Source: Medicago truncatula (taxonomy: Eukaryota > Streptophyta > Magnoliopsida > Fabales > Fabaceae). From it: a stretch of DNA of 64,000 nucleotides. The position numbers and the translations under genes were made by a program. How positions within the stretch are numbered: position 1 is the stretch's first letter; each line of letters starts with the position of its first letter. Location: contig NC_053045.1 in NCBI RefSeq assembly GCF_003473485.1, positions 41,334,494 to 41,398,493 of the forward strand, read 5' to 3'. Below are positions 1-64,000 of this stretch, piece after piece. The notes below the pieces were generated by a model. The model saw nothing but the letters and a program-made list of their open reading frames with translations, ran no database searches and had not been told where the DNA came from.

Positions 1-193
1 TAGCAATCATCAAAATTGTATATGAATCTGAATCTTCATAATGTTCCTCCTGAACAACATTTGCTTCTTAATCACTTCCCTTCTTTTTCTTGCTTTGCCA
101 ATGAATCTATTCCATCAAAGCTATGGTTTTGCATATATGGTTGGTTGATTATGTACATAATAAAACGGGGTGAGACTATTGATGGTAAAGTTG

Positions 194-456
194 TGTTGGG
201 ATTAAAATTTTAATATGGAATTAGGATTATCATAATAGACTCACACTCACATTTTGATAAACACACAAAGAAAGGAAATTGCATAAACTGTGTATTATTG
301 AATTGATTATTGAATACAAATCAAGCACATGCATTTATACTAATGCTAATTCTCATTTGATATCACTCACTAACACAGCTAACTAACAAATTTAACCTCT
401 AACTACCACTAAATATCAACTAACACTATTGAAATTGAATATATTACTCTCTTAAC
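194..456 (-). mobile_element. Copia-like LTR remnant
   Basis: The segment runs from TGTTGGG to CTTAACA, the TG...CA form of an LTR. Read on the minus strand, a purine-rich tract lies directly before it at about 457-470, as expected for a polypurine tract upstream of a 3' LTR. Positions 457-599 look like degenerate internal sequence with stops in every frame. I could not identify a target duplication or a second LTR, so this is a broken element. Confidence 0.4.
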
Positions 457-601
457 ACTCCTCGTTTCTTGTGACTTTGTGCCAGCAAAGCTTGATCACA
501 AAGTTTTTCACGCGCCTTAAAGTACTTTGCAATTCTTCAAGAGTTAAGACTCATAGTTACAATATATTTGGTTTCTTCAATTTCACGTACAATTTCACAT
601 A

Positions 602-2030
602 CACTCTCCGATCACTATTATAAGCAAAACTTTGCATTTTAGATTCATTCATTAAATTATATATGTCTTTTATAATAAAAATTAGGCTTAATACATCATT
701 TGGTCTCTTAACTTATTTTTGGTTTTCAATTTAGTGCCCTAATTATAAAGTGTCTCAATTTGGTCCCATAAATCTTCTGTCGTTTACTATTTTAGTCCTC
801 TCCGTTAATTTTTTGAAAAATCCGTTAGCTCATTTCCTAGTGTCATTTAGAATTAGGGATCAATGGTTGGGTTTTGAAAAGCACACATAAAATACAATGG
901 ACTCACAACATAGGATGACTTCTATTGTCATCTTCTTCCCTCTACATCTTCGTATAACCTTCATAAAAAAAATCCAATTTTTTTACTTTCAAAAATTCAT
1001 CTTTCAACTTCATCAAAATCCATATAATCAAATCCTTAAATCTGGAATAAACACCACCACCATCATCTAACTTACAATCAAACCCATTTATCAAATTCAT
1101 GAAAATCTCTACAAAAGTAGAAACTTTTTACTCCTTCTTCATCGAAGCATACCCTTCACAGATAAAGAAGTAAAGATTATAAGGGAAAGATTTTTGTGGA
1201 TTCATGATGACAACCCAAGTTGCAGCACCATAGAAAAAGACAAAATGACAAAGTCGTCAAAACCAAAGGGGAGAAAGGACTTATTTGTCGCAAATCACAA
1301 AATTCCAAATTTTATTCTCATCCAAACAATTTCCTGTAAGCACGAAACCAAGCAGTCAAAGACCCTAAAAAACAAGTCCATTCTACCATAATTTTACTTT
1401 ACCAAAATGTTCAATCAAATAGATTTTACTATCTGAATGCTTCTCTAAGCAACACAACAAACAATAATCAGTAGAAGTCACAAGTTTAATATCATCTTCA
1501 TCAACACAAAGCCAGAAAACCCTTAAATTTAATATGTTTTATAAAAGATTTCTGAGAAGAAGAATGGGGTCGTGAATGGAGGTCGCCGACAGAGATTAAG
1601 CGGTGGTTCAAGAGGGAGAAGGGCGTATGAGAGAAGAAAGAAAGAGGAAATAGTTGTGTTTTTTTTTTTCTTTCTCGTGAAATAATAATAATAATAATAA
1701 TATTAATAAGAATTATAATAAGAATTATCATATGTTGTGAGTCCACGGTATGCCATGTGTGCTTTTTAAATCCAACCGTTGATCACCAATCTTAAACGAC
1801 ACGTGGAAAGGAGTTAACAGATTTTGTAAAATACTAACGGAGAGGACCAAAATAGTAAACGGCAGAAGATTTATGGGACCAAATTGAGACACTTTATAGT
1901 TAGGGGACCAAATTGAAAATCAAAAATAAGTTAAGGGACCAAATGATGTATTAAGCCTAAAGATTATATACATCATTAATTGAATGAATCTAAAATGCAA
2001 AATTTTACTTATAATAGTGGTCGGAGGGTG
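602..2030. mobile_element. Stowaway-type MITE, split by a later insertion
   Basis: The left arm (602-681) and right arm (1961-2030) are inverted copies of each other and carry the ctccg/cggag ends typical of Tc1/mariner-derived Stowaway MITEs. A TA dinucleotide flanks each end (600-601 and 2031-2032). A short relative lies at 3912-4011. The arms are separated by the 1.28-kb element at 682-1960, so the MITE was there first. Confidence 0.65.
682..1960. mobile_element. Inverted-repeat DNA element inside the MITE
   Basis: About 165 bp at 682-845 (starting TTAGGCTTAATACATC) recur in inverted orientation at about 1797-1960. The interior has no transposase-like reading frame, so the element is non-autonomous. 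A short ATA microsatellite lies at 1680-1701. No clear target duplication was found, so its superfamily is unassigned. Confidence 0.7.
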
Positions 2031-2034
2031 TACC

Positions 2035-3403
2035 TGAAGGTGAGAAAAACACAAGAAGGGGGGTTGAATTGTGTTTTCTTTTTCTCAAGATAAATTCTTC
2101 TTCTGAGATCACTTCAGAAGCTGTTTGAAAACGCTTCTGATGTGATGACACTTCAGAGGCAATTGATTTGCTTCTGATGTGCAGTTCAGAATTGGATATG
2201 CAGCGGAGTAAAACAGAGTAAGATAGAAGAGAGAAAGACACAGGCAATTATACTGGTTCCTTCCACAAACCGGAAGTAGTCCAGTCCCCATTACACTTCC
2301 AAGGAGAGTTTCACTAAGTTTAATCACAACTGATTACAACTTCTCAATACTACACCTAGTATGAGACTTCAAATTGCTCAAGCACGCAGGCAAGAGACTT
2401 CCTTTGCTCAAGCACTAAAGCAAGAGACTTCCTATGCTCAAGCACTAAAGCAAGAGACTTCTATTCAAATAGAATTACGCAGAAAATTGTTTGAGTTTGA
2501 ACACTTGATATACAATCAGTGGTGTTCACAATACAATGCAAATGAAAGACTCTCTAGACTTAAGAATTTCTAAGATATATCAAATGAACACAGAAATTCT
2601 AAGTGCTTTTATGTGAAACAAAATTGGCAGAGTTTGAGCGCTTTTTACTTGTTGTCTCGTATCACTGATCTTTAAGTCTTCACTCCTTTATATAGAGGTG
2701 TGAAAGAGTCGTTGAGATCTTTAAGCACATCAATAGAGTCGTTGTGAAACTTTGATCAATCACCAATGATCTTTTGCCTGATTTGGATGTTGTCCTATGA
2801 AGAATCACGTTCAAATCCATTCCTATCTTGAAGGAACATTTCTGCAGGTAGAACTGTTTTTCTTGTCTTGTAGCGTAGACAAAAACAGAGTAGTGGAGGT
2901 AGTGGTTGTACACTTTGTACTTTGTCAACTCTCTTTGAAGGACAAGCATCCAATGCCTTTCAAATGAATCGTTGCCACCTTTCCTTTAGTCTTTCGCTTT
3001 CTTAGACGAGGTTGAATCCAATAGACAGCTATTTGAAACTTCAGGTTGCATCTTCTGATGAACTTCAGTTTCTGGTGATATACAGCTTCTGATCAAATGG
3101 CTTCTGAAGGACTTGCTATTGAACTTGCTTCTGATAATCTCACTTCTGATGACGTCATCAGATACATTTTGGCTTCAGGAGCACTTTCAACTTCAGAGGC
3201 AGATTTCTTTAGATGCTTTAGGTTTCTCTTTTTGTTGATTCCTTTGCTCTCTTTTGTTCTTCCAAGACCTATTAAATTTGATCAACTTTGTCTGTGGTCC
3301 TGTACACTTGAACAAATATTAGCAATATTCAATTGACAATTTTTAATACCTTGTTATCATCAAAACTTATTAAGGTTTATGGAAAACATATTTTGTTCCA
3401 ACA
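2035..3403 (-). mobile_element. Solo LTR, SIRE/copia-like, with 5-bp target duplication
   Basis: On the minus strand the segment starts TGTTGGAACAAAATATG and ends CTTCA. GTACC flanks it on both sides (2030-2034 and 3404-3408), a perfect 5-bp duplication. There is no internal coding region, which indicates loss by LTR-LTR recombination. The left duplication overlaps the last base and TA of the adjacent Stowaway MITE, so the LTR arrived after the MITE. Three copies of a 30-bp unit lie at 2374-2463 inside the LTR. The copia/SIRE label comes from general resemblance only. Confidence 0.75.
2374..2463. repeat. Tandem repeat, three copies of about 30 bp
   Basis: Three nearly identical 30-bp units beginning GCTCAAGCAC sit head to tail inside the solo LTR. 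They keep a frame open for 70 codons, which explains the apparent repetitive peptide there; there is no sign of a gene. Confidence 0.75.
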
Positions 3404-3911
3404 GTACCTACTGATAAACACAATGTCATGGAGAGGGTTCATGAATGACTTTTGACCATTACCTTACAATTCAAAAATGGTAACTTGATTTTATTTCTCC
3501 CAAACCAATAAAATAGAGAAGGTGTTAACTTGGTATTTTACAATGGAAACATTTTGTTGGCTCTTATTTTTATAGTTGAAAATTTAATTGAAGGTGATAG
3601 TATAACATTGTAGACGATTTTAAGTCTTACCGATCCACAGTACAAACAAACACGATTCTTTTCAATATATTTTGCCTTCACTCACAAACATTTCGAAAAA
3701 CTTTAAAGAAATCCAAATACACAAATAAATTTTCTTAAGCACGTGTGACACTCAAGCAGACACGTACAAGTTTATAGGGAAACAAAAAGAAAAATCCTCC
3801 CAACAAAAATCCAAATGTTGCATGTTATTATCATGCTACCGCAAAGGGTGACAAAGAGAAGATTCTAAAGCTATTGTCAATTCATCTTTTGTTGATCATA
3901 TTTCTAATATA

Positions 3912-4011
3912 CTCCCTCATTTTTAAATATAAGCAAATTTTACTTTTTACCACATCATTAATTGAATGAACCTAAAAAGTGAAATTTGTTTATATTTAGG
4001 AACGGAGGGAG
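3912..4011. mobile_element. Stowaway MITE, 100 bp
   Basis: Ends CTCCCTC and GAGGGAG are inverted repeats flanked by TA (3910-3911 and 4012-4013), the hallmark of Stowaway elements. The arms are similar to those of the split MITE at 602-2030. Confidence 0.8.
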
Positions 4012-5078
4012 TAGGAGTTAGGAGGCAACATTGTTATTCAAAACGTTCCTCCCCTAGATCAACAAAAAATTTATAAAAACCGTGACGAATCATCTGATTC
4101 ATGTCATGTGCATCGGGAAGCTAACCATGGTTGTAGATAGTCTTGAGAAGTTTGGTATTAGCATCCATTCAGAACTTACGATTTTTGGAAAGGGAAAATA
4201 TTGGTAAACACCCCTTCTTTGTACCACTCTTTGTACCACCATATGTGGCAGGGATATTTAAGTAAATTTATCAAACTCTTTTTTTTTTTTTATTCATTCA
4301 CATTTCATTCTCTTTGTAAAATAATTAAAAAATAAAACTTAGATGAGAGAGGAACCGAACCAGCACCAACTTTTATCTCCAAAATTCATAATTCTCAACA
4401 ATCAATTTTGCAGTAAATCTTCCAACGCATCAGCGATCCTTCGCCGCCTGTGCTCGTCACCAGCGATGACCAGAGAGAATTGATGGTTGTATAACCATGT
4501 AACGATACGAGTTAAAGATGTCAACCGTGATGAGTGATGACTTTGGTTTGAAAGAGAGAGTTGTTTGTTGGCATAAGAAACATGATTATGATTTTAGAAG
4601 AACAGAAAGAAGATAAGAACTAGTCAGGTGCAAGAAATAAGGAGATTATGAAATTGACTCCTGAGAATCGCGTCGATGTTGAATGTGTGGGAGGTCGGAA
4701 TCGCTTCGATGTTGAATGTTGTGGCAGTGATGGAAGGAGGAGATCGACATTTTGTTGAGTTTTGATGGATATGGTTGTGGTGGTCGTCATCTTCGTCGTC
4801 GCCGGAATCCACCAGAGTGAGTGAGTGAGTTTTGATGGATGAGGTTGTGGGTTACTGAGTGAGTGACTCGGTTGAGTGACTCAGTTTGTTGTCGGTTCAC
4901 TCACGTTTTCTCTTTTGTCTCTCAGCCGTTAGATTGAAAATTGGAGAGATGGTAGGACATAAACAAGCAGGAGGGAATGATATTTTATTATTTTAAATTA
5001 AATTGTGTCACATAAGAGATGTATAAGAGTGGGATTGCCATATAAGGTGGGCTACCTATCACCACTCTTTTGGAAAAT
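4012..5078. other. Intergenic, possible decayed inverted-repeat element
   Basis: The edges near 4208-4260 and 5000-5053 show a weak inverted resemblance around accactct and tatgtg. The interior codes for nothing I recognise; the longest frame is a 62-codon minus-strand stretch of low complexity. I would not call a gene here. Confidence 0.35.
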
Positions 5079-5243
5079 ACTTAGATGACATTGTGGTTGG
5101 TGATATTGGTCAACCACAATGTAACAAGTGTACAACAAAACAAAACAAAAAAAAAAATTGTAAAAGAGAGAGAGAAGAAAGCCACTTATGACATTATGGT
5201 TGACAAATGTCACAAATATCACCAACCACAATGTCATCCAAGT
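5079..5243. mobile_element. Hairpin MITE, about 165 bp
   Basis: An arm of about 28 bp starting ACTTAGATGACATTGTGG is repeated in inverted form at the right end. The spacer contains an oligo(A) and GA-rich stretch. I could not settle the target duplication, and the true ends may lie a few tens of bases further out. Confidence 0.6.
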
Positions 5244-5244
5244 G

Positions 5245-6430
5245 CTACCCACCCCACGATTTTCCACACAAAATAATCTTAATCATAAAACTGTTATCCA
5301 ATGAAGTATAGATTCTCTTTATTTAATGGACACTCCGTTTAACAAGTTTGATATTAGCCTCTTTCTCTATTGGATTAGTATTAGCTTTTATTTCAAACTC
5401 TGAATTTTAACATTTTGATTTGTGTACTTAGTCTTATAATTTTGTGCTTCTATTGTCTAGCCTTTTTTTAGAGGAAGTTTTCTATCATGTCATTTTTTAC
5501 CCCTCACATATATGATATATAGTACAAAATAATTTATTTTTTTTGTAAAAAAATATCTTTTATTACGCTTATATTCTCCACTCTCTTGCCATGTAATAAT
5601 GAAAAACTTAAATGTAAGCTATATGTGTGTGTATATGTTCCACGTATGCTTTATCATCGGAAATTCGACCATTGCTCGCAAAGGATATCAATATTTTCAC
5701 ATGTCTTGTCTGTTAAGAAAAAATGAATTGATTAAAATAGCTAATACCTTGTACTTTAGATAGGGAAAATGGATTTGTCTGCTATAAATGTTTCACTCTA
5801 GAATAGATATTTTATATACCAATAATTGAACTTTGTCTCCCTGTCGGAAATATTAATAGAAAAAAGATCTTGGATAATTAAGAAAGATAGAAGAAAGTTG
5901 TTATACCATGGTAAAATATCACTATTTTTAATGCAAATTTTGGATGGACCTTTGGTATAACTCAATATTCAGTTTTGCTCTCTAAGATTTACACAATTGC
6001 GTGTCAATTCGTTAGTTAGGGGAAGGAGACGATAGTAATTCGGAATTCGGCTACGACACAAGTAAAGTCTGATAAAATATTGTTTCAATCAGAAATCAAA
6101 CTCGGATTCTCTTGAAAAATTTGTCTTTTGATGTAGTTCATTAATCACTTGAGTTCAATCACTTAGTTAAATAGAGGAGATGTGCAACACAACGACTTCT
6201 GAGGAGGTCGTACATCCTAGTACTATTCTTGCAAAGCAAGCTTAATTGTGAGTTTTAACGAGATTCAATGCATTAATGCTGCTATGATCATACCTTGTTA
6301 ACCGGTTGTTCTCTTGTACATTTTTGTGTTTTTACTCCATCATGTCATTTTTATTTTTCTTCCCTTTTAACTTTTATTACATTTACACTTATTAATTGAC
6401 AGCAAAAAGAAAAAACTAATAGCTTGTTAG
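5245..6430. other. Upstream spacer of the first UGT copy
   Basis: AT-rich sequence with no open frame, RNA gene or clear repeat. It would contain the promoter of the UGT copy at 6485. Confidence 0.5.
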
Positions 6431-6434
6431 ATGT

Positions 6435-6444
6435 TATATAATAA
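6435..6444 (+). promoter_or_regulatory. TATA box of the first UGT copy
   Basis: TATATAATAA lies about 40 bases before the ATG at 6485. An in-frame ATG at 6431 overlaps this box and would add 18 residues absent from the family, so 6485 is the better start. Confidence 0.55.
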
Positions 6445-6484
6445 ACCGAACTTCATCTCCCTTCCCGCACTTTCCCTTCAAAAG

Positions 6485-7920
6485 ATGGGTAGTGAATATC
6501 ACACTTCACACATTTTTTTCTTTCCTTTTCTTGCTCGAGGTCATGTGATACCAATGGTTGACATGGCCAAATTATTTGCTGCAAAAGGTGTCAAAGCCAC
6601 AATTATTACTACACCCCTCAATAAACCTTGTATCTCCAAATCTATAGAAAAATCCAAACTTAGTGGCCACAATATTCATATCCAAACCATAAAGTTTCCT
6701 AGCTCAGAGGCTGGTTTACCAGATGGGTGTGAAAATATGGACTCAATCCCTTCACCACAATTCTTTCCTAAGTTTTGTATGGCCACAAAGTTGTTACAAG
6801 AGCCACTTGAGCAACTACTACTTGAGCAACATCCAGATTGTGTTGTTTCTGACACGTTTTTCGCATGGACAACTGATTCAGCTGCTAAATTTGGAATTCC
6901 TAGACTTGTGTTTCATGGTACTTGTTTCTTCTCCTTGTGTGCTGTAGAGTGTATGAGACTCTGAACCTTTCAAGAATGTTTCTTTTGATTCAGAACCCTT
7001 TGTTATTTCTAATCTTCCCGGTGAGATTAAAATGACAAGGCTGCAGATGCCGCCTTTTGAGATATCAAAGGAATTTGAAGGAATGTCTAGGTTACTACAG
7101 GAAGCAAAGAAAGCAGAACTGAAGAGTTTTGGAGTGGTTGTAAACAGCTTCTATGAACTTGAAAATGTTTATGCAGAGTATTACAGGAAAGTACTTGGAA
7201 GAAAAGCTTGGCATATTGGTCCTTTATCTCTTTGCAATAAGGATATAGAGGAAAAAGCAAATAGAGGAAGAGAAGATTCTATTCATCACCATGAGTGCCT
7301 AAAATGGCTTGACATGAAGAAACCTAATTCAGTTGTTTATATATGCTTTGGAAGTATGGCGAATTTCTTAAACTCTCAGCTTAAAGAAATTGCTACGGGA
7401 CTTGAAGCATCCGGGCAATTTTTTATTTGGGTGGTGAGGAGAAGCAAAGAAGATGGAGAAGATTGGCTACCAGAAGGATTTGAGAAAAGAATGGAAGGAA
7501 AGGGACTAATTATAAGAGGTTGGTCGCCGCAAACGTTGATTCTTGAACACGAAGCAATTGGAGCATTTGTGACTCATTGTGGATGGAATTCAGTTTTAGA
7601 AGGTGTGGTTGCTGGGGTACCTATCGTTACTTGGCCTGTTGCTGCTGAACAATTTTACAATGAGAAGTTGGTGAATGAGGTACTTAAAATTGGTGTACCT
7701 GTTGGAGTTAAAAAATGGGTTGGATTGGAGGGAGATAAGTGTTCAATGGGATGCACTGGAAAAAGCTGTGAAGAGGATTATGGAAGATGAAGAAGTAGAG
7801 GAAATGAGGAAAAGAGTGAAATTGTTGTCAAAGTTAGCTAAGAGGTCTGTGGAAGAAGAAGGATCATCTTACTCAGATTTGAGTGCTTTAATAGAGGAGT
7901 TGGGTTTGCTTAGGCATTGA
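6485..7920 (+). pseudogene. UGT73B-type glycosyltransferase, two frameshifts
   Basis: Family 1 plant UDP-glycosyltransferase of the UGT73 group, which moves glucose from UDP-glucose to small hydroxylated acceptors in the cytosol. The N-terminal part (6485-6961) has the catalytic His in ARGHVIP (residue 20) and the partner Asp in VVSDTFF, then stops at CMRL. Homology resumes in the next frame at EPFKNVSF, consistent with loss of two bases near 6960. The PSPG sugar-donor box ([15 protein letters not shown] ... AAEQ) is intact in that second frame. A further base is gained near 7738, after LEGD; the ending [10 protein letters not shown] ... LGLLRH continues in the third frame to 7920. No intron is apparent. 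The two shifts do not cancel, so no full-length protein can be made. Decay looks recent because identity is otherwise good. Assembly error is the alternative. Confidence 0.85.
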
Positions 7921-8211
7921 AATACCACACAACAATGTTATTTCTATGCATATATATATTGTGTGTATCTTCTGTTATGAAGTTGATTTGTTATCTCAAT
8001 AATTTCAGTGATTTGAGCTAAAAACAAATAGTTAATTCAAGTATATCACAACTGTGCAAACCATCATCATTTGCCTCAAGTAGTGATGGAAGCATTAATG
8101 TTGGTCCACCATTATTGTTACTCTCTCTTTATTTTTCAGGAACTTGGATAAATTCTCACCTAGCCCTTATCATTAACTTACAACATTGAAATTCTTAATT
8201 GTGTAGGGTAA
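7921..8211. other. 3' flank of the first UGT copy
   Basis: AT-rich sequence probably holding the old 3' UTR. Nothing else is visible. Confidence 0.4.
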
Positions 8212-8365
8212 ATTGCTATTGACACATTTCATAAGGTTTAGGCACACAAGTAAAATACATTTTTGCCTTCTCGGTAGTTAATTGTCGAGGATTTTAAAAA
8301 CCGACTGCAGTTAACTGCCGAGGAAAACCTCGGAAGTTAACTGCCGAAATTTTGTTATAAGAAGA
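8212..8365. repeat. One-armed relic of a palindrome-bearing inverted-repeat element
   Basis: The stretch contains GTTAATTGTCGAGG, GCAGTTAACTGCCGAGG and AGTTAACTGCCGAAATT in the same order and spacing as the arms of the element at 33930-34836. No matching inverted arm was found nearby, so it appears to be a fragment. Confidence 0.6.
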
Positions 8366-9646
8366 GAATAGACATAGGAGTTTCCAAAACTCCATTGTTA
8401 TGTTTTTTGATCTCCTAGGTGCGATTTTGAGCAATTTCAAGTCATTCCAAGCCAATTTCAATCACAAAAACAAGTAAGTTTTTTGAATCTTATTGCATTG
8501 TTGTTTTGTGGTCGAATTGTTTGTTTTTTTTTGTTAAATTTCGATTATATAGGTTTTATTGATTTTATGATATGTTAGGATAGTTTAGGTTAGAATTGTT
8601 AGAGAAGTTTTATTGAATTGTTAGGTTTAGGTTTTGATGAATTGTTGTAGAATTGTTAGAATTGTTTAGATTTAGGTGTAGGTTTTGATGATAGTTTTAA
8701 TTCAAATTATTTTGTTGTTGTGACCAAACAAGTGTTGTTCTAAATAGAGATGAATTAACTCAAAAAGTTAGTAAGATCAATTTATTGATAAGATCACTTG
8801 GAACCATCTCTATTTAGAACAATATTTGGAACCATCTCTAATTCGACGGAAAGGAAAATAAAATAAAAAATTGAAAGTAGCCTAGCCGAAAACAAACTTC
8901 TACGGTAAATTGCTCACCAAAATGCTCTCAACACGAAGTCATAATCTTCCTATGTGTTCTTGGTAAATTGAAAATGTAACTAATTCATCTTCTAACTGAT
9001 TAGTATATCCCAATACCCTTTGCAAATTAGAGCGTGTAATATCAAATGTTTATTCATTTATTGATTTATTTTCCTTTCCTTAATGATTCATTTTTTCATT
9101 CTTCAATGATTTTCACTCTAGGATTCAATTGAGAAAAGCACGAATCCCTTCCTTAATGATTCATAATAACCTAAGGTGTTTACAATGTATTTTTCAACCC
9201 AAATTGCTCACCAAAATGCTCTCAACACGAACTCATAATCTCCTTTATGTGTTCTCTCATTTTTGGCTCTCTACATAACTGATTTTGCGACTATATTTTT
9301 ATAGAAAAATATGCATGATTCGAATCAACATATCACACCTACAATTGTGATTTGAATCACAACATCTAGAAACTAACATAAGCCATTTTTAGTAGAATGA
9401 TTGTACATTTGCACATATCAGCTCTGCATAGCATATTAGCAGTAATAATTGTTACACTAGTGCAAAAATACAACAGACCAAAAACCAACATACAATTGTA
9501 CCAAATAATGATCAACTAATATATAACATGAAACTTCAGCAGCATGCACAAGAGAGCATTGGATCACCATAAAAGCCACCATATCGCTCCTACTTCTCCC
9601 ACAATAGACCAAAAGACCTTCCAACATCAAAGAAGCAAGTAGTACC
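8366..9646. other. Intergenic with short repeats
   Basis: No gene is visible. A 17-bp inverted repeat (TGTTCTAAATAGAGATG) lies at about 8735 and 8806. A direct repeat of about 50 bp, starting AAATTGCTCACCAAAATGC, occurs at 8907 and 9201. Confidence 0.5.
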
Positions 9647-9837
9647 TGTTGGATATTCCGCCTTTATTGCGGTCCATCCCTAGTCACCTAATTGCGACAT
9701 TTGAGTTGCTTTGTGTTGGCTTTCAGGGAGTGAATTTAGTCCCACATCGGAGAGATAGAACTCTTGATAAGACTTTATAAAAGTGGAGACATTACAACCC
9801 AGTTTTGTAAGGATAAGTTAGGACCAAATTTTCAACA
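9647..9837 (+). mobile_element. Small solo LTR (TRIM-like), 191 bp
   Basis: The segment starts TGTTGG and ends CAACA, with a TATAAAA-like box near 9776. The flanks gtacc and ttacc agree at four of five positions, a slightly decayed target duplication. The short length suggests a TRIM-type element reduced to one LTR. Confidence 0.5.
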
Positions 9838-9984
9838 TTACCAAAATCATAGAGTATAAGCAATACAACCGAAGCAACCTTGTGAGTTATTAAGCCAGGC
9901 GGAAAACCTGTTTTACAGAATAATTTGCCAAAGTTCCTTCAAAAATAATTTTGTTCCGCCGCAGCCAAATACACCATATTGCAG

Positions 9985-11530
9985 CTAACCATATGATATA
10001 CCTTTTTTCAATGGTCCAAATTGCACAAAATGCCCACAGATGTTCCTATTAAGCGGTCCGTGCGTTGCCAACCAGTCCAAAATACCACACCAGATCGAGT
10101 ACATACAAGAAAGGGCACTCGAAAAAAAGATGTTGGCAAATTTCTTCATGTCTGAAGCAGAAAACACAGAGCATGTCACACACTTGATCCAGCAGACCTC
10201 TTCGAATCAGTGTGTCTTTAGTAGCTAATCTGTCATGCAATAACCTCCACGTGAATGCTCTAATCGAAGGTGCAACACTACGCCAACGTTCTTGATAACG
10301 ACACCAAAATTGTTATCGCTGCCTGATTGATGCAAATCCTGCTGCATTAACATATAACCATATTTGACTGAATATGCATGCTTTTGATTTGAATCTCCAT
10401 GTTGCTTTCCCCTTGTGGAGGAGCGATTCCTGCAATTAGATTAAGCAGATATGCAAAAATAAAACCCTCGCATACAAATAGAGGTCTGCGCCACTCCAAT
10501 TTCCACTGCCACATTCAGTTACTGAAGCATGCTTATTGGCAGCAACAGAATAAAGTATGTGGAAGACATGCATAAGAGGTTCTGTGCACAACCATTTTTC
10601 TCTCCATAACTTGATATTGTCGCCACCTCCCGACCTTAATTTTACACCGCCCACAAACCGGTTTGAGTTATTATTGGCTAATGATCCCATAGATATTATA
10701 TCTCTCCACCATAAAGGATACTTGTTGTCAATACTTTCACCATCACCTATAATGACAACCTCGCTAAGACTTCCATATCTGCAATGCAAAAAAGGATGCC
10801 ATATGATATTTGTGTCAAGAAGAAACCTCCATCTCCACTAAGAATTAGAGAGATAGGGTGGTATTCCGATAAGGACTGTGGATTATTCTTCTTAGGGATT
10901 AATGCAATAAAGGATGATGTTAGAGCCTTTGGTAGTTTTGCGTTGAAGTAAAATTCATGCATAAATAATTGTAGAATTTCTTCTTTCAACAAGTCCCAAC
11001 TCGCCTTTAGAAAGCAAACCTTGTAATCATCCCCGGTCCCAGACTTTTATTCTTGCCACACATTCATATAGCTTCTTTGATCTCTTCCATTGAAAATGAG
11101 GCTATTAATCTGCATTTGATAATTGTTTAGTAAAGTCCAAGCCATCATTTACCGGTCTGTTAAAAGCTTCTTCTTGAACTAGTTCTCAAAGTAAGATAAA
11201 ACTTCCTGTTTCGCATTCTGAACACCTTCTACCAACTACCAAGCCAATTTGTTTTCAAACAATTATGAAAGAACCTTATATTTCAAGTCACCTTCAACAA
11301 TCAACTTGATTCTGGATTTTTTTTTTAGCAAATGTGCTCTCTTTAATTCTCAAGTTTCGCCAAAACCCTCCATTTCTCAATTGCTCCTTCAGACAAAAGG
11401 AACCTATTGATTCTGCTCATTGCCGACCCTGATGCATAAAACCATGTGAACATTTTGGCGAAAACTGGAAGATCTACACTTTTTGTATGTACTATCATAT
11501 ATTTGAAGAGACGGAAAAGAACGTGCAATT
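9985..11530 (-). mobile_element. Degenerate LINE (non-LTR retrotransposon)
   Basis: Minus-strand fragments fall in LINE order with frameshifts and deletions. About 11343-11528 reads FTWFYASGSAMSRINRFL, like the end of a plant LINE endonuclease. About 10860-11040 reads LPKALTSSFIALIPKKNNPQ, the start of a reverse transcriptase. About 10490-10740 has the WWRDI and LWREKWL linker motifs. About 10049-10240 is a zinc-binding domain (RLATKDTLIRRG, CVFC, HLFFECPF). The catalytic core of the reverse transcriptase between about 10790 and 10860 has been deleted. The element cannot function. Confidence 0.85.
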
Positions 11531-11976
11531 TTTAGTACTATCATATAATTGAAGAGATGAAAAATAAAATCTTAAATAATATAATTGACATGATAAGGAA
11601 TAAGAACATCAAAATAATGAATATGCACAACAATAATATAGTTCTCTTACTCAAATAAAAATTAGAATGAAAAAATTCATAACTTCAAAATAAAATGTTA
11701 ATATGAACCGAATCCAAACTCAATCGGTCAATGTTCTTCAGTAATAACTAATAATGTAAAATTTTCAAGAGAAAGAAGATTCTAATTCTAAGTTAACAAA
11801 AAAAAAAAGATGTTATGCTCTAATAAATAGTACAAGGAACTCTGCCAATTCTTTCGGTGGAATTACTTACAATCATCATGTCCTTCAAAGTTATAACGAG
11901 GTAGTATTAGTGAACATTCCCATGAATGATGAAACATCAAATTCCAATCCAAAAGCAGAAAAGGTAAGGTAAGGCT
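11531..11976. other. 3' flank of the helicase copy
   Basis: AT-rich sequence between the LINE and the helicase stop codon. No obvious poly(A) tail directly follows the helicase stop on its coding strand. Confidence 0.4.
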
Positions 11977-14104
<2,128 letters not shown>

Positions 14105-15051
14105 CAAAACCCTAATACTCTTGAATTCTTTGGCACCGTCTCAAAGAGATACTACGAATGTACCTTTCTCAAATTCCACAATAATATATAGGGAACTATG
14201 AATGAAACCGAAACCCTAGAAAATATAACCCGATCGGTCCTTACTATTTTGCACTTTCCTTATACACTTGTTGAATAAATTTATAGGGATAGATAACATA
14301 AATTTTTTGTAACAAACTATTTTATTTATACGAACAATATAACAAAATATAATATCATTACAAAAATATAACAAATATAATATAAATTCTTATCTTTTTG
14401 AATTAATAACACCAACAAAATAATATTTTTATAATCAAATTTGTTTAAGGATATTTAGAAAGAGAAAATGTAAGCCCGGCACAACCTATTTTCTTTATAT
14501 ATAGTATAGATAAATATGAATTAAAGCTAAAAAAAATATTTTCTTTATATGAATTAAAGCTAAAAAAATAATAAAAATCAATAAATAATATGTTAATGTT
14601 ATATATCATCTAATATTTATGTCTGCAGTTTGGTTTGTTTTAGGTTTTAATAAATTAGTCCAATTTGATTATAGGGATTTTCACAAAAATACATTCAAAC
14701 ACATCAAATAAAATGCAGATTTGTTCGCGCAAACTGCATGCGGTTTGCAATTTTTTTTATCGATTTATAGTTTTATTTTGTAATAATTTAGATGTAAACA
14801 TGTCTACCATCAATCATTAACCAATAAAAAAAATATTCCAATTCTTTGTTTAATAATTGATAATAAAGATTGAGATATCCTTGGACTAAAAAAAAATTAA
14901 AGATATTATCTTTATTGACTAGGACAAACATATAAGTCAATTATAAGACGATTTTTTTTTTTTTTTTGACAAATTATAAGACGATTTATTGCTTCATATT
15001 TCTTATAGTGATTATTCATCACCTTATTACTAGACAAGACAATGCATATTA
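14105..15051. other. AT-rich spacer between helicase copy and second UGT
   Basis: No reading frame, RNA gene or clear mobile element. A short duplicated motif (ATTATAAGACGATTT) occurs near 14940 and 14975 around a poly(T) run. Confidence 0.5.
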
Positions 15052-16515
15052 TTATTCTTTTGAGATGTGTTGGTGGTGGCAAAGTGAACCCAGCTCCTCA
15101 ATCAAGGCATTCAATTGTGAGTAAGATGATCCACCTTCCTCCACAGCCTTCTTTGCCATTTTTGCAAGCACTTTTGCTTTGTTCCTCATTTCCTTTGCTT
15201 CTTCTCCTTCCATAACCTTCTTCACAGCCTTCTCCACTGCATCCCAATGAACTTTATCACTCACCTTTCCATCCCATGTTTTAGCTCCAACAGGTACACC
15301 AATTTTAAGTACATCAGTTACCAACTTCTCATTATAAAATTGCTCAGGAGCTATAGGCCAAGTAATCATAGGTACTCCAGCAGCTACACTTTCCAAAGTT
15401 AAGTTCCATCCACAATGAGTCACAATTGCTCCAATAGCTTTATGTTGAAGAATCAAAAGTTGAGGAGACCAACCTCTTATAATTAGTCCCTTTCCTTTCA
15501 TTCTTTTCTCAAATTCTAGAAGACCTTTAATTTCTCTATCTTCTGCATTTTTCTTCACCACCCAAACAAAATCTTTCCCCGATGCTTCGAGTCCCATAGC
15601 AATTTCTTTAAGCTGAGAGTTAAGGAAGTGATTTTTACTTCCAAAGCACACATAAACAATTGAGTTGATATCTTTTGTGTCAAGCCACTTTAGACACTCA
15701 TGTTTATTGATAGAGGGTTCTTTTCTGCAGTATGATGTATCCATATCTCTGTTGTAAACTGAGAATGGACCTATATGCCATTCTTTTTTTCCAAGAACCT
15801 CTCTATAATAATCAGCATAAACACCATCAAGCTCATAGAAGCTATTGACAATAACGCCATAACTCCTCGCCTCTGATTCCCTCATTTCTGCATATAATTT
15901 TGCAATGTTTTGGGTTATTGCGTCATTTTTTGTGAATATATTTGGCAGCTGCAACCTTGTCATTTTGATATTCCCAGGAAGATTAGGAATAAAGAATTCT
16001 TCTGTTTCAGAAGAAACATTTTTAAAAGGCTCATATTGTTCCAGGCATTGTGAAACACACAATGAAAAGAAACCAGTGGCATGGAATACAATCCTAGGAA
16101 TACCAAATTTTGTAGCAGAATCAGTTGCCCATGGAAAGAACATATCAGCAACAATGCAATGTGGTTTTTGTTGAAGCAATAGTTCTTCAAAGGGTTGTTG
16201 AAGCAATTTAGTAGCAGTAAAGAATGTAGGAAGCAGGGAAATTGTAGGGATTGCATCAACATTTTCACACCCTTCAGGTAAACCACCCTCTACACAAGGG
16301 AACTTGATGGTTTGGATATCGATGTTATTAAAATGGATTTTGAATTGTTCTATGGATCTTGAAAAGAAAGGTTTGTTGAGGGGTGTGGTAACTATGGTAG
16401 CCTTAACACCTTTTGAAGCAAATATTTTGGCCATATCAATGGTGGGTATCATATAGTTATGACTCATGAATGGAAAAAAAATTATGTGTAATGGATTGCA
16501 TTGTGGACTATCCAT
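15052..16515 (-). CDS. UGT73B-type glycosyltransferase with altered active site
   Basis: Single-exon UGT of 487 residues, full length for UGT73. The start is the ATG at 16515; codons upstream of it in frame contain no ATG. Expected motifs are IVADMFFPW with the catalytic-dyad Asp at 124, and a 44-residue PSPG box at 349-392 (GWSPQLLILQHKAIG ... APEQ). Two key positions differ. The family GHxIP motif reads HNYMIP, so the catalytic His that deprotonates the acceptor is Tyr21 (codon TAT). The HCGWNS motif reads HCGWNL, so the Ser that contacts the UDP phosphates is Leu372 (TTA). Each is one C-to-T change from the common codon. The frame is otherwise open, so the protein may be made but is probably inactive or changed in chemistry. 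It shares a block of upstream sequence with the next UGT. Confidence 0.92.
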   Translation of the reverse strand: MDSPQCNPLHIIFFPFMSHNYMIPTIDMAKIFASKGVKATIVTTPLNKPFFSRSIEQFKIHFNNIDIQTIKFPCVEGGLPEGCENVDAIPTISLLPTFFTATKLLQQPFEELLLQQKPHCIVADMFFPWATDSATKFGIPRIVFHATGFFSLCVSQCLEQYEPFKNVSSETEEFFIPNLPGNIKMTRLQLPNIFTKNDAITQNIAKLYAEMRESEARSYGVIVNSFYELDGVYADYYREVLGKKEWHIGPFSVYNRDMDTSYCRKEPSINKHECLKWLDTKDINSIVYVCFGSKNHFLNSQLKEIAMGLEASGKDFVWVVKKNAEDREIKGLLEFEKRMKGKGLIIRGWSPQLLILQHKAIGAIVTHCGWNLTLESVAAGVPMITWPIAPEQFYNEKLVTDVLKIGVPVGAKTWDGKVSDKVHWDAVEKAVKKVMEGEEAKEMRNKAKVLAKMAKKAVEEGGSSYSQLNALIEELGSLCHHQHISKE

Positions 16516-16613
16516 ATTTCTCACTTGTGATTTTGAACAAAATGAGGTAGAAGGAGAGGATTTTGAAATGTCTATGAGCCTATCTGTGAATGATAAGTGG
16601 TGAGTAAAAATAG

Positions 16614-16625
16614 TATTTATAACTA
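16614..16625 (-). promoter_or_regulatory. TATA box of the second UGT
   Basis: On the minus strand TAGTTATAAATA lies about 100 bases upstream of the ATG at 16515, a sensible place for a core promoter. Confidence 0.5.
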
Positions 16626-16973
16626 GTATTAGCTTTTTTTTTTACTACTATTATCTTTTTGGTCAAATATGAATTCAAGTATTTAACTTTTTTATTGGGA
16701 ACTTTTTTCATATTGGAGTAATAACTATCTTTATCTTTATACTTCCTCTAGAATGAAATATAAACAAAAAATATTTCAAAAGTTAAATATATTTGGTCTA
16801 AATTTTGTAACAAAAATATTGCTTATTACATTCTCGTTTTTCTTAAATATAAACATTCATTTGACAAAAAAGTTATCCTTAATTGTAAGTTTTGTTTCAG
16901 ATTACTAGTTATATTTTTTTTTTCAAATACACCCTTGATTAATAACACTTGGTATAAGAAAAATCAAAATTCA

Positions 16974-17066
16974 TGGTAAACATATACAAATTATTTTAGA
17001 TACATTTATATATAAAATAAACACAATAACTACACTACCAACTTTTTTTAATAAGAGTAAAAAATG
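16974..17066. repeat. Upstream block shared with the third UGT
   Basis: About 90 bp around TACATTTATATATAAAATA recur at 22912-23150, also upstream of a minus-strand UGT, where a short insertion splits the block. This supports tandem duplication of gene plus promoter. Confidence 0.6.
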
Positions 17067-17119
17067 AATCATGTTCTTGTATTTAGGGGCATAGGATGAG
17101 TGCATATAGATTATAAAAA

Positions 17120-17144
17120 AATAATAATAATAATAATAATAATG
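17120..17144. repeat. ATA trinucleotide microsatellite
   Basis: About eight uninterrupted ATA units. Confidence 0.9.
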
Positions 17145-17255
17145 AACATTTTCGTCGGTCAAGGACATGTTGAAAAAGGCTTATAGTATAATTTTAATGA
17201 CATAATAAATATGGTCAACCTCGCTTTCTTGAAAGTAGCGTCCACATTTTCGGAA

Positions 17256-18547
17256 CCAGGGGCGGATCTTTTTGGTGGCGCCCGCAGATGTCATGGCACC
17301 CCCATTTAAAAAGAAAAACAAATTAATTTTATATAAGAAATTACCAAAATATCCCCAAATTTTAATACTCACACTCTCTAGCACTCCCTCCTCTCCATGT
17401 GTGCGTGTATGTCTCTTAGTCACTCAATCTTTCCCTGATTCTTCACTGATTCATCGATCATCACACTCTATTAGTCTCCAGCAATCTCTCTCAGTCTCTA
17501 GTGTCTCTCAATCTCCCTAAAGCATCTCCTTTGTCACTCTCTGATAACATTATATTTTATAGTATTTTCCATTACAAAATTGTTTAATAAAGTTTTATTT
17601 TTATATAAGTTTTATTTTTTATTTTACTACACTTTTCTTTGTTATTGAATAAATAGGTCAGATGAAAGGTGTATGAAGTAATGGTGCAAAATGGACTAGA
17701 ATCTTCCATAGGATCAGAACTTGTTGACCTAGCCATGACTTAGGGCATTCAAATGGAACTCAAGACCAATTTCATTGATCAAGAAGTAAATTTCATTGAA
17801 AGATCTTAGACACCATTATTTACTAAAATCTTAGGCTATTTTCCGATAAGTGAAAGCAAAGGGAGGTTGCCAGAAATATAAGATTAGACATAAGGTTTGA
17901 AGCATGAGAATAGACTGAGACTTTTTGGGATGTAAAAATGGGTATTCAAGCTTAATGGGTCGAGCTAACATGGACCTCCATTAGAATAGGACTTCTTGTT
18001 AGTGAATGATGAATTGTTTTTATGGTGGCGTCTAAGATAAGGATACAAGATTATCAGATACACATGGACCCATGATATACCAAAGTCTTTCAACAACTAA
18101 TATTGTTTTTAGTATGGAAAGATGAATTGTTAGTACATATATTGGTCTATGCAATTAAATAGAAAAACAAGAACATAGAGATAATATTGTTGAGATTAAG
18201 TTTCGCTAAATTATTGTCTAATGTCCTTCCTTGATTGATTATATACTCATATTTCAATTATAACCTCACATGTCGCTCATTGAACGTTTCCATGGTTATA
18301 CAAAGATATATTATTGTTGGGATTAAGTTTCGTTAACTTATCGTCTAATGTCCTTCATATTCAATGATTGAGTCTTGTTTCTTAGCTAGTGATTTGTTAT
18401 TGCTCCATGTCTCGTGTTTTTGTATTTTGTTGGTGATTGGTTTAATTTCAGCTTATATTTCATCTTGGCTTGTTCAAAAAATAAATATATTAAGTGTTTA
18501 ATTATAATATTACAATAATCATTAGAAGGACGTTTTAGTAATTATTA
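17256..18547. other. Intergenic, hAT-like end and possible LINE tail
   Basis: CAGGGGCGGATC at about 17257 resembles a plant hAT terminus, but no inverted partner was found. Two 40-bp direct repeats (starting near 18190 and 18316, core ATTAAGTTTCG) lie 126 bp apart. The end near 18440-18482 (CATCTTGGCTTGTTCAAAAA) looks like a plant LINE 3' end. The 82-codon frame at 17272 has no recognisable domain. Confidence 0.35.
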
Positions 18548-18721
18548 CTTCCTCCGTCCCACAATAGGTGACCCATTTAAAAATGTGCAATTTTGACCTA
18601 ACTTACTTTGACCATATTTTTCTACTAATATACGAAGATAAATAATCTCATATAAGATGTCGTTAGATTCGTCTCGATAAGTATTTTCAAAATAGTGTCA
18701 TGTATTATGGGACGAAAGGAG
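18548..18721. mobile_element. Stowaway-like MITE, 174 bp
   Basis: The ends cttcctccgtccc and gggacgaaaggag are imperfect inverted repeats flanked by TA (18546-18547 and 18722-18723). Confidence 0.7.
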
Positions 18722-18927
18722 TAGCTAACTTAAGGACATATTAGTCATTTAACCACTTGACTTGAAGTATATAAATGAGATAAATGAGAGGAGTCAAAGA
18801 GTCGACACGAAAAACAACATCAACAAAAGGTGAAAACTCTCCCTCCTTCTCCTCTTCATGGCTTAACCATAGAAGGAGGGGGAACGAATTTGTTCATCAC
18901 AAATCATTTCATCTACCCATTGTTGTC

Positions 18928-19536
18928 GGCGAGTTTTAGCATGGGGCAATTGTCAAATTGCCCCATCTTAGATCAATTTTGTTTTATTTGCTATTAGTTG
19001 TACATCCTGCATTTTTATATTCCAATTTATAGCCATATTCATTTATAATATATCAATTTTAATTTTAATTTAATGGGGACTAAAATATTTTAAAGAGACA
19101 AAAATATGTCATTTTTTATAAGAACTAAAAACAAATTTAGTTATATTTATAAGCACCAAAAATATATTTAACCCTAATTAATATTAAAAAAAGTTTTGTG
19201 GATGGGATTAATATTACAAAGTTAGATACAAACTAAATTTATTTCTTTATAAATAATGTAGTAAATATATATTTACGCCATATATTTTTTAGCCCAGATT
19301 TAAACATGTCTATGTTTTCAAATTAAAAAAATTATTGAGAATGAGTTGGACTTATTAGATTTTTAAACGGGAGATTAAAAAATAATGTATTTACAAGTAA
19401 ATTAATTTGAGTCAAATTATAATTGAGTAGAGCTATAAATTAGAATATAAAATGCAGGGTGTACATGTAACAACAAATAAAACAAAATTGATCTAAGATG
19501 GGGCAATTTCACAATTGCCCCATGCTAAAACTCGCC
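18928..19536. mobile_element. Inverted-repeat element, 609 bp
   Basis: Arms of about 115 bp start GGCGAGTTTTAGCATGGGG at the left and end with its reverse complement at the right. Each arm carries its own small hairpin (GGGGCAATT ... AATTGCCCC). The centre is AT-rich and non-coding. No target duplication was recognised. Confidence 0.75.
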
Positions 19537-19773
19537 ATTTCAAACAAGCCAAATTCCATTGCAAGAAATTCATCTTTCTTCCTTCATCTTCAATTTTGTT
19601 GGGCAAGAAGGAAAAAAGAGGGTTTCCTTGCATTTCTTTCCAATCACTTGTTCCTCCTCAAATTACAAGCAATGTCCACATTAATTGGTGGGACTATGTG
19701 AAGCTGTTTTGAATTTTCATTTAATAAGAATTAATTGAACATACAATTTATGTTTTTTTTATGATTTAATTTA

Positions 19774-19948
19774 GGAGAATGCTAACAATTGCCTTTGGGA
19801 CATTGGTTAAAGTATTAAAATGAGTAAGTTTACATCAAAAAGTGGTATAATTATTGCTAAGAAATAAGTAAAGACTTGTATTTCCAAGATAAAGTTTCCA
19901 TTATTGGAATCATTAACCATTGCCCTTAGGGCCCTGATTAGCAACCCC
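19774..19948. mobile_element. Mutator-type MITE, 175 bp, 9-bp duplication
   Basis: The ends ggagaatgctaac and gattagcaacccc are inverted relatives. TTTAATTTA flanks both sides (19765-19773 and 19949-19957), a perfect 9-bp duplication typical of Mutator elements. It is related to the MITE at 29859-30025. Confidence 0.8.
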
Positions 19949-20368
19949 TTTAATTTAATCAAAATTCAGGTGGCATAATGATAAGTGACATATCATACAA
20001 AAAATGTCACATTGGTGCAAAATTAAATGAAGAGCTGCCAAATGAGACATGGGGTATACTTAAGGTCAAAATCGCTCAACAAAATTGTACAATTTAAAAA
20101 CCACATGGGCTAATAGTGAATTTAAGCCTACAATTTATAGAGAAAATGCTAAATGCCATAATTGTAACGAATACATCGTGACTAATTGTGAATTGTGATT
20201 GGTTATCTAACACCACTATCTAAGGTGTTTTCTGTCAAATCTGGAACTTAAGCAATTTTGCTATATCCTTTAAACTTTTATGCCAAATCATGAGAGTAAT
20301 TGTGCTTTTGGTGAATTTTTTTCATTGATCTCTTTGATCATATAAACGGCAGAATTCTACTTCAAAAG

Positions 20369-20486
20369 ATTTTTTTGAGAAACTAAACCAATCCACTTAA
20401 ATTGGTACAAAAGAGAATTGAACATGACACCTTAAGAAGAAGCATACTACAAACTCCAAACCAACACTATTAGGTCAGCCCAAACA
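20369..20486 (-). mobile_element. tRNA-derived SINE with 18-bp duplication
   Basis: On the minus strand the unit begins with an A-box-like region (gctgacctaatagtgttgg), has a B-box-like catgttcaattctc, and ends in an A-rich tail (poly-T at 20370-20376 on the plus strand). AGAATTCTACTTCAAAAG is duplicated exactly at 20351-20368 and 20487-20504. A relative is at 62890-63023. Confidence 0.8.
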
Positions 20487-20504
20487 AGAATTCTACTTCA
20501 AAAG

Positions 20505-20895
20505 TTTTAATGTTACATTTTCAGGACTCGAATTTGCACAATAAAAAATGTTTATGATATCATACCAACAAACTCACATTATTTCAAGTTTACGTCTCTC
20601 TTGACATATGTGAAGCACAAAATAAAATTATCTTAGAAAACCTCAAGTTTAAAACTAAGTTAAAGAAAAAGTTAATGCAGTAGTTTAAACACTAATTAAA
20701 CTGAGTCTTACTCGATTATCCTAGAATCATTTGGTTGAAAATTTGTCCATCAACTTCAATGACCTAGGTATGATTCTCTAACACACCGATTAAACTGAGT
20801 GTTCGTAACATTTATTGATACTAAGATAAGATATGTGTCATCGACTTTAAACACACAACATGTGAACAAACATATTGCCACTAATTGCATACACA
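20505..20895. other. 3' flank of the third UGT
   Basis: AT-rich sequence without a gene, likely including the 3' UTR of the UGT ending at 20896. Confidence 0.5.
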
Positions 20896-22332
20896 TTAGT
20901 ATGCACGTGACTTCAAATCCTCAATTAAATTGCTAAAATCATTGTAAGAAGATCCACCAACCTCCACAGCTCTTCTAGCCATTTTCCCAAACTCCTTTGC
21001 TCTGCTTCTCATTTCCTCTGCTTCATCCCCAACCATGATCCTTCTCACTGCCTTCTCTATAACATCTTTCTTCACAGGCTCACCACCTCCCATTCCAATC
21101 CAAGTTTGCACCCCAACACCAACACCAATCTTAACTATATCACTCAAAAACTTTGCATTGTAAAATTGTTCACCATACATTGGCCATGTCACCATTGGTA
21201 ACCCTGCACTCACTCCTTCCAATGTTGAATTCCATCCACAATGTGTCACAAACCCTCCAACTGATTCATGATCCAATATCATCACTTGTGGTGCCCAACC
21301 TCTTATGATCAATCCTTTACCACTACCTTCAATTCTTTCCTCAAAACCTTCTGGTAGCCATTCCAAATTTTCACCTTCACTTTTAGCACTTTTCCTCACA
21401 ACCCAAATGAATGGAACTTCAGAAGCTTCAAGTCCCATTGCAATTTCCTTAAGCTGAGCGTCGCTGAAAACCGTCATGCTACCAAAACAAACATAAATAA
21501 CTGAATTTGGTTCTTTTGATTGTAGCCATTTCAAACACTCGTGTTCGTCGATCGATGCTTCTCTTCCTCTACATGCTTTTTCTTCAGTGTCTCTATTGCA
21601 TAAAGAAACTGGACCTAAATGCCAAGCTTTTCTTCCAAGCTCGTTTCGATAATGATCAGCATAAACCGGTTCAAGTTCATAGAAAGTGTTTGCAATCACA
21701 CCAAAGCTTTTCACTTCTGATTCATTAGACTCTTCCAATAGTTTTGTGAAGACTTTATCATGCTGAGGAAGTTGCGGTAACTGCATCTTCGTCAGTGTGA
21801 TTTCTCCAGGAAGATTAGGAACAACAAAAGGTTCTGTGTAAGATGAGACTTTATCTTGAGGTTTGTACTGTCTTGTACAAGCCAAAACACATAAAGGGAA
21901 GAAACCTAAACCATGAAACACAATCCTAGGAATGTTGAATTTTGCTGCAGAATCAGTTGACCAAGGGAAAAACATGTCAGCAACTAAACAATCTGGTTTT
22001 TCTTGTTCCAAAACATGTTCAAGTGGTTCCCTTAGAAGAAGGGTTGATTTCATGAACTTGATGAACTTGTCTGGTGCTAATGCTGATTCAGAATTTTCGC
22101 AACCTTCCGGTAAACCGGTTTCTTCTGGTGAAGGGAATTTGATAGTTTTGATGTTGATTTTAGCTTTTCCAATGGTTCTTGAAATGAGAGGTACATTGAG
22201 ATGAGTTGTGACAATGGTGACTTTGAGTCCTCTTGAAGAGAAGACTCTTGCAAGGTCTACACAAGGTATGATGTGGCCATTGGCTAGAAATGGGAAGAAG
22301 ATTATGTGAAGTTCTTGATTTTCGTTAGTCAT
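20896..22332 (-). CDS. UGT73B-type UDP-glucosyltransferase
   Basis: Single-exon plant UGT of 478 residues with all expected active-site features: catalytic His20 in ANGHIIP, Asp119 in LVADMFFPW, and a canonical PSPG box at 346-389 (GWAPQVMILDHESVG, HCGWNST, YGEQ) that binds UDP-glucose. The acceptor is not predictable from sequence; UGT73B enzymes act on flavonols, simple phenolics and other stress metabolites. I start at the ATG at 22332. An in-frame ATG 31 codons upstream lies on the 5' side of the TATA box and is therefore unlikely. It is the only member of the array besides the abscisate-type copy with no visible defect. Confidence 0.95.
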   Translation of the reverse strand: MTNENQELHIIFFPFLANGHIIPCVDLARVFSSRGLKVTIVTTHLNVPLISRTIGKAKINIKTIKFPSPEETGLPEGCENSESALAPDKFIKFMKSTLLLREPLEHVLEQEKPDCLVADMFFPWSTDSAAKFNIPRIVFHGLGFFPLCVLACTRQYKPQDKVSSYTEPFVVPNLPGEITLTKMQLPQLPQHDKVFTKLLEESNESEVKSFGVIANTFYELEPVYADHYRNELGRKAWHLGPVSLCNRDTEEKACRGREASIDEHECLKWLQSKEPNSVIYVCFGSMTVFSDAQLKEIAMGLEASEVPFIWVVRKSAKSEGENLEWLPEGFEERIEGSGKGLIIRGWAPQVMILDHESVGGFVTHCGWNSTLEGVSAGLPMVTWPMYGEQFYNAKFLSDIVKIGVGVGVQTWIGMGGGEPVKKDVIEKAVRRIMVGDEAEEMRSRAKEFGKMARRAVEVGGSSYNDFSNLIEDLKSRAY

Positions 22333-22401
22333 GGTGAATTTGTGAGTTCTGGATTTTTGCAATGAGAGGGAAAAGATGAAGACTATGCTAAAGTTTTGTT
22401 G

Positions 22402-22412
22402 CTTATATAAAG
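22402..22412 (-). promoter_or_regulatory. TATA box of the third UGT
   Basis: CTTTATATAAG on the minus strand lies about 70 bases before the ATG at 22332 and 3' of the alternative upstream ATG, which helps decide the start. Confidence 0.6.
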
Positions 22413-24540
22413 ATGAATTAATCATTGAAAAATAAAGTTTTGCAATCGCGTTTTACACGGGCTATTAATATATTATTTGTTCTTATAAAGTTTTTCATTT
22501 ATATTATTTTTTGAATATTGATTTATATGTATTTATTTATCTAACACTTGGCTATGGTACAACATGCATGGATGAGATCTGTTCACCACGCAGTCCACGA
22601 GCTCATTTTAAAAATAGCAGAGTGCTACTGTTATTTTTTTTGTTTTTTGACTAAAGCAGAGTGCTAATGTTTTATTTTTTTGGAAGAAACAGAATGCTAA
22701 TGTTGTTTATAGTATTTTAACTTTTATGTATTAAAACTTTATTGCAAAACAAAGAAGAAGGAGGAGTTGAGTCTAGCTAAAAGCATACTCTTGTGTAATT
22801 TGTCAAATTGTTATGATTCAAATTCATTATTTTTTCAAAAACTTACTTGCTATGTCCCTAAATAAATTCCTAATTAAAATCATTGAGTGTGTTGGAATAT
22901 GAAAAAGCAAAATTTACTGCGTACACATATAAATGATATTTTATGTACATTTATATATAAAATAGACATTGTTTTTGAACAAGCTAAAATGAAATGTATT
23001 AATAACAAAGGTAAATCATCCCGCACAAGGTGTGTAAAACCAATTACAATGTCACTGATGCCATAAAAGTGAAGATCAAAAAACAACAATAATAATTACA
23101 AGACATGTTAACTACGTTATCAAGTTTTTTTAAGAGTGAAAAAAATGCTTATATATAAGGATGGTGCAAGCATTGAATAACATGCTTTGGAAAAGAGACA
23201 TGTGAGTTCAATTGCACTACTTTGAATGTGTTTGTTTAAGTTTACCAAATTTTTTTTTGGTTATGAATAAGGAATAACATTCTTTGGAATATAAAAATGT
23301 GAATTTTGTTGCTATTTAAAAAAAAATATGTTTGGTTCTTTCAACAAAAGAAAAATATGTTTTGTTAACATTATAATATTCTCATGAACCTTAAAAAATT
23401 ACCTCTAACTATAAATTGTTTTACAATATCAATTAAGCATTAATGTTACTTTTCTTATATTATACTTTTAACTCTTACTATCTTCTTTCTATTATTTTTT
23501 TTTAATTTATATTTCTCATGACATAAATGAAGGATAGTTTTATAAAATAATTCATAATTTCTATTTTTTACACAGAATTAATTACATTGCTTACTTTGTA
23601 CCAAAACTAATCAATATGGCTTATAATTTAAGAGGGAGAGAGTATAAGTTAGTTTTGAAAAGTGGATTTTCATTAAATTTACTCCCACAGCACAAGATGT
23701 GCATAAATGGAGGGAAATAACATCAGTCCACATGCTTTACACGGTACAAATGTAACCAAACAAAACAACATATACCCAAGGCTACATTCATTGTAAAGTA
23801 CATCTGTGTAACTAATAAGAACCATCTAATGCATAATTATGCAGAAGATGGTTTTCAATTCTGCACCAACACTTGCATCGTTCCACAAATATAATATTCA
23901 AGTTAACCAGTGTACTCAAAGGCCATTCCATAACATCCAATCATCACAAAATAACCATAAACCTTGACACCCTTATTTCTTGCATTGGATAAATACTTGA
24001 CTCCCTTTAGCTGAAGTCAATGTTCCAAAGTTCTACATAATGTCTTCTTTCTGCTTTCCTAAAACCAGTCTTCCCATTTTTTGGACACAACTTGCTCCTA
24101 CAACGCCTTACTTGCACCAACATCCTTTGCCCATAATTGAGTATGCACTGCTACTGCTCAACAAAATAATTAGCATCAACACCTCTTCTGCAATAGTACT
24201 ACTCAATCATCACAAAACTTCTTTTTCTCGATACTATCCATTCCTTGAACTTGTAATGTCGTTTACAATCTAGCCTACAATCACCAAATCGCTCATCCCA
24301 TCAACCGCCCCTTAAACACTATATCGGACAGAGACACCACTGTTGAATTTGAAGACAACCTTCTACCTTTGATTTTAGTCATAGAGTTGAGTTAAGTCCA
24401 ACCAGACACTTTATTGGCTTTTGTATTAGATTAAGCGAAGTTGTGAATTTATGACTGAGTTAACAAGTGGAGATTATCTTTTGAGAAATGGAGATGTTCA
24501 GTACTAAAGTTTTAGTATATAAATGCACATATTTAAAAGT
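22413..24540. other. Upstream spacer of the third UGT
   Basis: Contains the promoter block shared with the second UGT (22912-23150). That block is interrupted at about 22978-23090 by a segment resembling a truncated LINE 3' end (on the minus strand ending AGCTTGTTCAAAAAC). The rest is AT-rich and non-coding; the 77-codon frame at 24040 has no recognisable domain. Confidence 0.45.
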
Positions 24541-25713
24541 GATTGATAGATATTTGGCAAGTGTACCAAAAGCTATCGAGGTAGTAATAAAGTTCGTATC
24601 CACGAGAACCGTTGTTAATTTCTGCTTAGCAAGTTCGTTAAAATAAAGGATGTAATAAATTTATGGGTTGCCCTAGACAGTAGATTAGGGTGCAATAAAA
24701 AGTAAATAACAGAAAATAAAATCGTTTGATAATTGGATTAAAGCAGATGATCAAGAAAAATAAAATGGTTTGATAATTGGATTAAAGCAGATGATCAAGT
24801 TGGTGAATCCTCTATTGCTTTATGTGAAATAGCTTATCTCTCTTTACTCTCAACACTTATTCAATCTCTTGACTCAAAACTCTTTCCTAAGTTATAACCT
24901 TTTAATCTCTTCAACCGATTGAATAATCGCGGAAGCGATGTCAGAATGTTAATTCATGTCATAACCATCAATTTCCTATCCCTAGGTTCCTATGTTGAAT
25001 TAAACAAAAACAAAATTACTATTTCAGAATTAAAAGTTAGGGTTAGTAGTCATTCAATTACTAAGATCAATTTATGTGATTGCAAGAAGCTAGGGTTAAT
25101 AGTCAAGCAAACAATCATATGAAAAGCAATTAACATAAATAATTCTGAATAAAGACCGAATAATATTGATAACAAAGAGAGTTCCAATTTTATAATAGGT
25201 TCATTATGGTTCAATCAAAGGGAATTAGATAGACATGATTAAAGAATAAACAACATAGTAAAGAAAATAAATCGATAGAATCTCGTCGTTATCGACGTTG
25301 CTCTTCAATTTCTTCTCAATAGGTGCTAATGTATGCTCATCCTTTTCGTGATCCTGTATCCCAATTTCCTCCGAAATGTGATGTGCTGTGCGGCTAGCTT
25401 CCCCAACATGAATTCCAATTTTGTGCATAGCTAGCTTTCTTATATATAGGAATGTAACCTAGTTCCTTTCTTTCTCCACAAGCATGTTACGCTTTTCTTT
25501 AATTTGATTTTCTCAAGCCCAATCTTTAATATGAATATTAAAATCATTGCTGTTGGCACTTCTTATTTTGCTCTTGTTTGATCACATAACAAATAATCAT
25601 GATAATAACCCATTAATTCTAATATTTCCTTGCTTGACTTATTCAAATTGACTCTAAATTAAATAACTAATAAAAATAGACTTAAAATTTAATTAAAAAG
25701 ACTCTAAAAATGT
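24541..25713. mobile_element. LTR-like non-coding retroelement fragment
   Basis: It begins with a motif (ATATTTGGCAAGTGTACC ... GAGGTAGTAATAA) that I associate with LTRs of plant gypsy elements. It shares several stretches with 32556-33216 and 34872-35420, including a segment around CGATAGAATCTCGTCG. There is no coding capacity. Ends and superfamily are uncertain. Confidence 0.4.
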
Positions 25714-25930
25714 GATATGTAACATATATTTATATCCTAAAGTTTTAGTAATTGACATCTTTATTTCTTTGGAGAAATGGAGAAGATCTCTACTATAATA
25801 CACATCTTAGTTTTCATGGTTAGTTTTCATGTTGGCATACAGTGTTTATTGAATAGCATTTCAGTTGAGTCTTATTGAATCGCATACATTGTCCATCAGA
25901 GGTGATCGAATAGCACTTGTCTTGCATTGT

Positions 25931-27346
25931 TTAACAATCTAAACTTGTCTTGCATTGAATCAATGCATGAATATCATCATAAGAACTTCCACCTTCTTCA
26001 ACAGCTCTTTTTGCATTCTCAAAAATACTTTTAACCCGCCTTCTCATTTCCTCTGTATCTTCACTCTCCGCCATCAACTTCTTCACTGCCAACTCCACCT
26101 TCTCTCTTCCAACCAACTCTTTCCTCTCTTCATCCCAAGACCCCCACTCTCTACTACCAACTTGAACACCAATCCTCAACACATCAGTTATCAACTTCTC
26201 ATTGATAAATTGCTCAGCTGAAAGTGGCCAAGTCGCCATAGGTACTCCAGCACACACACCTTCTAAAGTTGAGTTCCATCCACAATGAGTCATAAACCCT
26301 CCAACAGCCTCATGCTCCAAAATCAAAAGCTGAGGAGCCCAACCTCTAAAAATCAAACCTTTATCCATTTCCTTCATTCGCCTTTCAAATTTATCAAGAA
26401 CCCAATCTTCTTCATTTTTAGATGAGTTGAGAATCTTCCCAACCACCCAAATGAATGATTGATCAGAAGCTTCTAAGCCATAAGCAATTTCCTTGAGCTG
26501 TTTCATTGGTACGCGAGCTACGCTCCCAAAACTTATGTAAAGAACTGAATTGGGTTTCTTAGAATTCAACCAATTCAAACAACTTTGTTCATCTATAGTG
26601 GGTTGTTTCCCTCTTTCTTTCTTATCTTCTACGCTTCTGTTGCAAAGAGAAACTGGTCCTACAAGCCATGCTTTCTTTCCCAGTTTGTTTCTTACGTAAT
26701 CAGCATAAGCTGGTTCCAAATCATAAAAACTATTGATAAGAGTACCAAGGCTATTTTCCTCTAATTGCTTTATCCTATCAGAAAACTGAGATGGGTTTCT
26801 CATGAAAATTGGAGTCTGAGACCGTGTCATCTCGATTATGTCAGGAAGGCCAGGAACAATGAAAGGTTCTGAGTCTGAACTCAGATTCTCTAACACAACA
26901 TGTTTTCTCGTATTTTCAATGACACAGCGCGGGAAACACCCGTTACCATTGAAGACAATTCTTGGAATTTTGAGTTCATCGATGATGTCGCCAGCCCAAC
27001 GATGAAACATGTCAACAACTATACCGTCCGGTCTGTGTTGGACTAGGAACTGTTTCAGAGGTTCAAGGAGAATCGAGGTATCGATCATGGGACCAGCAGA
27101 CATGTCGGTGTCAGTTACTTCAGTGTTTTCAGGGGTGGTGAGAATCTGAATGGTGATGGGATGATTGGATTTTTGGTCTCTGGTGATTGAATTTTGGAAT
27201 TGAAGAGCGTTAGATGGTGTAGTTATGATGGTTGATGTGGCTCCATGTTTTGCAAACACTCTTGCTGTGTCTACCATTGGAATCTGATGTCCTCCACCTA
27301 CGAAGGGGAAGAAGTATATTTTAACTGCATCAGTTTCATGGTTCAT
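25931..27346 (-). CDS. AOG: Abscisate beta-glucosyltransferase-like UGT (UGT73B)
   Basis: Single-exon UGT of 471 residues. The N-terminal half (FFPFVGGGHQIPMVDTARVF, then TPSNALQFQNSI, VVDMFHRWAGD and NGNGCFPRCV) matches the adzuki-bean abscisate glucosyltransferase as I recall it, far more closely than it matches the other UGTs here. Such enzymes conjugate abscisic acid to its glucose ester and so lower active hormone. Catalytic His20, Asp112 and the PSPG box 336-379 (GWAPQLLILEHEAVG, HCGWNST, SAEQ) are all present. I start at the ATG at 27346; the frame runs further upstream only through non-ATG codons. The C-terminus (ALIQCKTSLDC) departs from the usual ALIQELK ending. Substrate is inferred from similarity and needs assay. 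Confidence 0.93.
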   Translation of the reverse strand: MNHETDAVKIYFFPFVGGGHQIPMVDTARVFAKHGATSTIITTPSNALQFQNSITRDQKSNHPITIQILTTPENTEVTDTDMSAGPMIDTSILLEPLKQFLVQHRPDGIVVDMFHRWAGDIIDELKIPRIVFNGNGCFPRCVIENTRKHVVLENLSSDSEPFIVPGLPDIIEMTRSQTPIFMRNPSQFSDRIKQLEENSLGTLINSFYDLEPAYADYVRNKLGKKAWLVGPVSLCNRSVEDKKERGKQPTIDEQSCLNWLNSKKPNSVLYISFGSVARVPMKQLKEIAYGLEASDQSFIWVVGKILNSSKNEEDWVLDKFERRMKEMDKGLIFRGWAPQLLILEHEAVGGFMTHCGWNSTLEGVCAGVPMATWPLSAEQFINEKLITDVLRIGVQVGSREWGSWDEERKELVGREKVELAVKKLMAESEDTEEMRRRVKSIFENAKRAVEEGGSSYDDIHALIQCKTSLDC

Positions 27347-28513
27347 GTTGAAATGGAGATGATGATGCTCACAACTCACTTGACTTGCTTAGTGAAAAAC
27401 TGTGAGTTATGAGGAAGATGCAGGTCCAATTATGTTGAAGATGGAAGAGTTGTGTTATAGAATCATTTTTTGTACGGCCAATCAGAAAAGTTTGACATGA
27501 AAACGTCATGAATGACAGACATATTACAACCTTGAGACATCTCACATGTTGACGGAGTCTCTAGGTATGGATAGAAGAAAAATGAACCTATAGGACCACT
27601 TGGTGCATGTTTGAATCAGCTGTGACTTCAGCAAATGATTTGGTCAAACTCACTTTCGGTACATGCATATGTCATGCAAGAGTGCATTGCTTATTTTGTT
27701 AGATGTTTTTGAATGTACGCCAAAACTAATTTATAGAAATTTGTATAGGTTGCATTGTTTTAAACTTTGCATTCAAACACTAGTGTTGGTTTTTGAAATG
27801 TACATGTTTTTTCTTGTTTCATTTCTTCATGAATCGTTTCATTTGCTTTTGAAAATTGGGATTTTTGTTGTTTTTCAAAAAGTGAATTGTTTCACTCAAT
27901 TGAATGATGGGATTTAATTGGAGTATGATTTTTTAATGGATTATGATTGTTACTACGAAAAGTTCATTAACGAAAACAAAGAATGATACAGAGCAAGGCT
28001 ATTTCGTGGGATATAGCACTACTCTTTTTTAATTCATGGAGAAATTCCACAAGCATGTCTATATTAGTTATTCAATTAAACAAGGACCTGTTAAATACAG
28101 AAAGGGATTAGGAAGTTCGAGATGATACAATAGGAAAGAGGACGAGGGACATTATACATCATGTTTAAACTATAATGCTAACCAATTTGCAAATTATATT
28201 ACAGTTCTCAAAATGAATCTTATTCCAATCCCATACCTATCAAGATTTAAGAGAGCCTATACAAATATTAACTGGATATATACTGTCTTTAAGCCTAAAG
28301 AATTCAACGCACAGAAACAATGTCAGGTAAGGAGATCGATAACTCGCTTTCCTCTAAATGGTAATAAGTATATTAATCACCCACTTTAAAGGTCTCTGAA
28401 GGTCATCACAAGTTGCCTTCAGCTCCCCTTTTGGGCTGAAACATCCATTCTTAATAGACAAAATATCCACCTGACTATGACTACAGGAGCACTTGAATTC
28501 TGTTTTTGTCAAA
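27347..28513. other. Spacer between AOG-like gene and CBSX gene
   Basis: The right part would hold the CBSX 3' UTR and the left part the promoter of the AOG-like gene. The 84-codon frame at 27663 has no recognisable domain. No repeat stands out. Confidence 0.5.
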
Positions 28514-31347
28514 CTATGTGAGCCTCTCACCAGAGCGCTTTGACAGTAGAGCCGCCTTAACAATATTCCCCCTTGTAATAAGTCCAACCTAGCAAAATTG
28601 TGAAAAATCAATCAGCCGAATTCATTGATGTAATAACAAAGTTTTAACTTTCAAGAGATTAATAACTCACCAGCTTTCCATCTTTGTCTACCACAGGTAG
28701 TCGACGATATTTTGTTTCAAGCAACAGCCTAGTACAAGAAGTAACAGTGTCAGGCATCAGGAGAACAATGTTCACAACCAAGATTATCATTATAGGATGG
28801 ATGTGAGATTAGGAATCTCATTTAACAAAAGATTCAATTCCATGGATGCTAGGATGGATATAAGATTTAGAAATCTCATTCAAAAAAGATTCAATTCCAT
28901 GGATGCGTGTAAATCAAATGGTTGTACTTGTGTTACAATAAATTACCAGATATTTTTGCTGCCCTAATAGTATATAAGAAAGAAATTATAAACTATTATG
29001 ACATCAGTGACATAATAGTCAGAGAAAAAAAGCCATTCAATATGTATGTGAAATGTGATAGGTAACCCCTTGGTCAGTTATTTACCTAGTTAGTTTGTTT
29101 GTTAATAGCTGGTGCCAGGGACTACCATAATAGGGAAAATAAAACTTGGCTATAAATAAGAAGAGGGGTTGAGAGGGGAGCTATCTAGTCATTTCAGAGA
29201 GTTGGGCTTTCCGGCATTTAGGAGGTTGCAGACCCTCGAAGTTCAGCATTGGTTTATGTAATCATAGGGATTCTTCACTGGTCTATGCAGCAAAAAACCA
29301 GTCTTTATCAACAAGCATCAAAGCTAAGAGGAGTTAATAGGAGGAACTAATCTTGTCATCGGAGAATCCTTTCGGAAATTGAGAGATTACACACATTTGA
29401 AGTTTTTCACTTATGTTCGTTAGCCAAGGGGATTCTTCCCTAATTACTCGTAAAAAAGAAATAGTGGTTCTTATCAGTGTGTAAAAGCAGTACCTGGCAG
29501 CATCCTCCAGACTAGTGGATTCATGAACAACAAGTGGACTTGGAGTCATCAAGTCCCCGACAACTTTTCCATTGGTCTTACTAAGCAGCTTTTGTATCTC
29601 ATTGAATGTCTGCCATGCAAAACAATAATTAGAACTGCACGTAAGTAGCCAGTTAACAGAATGATAATAGTTATCTATCTCTATACAATTACAATTTCCC
29701 TTCTGTTTGGGAAAAAGTGACTATGAAGGCTAGATTAAGGTTTTTCTCAAATGCATATCATGGGTGAAAATTTAAATAGGTATCAGTAGCACCTGACAAA
29801 ATGAGTGGATTGAGGAAAATGTGCAATCAAATATTCATCAAACATTGAAATAAAATATGGGAAATGCTAATTGGTGCCCCCGGGGCACTTGTTAAGGAAA
29901 CAAATATAGTAGTATTGCATTGGAACTTGTGTAATCAATTTAAGAGTGTTGTTTTCAACTTAAAACTTGCTTTTGACTTCCTTAACCAGTGTCTTCGGGG
30001 CACAGGGCACTGGTTAGCATGACTCATAAAATATATGGTTATATCCCAAATCAAAACTTGTGAGCATCATTATTCATCTTCATCAGAATTGAAAGATATC
30101 AAGCCAGATTAAAACAAAATCAGCATCCTATAGAATCATCATGATTTGACAGAAAATTGGTTGAATGTATTTAGAAACATTCATACAGTAATCCAACTAT
30201 TGCTTATATGACAACAGCAAGGTTGCAAACATAAAACGGCCACTTACTTTCCAAGTACTGTCCACATCAGGGAATAAGCTTGCATCACTGCTACCTAAAA
30301 GCGAAAGCAAACAATCAGTAAGAACTTAGCAACAGTATGAGATAAATATTTAGCTTCTTCACTCACATCCCAAAATAGAAACTACTATTTCTTTCTCATT
30401 AACATCCAAATAAACATAAACATATCGGTATCTTCCATGTTTCAGCAACTACAACACAAAATTTGAAGACAAAATACACAATTATAACCATTCTCAAAGC
30501 TTTCAAAGAAATTGATTTAATGATTTACTTTAATAACCGAAAGAATGGTTGAAATTTTGCCACTTTAAAGTACAATACACAAAATATTAAAGATGTCCTA
30601 TGTACCTGATATTGTATCAATTGCTAACAAGTCATAATCTGAAACAACTCCAACCTACATCACCCAAAAAAGAAACAGAAACGAAACAACAAGTACAATG
30701 AGTAACTAAAACAATAACTAAAACAACAGTACAACACATATTTAGTGTGTACTTGCATTTTTGTACATAGCCACAACAAAACTATATTAATCAAGTACCA
30801 GATTCCATTCCTCATCGATCACCGGAAGACCACTGATTCTGTTCTTGACAAGAGCCTCCAAAGCTATAACAAAAACAAAAAATTGCAACCATGTAAAATT
30901 AACGTTGGATCACATAATAACAAGAAGGCCTAAATTTCAGAGGCTAAAATCATATTTAAATATAACTAAAAAATACAATTATGAGTGGAACCTACCTTCA
31001 TCAACGGAAGTAGTGGTTTTAACAACATGCAAATTATGCTTTTTAGTCATGAAATCAGAAACTGTATAAGTTCCATTCGCGCGCTAAAAAAAAAAAAAAA
31101 GCAAAACCTATATTAGAAAAAATAAGATTAAACACGGTAGCGTAATAAAAAAGCTTGATCCGAAGAAAAGAACACTTACCGGAACCGAATTAACGGTTTG
31201 GGATGAAACAACACTGAACCTAGCGGATTGTGCAAAACGGTGTCGTTTTGGTAGGACGGAAGAAGGAAGCAAAGAATGGCAATGAGGTAAAATGATCCGA
31301 TGTGGAGTGCTAAGTGGGAGAGTGTTAATCAAATGAATCGAACTCAT
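28514..31347 (-). CDS. CBSX2: Chloroplast CBS-domain protein (CBSX1/2-like), 8 exons
   Basis: Exons (minus): 31347-31180, 31083-30996, 30863-30799, 30654-30606, 30294-30248, 29609-29494, 28728-28671, 28588-28514. All junctions are GT-AG and phases agree, giving 221 residues against about 236 in Arabidopsis. Residues 1-60 are Ser/Arg/His-rich with few acids, a plastid transit peptide. CBS1 spans about 63-125 (TVSDFMTKKHNLHVV, GLPVIDEEWNLVGVVSDYDLLAID) and CBS2 about 154-215 (VVGDLMTPSPLVV, RRLPVVDKDGKL, GLITRGNIVKAAL). CBSX1/2 bind adenosine nucleotides and activate chloroplast thioredoxins, affecting redox balance. Intron 5 carries a Mutator MITE and intron 6 an LTR-like fragment, without harm to the splice sites. 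CBSX2 is chosen over CBSX1 because of gene order only. Confidence 0.93.
29050..29315. other. LTR-like fragment in CBSX intron 6
   Basis: A stretch with a TATAAATA box near 29153 followed by G-rich transcript-like sequence resembles part of a plant LTR or TRIM element. Its ends and duplication are not resolved. Confidence 0.3.
29859..30025. mobile_element. Mutator-type MITE in CBSX intron 5, 9-bp duplication
   Basis: Ends gggaaatgctaa and ttagcatgactc are inverted relatives around a GC-rich subterminal motif (GTGCCCCCGGGGC). ATAAAATAT flanks both sides exactly (29850-29858 and 30026-30034). Confidence 0.8.
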
Positions 31348-32180
31348 TTTTTTAATATTTTCTCTTTTTCTATTCTGAGATACGAAATCGACAAAGACCA
31401 AATCTCCTATTCTATTTTCTTTCTTAGAAAAGAAAGAAAAAAAAAATGATCTGGTGTTGTTTTGAAAGGTGAATATGAAGAAGATGAAATAATTGAATTG
31501 AATGATGGCGGTGGTGGAATAAGAATGAATGAATATAATAATTAGAATATAGAAAGAGAGAGAGAGAATATATAGAGAGAAATAAATAAATAAAAATAGG
31601 AAAATTGGTTGAAGGAAAAGTAGAAGACGTGAGCGTACTTTACTTTTCCGTTGAAGGCGGTGTGGAATGCGATCAATGTGGACACTGAGTCGGTATCGGG
31701 ATCTGGCAACGGTGTCGTTTTGTTTAAGATCGCGTGTGTTCAATGTGTGTATTGAATTTTCCTTTTTCTTTGCTTTTGGTTAACGGTTTCTAATTTTCGA
31801 AGTTTCTTCTGTTGTACATTGTGGAATTTTAGGACCAATTTCACTCATACCATATTTTCAAAGTCAAATTTTTTTTTTATGACGACAACAAATCATATTT
31901 AGTGGAGTACATCAAGGTAATATATATTCTTCTTCGCAAATTAATTCATTTCATGTGCAGTCTCCTATATTGTTGTGGGTAAATTTAATTTGATTGAATG
32001 TTGTAGTATTTTCAAATAAAATTTAAGATGATAATAAACATAATAATTGAGACAAACACATATTTTTCAGAATGTGAGATTGAAAATGTAAAATTTCTTT
32101 TTAAGTTTTGAAAATTTGTTCACGGGAATGTTATATTTTTAATAATGTTATTTACACATAACTTCTTCTATGGTTATTTA
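31348..32180. other. 5' leader and promoter region of the CBSX gene
   Basis: Upstream of the CBSX ATG the minus strand is pyrimidine-rich with stretches of TTC and CT repeats, which leaves a long frame open without coding potential. The transcription start is probably here. Further up is plain AT-rich sequence. Confidence 0.5.
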
Positions 32181-32257
32181 CTCCATCCGATCACGTTTAT
32201 AAACAAAAAATCACTCCTAAAAATTGGTTTTTTGCTTGTAAATGTGATCGGATGGAG
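32181..32257. mobile_element. Stowaway MITE, 77 bp
   Basis: The arm CTCCATCCGATCACGTTTA is matched by its inverted copy at the right end, with TA on both sides (32179-32180 and 32258-32259). The element is a near-perfect hairpin. Confidence 0.85.
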
Positions 32258-32555
32258 TAAAGGATGGGAATCTAACATTCTTATGCGAATAAAATTCAAC
32301 TTGCTATAAATTATCACTCTCACGCAGATTTATTTTAAAACATTTTTAGAAAATTTAAATTTTTACCAAACACGTGGGTAGAAATGAAATGTCATTTCAA
32401 AGAATGTAATTTTTTGCCTTACCGCAAACATTGAAATTAATGAAAATGATTGTGTTGCATCTTTTTTTGAAATCGGTTTATGTCCAATTATTTATTTTGT
32501 TAAGTTTATGTTCATTAGACCATCTACAACAAATCACTCCATTTTGTGTGTTTAA

Positions 32556-35420
32556 GTGGGTTGATAGACTTAAGCAAATGTACTAAAAATGTATCGAAGT
32601 AATAAAATAAGTTTGTATCATTGTGTTAATCTCAATTTAGCAATAAAGTAAATATTTAGGATGTATAAATTATTTTGTTTGTAGATTTGATTTGATTGCA
32701 TAAAATTAAATAAACATAAAATAAAGATAGTTTTGGAAAATATATGGAGAGTGATGAGTTTAGGTCTTTCGAATCCTCTAAGTTCCCCTAATCGGTATAC
32801 TGCACCTATTCTTATGAATGATTTTCTAGTTTCACGATGGTTAATAAAATAGCCCTAATCAATCCCTTGACTTAGGACCCTCTTCTCAAACTATAACCCC
32901 TAATTCCTTAGGTGGTCTAATAATCTTTGAAGGTTTTACGAACGTTAACTTAATATCACAAATAACTGATTATCTATTCCTAGACTAACAATGTTTATTT
33001 GAACAACTCAATTAGGTCTAAGTAGACAGCTATGGTCAGTAATCATTCATTCTCACTAAATCATGTTTATATCTGATCAGGATATAAAAAGCATTAAGAA
33101 CAATTGAGTTGAATAAAAACTAGATTGTCATTCACAATAAATAGAGTTTCACATAGTAAAGGAAATTAGCTAGATATAATTAAATACATAAACAACATAG
33201 TAAAGAAAGGTGAGGTTTAGCATGAGAATGGAAGGTTATTTTCCACCATGAAAAAGTTTTTTTTTTAAGCATTGGATTAAGTAAGAAACATAATATTATC
33301 ATGGTCTGTCAGTACTAGACCTAACCACTTATCCTCTATTATCATCTTCCTCCTAGCCTCACCATCTTATCCGACCTTCCATTGTGACCTTCATCCACCT
33401 TCTCTTCCTCTGATGCAAAATAAGAATTCAACAAAGAGGAAATTGGAATTTTAATTCTTTCTACCAAACCCACCATCGAAGAAAACAAAGAACATTGTTG
33501 GCTTCAAATTCTGCTTTTTTATTATTATCTCCTTTTAAGCCAAAAGAACAAATATACTCGATTTCAAGAATCAAAATAAAAACATGAAAATCCGAGCATA
33601 AGAAAATCCTTAATTTTAGAATTTTGTGTTCTTAGAATCATTTTATAAGCATCCGAGTGGAAATTGATGGCAGGGCCGAGAAAGGAGATTCTTGAAGGGA
33701 GAATGGAGTCGGAGATGTAGGTTTCAATGTCGGTCTCAGAGACGGCGGTGATGATGCGTTGGTGGAGGGTTAAACTCTTCTCCACTGTAGATGTAAAGTT
33801 CAGATCTGAAGGTTGAAGAAATGTGAAAGAAAAATAGAAAAAAATATAGTGTACATAGACCATGTTAAAATCTATACACCTCTTTAATCTAATGGATAAA
33901 ATTTACTTTCCTATGGTGGGAAACAACTAGAGTATTGTTGATTACACGTGTTGTTTGGCTGAGAAACACATGTAAAATACCAAAATACCCCTCGGCAGTT
34001 GTCGAGGAAAAATAAAATCGGCTGCAGTTAACTCCCGAGGAAAACCTCGGCAGTTAACTGCCGAAATTCAATTAAATCCATCGGCAATTGAGTGTCGTGG
34101 AATCACTTCGTGTACCTGTATTCACCCAAACAATTTTTCCATCAAAATTTCTTTTCCCAATTAATTTGTGTTCATGAACAATTTTTTATCTTCACCCAAA
34201 TTTTCTTTTCCCAATCACTTTGTGTTCCTGAACAATCAAACAATTTTTTATCTTCACCCAAATTTCTTTTTCCCATCAAATTTAATATTTTTTCTTTGTG
34301 GGTAGTTCCCAAATTCATCAAACAAAAAAAGGCAATTGAAATTTGTTATGTGGATCAAACTACCATTGCAAAACCTTGGGTAAATTAGGACCAGAATAAT
34401 TGAAGAAGAAGAGAAGAATTGGAATCTAAGTGTCTCAATAGTGTATGAGGCTTTTTCACACATGGACTCTTTCACCAACCTTCCATGAACTCTCGCATGA
34501 GGCTTGTAGATATGAAAATGCATGTGGTTTCAATATTTTTTTTTTCTAATTTTGTATGAGCATGCATCGACAAACAAAAAGGAAAAGATGAAATGGAAAA
34601 AAGAAACAGATGTAGGATTTCCTCAATTACATAGATGCTCCTCAATTCATATGAGTGATTCCACGGCACTCAATTGCCGATGGATTTAATTGAATTTCGG
34701 CAGTTAACTGCCGAGGTTTTCCTCGGGAGTTAACTGCAGCCGATTTTATTTTTTCCTCGATAGTTAATTGTCGAGGGGTATTTTGGTATTTTACATGTGT
34801 TTCTCAGCCAAACAACATGTGTAATCAGCAATTCTCAAACAACTATCCATTCCCATGCTAAATGTCACCGTAAAAAAAATAAACCGATAGAGTTCCGTCG
34901 TTTTCGACGGTGCTTCTCAATCTTCTTTCAATCGTTACTGATTATGTGTTTTTTTTCCCTATCCATGTGCCTTCTTCCTTTCTCGTGATGCGTGCGGCTC
35001 CACTTGTTTCCAAAACGTGATGATGCTTCTATTCCATGATGGCTTCTCTTTTTATATTATGTTGTGCCGTTTTTTTCTTTCTTTCTTTTCATGACACTTT
35101 CTTCTTGTTCTTCTTTTCGGGTCAACACCCATAGGTTGTGCAAAAGGGTTAAAGCCCAATTCTCTTGTTATTCACACCACAAGAGTAAACACTTCTAAAT
35201 TAGGGTTCCTAAAATCGTGTCACGAAATAGCCATCGTGACACGTTTTAACCAATGTCGAATGAACCTCACCTTGTGCTTCAAATCGTAACACGTTTTCAA
35301 CAATCGTGACACGATTTTGCTTTCTTCAAAATCTTCTATTTTTCTTGTTTTCTTTGTTGTTTAAACTTGCTTGTGAACTCAAAATATCATGAAAATGACA
35401 CTAAAAATAGTGAATGACTG
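32556..35420. mobile_element. LTR-like fragment split by later sequence
   Basis: Positions 32556-33216 and 34872-35420 match successive parts of the LTR-like segment at 24541-25713 (AACAACATAGTAAAGAAA, then CGATAGA-TTCCGTCG). The 1.65 kb between them is later material that includes the inverted-repeat element at 33930-34836. A 99-codon minus frame at 33564-33863 lies in this inserted part and matches nothing I know. Confidence 0.4.
33930..34836. mobile_element. Mutator-like foldback element, 907 bp, 9-bp duplication
   Basis: Inverted arms of about 170 bp begin GAGTATTGTTGATTACAC and end with the reverse counterpart CAGCAATTCTC. AAACAACTA flanks both sides exactly (33921-33929 and 34837-34845). 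Each arm contains a 16-bp perfect palindrome CGGCAGTTAACTGCCG (34048-34063 and 34698-34713). The centre has no transposase, so it is non-autonomous. Confidence 0.85.
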
Positions 35421-37187
35421 ACTGTCATCACAACCCCAAACTTGAATCATTCCTTGTCCTCAAGGAATTTACTTGCAAAATTGACAACCGACAGTAAAAT
35501 AACAATTACATGATCAAACGATAGTACCCAAAAGTTCAACACCTTACTAGCTAAAGATGAGCTAGTTTGACTTGTTAGCAACCACCAATTCACAACTCCA
35601 CGCAAAAATATGAAAGGGTTCACACACAGTCGACATGCAATCTACATATTACCATAAGCTTGAAAAGTTTCTAAACGTCGATCAAAATCAATGTCAATGC
35701 ACACTTTGAGGTCTTTAAGGGTTTTAATGGGGCTTAGGTGAAGGTGGGATAATATTTGGATAAGTAGGCTACACAAAATTTTGAGTTAGACACTCCTACG
35801 GAAGTTAAAGCACAAATTCAATCCATCATTCACCTTTGGAACAACAATTATTGCAAGGGTACTAGAGGTTATTTATAACAATTGGGACCATCGAGTTTGA
35901 AGTAACTCAATTTTTCAATATTATAATGTTTCAATCTCGTATTATTTGTACCTCACATGCACAACATAAAGGCTTGTGTGCGTGAAAGTAGCGAATTTTG
36001 AGTATACTAAAAAAGTTTTAGCAGATTCAACTCTACTATCTCAAAATTCACATACATGAAAATCCTCTCACAAAACCTAACTCCTTTTTCATCTTCTCTT
36101 CCCATATAAATACATAAAAAAAAAATCCACCATTCATTGCTAACCCGATCATGGAGTCTTTTTGAAGGAACAATTCAATTTTGCAACCCAGGTCTCACTA
36201 TAGTTGTTTCTTATGGTGAGATTGACTTCTTGAAATTTAAAGTTCTTCTTAGACAATGTTCTCATTCTATTTTTAACATTTCTTTGAAAATTTTATCTCA
36301 AAAAAACAACATAAATATGTTTAAAAGACTCAACTTTTTCATTAAAGTCGCTTTATGACATTTCTCTCATATCCTTATGTAAGGATTATTTTCTTTATTT
36401 TTAATGTTTGATTATAGTAATGTCTTTATGCTTAAATTTAGTTACTACTTTACATCTTATGAATGATTTTGGTTGTGTAACATTAGAAGCACCTTAGAGA
36501 AGGCTATATTGTGACTTAAGGGGAATATTTTGCAATATAAAGTAAGGGGTGAGCTTACTTAGTTACATGTTTGGTTTCTCACATGCTAGAGTGGGGAGGG
36601 GGTAAATGGATATTAGAAAAAATAAAGGTCGACAAATGAGAATGTGTAAGAGAAACATAGGGGAAAATGATTAGAACATTGAAGAAAATAAGATATATCC
36701 ACCAAGAAAGAGAGGGGGTGAGAGGAAAATGGGAAACTTAAAGCAACGATCCATAAAAGAAAAAGGGACAACTTTGCTGAAAATTATGACAAACAAACAA
36801 TGAATGTCAAACGACACAACAAAAGCATGTCGTGGCCGTGCGACGCCAGCGGCAAATGCATGCACAACACTATAGGGTATTAAGCCCTCACAGTGTAAAA
36901 AAAGTCTGCTTCAAAATGTTCTATAATTTTTTGTTTTGTCACCATAAATTAATTATTGTTGTCTATATTGATTTTTTTTTTTTTTTTTTTAAGATTATAA
37001 GTGTAAAAAATTGTAAGAGATAAAACATAACAAATCACTACTAAATATTTTTATATAGTGTTCTAATTTCTTTAAATTATGAACACTAGGCACAAACAGT
37101 TATACAAAATATATCATACTTCAAAAGAAAACACCTTATGTACACAAGGTTGTTTCTTATTTTTTTGAAAGATTGTAAGTTTGTTTC

Positions 37188-37190
<3 letters not shown>
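35421..37190. other. Intergenic, no gene seen
   Basis: The start (ACCCCAAACTTGAATCATTCCTTGTCCTC, split as read near 35434) resembles the edge of a retroelement. The rest has only short frames without domains. Confidence 0.4.

Positions 37191-37232
<42 letters not shown>
37191..37232. repeat. AT dinucleotide microsatellite
   Basis: About 21 AT units in a row. Confidence 0.95.
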
Positions 37233-37239
<7 letters not shown>

Positions 37240-37778
37240 ATTGTGTATTTTATAAGAAAAATAATGGATGCAGATATGTGATGAATATGTTATAGGCTAT
37301 TAGTATTATTTTTCCCCAATACAAAATATGTTAGTGATGAATGCATGTGTCCCAATATTAGGGGATCCGACCATTCTTCTCATATTTTTCTCCTTTTAAT
37401 TGTGCTTTTATGATGACCTTTTTTAGCATTTTTATATGTTTTCCCCTTTAAGGTTTTCAAGAAGAATGGAGAGTTGATAAGCAAAATAGAAGTGACATGT
37501 GTTTAGACTAAACGAGGAGGAGTTTTTCAAGTTTTCCACGAGACATGTGGCTTAGTGGCATGGGTGTACAAATAGAATAATGAATGAAAATATTTCCCTT
37601 ACTTTCACATATTTGTGAATAGAACTTGTAACGAGGATCGTTAGATCTAGACAATACTTATATTGTTAAAATTGTTATATTTTTTTGTTAGGATGGTTAT
37701 CAATTCGTTTACATGTAAAAAAAAAATTAATTTGCATGCATACAAAAAAAAATTATAATGAATGCGGTTGCGTTATTT

Positions 37779-37861
37779 TTTTTGTGGTGATCGAGGTTTG
37801 AATCTCGGACATTGAATATATTATGCATTGTCCTTATCAACTGAGCTAAATTCACGAGAAC
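37779..37861 (-). mobile_element. tRNA-derived SINE, diverged
   Basis: On the minus strand an A box (TTAGCTCAGTTGATAAGGA) and a B box (GAGATTCAAACCTCG) occur at tRNA-like spacing. The flanks (37764-37778 and 37862-37876) match at 12 of 15 positions. It does not fold as a full tRNA. Confidence 0.6.
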
Positions 37862-37983
37862 GTGGTTACATTATTTAGTATCCGAGAAAAAAAAATAACA
37901 TATATTACTTTTTGACTTAAAATAACATAGTGTATCCTTTTGTAAAAAAAAATTGTATTCTATCCCTCTTTAAAAAAATAGTA

Positions 37984-38278
37984 CTCCCTCCGTCCCTAAT
38001 TATAAGACCCTTTTGAGAAATTTTTTTGTCCTTTTTTATAAGATCCCTTTGTTATTTCCAACTACATTAATTATTTCTTTACATACATGCCCCTATTTAT
38101 TATACATCTTTTTCTTCAATCAACAATAAATAACATGTTGAAAACATAAACTAACCTTCTTTCTTAAAAGATAAAATTGTAAAAACAATAGTGATTACAA
38201 ACAACTTTAATACAAATATCCACTATCTTAATTCCCATGATTTTGGCAAAAGGGTCTTATATATAGGGACGGAGGGAG
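37984..38278. mobile_element. Stowaway MITE, 295 bp
   Basis: The ends CTCCCTCCGTCCC and GGGACGGAGGGAG are perfect inverted repeats flanked by TA (37982-37983 and 38279-38280). The inner arms also match around AAGACCCTTTTG. Confidence 0.9.
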
Positions 38279-38441
38279 TATATTCTAGTGTTAAATAAGT
38301 CTCCCATGTCTAAAAGTATAGTAAATTTTGATATTAGTCCCTAAAAAATAAAATGAGATGTTTTCCTTCTCACATATTCTTTTGTTTTATTTTTTGTTAA
38401 TACCGGATATAATCTTGACGTGTTCTTGAACATAATAATAA

Positions 38442-38631
38442 GAGAAATGCCAACAAAACACATTGTAACACACACTTTTCAACACACTCTCTTTGATTGG
38501 TTAAAATTCACATGGATCCCACCAAATCACGTGGGTCCTATATAAATTTGGTGGGTCCCATATGAATTTTAATCAATCAAATAAGATGTGTTTAATAGTG
38601 TGTGCTATAATGTGTGTTGTTAGGATTTTTC
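38442..38631. mobile_element. Mutator-type MITE, 190 bp, 9-bp duplication
   Basis: Two arms of about 75 bp (starting GAGAAATGCCAACA) form an inverted repeat. TAATAATAA flanks both sides exactly (38433-38441 and 38632-38640). Confidence 0.85.
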
Positions 38632-38640
38632 TAATAATAA

Positions 38641-39489
38641 TATGGACATAAAAAGGTTGAATATAATGAATCATCGTGACACTAACGCATTTAAACATAG
38701 AGTCAATAACATAACATAAATGGATCATTAAGGACCAAAAACAAAATGTTTTTCTTTATGCGAGGATGAAAACAATCAGTTTTATTTTTTAGGGATTAAA
38801 ATCAAAATTCGCTATATTTTAAAGTATAAAAACTTATTTAACTCCATTGTTCAATGTATGTAGTAGATTGCTGAGGAAAAAAAAATGTAGTAGATTTGGT
38901 CAATTTGATTTGTAATGTCGTAGATTTAGTTTTTTCAAAAAAAAAAATGTGGTAGATTTAGTCAACATTTTTTTTCCTCTCAAGAATGATATATATTTTT
39001 TTAACGAGCGGTACTAATATATTTTTTTTACTAAAGGTAATATATTATTTATATACGTTTTCTAGAACAAATATATTATCTATATTATTATAGTAGTATC
39101 CAAATTTGCAGATAATTTTTTTTAAAGAAAATTTACAGATACATGTTGTATACAATTTCTAAAGTGGTGTGGTATTTATTTTTGGTCAAAAAGAATATTT
39201 ATATCTTTAGGACTACTTTGTTGATAAGATCTTCGAGATTTTTATAATACCTTTTTAAGTGACTTTTGAATTTTATTAATGTGTTATTGAAGTAACAAGT
39301 TAAAATTTTCATTTTTGTCAAAAAAAATTTAAAATGTTGAAAATATTTTATTTAATGTTTTAAAATTTTAAAATATATTCACAGAATTGCAAAGAAAAAC
39401 ATTAGAAGTAAAATTCAATGAAAACAATGAGCTATTTTTTTGACGTTGATAGAAAACTGAGAGTATGTTTAACTTTTAAAGTTAAAGCA
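38641..39489. other. AT-rich intergenic sequence
   Basis: No gene or clear element. Several oligo(A)/(T) runs. Confidence 0.5.
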
Positions 39490-39627
39490 CAATTTTTTTT
39501 TTTTTTTAAGTAGCTCGCTGGATATAACTCACAAAATTAAATGTGAAGAAATGAAGTGTACGAGGTTCGAACTCCAGCCCCATCCATATATATGCAATAT
39601 CATTATCAATTGAGTTAAATTTACGGT
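39490..39627 (-). mobile_element. tRNA-derived SINE, diverged
   Basis: On the minus strand an A-box-like TTAACTCAATTGATAATG and a B box GGAGTTCGAACCTCG are followed by an A-rich tail (poly-T at 39492-39507 on the plus strand). The target duplication is unclear. Confidence 0.55.
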
Positions 39628-39796
39628 GATAAAACACTTTTTATTTTTTTTATCTTTTTTACATCTGTGCATGTCTCCTTCCATTTTTAGAGCATAAAGT
39701 TGATTTAAGAGGTGTAAAATTCATTTTTGCGTTTTCGGTTTATCTAATGTAGAATTGATTTTGTCTTTAAAATTGATTTTATTTTAAAAATAGAAA

Positions 39797-40482
39797 TGTT
39801 GCGAATCCGATGAGAAATCACACAAATAACAAACTTGATGTGTGGAGCAAGGGATAGTCAAGCAACCAAAATCAAAGTGTATGGGACAATTATAAACACA
39901 AGCCAAAAGTAGAAAACAGCGAGAGAAAAGAAGAGAGAACACAAAAGAATTTATTGACCCAGTTCGGTCCAAATTGACCTAGCCTGAGGGAGAGAGCAGC
40001 CCTCCGTTTCACTATATGATGAGTAACTTTACAAAAGAGATATCAATGGGTTACAAGAATAAGTCTCCCGCCTAATTCTACCCAAAGCCTCAATCTCTTC
40101 CCGTAACCAAGAGACTCGATCTTAATAGTGTTTCCCAAGGTGAATCAACCCTCAAACCTTAGTGTTTGTTCCAAGAGACAAACTCTATACAAACCCTAGT
40201 TTTGTTGTTACCTTTCTAAACCCTTGTTTCAGCCCCCTCTATCTCAAGGTTTACTCTGATACAAAGCCTATATTTGTAGTAAAAAAATCCCTCATAAATT
40301 GGAACAAAATCAGGCCCAAAAATACGTTTTATTTTTCTGACTCTGCGCAAAATCGTGCTCCGATTTTTTACGAATTAAAGTGCCAATTCTGCTCCAAAAA
40401 ATCGTGCTCCGATTTCTCCAAATCGGGCTCCAATTTTGACAGCAAATTTCAATTTCTCCAATTTTGAGTCACTTTCACAACA
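39797..40482 (+). mobile_element. Solo LTR, 686 bp, 5-bp duplication
   Basis: The segment starts TGTTGCG and ends CACAACA. AGAAA flanks both sides exactly (39792-39796 and 40483-40487). It contains the ACCCAGTTCGGTCCAAATTG motif that I know from many plant copia/gypsy LTRs. No internal region remains. Confidence 0.75.
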
Positions 40483-40650
40483 AGAAATTTTTGTTACTTT
40501 ACTATCTTATTATCCAACTCATTTTCAGATGAATTTATCTAAACATAAGCCACTTTATCTTCATCTCAATTTTACAAAATCAATTCGTTAAAAACAATGT
40601 TTCTCACCGTAAAACTGAACATACAAAGATGCATATCTTAAATTTATTAA

Positions 40651-40932
40651 CAACGCATGTTTTGACTTTTAGAGTGCGTTTGATCTGTTAAGAAATAATA
40701 AACATGACATGACAACTTAAATTGTACTATATTTGGTTGTAAAATTCTTTCAAGGACATGATAAATTAGGAGACAAGATAAAACTATTTAACAACACATG
40801 TTTTGACTTTTAGAATGCATTGGATCTCTTAAAAAATAATAAACATGACATGACAATTTAAACTATACTATTTTTTGTTGTAAAATTCTTTCAAGGACAT
40901 GATAAAGTGGGAGACAAGATAAAACTTGTCTT
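40651..40932. repeat. Tandem duplication of about 141 bp
   Basis: Two copies, starting at 40651 and 40792, share most of their sequence (core GCATGTTTTGACTTTTAGA / CACATGTTTTGACTTTTAGA). It is non-coding. Confidence 0.8.
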
Positions 40933-41033
40933 TCACTAAATCACATAACAACCATTTGTCTAAAATATAAGTTGTCTAAAATATCAAAATATATTTTTAT
41001 CCACCAAACATTATAAAAGACAAATAATTGTTT

Positions 41034-41168
41034 TTTTTTTTGGTAGATAGACGAAATGGCAAAGCCATTATAAACTCACACACACAAGTGGAGGTACCAG
41101 GGTTCGAACCCTGATCATGACATCCGGTCTAACAATTTCGGTATTTTGCCAGTTGAGCTAGGACTTCT
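41034..41168 (-). mobile_element. tRNA-derived SINE with 15-bp duplication
   Basis: On the minus strand the A box (CCTAGCTCAACTGGCAAAATA) and a textbook B box (GGGTTCGAACCCTGG) are followed by about 70 bp of body and an A tail. Flanks 41019-41033 and 41169-41183 match at 14 of 15 positions (GACAAATAAYTGTTT). Confidence 0.85.
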
Positions 41169-41439
41169 GACAAATAACTGTTTAATACTTTAAAAGTTTG
41201 TTGTGTTATCATATCTATGTTATGATGTTAGGTACGATACTTACATTTTAACAAATCAAAAATCATATGTTCTCTTTTAAAAAAAAAAAACAAACAAATC
41301 ATATGTTTTTTACTCGGTGAATATCTTTACACAGAAAAATAACCGTGACATCAGTTAAATTACTGATCGAAGTAGGAGGAGTATATTACCAACACAAATC
41401 ATTAAAAATTAGGAACACAAAGCTGTACTGTAACTGGCA

Positions 41440-41921
41440 TTCCTTCATTATAATTTTCACCAGTTACCTTTACAGCACTTCACACACCATTTTCACTTTC
41501 ACTCACTCATTCATCACTATTCCCTTTCTGGTTTTTTCTCCCCAAATCCTTATCTACCAAATCCCCCTGGCCCCACACCCTTCTCAAATCAACGGTTCAG
41601 ATCTCCTCGTTGGATTGTGCTAGGGTTTACGTCTCTTCTATATACTTTCTCTCACTTCACCATTTCCACTTCTCTTTTCTCACCGCAGTGCTTTGCTCTG
41701 CTACTTCAACAACTCTTCAATTTCCATTACCCTAATTTTCAATTTTATTTTTTATTTTATTTCTTATCTTTGAATTTATCACCGTTTTTTTTTTTATTCC
41801 CTTCCCTCTCCTCGTTTTCCCCAAATCAAAAATCAAAAAATTCTGTTTCAATTTTCATGAATCTAAGGTTTTTCTGTTCTTCCTAGGTTTTATTGTTATC
41901 AATAACAAGAGGAGGGGGAAG
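41440..41921 (+). promoter_or_regulatory. Promoter and pyrimidine-rich leader of the PABP gene
   Basis: CT-rich sequence typical of plant 5' leaders of highly expressed genes runs from about 41450 to 41880. Transcription probably starts within it. Open frames here (41345, 41617) reflect the CT-rich composition and have no domains. Confidence 0.4.
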
Positions 41922-42005
41922 AGAAAAAAAAATTCAAAAAAAAAAATCACAAAAGGGGAAAATTAGGAAAAAAAAACATTTTTGAAAAAAAAATCAAATT
42001 TTTTT
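41922..42005 (+). promoter_or_regulatory. Oligo(A)-rich leader just before the PABP start codon
   Basis: Seven or more A-runs of 4 to 11 bases, separated by short non-A spacers, lie directly upstream of the ATG at 42017. Animal PABP mRNAs carry an A-rich 5' UTR element bound by PABP itself, which represses translation; the same logic may apply here. The A-runs are seen; the function is inferred. Confidence 0.5.
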
Positions 42006-42016
42006 GTGAAATTGAG

Positions 42017-45000
42017 ATGGCCCAGGTTCAGGTTCAGCCTCAGAATGCGATGACCGGTCCTAACGGTGGTGCGGCGGCTGCAGCGGCGGCCGGTGGCGGT
42101 GGAAATTTTGTGACGACGTCGCTTTACGTCGGAGATCTTGATATGAATGTGACGGATTCTCAGCTGTATGATTTGTTCAATCAATTGGGTCAGGTTGTGA
42201 GTGTTAGGGTTTGCAGGGATTTGACTACTAGGAGGTCACTTGGTTATGGTTATGTTAACTATAGCAATCCACAAGATGGTTAGTTAATTTAATTTAATTG
42301 TTTACTTTTTGTTATTCATTGTGTGATTTGTACTGTGAATTGGATTGGTTTTTTGATTTAAGAAAAGGGTTTGTAGAAAGGTTTAATCTTTATTGATGAA
42401 TTATTAGTTTATGAAGCAGGGTTATGCTGGTTTCATGTTTAATTTGTTGTTGAATTCATGATTGTATTACTGTTAATTCTCTGGTGTGAGGTTTATACAC
42501 CCTTTATTTAATGACACTAATTATATACCTTCAATTTCTAAAACAAAACAGGGCTTTTACTTATTGTCAAGCAAATTAGTTGGGGATTATGGTTGATATA
42601 TATCGCTCATGCATGTTGATGATGTCTGTTGCAGTGCAATAATTGCCAATGGAAATTGTTTAACCAATTTTAAATAGTGGCTATAGCGGCGCTATAGCAT
42701 AGCGGAATTTGAACTAACAACTATTGTTTTGCAATACGCTATTTAATACGACACTGTTGCGTAACGGAATTTGAACTAATGCCCCTTGTTCCGTAATACA
42801 CAAATGAGTACAACACTGCTGCATAGCGGAATTTTAACAAACCACTATTTTCTACAATCTGCGACTGACAACACTTTTAAAATGATGAATGCACTCAAAC
42901 TCGCATGCGTGGTATTGGGGGAAATGAACTTTGCATGCGACGTCTAAAGCTAATTTGTGTCTGGGAGATTGTTGACTTTTTGTCGAATGGGTTGGATACA
43001 TATTTTTTGCCTTCTTTCCACTAATTTAACATATTGCCGAACATATATTTTTTGCCTTCTTTCCACTAATTAACAGTGTGAGAAGTAAATAGTTAATGTA
43101 ATACGGTGGTAGAAATCATGTGGTAGCTCTTGTTAAAACGCTAGGTTAACTGAATATTTTAGATGGAGACTGCAAATAAGAATATTTTAAAGCTAGATTC
43201 ATATAGAGCTTTTCTTGCAAATTTAGCATACCAGTCGAAGGCCTGCATATACAGTGTGTGTGGCTTACATTAAGCAGGCCTAATTTGCTTGCAGGCAACG
43301 TAATTCATCGAATTAAGAAATTTGACTGAAATAAGAATCCATCCCTTTGCTCGCTGGCAAAGGGATGGATTCCATACTTATATTTGGTTTTTGATATAAA
43401 AATGCTATATTTTGTTTCTTTCTATCGCTGTAACTTTGTGATTCATAATTGCAATTAATGATCTTTTAACTTAAATACTCTAGTATTACCTCTATTCTCA
43501 AGCACATGTCGATCTGCTTTTAGATTTTTTCTCAAACTATTGTATTACAAACATGTCGTATAATGTATGAGAATCGGTCAATTGATGACTGTATTTATTA
43601 ACAGTAAGACAAGTTTATCTCTAATACAACACATGAAACATTAAAATAATTGAATGTTGTGTACTTCGTTATAGTCAATCTTATATTTTTTTGAGTTGTG
43701 GGCAAGGAATATTGTACAACAGAATGTTTTCATGATCTATCCTCATGTCATGAAAAGTTTATGTGATGCGATTTTCACCTACCTAATTTGTAAACCGATT
43801 GACTTTACCTTCATTTACAGATCTTCACATTTTTATCCTCGAGTAATATAATCTTTTATTTTGTTGCTGTTGTGGTAATCATTTGTTTTGTATCTCGCTG
43901 TTCATAATATATTTGCTGTGTGGATACAGCTGCGAGAGCATTGGATGTTCTGAACTTCACTCCTCTCAACAACAGGCCCATTCGCATTATGTATTCACAT
44001 CGTGATCCTAGTATCCGCAAAAGTGGTCAAGGAAATATATTTATTAAGGTATTGATATCTTTGTTCTTCCACATTGTCTTGTAATGGAAAGAATTCTGCT
44101 AAGCTTCTGGACTGCATGTACTGGTTGGACCTGTTCTAACCATTTTCAATCTTCCTAATTTAATGATTATTGCAGAATTTGGACAAGGCGATTGACCATA
44201 AGGCGTTGCATGATACCTTTTCTTCATTTGGGAATATCCTTTCTTGCAAGGTAGCTGTGGATGGATCTGGCCAATCAAAAGGCTACGGCTTTGTTCAATT
44301 TGATACTGAGGAGGCTGCTCAAAAAGCTATTGAAAAGCTTAATGGTATGCTTTTGAATGATAAGCAAGTTTATGTGGGACCCTTCCTTCGCAAGCAAGAG
44401 AGAGAGAGCACAGGTGACAGGGCAAAATTCAACAATGTTTTTGTTAAGAATCTCTCAGAATCAACTACTGACGATGAGTTGAAGAAGACTTTTGGTGAAT
44501 TTGGAACAATTACCAGTGCTGTAGTAATGAGGGATGGGGATGGGAAATCAAAGTGCTTTGGATTTGTGAACTTTGAGAGTACCGATGATGCTGCTAGAGC
44601 TGTTGAGGCTCTTAATGGGAAAAAAATTGATGACAAGGAATGGTATGTTGGAAAAGCTCAAAAAAAATCTGAAAGGGAGCATGAACTGAAGATTAAGTTT
44701 GAGCAGAGCATGAAAGAAGCTGCGGATAAATATCAAGGGGCAAACTTGTATGTCAAAAATTTGGACGATAGCATTGCTGATGAAAAACTTAAGGAGCTGT
44801 TCTCCTCTTATGGCACAATTACCTCTTGCAAGGTATGTATAATTGATATGACTGACATCTCACTAAATATTCGCTAAGTACATAGTCATATGTTGCTTTC
44901 TTTTCACTTGGAAGGTAATGAGAGACCCCAATGGCGTAAGTCGAGGATCTGGGTTTGTTGCATTCTCTACTCCCGAGGAGGCATCTAGAGCTGTAAGTCA

Positions 45001-47065
45001 TATTGTATATTATTGGTTAATAAGGCCGAAGGATTTTTAGTTTGGAAATGATTTTTTTGTTGTGCTCTATTGTTTGCTAGCTCTTGGAGATGAATGGCAA
45101 AATGGTGGCAAGCAAACCTCTGTATGTGACTCTGGCTCAGAGGAAAGAAGATAGAAGAGCTAGGCTTCAGGTATGCGTAGGTGCAATTGTTTATTACCTC
45201 TACATACTAGAAAACACAAATCACACCTGTGGGGGCAAATGGAAAACCTTTGTGCTGACTGCGTGTTTGACAAAAAAACTAGATAATAGAACCAATGCAA
45301 ACATGTGTACGGGTTCAAATCAGCAAAACTTTTGATGATTTTGTGGCAGTAAATCAGTTTGAGCTGGTCTGCTTTTTTGTTTGCTTTTAATCCATCTAGG
45401 CAACTCATACTATAAACAGGCGTTAGTTGTTTTATATTTTTGTTTTAATTTTTTTTATAACCAAGCCCTGGATATTAGGCACACTTATTTTTTTTGAGGG
45501 AAGCCCTGGCTATTAGGCACATTTATAAATTGTTGTTATTTAGCTTCTTAGTTATCTTGTATGATGTATAAAATGTGGTAATCTTGTTTATGATTTAATA
45601 CGGTTATTTTATTGGTAATATAAAATATTCTCATACTGGATTTCTTATAATTTTATGGTCTATTTACTTAAAAACAAAATCCATGACTGTTTTGATTTTT
45701 AAATCATGAGTAATAAAAATACATAATTAAACTTTTGCTGTTTTAGTCACATCATATGGAACCTTCTAAACACACTTGTGTTGTATATAAGCTGTAATAT
45801 TATTTTTTTGGGTCTCAGTTATATTTAGGATTATTTTTGGCTGTCAGTCTCAATTTCGTAGATTGTGGGCTATGATGATATTGCGTCTTGTTTATCATCA
45901 AATAAGATTAATTATGTCTGGTGATTGAGTTGAGGTGACCATAGTAATGTTAATTTTTTGGACTTGTAGGCTCAATTTGCTCAAATGCGTCCTGTCTCGA
46001 TGCCACCATCCGTTGCTCCTCGCATGCCTATGTATCCCCCTGGTGGTCCAGGTATGGGTCAACAAATATTTTATGGTCAAGGCCCTCCTGCCATCATTCC
46101 TTCCCAGGTAAACCAGTTTAACTTTTAAGCTTTAGCAAGCATAATCATGAATTGAGCTTGATATTATTCCTCTGATTTGTCCTTTTAAGTTATGGAGTAA
46201 TTTTATTAAACTATGTCCATCATTGCAAATTTTCTCAGCCTGGATTTGGGTATCAACAACAACTTGTGCCTGGAATGAGACCTGGTGGGGCACCTGTGCC
46301 AAACTTCTTTGTGCCAATGGTTCAGCAGGGACAGCAAGGGCAGCGTCCTGGTGGAAGACGTGGAGGTGGAGTCCAGCAGTCCCAGCAGCCAGTTCCGCTT
46401 ATGCCACAACAGGTTGGTGGATTTCCATCTCGTGTATATAATTTTGTGGATCATCTTTCGTTTTTTGATCACTCACTTGATAATTTTGTGATTGACAGAT
46501 GCTCCCTAGGGGACGTGTATATCGCTATCCTCCTGGAAGGGGCATGCCTGATGGTCCCATGCCTGGAGTTGCTGGAGGCATGTATTCTGTTCCTTATGAC
46601 GTGGGTGGGATGCCCATTCGCGATGCATCACTTTCCCAGCAAATTCCTATTGGTGCTTTGGCTTCTCATCTGGCTAATGCATCTCCCGAGCAGCAGAGAA
46701 CGGTAGGCTGTCATTTCAACTGATGTTTACTATGTTAATAACTCCTAGAGTTTTTGCTAAACTCCATTTGTTACATTTTAGTGGCCTTAACTAACAGTTG
46801 TTAGTTGGTTGTATATTTGCAGATGCTGGGTGAGAATCTTTACCCACTTGTGGAACAATTGGAGCCCGACAATGCTGCCAAAGTTACTGGTATGCTTCTG
46901 GAGATGGACCAGACTGAAGTTCTGCACTTGCTCGAGTCACCAGAGGCCCTGAAAGCAAAGGTGGCAGAGGCGATGGATGTCCTTAGGAATGTTGCGCAGC
47001 AGCAGGCTGGTGGTGCTGCTGATCAGTTGTCTTCATTGTCACTTAATGACAGCCTTGCTTCTTAA
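42017..47065 (+). CDS. PAB2: Poly(A)-binding protein (PAB2/4/8 class), 9 exons
   Basis: Exons: 42017-42278, 43930-44048, 44176-44832, 44915-44992, 45081-45170, 45970-46107, 46239-46412, 46499-46702, 46823-47065; all GT-AG, frame continuous, 654 residues as usual for plant PABPs. It binds poly(A) tails and eIF4G in the cytoplasm to promote translation and control mRNA decay. Four RRMs are visible by their RNP2 motifs: LYVGDL (36-41), IFIKNL (about 124), VFVKNL (about 215) and LYVKNL (318-323), with RNP1 motifs such as KGYGFVQF. A Pro/Gln/Gly/Met-rich linker follows (exons 6-8). The C-terminal MLLE domain (about 575-640, [13 protein letters not shown] ... [10 protein letters not shown]) binds PAM2 peptides. 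The 1.65-kb intron 1 holds repeated sequence and a perfect hairpin. Position next to SUD1 and CBSX favours the PAB2 orthologue; PAB4 or PAB8 cannot be excluded by sequence alone. Confidence 0.96.
42660..42860. repeat. Degenerate repeats in PABP intron 1
   Basis: A motif around ATAGCGGAATTTGAACTAA recurs three times about 65 bp apart. It probably derives from an old mobile element. Confidence 0.45.
43335..43372. repeat. Perfect 16-bp hairpin in PABP intron 1
   Basis: GAATCCATCCCTTTGC and its exact reverse complement are separated by six bases. It is too short for a plant microRNA precursor. Confidence 0.85.
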
Positions 47066-47912
47066 GATATTTATGCTGTTGGGATTTACTTCCTTGGTGG
47101 TTGACTATTTATCTTTCGGGCACTGGTTTTTATCCCCTTTTCAGATTGAGTTGTTTCATTAGACTAGATATTGCCGGTTTTTGGATCTCCTCCCTTGGGT
47201 TGAAGGCATGTCTGACTGCTGATATTTATTTATTGACTTGAATTTAGAACCATGAAATTGTCCGTTTGTGTTTTTTTACCGTTTGGGTGTGGAGAAAATA
47301 TCTCGTTTTTTGCATAGATGCATAACTTGAATTTAGCACTCTTTATGAATTGTGAAATTAAAATGACCCCGCTTCTCTTTGAGCATAGGATGGTGTCATT
47401 GTGTAGACTCCAGATTGTGGTTGGAAGCAGAATAGGTGTAAAGTTGCAAGGACATCAACAGATCCTGCAACTGGTTGTCTGCAATCCATGATGTAGAGAA
47501 AAAGGACTTTGATTCCCTCACGGTGACAGCCTCTAGTTTTTCCAGAAATTTGGAAAGGCAGTATGTTAGAATGTTCTGCCAGTATTTCCGGAGCAAGAAG
47601 ACCGAGCGCTTTGAAACGGTTGAGTAGGCTAGAGATCACCATTGAAGTTTAAAAGGGTCGAGACTTGGGTCTTTTACTGTGTTTGATATTTTCTCTAGGT
47701 TGGCTTAGTGCCTTGCTATCCATGGTATGTTTTACATTGAATAGTCTGCAATAACAATAATAGTCGACAACATGAGTAGTAAATGGTGCACGACTTGTAT
47801 AGGTCTTCCATGGTTCAAAAAATAACAATAACCATCAAACTATACCATCCTAGTTGGAGTTGTCGCCTCTGAAGGCCATTTATGGCCACACAACACCGGG
47901 TCTTTTAAAAAA
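47066..47912. other. PABP 3' UTR and flank
   Basis: The first 250 bases or so are T-rich 3' UTR-like sequence. Minus-strand frames at 47358-47642 match no family known to me. Confidence 0.45.
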
Positions 47913-47985
47913 GAGAAATGATATTTGTAAATTTATGGTTATCAAATAAGTTGTCCATAAAATGGTTGTGCAAATAACACATCTC
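47913..47985. mobile_element. Mutator-type MITE, 73 bp, 9-bp duplication
   Basis: The ends gagaaatgatatttg and caaataacacatctc are inverted relatives. TTTAAAAAA flanks both sides exactly (47904-47912 and 47986-47994). It shares its ends with the longer element at 62502-62684. Confidence 0.75.
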
Positions 47986-48138
47986 TTTAAAAAATGACAA
48001 CGAATTCGTACTCCTTGCCATCTCAGCTACAAAACCCATATTTAGATTTTATGATTGAGAAACTTTAAATTTTTAGAACGATCTCTCCAAAACAAATACA
48101 TTGAAGCATTCATGGTGAATGCCATGACTCTGATGTCA

Positions 48139-48520
48139 TGTTGAGAAATATAGCAGAGATCAACAAAGAGAGTACTAACATGAAAGATTTAGACAATTTA
48201 GAGAATTAATAGATTGATTGATTACAATGTGTATAATAAAATGCATATTATATACGGTCATTCTATGATAACCAATAAGAAATTGTTAACAAGTGCCCTT
48301 ATGACACTTTTTAACAAGTTTAAAGAGAAAATTTCATCTTAAAAATTGTGTATTCAATACATTGAAACATCAAAAATAACTTTTTTTATATTTAAATTTA
48401 TCAATTGTTTCTATTTTAAATCATTAACAAATGCCTTAACATGACCTTAACTAATATAACCAACTACAAACTAACTATAACTAACTAGTAATTACCTTAA
48501 CGAATACTAACAATCTCTAA
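48139..48520 (-). mobile_element. LTR-like remnant with a primer-binding-site-like edge
   Basis: On the minus strand a sequence ending CTCAACA is followed by TGACATCAGAGTC, a decayed form of the initiator-Met primer binding site (TGGTATCAGAGC). The other end is not clear, and no coding region follows. Confidence 0.4.
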
Positions 48521-50903
48521 CTATACAAATGGCCCCACTCAGGATCAAACTGAGTTGCTTGATAAAACTGAAACAACCTTAATAAAAATCACATGTATCA
48601 TCTCTTATGATACGGTAGAATGTGTAATCCAAGTGCATGCTCACGTCCCCCCAAAAATAAAATATTGTTTAAAAAACCCATAAAAGTAATGTAGGGCCTT
48701 CTAGAGACAATTACATGCATTTGCATGGAAACTATCCTCGCATTACTTTCTCTGTTCTCTGTATTTTCTTTCAAAGTCCTCCCATTCTCTCCACTTTTAG
48801 ATTTTTAAACAAAATCGTTCGCATAATACACTAAAAATCTCGGGGTTATCTTGTTTTTATTTGGTTTGATTGGGAAAAAGCGTTATATATATATATTTTT
48901 TGCTCAAGAAATATATATATTATTTAATTATTATTTTTTTTTCCTATTTTTTTCTTTAGCGTGTGACCAGATGATGAAGTGTTTAAATTTTGACGTTCAC
49001 ACAAAAATAACTCCTCATTTGTGTGTAAGGACGTGAGATTTCATATTGGAGTAGAAGACTTACATATTACATATTTACATTGGTGCAGAAAACACCCCCT
49101 GCTCCAACTCGCAAGTCATATTCAACCACACACATGAACAATATAGTTGATGACCCACCCAAGAAGAAGAAGCCATCATTTAATATAAGAATCCTTTGTA
49201 CCAGTATTTTAATGATATGTACCATGGAACACCCACTAACTTCACCATCCTAAGTTCCCCCCACCAACAATACCTAGTTAGCCTCAAGGACCTCAACCAG
49301 TTCCGCAAAGTATATCTTCACGATATATCTACATCACTGAATTTTAGTTGGCAATGAAATCAGGATGATAAGTTAGGTGTCTTAACTCTCAAAATATCGC
49401 ATTCATATTTAGTTGGGACACTCAAACGGTCTTAAATGCATTTATCATGGACAAAATGAGCGCTATTCAAAACTGAATTCACTCATCTCATGCTCACGAT
49501 CACCTGCCATGACTAATAGTAGTATGTGCAAAAAACGAATTGAGATCCTCTTCTTTCTTAAAAGAAAGAGAAAACTCAATTTATAAGGGAGCTGAATACG
49601 CTGATTATTGATAGGACCTATTTTTTCAAAATATTTTAAAAAGTATATCCCACTAATATCCCCATTGTTTCTATCTCATAAATTGTGCTCTCCATTTCTT
49701 TGAGAAATATATAGGATCTTGACCCACACTTAATGACACAGTTGATTGAATAATTAGGGTAGTTTCAATGCATTATTTTTTTAACTTTTAAGAACAGCTC
49801 AGGCCAACTCTTAATTTGCACTATATTGGAGGTGGATAAGCCAATAATCTGAAATTCCAAGGCCAACAGTGAAGAGATGCAATTGAATTGTATGACAAAA
49901 AGCAAACTCAAAACAACACACTCAAACTCCAATAAAAAAACTGAACAAAATAAGAATGTTAATTGATTCACAAATTGAAATCAGCACTCAAATTCACACA
50001 TTCTTAACCCAATCTAACATCTTAAAATCAAATAAGCATTTACATATTAAATCAAACTAAGAAAAACCCAAGATCAGTTGCAGTCTCCTCAGTAGAGGCC
50101 CTCTCTGTCGTCAAACTTGTCTCTTCCACTAATCTGGTAGGCGAGTAGCACCCCTTCCATCTAATGAGCAAACCTCTTCTTTTCCCATCTTGTTATCTAA
50201 CCATCAATATGAGAGAAAATCTCTTCCATCCTGTCATCAAGTTATGTAGCTATTGAGGGCAGGTGTAGGCAAATGGTGGTCACATCCTGCATTACCACGG
50301 GGGATTGGCACGAGGAGATTGGGAGTAAGGGTGCTGGGAGAGGGGGAAAGTATAAATATGTGATGTCAATTGTGAAACTCCAACAAAATAAGAGAACTAA
50401 ACATGATATCACAAGCAGAATGAAAATGAGTTTTCTCATATTTAACTTGAGAAGTGTAGGCCGACACAAAACAACTTAAGAACACAACCTCAATTCTTTA
50501 CCAAGCATTGAAAAGTTGATTAAAAAACATTGAGAATGATCTGATGCACTTATATTAGCACAGTATACCAACGCACCATAAATTAACAGGAAACTTCTAA
50601 TTAATTACAATACCATCTATCTAGCATGCATTCTGCTTCGCTTCCAAAAAAAAAAAAAAATTTAAAAAATGATCTACATTTTTATTATCCTACTATTAGC
50701 TAAATTATTTAAGTAACATGCACAAACTGTTTATCTCAACTTGTACTAGTTGTCATGACAAGAAGTGTTATAACTATCTAACATCACACGTGTATAGATA
50801 GAGTATTGCATACAGGCACATAAGCTATTCATGAAGAGCCATGCCAGCCAGAGACTGAACACTTCCTAGAGATTTCTTCCTTCCTACCTGACAAATAATT
50901 CAC
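48521..50903. other. Convergent spacer between PABP and SUD1 genes
   Basis: No gene is supported. The last few hundred bases before 50904 would hold the SUD1 3' UTR (minus strand). Frames at 48851, 49765 and 50242 have no domains. Confidence 0.45.
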
Positions 50904-53900
50904 TCAGACCGCCTGTTGATTTATGTGCCTCAATCGAAGTCCAACATCTGCGTCACGATCTTGTTGATTTATATTTGGACCAAGTAAAATAGCATCCTGC
51001 ACTCCTGTAGAAGTTGCAGCTTCATTTGCCTTCTCAACATGTTCTCCGAAGTTATGCAACCTCCGGCCAATCAGATACCGGTCATCACGAATTGAATTGT
51101 GGAGATTTGTAAACCAGACGTGAAATCTCTTGGCACAAAAACACACGAAACTGAAAGAGAGGCATCCCAACCATGCAAATCGATAGACAGCAGAATTGAC
51201 CACTAATGGGTACCCAAGTGCTGGAAACACACCTCTGGCCAAAACATAAGGTACACATAACGCTGTCAATAGTTTCATTATGATTGGAAGTACAATCTCT
51301 CGTAGGACCCAAAGACCTTGCAGCCTGGAGAAACCATCATCTCTCACTCTCTCAAACTTTACTCGCCAACTTTCATCCATTAGAGGCATCATGTGGTCCA
51401 ACATAACCTAATCAATGAACCAAGTCAATACTAGAAGAACATAAATGAATACAGTTGATTGTTATAACAAACCTCGGGGATACAGATAACCCATCTACAA
51501 ATGGCCAGTGACACAAATCCAACAAAAATTACCAATGATGGAGAGAGAGACTGAAAAAGAAACGAGGCATTACACTATCCCTATTATTAGTCAGGTGTGA
51601 AAACATTTTGTCACTTTCTTTTGGTTGATAATTCTTTTGTCAGCTGAATGGAAATTCATCATCTAAATGGGGCTTTCTCCTCTAATAAAACTCATTCATA
51701 TATCCAATTATGTTAACTATGAATCTTTCAGAAATCATCATTCATAATTCATCAACCATTGCCATTATATTCCCCACAAAAATCATAACATCATCAGTGA
51801 AAAAAAATCCCACTAAAATAAAGACACGGCAAAATAAATTTTATATTCTAACAAACAAGTCATATGTCTCATCAAATGAGAATACCATAAGGATAATATA
51901 GTGCCTATTTCACGCTTCATTACATGGATCAATTGAATAAAAATGAATAAATTCAAGAAACGTTCTTCACTATAGAGGAATATGTTTTAATCGCTACCAA
52001 TGCAGCAGGATACATTTACTAGTTACTTGAGTAGAGCAGAAGGCCATGTAATCTAAATTAAAATGGAGATTGCCAAATATGATAACATTCATTTATTTAA
52101 TGTTATATTTTGAAGCATTTAAACAAGTTGGAGGTTTCATACAAGAATTGAAGCCAATCAACAAAAGATTAACAGAGAAAATAATAATAATGAAGGAAAC
52201 AAACTCACCAATCTAGTCCATATCTTGAGAAATATAAGGCCCAATGCCCAGTCTTGATAAAGGAGGAATACTGGACTTTCATCCACTGGAACTCTCATTG
52301 GTACAATGACCAAAAGCTCAAAGAGAAGCCCAATCAGCACTGGGATGACAAATATCTAAAACCGGAAAGTAAAAAAATGTATTGATCACCAAAGAACAAA
52401 TGAAAATTAATGCATTATCAAAAGGTCGGGTTCAGTAAACTGATCAGCAATCAGAATCGTCCTTACCCATATAGACAAAAGGGCAGAACTCTTGACAACA
52501 ATGCTACACCACTTCCAAATTTGGTTCAACAAAACTGAAGTCCTTCGTTTTCTAATTTGCTCGATTGAGTATCTAACTCCAGCAACAGCAGTCCAGATCA
52601 CATAACTTCCAATGATGAAGGCATACAAATCTAACAAAAGAAATAAGATAACAAATCAATTCAGAGTTATGAAGCACACCAACAAAAGAAATCAGTTCAA
52701 TCAATTGCTTACCATTGCACTTAATGCCATGAGTTATAGGTAGACGGGGAATGGAGTTGAAAAGTATCCTTCCCAGTGATATTGGTACAACTACCAGGGC
52801 AGAGTTGAAGACAAGGAGAGTCATCCAAGCAATGACCAGCAGAAGAACAATGCGAAGTGCAAAGGCATAACTGCTGTAGTCATTAAATATATCTAATCAG
52901 ATGATGACAAAGTAATACAAAAACATGCTTATACAGAGAAACTGATGACTTCAGTAGACTTTTCATGCATTTCATTACGGAAACGCAAAAAAACCATGAA
53001 AAACTACCCACATCATGCCCTGTTCCTCCACCCCAAAGACAAAAGTGTACATAACCAAATAGATAGACAAATGCAATATTGGATGATTCATAATCATAGT
53101 TATATGATTTTAATTTGCGAGGAACTCACTCAGAATCAGGTTGTTCGTCGCTGTCGTAATCCTCTCCAGCATCTGCATTAGTGACTCTGTTCAAATCATC
53201 GCCAGCAAATGGAACCATACCCTGATCGTGTACCCCTGCTTGTACTATCTGTAGCCTTTCCTGCCTACCTCGCTCCCCATTTCCATTTTCTTGATTACCA
53301 TTGTCATCAGGTCTAGGCAGTAAGAAATCAGTTAAACCAAGTGCCCAACCAACTGCTGAAAACCAATAGCGAAGAAGGGATTTGATAGTTGTCCTGAGTT
53401 TAAAATGCTCGATAGCAAATGGTATACAGATCTGGAAGAGAAGCATGTTAGCTGGAATTTCGGTGAAGGGATCAGATAGCCTGCACAAAATAAACATATT
53501 CAAGTTTAACAACTGTAACAGGGAGTTCTATGTATTTTGCATCAACTATTAAAATTGCTTAAGGGGCCAGCTTACAATATTTCAAGTGGAAAAATGGAAG
53601 GTGCCATCCGCATTGCAAGTTTAACTGGCAAAAATACCAGCATAACAATCAAACTCCCATAAACCGCAACAGATAACAAAACCCTGCGAGCATGTTTGTG
53701 CACAGGATCATCTATCAGATCACGGAATGGATTATAGTTTGGATCAGCCGGATCCCGAAGGAAGTACAAAACCCCATTCCGCAAAACCTGTCATTAGAAA
53801 GAAATATATCATATGAAACATTGCATAACAAAAGAAGCAAAGCTTTAAGCATTATATCATGTGACAGGAAATTACCCCTCTAAGAAGGCTGACAAATATG

Positions 53901-56860
53901 CTAATTTGTAGCATGTACACGATCCCTACAACCCAATGAGCCAATGAGCTAGCTAAAGGAGAAGCAGAGAAGAACTGAGCTCTGTGAACCATCGTCTTCC
54001 CAAACATCTGTATGGTGCAAACATCGAGCCACCACCCACACATCAGGGGAAATACCCCTAATTCAATAACTAATAGGAAAGCAACCTTCACCATGGTCAT
54101 CAAATGCCTCATTGCTGCTAAAAACTGCCTGAAGAGAGATGGAATTGTCTCTGCTATAGAAGCAATACCATAAAATCTTCCTGCAGTCAAAGGTTCACCC
54201 TTTGTGTAACGAATTAACGCAACAACACCGAAGTAGCAGAAAATTAGAGTCGATAGGAAAATATATCCAACTGCCAGAGTAGTAACATCAGAAATCCTGG
54301 AAGTTCCAATTGACCCTCCTTTCAAGAGATCATCCGAAACAGATGCAGTTATGTTGTTTGACATTTCACTCAATTCACTTGCATTCACTTTTAGCATTTC
54401 TGCAATCTGACCAATTGATCCACTTTCTTGAGTAGCAGTTGATAAATTTTGAACAGCTGTTAATGCATTTTTTAATGTAATATTTGCTAGGGAAAGAGAA
54501 GCGTCTGTAGGTGGGACTACCACCGATAAAACCGCATCACTACCAGTAGAAAAGAACCATGATAGATAATGAAGAATTATGCGACCCAATGAGAAGGGCA
54601 GAAAGATTACAACCCCAAGGAAAATCATATTGCTTGCCAGCACCTGCATAATGAACAAATCATTCAGCTTGCAAATAATAAATGCTGTAGATAGAAAATT
54701 AATATCATTAGAGGAAGAAAAACGTGAAAAAATCTAATCAGAAGTCACAATGTACAAAACAAAGATTGTTGTCGTATCAAAGCAATAACCAATTATCATT
54801 GGAAAATGATCACCCAGAGAATACTGCTTCAGTAGATTTGAAAATTTACACTATAAACAAGCAATTACATCGATAGAATGACAACTAGGGGGGAAAATCA
54901 GAAAAGTGAACTAATCTTTTCATAATGATGAAAACTCGACGACAATAAATTTTCAGCAAACAGAACATTGAGGTTTCTGCAGCAAGAAGCCCCTATTGAA
55001 GTTGGTTGCTAAAAGCTCCATCAACATGCTCATTTAAACAGGGCAAAGATGTTTCTTGAGTACATTAAGGTGTAAATAACAACAAAGAAAATCATATGTT
55101 TAAAAGTGCAAAAATGTTTCTTGAGTTCGGAAGACATTAAGGTGTAAATAACATAAAAAAAAAATCATGTGTTTAAAAGGATAAACTACAAAAACGGTGG
55201 CAAGTCAGAAACACCAGGATTATCTGAACATAGGAAGTAGTATGCAACTATGAGTTAGGTTTTTCCTAGGTCAGATTACCCATATTCTATATAGAGAAGC
55301 AGTATCAAGACAAACTACATTGCGACTTTGTGATATATGAGCAGCAAACATTGAAAAAAAAATTATAGACATACCGTAAATGCATTTTCAACCAAATGAA
55401 AAACCGGACCCTGCATGCCAACAAGTTCATCAAAGGGTACATCTTCTGCCCCATCAGCGTCATCCAGACCATCAAACATCTGTTCAACATGCGCCTCGAG
55501 ACGTGCTGCTTGCATCTCCCATCGTGCAGCAACATTTTCAGCATTCCTTCTAATTACTTGACCTGCCCCCGCAACTCCTTGTGCTGCAACAGCATCTTCT
55601 CCATTTGCATCACCATTAACATTACGATTAGCTTGTCCAGCAGGCCTTCTGGCAACCCGGGCACCATTTCTGTCCACTTCATCTTCTCTCTCAGCATCCT
55701 GTCCCCCAATTTCTCGTAAATGCCTAAAGTAATCTCTCAAAGAAGTAGCCCCAAGAAAAATGAAGACAATGCTTGCAGAAAGCAGGAAACCATGGAGGCA
55801 ATCAGTCAGAATAACCGCCGTTGATAAATGATTCAAGAATAACCTCTGGGCTTCACCGAAACTCCTCACAAAAGCTAACCTCCATATCCAGAATGTTATG
55901 AAAGGTATAATTAAGAGCCACACAGATAACACAAAACTCAGACGCACAAAGAATTGCAAGACATGGCAAGCTTTCATCGCCATTCCAACCACAAACTCTT
56001 GAAAAGGCAACCTAGCAGGAGCATTCTCTGCATAAACAGGTGAAAAGGAAAACGGATGCTTGCAAACCTGCAACACATGTTAAGCCTGTCAACAAAATAA
56101 CCCCAACCAAGGAAAATCTATCACAATTTAGAGAGGTAATTTTGTTGACAAATTTGGTGTGCATGCAAAACAAAACTACTAAATAACTTCTAAAGAAAAC
56201 ATTTTGCAAGTCTTGTTAATAAACATGTCTTCAATTTTCTTCATTTATTTCAATGTGAATTAAAAATTGCTAACTTTCATATACATAAATTTGCAATACA
56301 ATAGCATAACCTTTCTAAATTCTTAGGACCAAATTATTATTTTTTGAAAAAAAGTTATGAAATTTATGATTCAATTTCATCACAACACAGCTGATCATAG
56401 CTCAATTTACGAAAAATAAAATAATAAATTCAACAAAAATTCAATTAAAAAATGCAAAATTATGCTGAATAGCCTATGATCACTATGAACGTGAACAATT
56501 ACGAAGAGAAAGATGATTAACCTCGCATTGACGAGCGTTGCTATGATTAAGCCACTGAAGGAGACAATCTTGATGAACAAATTTAATACTCCCGCTACAC
56601 GCGCACGGATACCGTAATGGATTATCAGCATCACCAGGGTTCCGGCAAATACGGCAAACATCCTCTTCATCTTCATCGTCGTCATCGTATTTTGCAGATG
56701 GCGGTGCTGTTGATGCGGTGGCGACTGCTTCCGCATCGATCTCCTTTCCTTTGGAACCGCGTGGAGACGAAGAGGAAGAGGAAGGGGAAGAGGAGGAAGG
56801 TGTGGTGGCGGCGATTGGAGTTCCGTCGAGAGAAGGCGGTGGTTCGTTAGCGATCTCCAT
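50904..56860 (-). CDS. SUD1: ER membrane E3 ubiquitin ligase SUD1/CER9 (DOA10/MARCH6 type), 10 exons
   Basis: Exons (minus): 56860-56522, 56067-55375, 54643-53876, 53787-53576, 53480-53130, 52873-52713, 52630-52467, 52355-52209, 51550-51473, 51407-50904. Sites are GT-AG and phases agree; 1138 residues against about 1108 for Arabidopsis SUD1. The N-terminus has a Ser/Pro-rich stretch, an acidic run (59-67), then a C4HC3 RING-CH finger (C69, C72, C86, C88, H96, C99, C112, C115) that recruits E2 enzymes. The rest is a multi-pass membrane protein with the conserved central region (RFYGIASIAETIPSLFRQF) and the ending LIGRRLHNFGE. DOA10 ligases mark ER proteins for degradation; SUD1/CER9 controls HMG-CoA reductase activity and cuticle lipids in Arabidopsis. 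Intron 5 ends in a tandem NAGNAG acceptor (52870 or 52873), which adds or omits one Ser. Confidence 0.96.
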
Positions 56861-57211
56861 CGCCGAGTCCGCGGCGACCGAGTCGGTGGAGAGTGAAAAT
56901 GGGAATTATTAAAAAAAAAAGGAGAAGAGAGAGAAAGAGAGAAATGGTGGGATTAGAGAGAGGGAGAGGGAGAGGGGTTGCCGTAGGGATTTTATGTTAT
57001 TCCGGGATTGCCCTTGCTGGGGATTTATATTACGCGTGTGTACGTGTGTTGGTGACGTATATGGTCATGTGGGTTTATGGTGACGTGGAGGGTTGTGATT
57101 TGTGTTTGGTTGGTAAATTATGTTATGGATGATGAAGTTATGGTGGGTTATGTTATGGCCATTGCCTGCACTTTAAGTTGTGTTTGGTAACACAAAGAAG
57201 GGCGGCGTTTA
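56861..57211. other. 5' leader and promoter region of SUD1
   Basis: The minus strand is CT-rich from 56900 to 56980 (GA repeats on the plus strand), as in plant leaders and initiator-like CT elements. Plus-strand frames here are shadows of this composition. Confidence 0.45.
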
Positions 57212-58224
57212 GGGTGGGAGACCTTTATAGATCTCCTACCGTGCATGACATTTTTTTTTTTTTGAACTTCGGATCTTTCCTAATAGTTAGATTGGTTGAA
57301 CACACCATAGATTAAATACACTGAATTATCTTTTCATTTGTCTTCTTCCCTCTCAACTCTCATGAGCTTTCCCCTTTCTCTATATCCCTCTCTGTTTATT
57401 TTCCCTTTATGAATTACACTATTTCTTTGTTCCTTATAATACGAACACCGGGTTTGATCTAGATTTTCCAACCATCTAAATATCTATTTTTTTCCTTCAT
57501 TGTTCTACTCTTAATTGTTCAAAAAAGTAATGCTCAGATCTGAAATAAATTTGGAAAAGAATGGTACTCAAATGCTAATCAATTTTCCTTCATTGTTCTA
57601 CTCTTAATATTTCAAACAAGCCCAATAAATAAAATGTTAAAACTTTCATATTCATCAAAGATAAAAATAAAAAAAATAAAAAACTGCAGATTTAATCAAT
57701 TTTTTGACAATTTCTTTTAAAATGCTAATCAAATTGGAATTCAAATTCATCTTTCAATAATACCGATTTGGCTTTGTTTTGTTTTGATCGTTCAATAATT
57801 CCCTTTGGGGACATCCGAAGTTGAAATTGAAGCATTTTTCCTGCAAATTGAAATTAAATATAGCAGCAGATCTGTGTTCATGAAGTTTGAGAAACAATCT
57901 CAAGTTATTTAAGTGAAATATAATCATGAGGAGCAAGCAACATGCAAGCACAAAAGGAGCAATTGGATTTATATTGTGATGGGAAGGAGATGAAGATTTG
58001 GGTGTTCTTGTGGTTGCTGCGCTGTTGTTGGGTAAGAGAAAGAATGATTCCGATAGAGAGGAGAGAGAATGGAAAAGTGAAAATAAGACGAAAAAAATAT
58101 TCGGTGTTGATGGTGTAAGCTAAGAATCATGGAACTTCATTATCCAATGGTTAACATCTATTTTGCCAAAAAAAAAAAAAAATCAAGTCTCCTACGGTAG
58201 GAGACCCAAAGAGGTCGCCTGTCG
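57212..58224. mobile_element. Possible inverted-repeat element, about 1 kb
   Basis: The left end (about 57212-57250, GGGAGACCTTTATAGATCTCCTACCG) and the right end (about 58185-58224) are imperfect inverted copies around TCTCCTACCG, each followed inwards by a poly(T)/(A) run. The interior is non-coding. No target duplication was established. Confidence 0.45.
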
Positions 58225-58655
58225 TAGCCTTTGCCCACAAACAAGTTAGTTTGTAGTTTCTTGCATTTCGCTGAATGAAAACGTGACGTGTTTGATAACA
58301 AGTTTTTCTCACGAGATTATAGCTTTTTATGAGAAACTATTCAAGTAGCTTTTATTATTTTCTTCCACTTTTAACCTTTAATATTATTTTATTATTTTTT
58401 CATAAACAAAAAACTTAAAAGATAAACTACCCACGTTATTATTTGTTGATTTCATTTTTGAAACGGTTTCTCTTAGATTTATATTACATTAGCATAATTT
58501 TTTTTTGCTTTTCGCATATTTACAATTTTAAATAAAGCATACAACTTTTCATCAAAAAAAAAAAAAAAAGAAAGATATGATAATAAAGTTGAGCAAATTT
58601 TAGTTAAAAAGTATTTCAATTAAGTTCATATATCATATTTATAATTTTCAAGAGG

Positions 58656-58659
<4 letters not shown>
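58225..58659. other. AT-rich intergenic sequence
   Basis: Nothing recognisable. Confidence 0.5.

Positions 58660-58700
<41 letters not shown>
58660..58700. repeat. AT dinucleotide microsatellite
   Basis: About 20 AT units in a row. Confidence 0.95.
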
Positions 58701-58703
<3 letters not shown>

Positions 58704-59136
58704 TCAAAAATGTTTGTGCATTTTTTTTGAAAAAAAAAAACTTTATACATATAACTTATACAAATTAAACATACATGTACTTTTATGTCATTTTATATTT
58801 ATTAATTAATTGAAAAACTGATTTTACCAAACACTTTAATTTAATCAGCTAACTTTTCAGCTATCAGTCGTTAATTACAAGCTAGTTTTTCTAACTATCA
58901 GCTAGTTTATAGTCTACTTTTACCAAACACACCCTAAATCTCTTTTTGGAAAATCTTTTTTATGAACAATTTTTGAAAAACTAATATTGGTCTAACTACT
59001 ACTATTAATGTTCTTTTTATGATACCATGTACATTTTAGGCGGTGCCAAATATAAGGTTTTTTTTAAGGAAAAAATATATAAGTTGTTATATTTGTTAAT
59101 TGACATTGTAACACATATTAGATACACATATAAAAT

Positions 59137-59238
59137 GTCACCGTGAGCATAGCTCAGTTGGCAGTGACATGTAATATTATATGCAATTTATTCACCTTAA
59201 AAAATGTGAATTTCAACCACTAGATTACTTGAAAAAAA
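59137..59238 (+). mobile_element. Short tRNA-derived SINE with perfect 15-bp duplication
   Basis: The unit opens with a tRNA-like A box (CATAGCTCAGTTGGCAGTG), has a degenerate B box (TGAATTTCAACCACT) and ends in an A run. ATACACATATAAAAT is duplicated exactly at 59122-59136 and 59239-59253, so the insertion is fairly young. Confidence 0.85.
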
Positions 59239-59774
59239 ATACACATATAAAATAGCTGTACACAAACATGAATTAAACTTTCTTAAAAAAATTAAAACAT
59301 GAATTAAACTCTACTTTTTTTTGTATGAATTATATATACATATAATATCGCGATTTTTTACTTTGTTCTCAAAATAATCATTTGTATTTTAAATTTTATT
59401 AAAAAAAAAATAAAAATGTACCGTACTTAGAGCTTGGTACCCTATCAAGGGGCACACAGACCTAGAAGACCACCCAACTGAGAGAATCCCCGGCCTTGCA
59501 ACTAAATCATATATATAATTCGGGAAGACGGTTGATCTTTTCACTTTTTAAATTGTTATTTTAACCGTTGGTCCAATAACAATTAACTCATGTTGAGAAG
59601 TTGAATGATAGTTAACTATTGTTGGAATATGTTTTTGAGCAAATTTGTAAAATGGGAAGAGTAATTTTCGTTCATAAATTTTAATTAGTGGATGCACACT
59701 TATGTAGAAAAAAGTATTATTATATGAGCAATAAAATGATGAGGTTAGAAATCTACATTTTAAGATGAATAGAT

Positions 59775-59848
59775 GAGGTGTTTGGATTCAAATTTCAACT
59801 CTACATATATTATACAATACCACAACCAACTGAGTTAAGCTCACGAAG
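59775..59848 (-). mobile_element. Probable SINE relic
   Basis: On the minus strand CTTAACTCAGTTGGTTGTGG resembles an A box and TGAAATTTGAATCC a degenerate B box. No target duplication was found. Confidence 0.4.
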
Positions 59849-60614
59849 ACAATAATAGATTATTACTATTAAGAAAAAAATTGGAGATTACAAATTTATA
59901 CCATTATATACCTAAAAAAATTGAATATACTCAACATCTACAAAATTTAATTGTTTTTTATGTCTTTATTGTTGAATTTATGAATTAACCTTAATCAACA
60001 ATTAAAATAATAAATTATTATATTAACTATCAAATTCTTTTTATAATATTGCACTAAATTTTAAATAAAATAATATTTATTATTAGGTTGTAATTAAAAA
60101 CTAGTCGAGGTGGATTGTGTCGTTTCCCATAAAAAAAGTCTACTAATATAGGCTCTCATTCTTAGTTACAAAATGCATCAGTCATAATCACCAACAAATA
60201 ATGAACCATTGAGAAACACTTTAAGCAATGAGAAAGAAGGGTCAAATATAAACATAAAGTGTTTCTAACTGGTGCTCTTGTAATGATTATAGCACGCGCA
60301 TAGACACACATGTACAACCCTTTCACCTTGTTGGGCATAGGTTAATAGTTATTTGCTTTCTTTAGTCGTTGTTTTTGTTTCCTTTGTAAATGTTTGGTTT
60401 GTGACTATGGTGTCTTTCCCTGGCATACCTTATACTAGGGAAGACATTTTGATGTGGTAATATAATTCATTTTAACCTCTTAAAAAAAACATATCCAAGA
60501 TATCGCATAGATCACATGGTCTAATGACTCTACCAATACAATTAACACGTAGAATGCAATGCAACTTAATCATCAATTAATGGATCCAACTATCTATGAG
60601 TTTGATACATATAG
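59849..60614. other. AT-rich intergenic sequence
   Basis: No gene or element recognised. Confidence 0.5.
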
Positions 60615-62398
60615 GAAAATTGTTGTTTTGACATCAAAAAGTTCATAATAACATATGAAAGTTACGGATTTACCCCAGCGGTAGTTAACTACCGCTAGCA
60701 TATCCGGCAGCAGTTAATTGCCTCTAGCTTTGCTGCACTTAAATGCAGTTCCAGTTATGATTTTACGCGTTTCGGTCGAAAAATCAAAATAAATCAAAAC
60801 TTATTAATAATTCTACGAAACTATACAGACTTTCCATATATATATGCGCATTAAAACAGCTCAAAATTTGATTTCTAGGTCGACGTTTTGATGTTTTGGT
60901 TTCTTGAGTTATTGGCGCATTAAAAATTCAAATTTAATCCATCCGTTGTTGAAAAATTCTAAATTTTGCGGGAAATGTTTTTTTTTTATGTTCTTAATAT
61001 GTGTGCAAAAAATAATGAAAAAAATTCAACCTCTATATAACCTTTTCGGACACTCAGTTGGAAAAATATTGCGATTTTACGCGTTTCAGTAAAAAATTCA
61101 AAATAAATTGAGGGTTAGTCGAAATACTACAAAAATTTGCAGATCCTCTATATGTATTTTTTATAGAGGTGTCTGCAAAAAAAAAAAAAAAACTCAAAAT
61201 TCAATTTTTAGATTGATGTTTTCGTGTCTTAAGTTTTAGGCGTGTTAAAAATTCATATTTAATCCGTCCTTTGTCGAAAAATTTTAATTTTTTGCGGGAA
61301 ATGTTTTTTTTATGTTCTTAATATGTGTGAAAAAATCCAACCTCTATATAACTTTTTCGGATGCCCAGTTGGAAAAATATTGCAATTTTACGCGTTTTAG
61401 TAAAAAATTCAAAATAAATCGAGGATTAATCAAAATACTACAAAAATTTGCAGATCCTCTATATGTATTTTTATAGAGGTGTCTGTAAAAAAAAAAAAAA
61501 AAAAGCTCAAAATTCAATTTTTAGGTTGATGTTTTCGTGTCTTAAATTTTAGGCGCGTTAAAAATTCATATTTAATCCGTCCCCTGTCGAAAAATTCAAT
61601 TTTTTGTGGGAGATTTTATTTTTTTGTTCTAAATATGAGTGCAAAAAATCGTGAAAAATTTCAACCTCTAGGACACTTTTTCGGACTTGCACTTGGAAAA
61701 AAAAAATTGTGATTTTGCATGGTTCGGTCGAAAAATCAAAATAAATTGAGACTTAGTCGAAATGCTACGAAACTTTATAGACACCTCTATAAAAATACAT
61801 ATATATGATATGGAAAGTTTCGTAACATTCCGAATAAGTATCGATTTTTATTTTATTTTTTCAATTGCGATTTTGCGTGTTTCGGTCGAAAAAATAAAAA
61901 AAATCGAGACATATTCGGAATGTTACGAAACTTAGCACATCATCTATATGTATTTTTATACAGGTGTCTATAAAGTTTCGTAGAATTTTGAATAAGTTTC
62001 AATTTATTTTGATTTTTCGACCGAAACGCGTAAAATCACAACTGAAACTGCACTTAAGTGCAGCAAAGCCAGATGCAGTTAACTGCTACTGGAGCCAGGA
62101 GTAGTTAACTACCGCTGGGGATAAATTCGTAACTTCCATGTATTACGAAACTTAGCACATCATCTATATGTATTTTTATACAGGTGTCTATAAAGTTTCG
62201 TAGAATTTTAAAAAGTTTCAATTTATTTTGATTTTTCGACCGAAACGCGTAAAATCACAACTGAAACTGCACTTAAGTGTAGCAAAGGCAGATGCAGTTA
62301 ACTGCTGCTGAAGCCAGTAGTAGTTAACTACCGCTGAGGATAAATTCGTAACTTCCATGTGTTATTATGAATTTTTTGATGTCAAAAGAGCAATTTTC
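60615..62398. mobile_element. Large foldback element, 1.78 kb, with internal tandem units
   Basis: The left arm (from 60615, GAAAATTG ... GACATCAAAAA) is matched by an inverted right arm ending at 62398. The right arm contains two 220-bp copies (61923-62142 and 62143-62364). The interior holds three repeats of about 320 bp (near 60922, 61246 and 61561). Arms carry palindromes AGCGGTAGTTAACTACCGCT (60677-60696) and CTGCACTTAAGTGCAG (62048-62063). Flanks tacatatag and tagctatgg agree at six of nine positions, possibly a decayed 9-bp duplication. No transposase is present. Confidence 0.75.
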
Positions 62399-62501
62399 TA
62401 GCTATGGATAGATAGATGTCTATCCTTAAAAATAAATAAATATAAGAGATGTCTAGTTAGTTTATACAATGGACGGCCCCAATAGTATGTATAAAGTATA
62501 T

Positions 62502-62684
62502 GAGAAATGATATTTGTAAAACCAATTTGTGACAATTTTTAGATAATTTTCTCTCTCATACTCACATTATATTCTTACTCTCTCTCTTTATTTTTCTCTC
62601 TCTATTGTTTTTGACCAATAAAAAGAGAGAAAATGAAGGTTATCAAAAAAGTTGTACCAAATGGTTGTTTAAATATCATTGCTC
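62502..62684. mobile_element. Mutator-type MITE, 183 bp, 9-bp duplication
   Basis: The ends gagaaatgatatttg and aaatatcattgctc are inverted relatives, with a pyrimidine-rich centre. Flanks aaagtatat and aaaatatat match at eight of nine positions. Confidence 0.75.
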
Positions 62685-62889
62685 AAAATATATATCCCGC
62701 CTTTGGTCATAGTTCTTCCTCGCACATATCCCCGCTTAAATGGATTCAACACAATACACATGGCATGAGACAATCACTGGTTTGTTTTTTGTTGAAAGGA
62801 TGAGACAAGCATTGTTATCAAGCTATGGATCCGTCCTTAGTAAAATAAGGTAATTTATGTTACCCTTGTCACGTAAAATTTAATTACTT

Positions 62890-63023
62890 TTTTTTGAAGA
62901 AGGGAAACTAACCCTTTCAAATTGACACTAGAGATAATTGAATCTGAAATTTTGAGGAGAAACATACTTCCAGGTTCCAAGCCAATACCACTAGACCAAC
63001 CCAAGTGGTATTCATAAATTCAT
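62890..63023 (-). mobile_element. tRNA-derived SINE with perfect 14-bp duplication
   Basis: On the minus strand an A-box-like GGTTGGTCTAGTGGTATTGG and a B-box-like CAGATTCAATTATC precede an A-rich tail. AAATTTAATTACTT is duplicated exactly at 62876-62889 and 63024-63037. It belongs to the same family as the element at 20369-20486. Confidence 0.8.
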
Positions 63024-63037
63024 AAATTTAATTACTT

Positions 63038-64000
63038 ACATGTGCATATAGTTAACAATAGGGACAAAAGCGATTCATAAAATATTAAGGACTAAATTTC
63101 CAAGAGTTTTTTTATAGACTAAAAAGGAAATTAATAAATTGTGCAAGGACAAAACATTTTTTTATTATGAAGATTTCGGATTTGAACCAGAAATTCACAT
63201 AAAATGTTCAGCCTAACAATACATTAACAATTAAATTAGGTCTTGAAGACAAAAGGTGACAATTCCAGTGATTATGCTAACTAATTGAAGAATTTCAATG
63301 CAACATGACATGAGGTATTGCCCATCATGTTGTTTGGGAAACACAGACACAATTCCTGTATCATAATTATTTCCTTTATTTCCCCACTTTGCAAAATGAA
63401 AACAAAAACTTACCCCTTTAAAATAAAGTATGCATTTGATGGTTTTCAAAGTCAAAAGTATTTGCATTATCCTCTCCACTTTTGTTAAAGCTTATTAGTG
63501 GAAGGTGATGTGGGGGCATTTTCCAAATAAATCAAAGAATTCTCCAAATATTTAAATATATATGACTAATCAAAAAACCAATCTTATAAAGTGTTTTATT
63601 GTAACTAATTTATAGATGCACAACTAAGAAACATGAAATGGTTGGTTCCATTGTCAACTCAAATAAAGTCTAATTGGAGATGGTTCCTTTTTTACTTATT
63701 TTAATTATTTTTTCTTATTGTTCAAGCTATGTGAAAGTGACCCTGCTGCTTGCAAGTAGTCATGGACCTCATCCATAAATTAAAGAAAAAGAAAAAGCAT
63801 TCATGTATATCATCAATAGATCTTTCATGATTAAAGATTTTATCTTGATAGCTGTGTTTCGATTATATTATTCTCATCAGCTACAGCCCTCAAATTTTAA
63901 AGCATGTCAAAGTAATCTTAGAGAGTAAAAGTAAGTATTTTGATATTTAATTGTAGAAGTGGAATACATTGAACATTCTAAAAAAAAAAGAGTTAAATAT
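63038..64000. other. Terminal intergenic sequence
   Basis: No supported gene. A weak B-box-like GGTTCAAATCC on the minus strand near 63185 may mark another decayed SINE. Confidence 0.45.

Follow-up and report, generated by a model that had tools for sequence, protein, structure and literature searches.

Gene A is a single-exon UGT73-type glycosyltransferase gene in the 64,000-nucleotide stretch of Medicago truncatula analysed here (the window). Judging from its sequence and those of its relatives, it is probably not a gene that died recently but one with an unusual mode of action, and it appears to have stayed whole as a sister copy degenerated. Here it is tentatively proposed, with slightly less than an even chance of being right, that it is a maintained UGT whose sugar transfer to ionised or nucleophilic acceptors needs no catalytic base. 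This proposal is favoured with modest confidence over slow decay of the gene and over a non-catalytic role.

Gene A and its altered residues

The open frame of gene A comprises 487 codons and a stop on the minus strand (Table 1), with no stop or frameshift in the 487 codons. Its translation matches the PF00201 profile with 54.9 bits (cut-off 19.5), which assigns it to the GT1 or plant UGT superfamily; the NCBIfam profiles gave just weak matches to bacterial families, far under the cut-off. Among solved chains, the best six matched at E ~1e-101 or lower and the next at 4.5e-52; the closest is 6lzx (55% identity), and two of the six carry UGT73 names, UGT73C1 (9x43) and SgUGT73AM30 (26fx). For 7c2x, the numbering of His29 and Arg32 agrees with that of the glucuronosyltransferase UGT73P12 in the available part of its description (PMC6851746). 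Similarly, the genome search with gene A found six loci at E ~1e-105 or lower, the remainder being at 1e-48 or weaker. By these comparisons, UGT73 is the UGT family nearest to the predicted protein. It resembles the UGT73 family in its whole-length match, single exon, PSPG box and dyad Asp, and differs from it in having Tyr instead of His, Asn instead of Gly and Leu instead of Ser.

Table 1. Positions of gene A, its diagnostic codons and the related genes in the window
Feature	Position	Strand	Basis or remark
Gene D, related UGT pseudogene, comparison sequence	6431..7920	plus	frame broken by two frameshifts; codons for His and Ser in place
Gene A, single-exon UGT73-type glycosyltransferase	15052..16515	minus	487 aa without internal stop; PF00201 profile match; best solved relative 6lzx
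PSPG box of gene A, residues 349-392	15340..15471	minus	W349, Q352, H367, G369, W370, N371, E375, E391, Q392 retained
Codon 372, TTA (Leu), Ser of HCGWNS	15400..15402	minus	translation, F alignment; also in pseudogene F
Codon 124, GAT, dyad Asp, retained	16144..16146	minus	translation, residue check
Codon 21, TAT (Tyr), catalytic His position	16453..16455	minus	translation, alignment, genome loci
Codon 20, AAC (Asn), usually Gly (Ser in some)	16456..16458	minus	alignment, genome loci
Putative TATA-like element TATAAATA of gene A	16614..16621	minus	~100 bp upstream of ATG; presumed promoter role
Gene B, intact canonical relative, comparison sequence	20896..22425	minus	frame, alignment
Gene C, intact canonical relative, comparison sequence	25931..27346	minus	frame, alignment

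The PSPG box contains the W, Q, HCGWN, E and (E/D)Q of the family and lacks the Ser after HCGWN, a family-variable position; all donor-site residues checked are retained except 372. The sequence-only reading had described an open frame of 487 codons in which Tyr21 replaces the catalytic His and Leu372 the Ser of HCGWNS, with the dyad Asp and the PSPG Gln remaining, and the frame with its stop, the two codons and the retained residues (Asp124 and Glu391-Gln392) agree with it. It had also taken both changes as single C-to-T steps. The catalytic His is encoded by CAT or CAC in the relatives B, C, D and E, and position 372 by TCA in B, C and D and by TCG in E; the single steps hold if the ancestral codons were CAT and TCA. 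The Gly-to-Asn change at residue 20 is an addition to that description: AAC in gene A against GGC in E amounts to two G-to-A steps, which together with codon 21 makes three substitutions within two adjacent codons. A mistake in assembly or base calling that affected codons 20-21 or 372 is barely credible, since the His site would need three errors across those two codons and Leu372 is independently present in pseudogene F.

CpG-driven loss was considered and rejected because, with ancestral CAT and TCA, the C-to-T changes in codons 21 and 372 lie outside CpG (E's TCG would be inside). The CpG o/e of gene A (0.12) is the lowest among the window's four UGTs, and its share of C-to-T-type changes is higher than that of D (p=0.26) and of B (p=0.017), significantly so against B alone; both features would be mildly consistent with a silenced copy. 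His19 was discarded as a substitute base, because 6lzx has His there too, beside a normal catalytic His, and it is no new feature of gene A.

In the regions flanking the window, no further UGT matching gene A was found in the 50 kb on the upstream side or the 10 kb on the downstream side. Inside it, gene D has its frameshifts near 6958-6969 and 7737-7752 and an omega of ~0.2 despite them, so this pseudogene is probably young. The 509-aa frame of gene B (20896-22425) probably starts at the second Met (MTNENQ), by alignment. Additionally, three other frames, named by eye from their translations, resemble a DEAH-box helicase (11977-13818), a poly(A)-binding protein (44347-44877) and a membrane ubiquitin ligase (50904-55983).

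Rarity and age of the replacements

Out of 385 candidates, the genome search scored 88, and its output comprised a list of 89 matches and 30 loci. A total of 31 distinct other UGT73-like loci were read, including B and C, from 32 rows in which L032 and L057 are one gene; this set excludes pseudogene F, which has no long frame, and 22 full-length matches of 39-44% identity, and one of its members (L047) has one in-frame stop. His is present at position 21 in 31/31 of these loci, as well as in the nine other sequences (9/9) of a separate alignment, and Asp at position 124 in 31/31. Position 20 is Gly in 27 loci and Ser in four, while position 372 is Ser in 27, Thr in three and Ala in one. Neither Tyr21 nor Leu372 occurs in any of the 31. 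Among the six solved chains, position 372 is Thr in 7c2x, together with Ser at 20, and Ala in 9uce. By these sequence counts, Tyr21 is exceptional, and Leu372 is unusual but lies at a site that tolerates change. In the titles and abstract openings among the literature matches listed, no plant UGT naturally bearing Tyr at the catalytic His position is named, which does not prove absence.

Other departures were seen in the same set. Ala at the Ser of HCGWNS is shared by L031 and 9uce, and L040, L041 and L060 combine Thr at this Ser with Ser preceding the catalytic His, like 7c2x. The last PSPG Gln is replaced by Glu (EE) in L039 and by His (EH) in L041, instead of EQ.

The two relatives that bear on the age of the replacements are both on contig C8. 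Sister E (L036) is intact and 75% identical to gene A, with which it shares conserved upstream sequence, the alignment covering TATAAAT and a large part of the 5' leader; unlike gene A, E is canonical, with GHGHTIP and HCGWNS. Pseudogene F (L046, ~19.23 Mb) has about 92-93% DNA identity to gene A over the aligned parts and is damaged by a stop in the aligned codons, a 14-base insertion, deletions, a 95-base internal gap and the loss of both ends; the genome search counts one stop in each of its two pieces. A second UGT remnant (C8:19246635-19247144, four stops, 65% identical) is located ~13 kb from F.

The tree (316 codons) groups A and F with 100% support and places E outside. Codon 372 of F is TTA, as in gene A, and the loss of Ser372 thus predates the A/F split. 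The age of Tyr21 is reached less directly, because F lacks the His region. Polarised changes were restricted to sites at which E matches D or B and F matches A or E; of the 91 A-derived changes in the stretch covered by F, 82 are common to F and nine are gene A's alone. The density of gene A changes at residues 7-38 (10/96 sites) is similar to that over the four counted stretches (122/1269). Together these place the His loss most likely on the A+F stem, and each of the changes at 20 and 21 very likely lies there.

Rates of change in the gene A lineage

In the four-gene analysis, omega is estimated at 0.47 for the gene A lineage and at 0.14 for the rest of the tree (p=8e-5; 60 bootstrap replicates give 0.27-0.93), with 0.63 against 0.12 in trimmed columns and 0.42 against 0.16 with three genes. 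For this lineage, the three-gene data reject an omega of 1 (p=0.018) and the four-gene data are borderline (p=0.053), while the trimmed columns do not reject it (p=0.43). Protein relative-rate comparisons of A and D against eight outgroups gave more unique changes in A with seven of them and equal numbers with the eighth, a weak signal with p<0.05 in 2/8. With six genes, the A+F stem has an omega of 0.56-0.67 against ~0.16, and giving it a separate omega gains 9.1 lnL units; E stands at 0.19 and F at 0.97 (~1). The omega of gene A's own branch, 0.68, comes from a short branch and is uninformative, and in the six-gene likelihood neither the stem (fixed at 1: 2dlnL 1.4) nor the gene A branch is separable from 1. 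Positive selection on the lineage is not claimed, as the branch-site test is unstable: its LRT is 5.0 (p=0.0125) over all columns and 0 without blocks 255-265 and 326-336, with p=0.034 when near-gap columns are dropped and p=0.006 when codons 20, 21 and 372 are dropped as well.

Raised values that are not separable from 1 would also be found if gene A had become non-functional near the time of the duplication and were an unfinished pseudogene, its frame open by luck, which is unlikely overall. Slow decay of this kind agrees with the low CpG of gene A and with the state of its close copies F and D, both pseudogenes. For the donor-binding C-terminal half of gene A, the four-gene omega is 0.72, which is indistinguishable from 1 and is what a loss of selection on donor use would predict; a skew of changes towards this half was discarded, as counts show no excess there. 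However, nonsense changes are 5.4-5.7% of random substitutions in the gene A frame, and 10.7 stops would be expected over a wholly neutral stem (P(0) ~2e-5) and 4.6-4.9 in the A branch at F's neutral distance (P(0) ~0.01), where none was observed in either case; with gene A's own smaller divergence, zero stops are unremarkable (P(0) 0.34). Since the split, gene A has 15 specific changes, under half of F's 38, over 1017 sites (p=0.002), a difference found at codon positions 1 and 2 (9 vs 29, p=0.0017) and not at position 3 (6 vs 9, p=0.6). Of the 72 alignment columns in which the nine other sequences do not vary, gene A keeps 68 and departs at four, the others departing at 0-5; H21Y is the sole radical one of its four departures, and the remaining three are conservative. 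The absence of stops, the 15 against 38 changes and the retention of invariant columns argue against plain neutrality of gene A. Simulations in the four-gene frame, made before E and F were found (160 data sets, 120 with a late neutral phase and 40 without), also speak against slow decay: 5/160 reached the observed likelihood ratio, and 0/160 joined a ratio of this size with no stop.

The sequence-only reading had offered very early decay as one possibility, which is disfavoured here because Leu372 is common to F, and gene A is open and changing more slowly than F. It had also held that broken relatives with neutral dN/dS would make the case one of simple decay; within the genome this describes F, which is broken and neutral, but gene A is intact, and the dN/dS of their stem is raised, though not separable from 1. 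Against the proposal of a maintained enzyme, the dN/dS of the stem and of gene A is not significantly below 1, and the nonsynonymous to synonymous counts of A and F (6:5 vs 21:3) differ with p=0.077 two-sided (0.045 one-sided).

Proposed activity and comparison with known glycosyltransferases

In GT1 enzymes, a His-Asp pair deprotonates the acceptor, and Tyr serves poorly as a base around neutral pH. Gene A has neither the His-Asp dyad of canonical base-catalysed GT1 enzymes (Tyr21, with Asp124 retained) nor the Cys-Asp dyad of UGT76C-like N-glucosyltransferases, having Tyr instead of Cys. In the proposed sequence of events, the lineage would have evolved fast while preserving its frame after the split from the canonical sister E, and during this phase His21 would have become Tyr, Gly20 would have become Asn, and the phosphate contact of Ser372 would have been lost. 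The protein would be made and would still bind UDP-sugar, and an acceptor, presumably already ionised or strongly nucleophilic, would be held beside the donor, with transfer proceeding without base catalysis. Candidate acceptors are carboxylates, with a glucose ester as the product, and N or S nucleophiles, and the transfer rate may be reduced or specialised. That the loss of the base and the phosphate contact was itself selected is possible but on the doubtful side; it would have left a lasting Tyr-Asp, Leu-bearing UGT, either a base-free ester-, N- or S-glycosyltransferase or a nucleotide-sugar or aglycone binder modulating other UGTs.

An ordinary O-glycosyltransferase whose base is replaced at modest cost by Tyr21 together with Asp124, or by some other residue, is very improbable: Asp124 is retained, but Tyr would be a poor substitute. 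Weak O-transfer has been reported for the Cys-Asp enzymes UGT76C2 and UGT76C3 (PMC12246196, available part); however, GT1 enzymes acting on less acidic acceptors absolutely require His, according to the available part of PMC12728629.

The reading of gene A as active draws on published His-less GT1 enzymes that are active and from the replaceable Ser of the PSPG box. In the available parts of these sources, UGT76C enzymes with a natural Cys for His favour N-glycosylation, including cytokinin N-glucosylation for UGT76C2 (PMC12246196); His-to-Ala variants of QsFucT and SvFucT are still partly active in ester formation, and UGT74F2 with its His substituted yields the glucose ester only (PMC12728629); and UGT74S1 Ser357Ala has weakened activity, with some kept (PMC4340967). 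Medicago UGT73F3 glucosylates the triterpene hederagenin at the C-28 position (PMC7084467, available part), which by analogy makes a carboxylate acceptor plausible for gene A. Human UGT1A4 and UGT2B10 were set aside as a precedent; in the available part of the paper, amine substrates are given and the His/Pro residues appear in a reference title only.

It is rather improbable that gene A encodes a non-catalytic binder or regulator that recognises a nucleotide sugar or an aglycone or forms a pair with another UGT. The loss of both the base and the phosphate contact, with the frame and the other fold-defining sequence retained, would fit such a role, but the natural His-less plant UGTs found, those of UGT76C, are enzymes (PMC12246196, available part), and no plant UGT pseudoenzyme is named in the titles and abstract openings among the matches listed. 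The earlier suggestion of a non-catalytic or altered role stands better in its second half: an altered role fits better than early decay, but it need not mean loss of catalysis; published His-less GT1 enzymes retain ester formation or N-glycosylation (PMC12728629, PMC12246196, as far as their available parts go).

If active as proposed, gene A would be a natural test of GT1 catalysis without a base, with a canonical (E) and a neutral (F) control built into one genome. If inactive yet maintained, it would count as a pseudoenzyme among plant UGTs, a kind with no example in the titles and abstract openings of the literature matches listed. Either way, surveys scoring UGT function by the PSPG box alone would misjudge it.

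Among known systems, Arabidopsis UGT76C1-5 are, like gene A, natural plant UGTs in which the dyad His is replaced and the Asp retained, although they have Cys instead of Tyr and belong to another UGT family (PMC12246196, available part). Similarly, QsFucT, SvFucT and UGT74F2 show His-less activity on acceptors that are already ionised, as proposed for gene A; however, their His-less forms come from mutagenesis and the natural forms retain His, unlike gene A (PMC12728629, available part).
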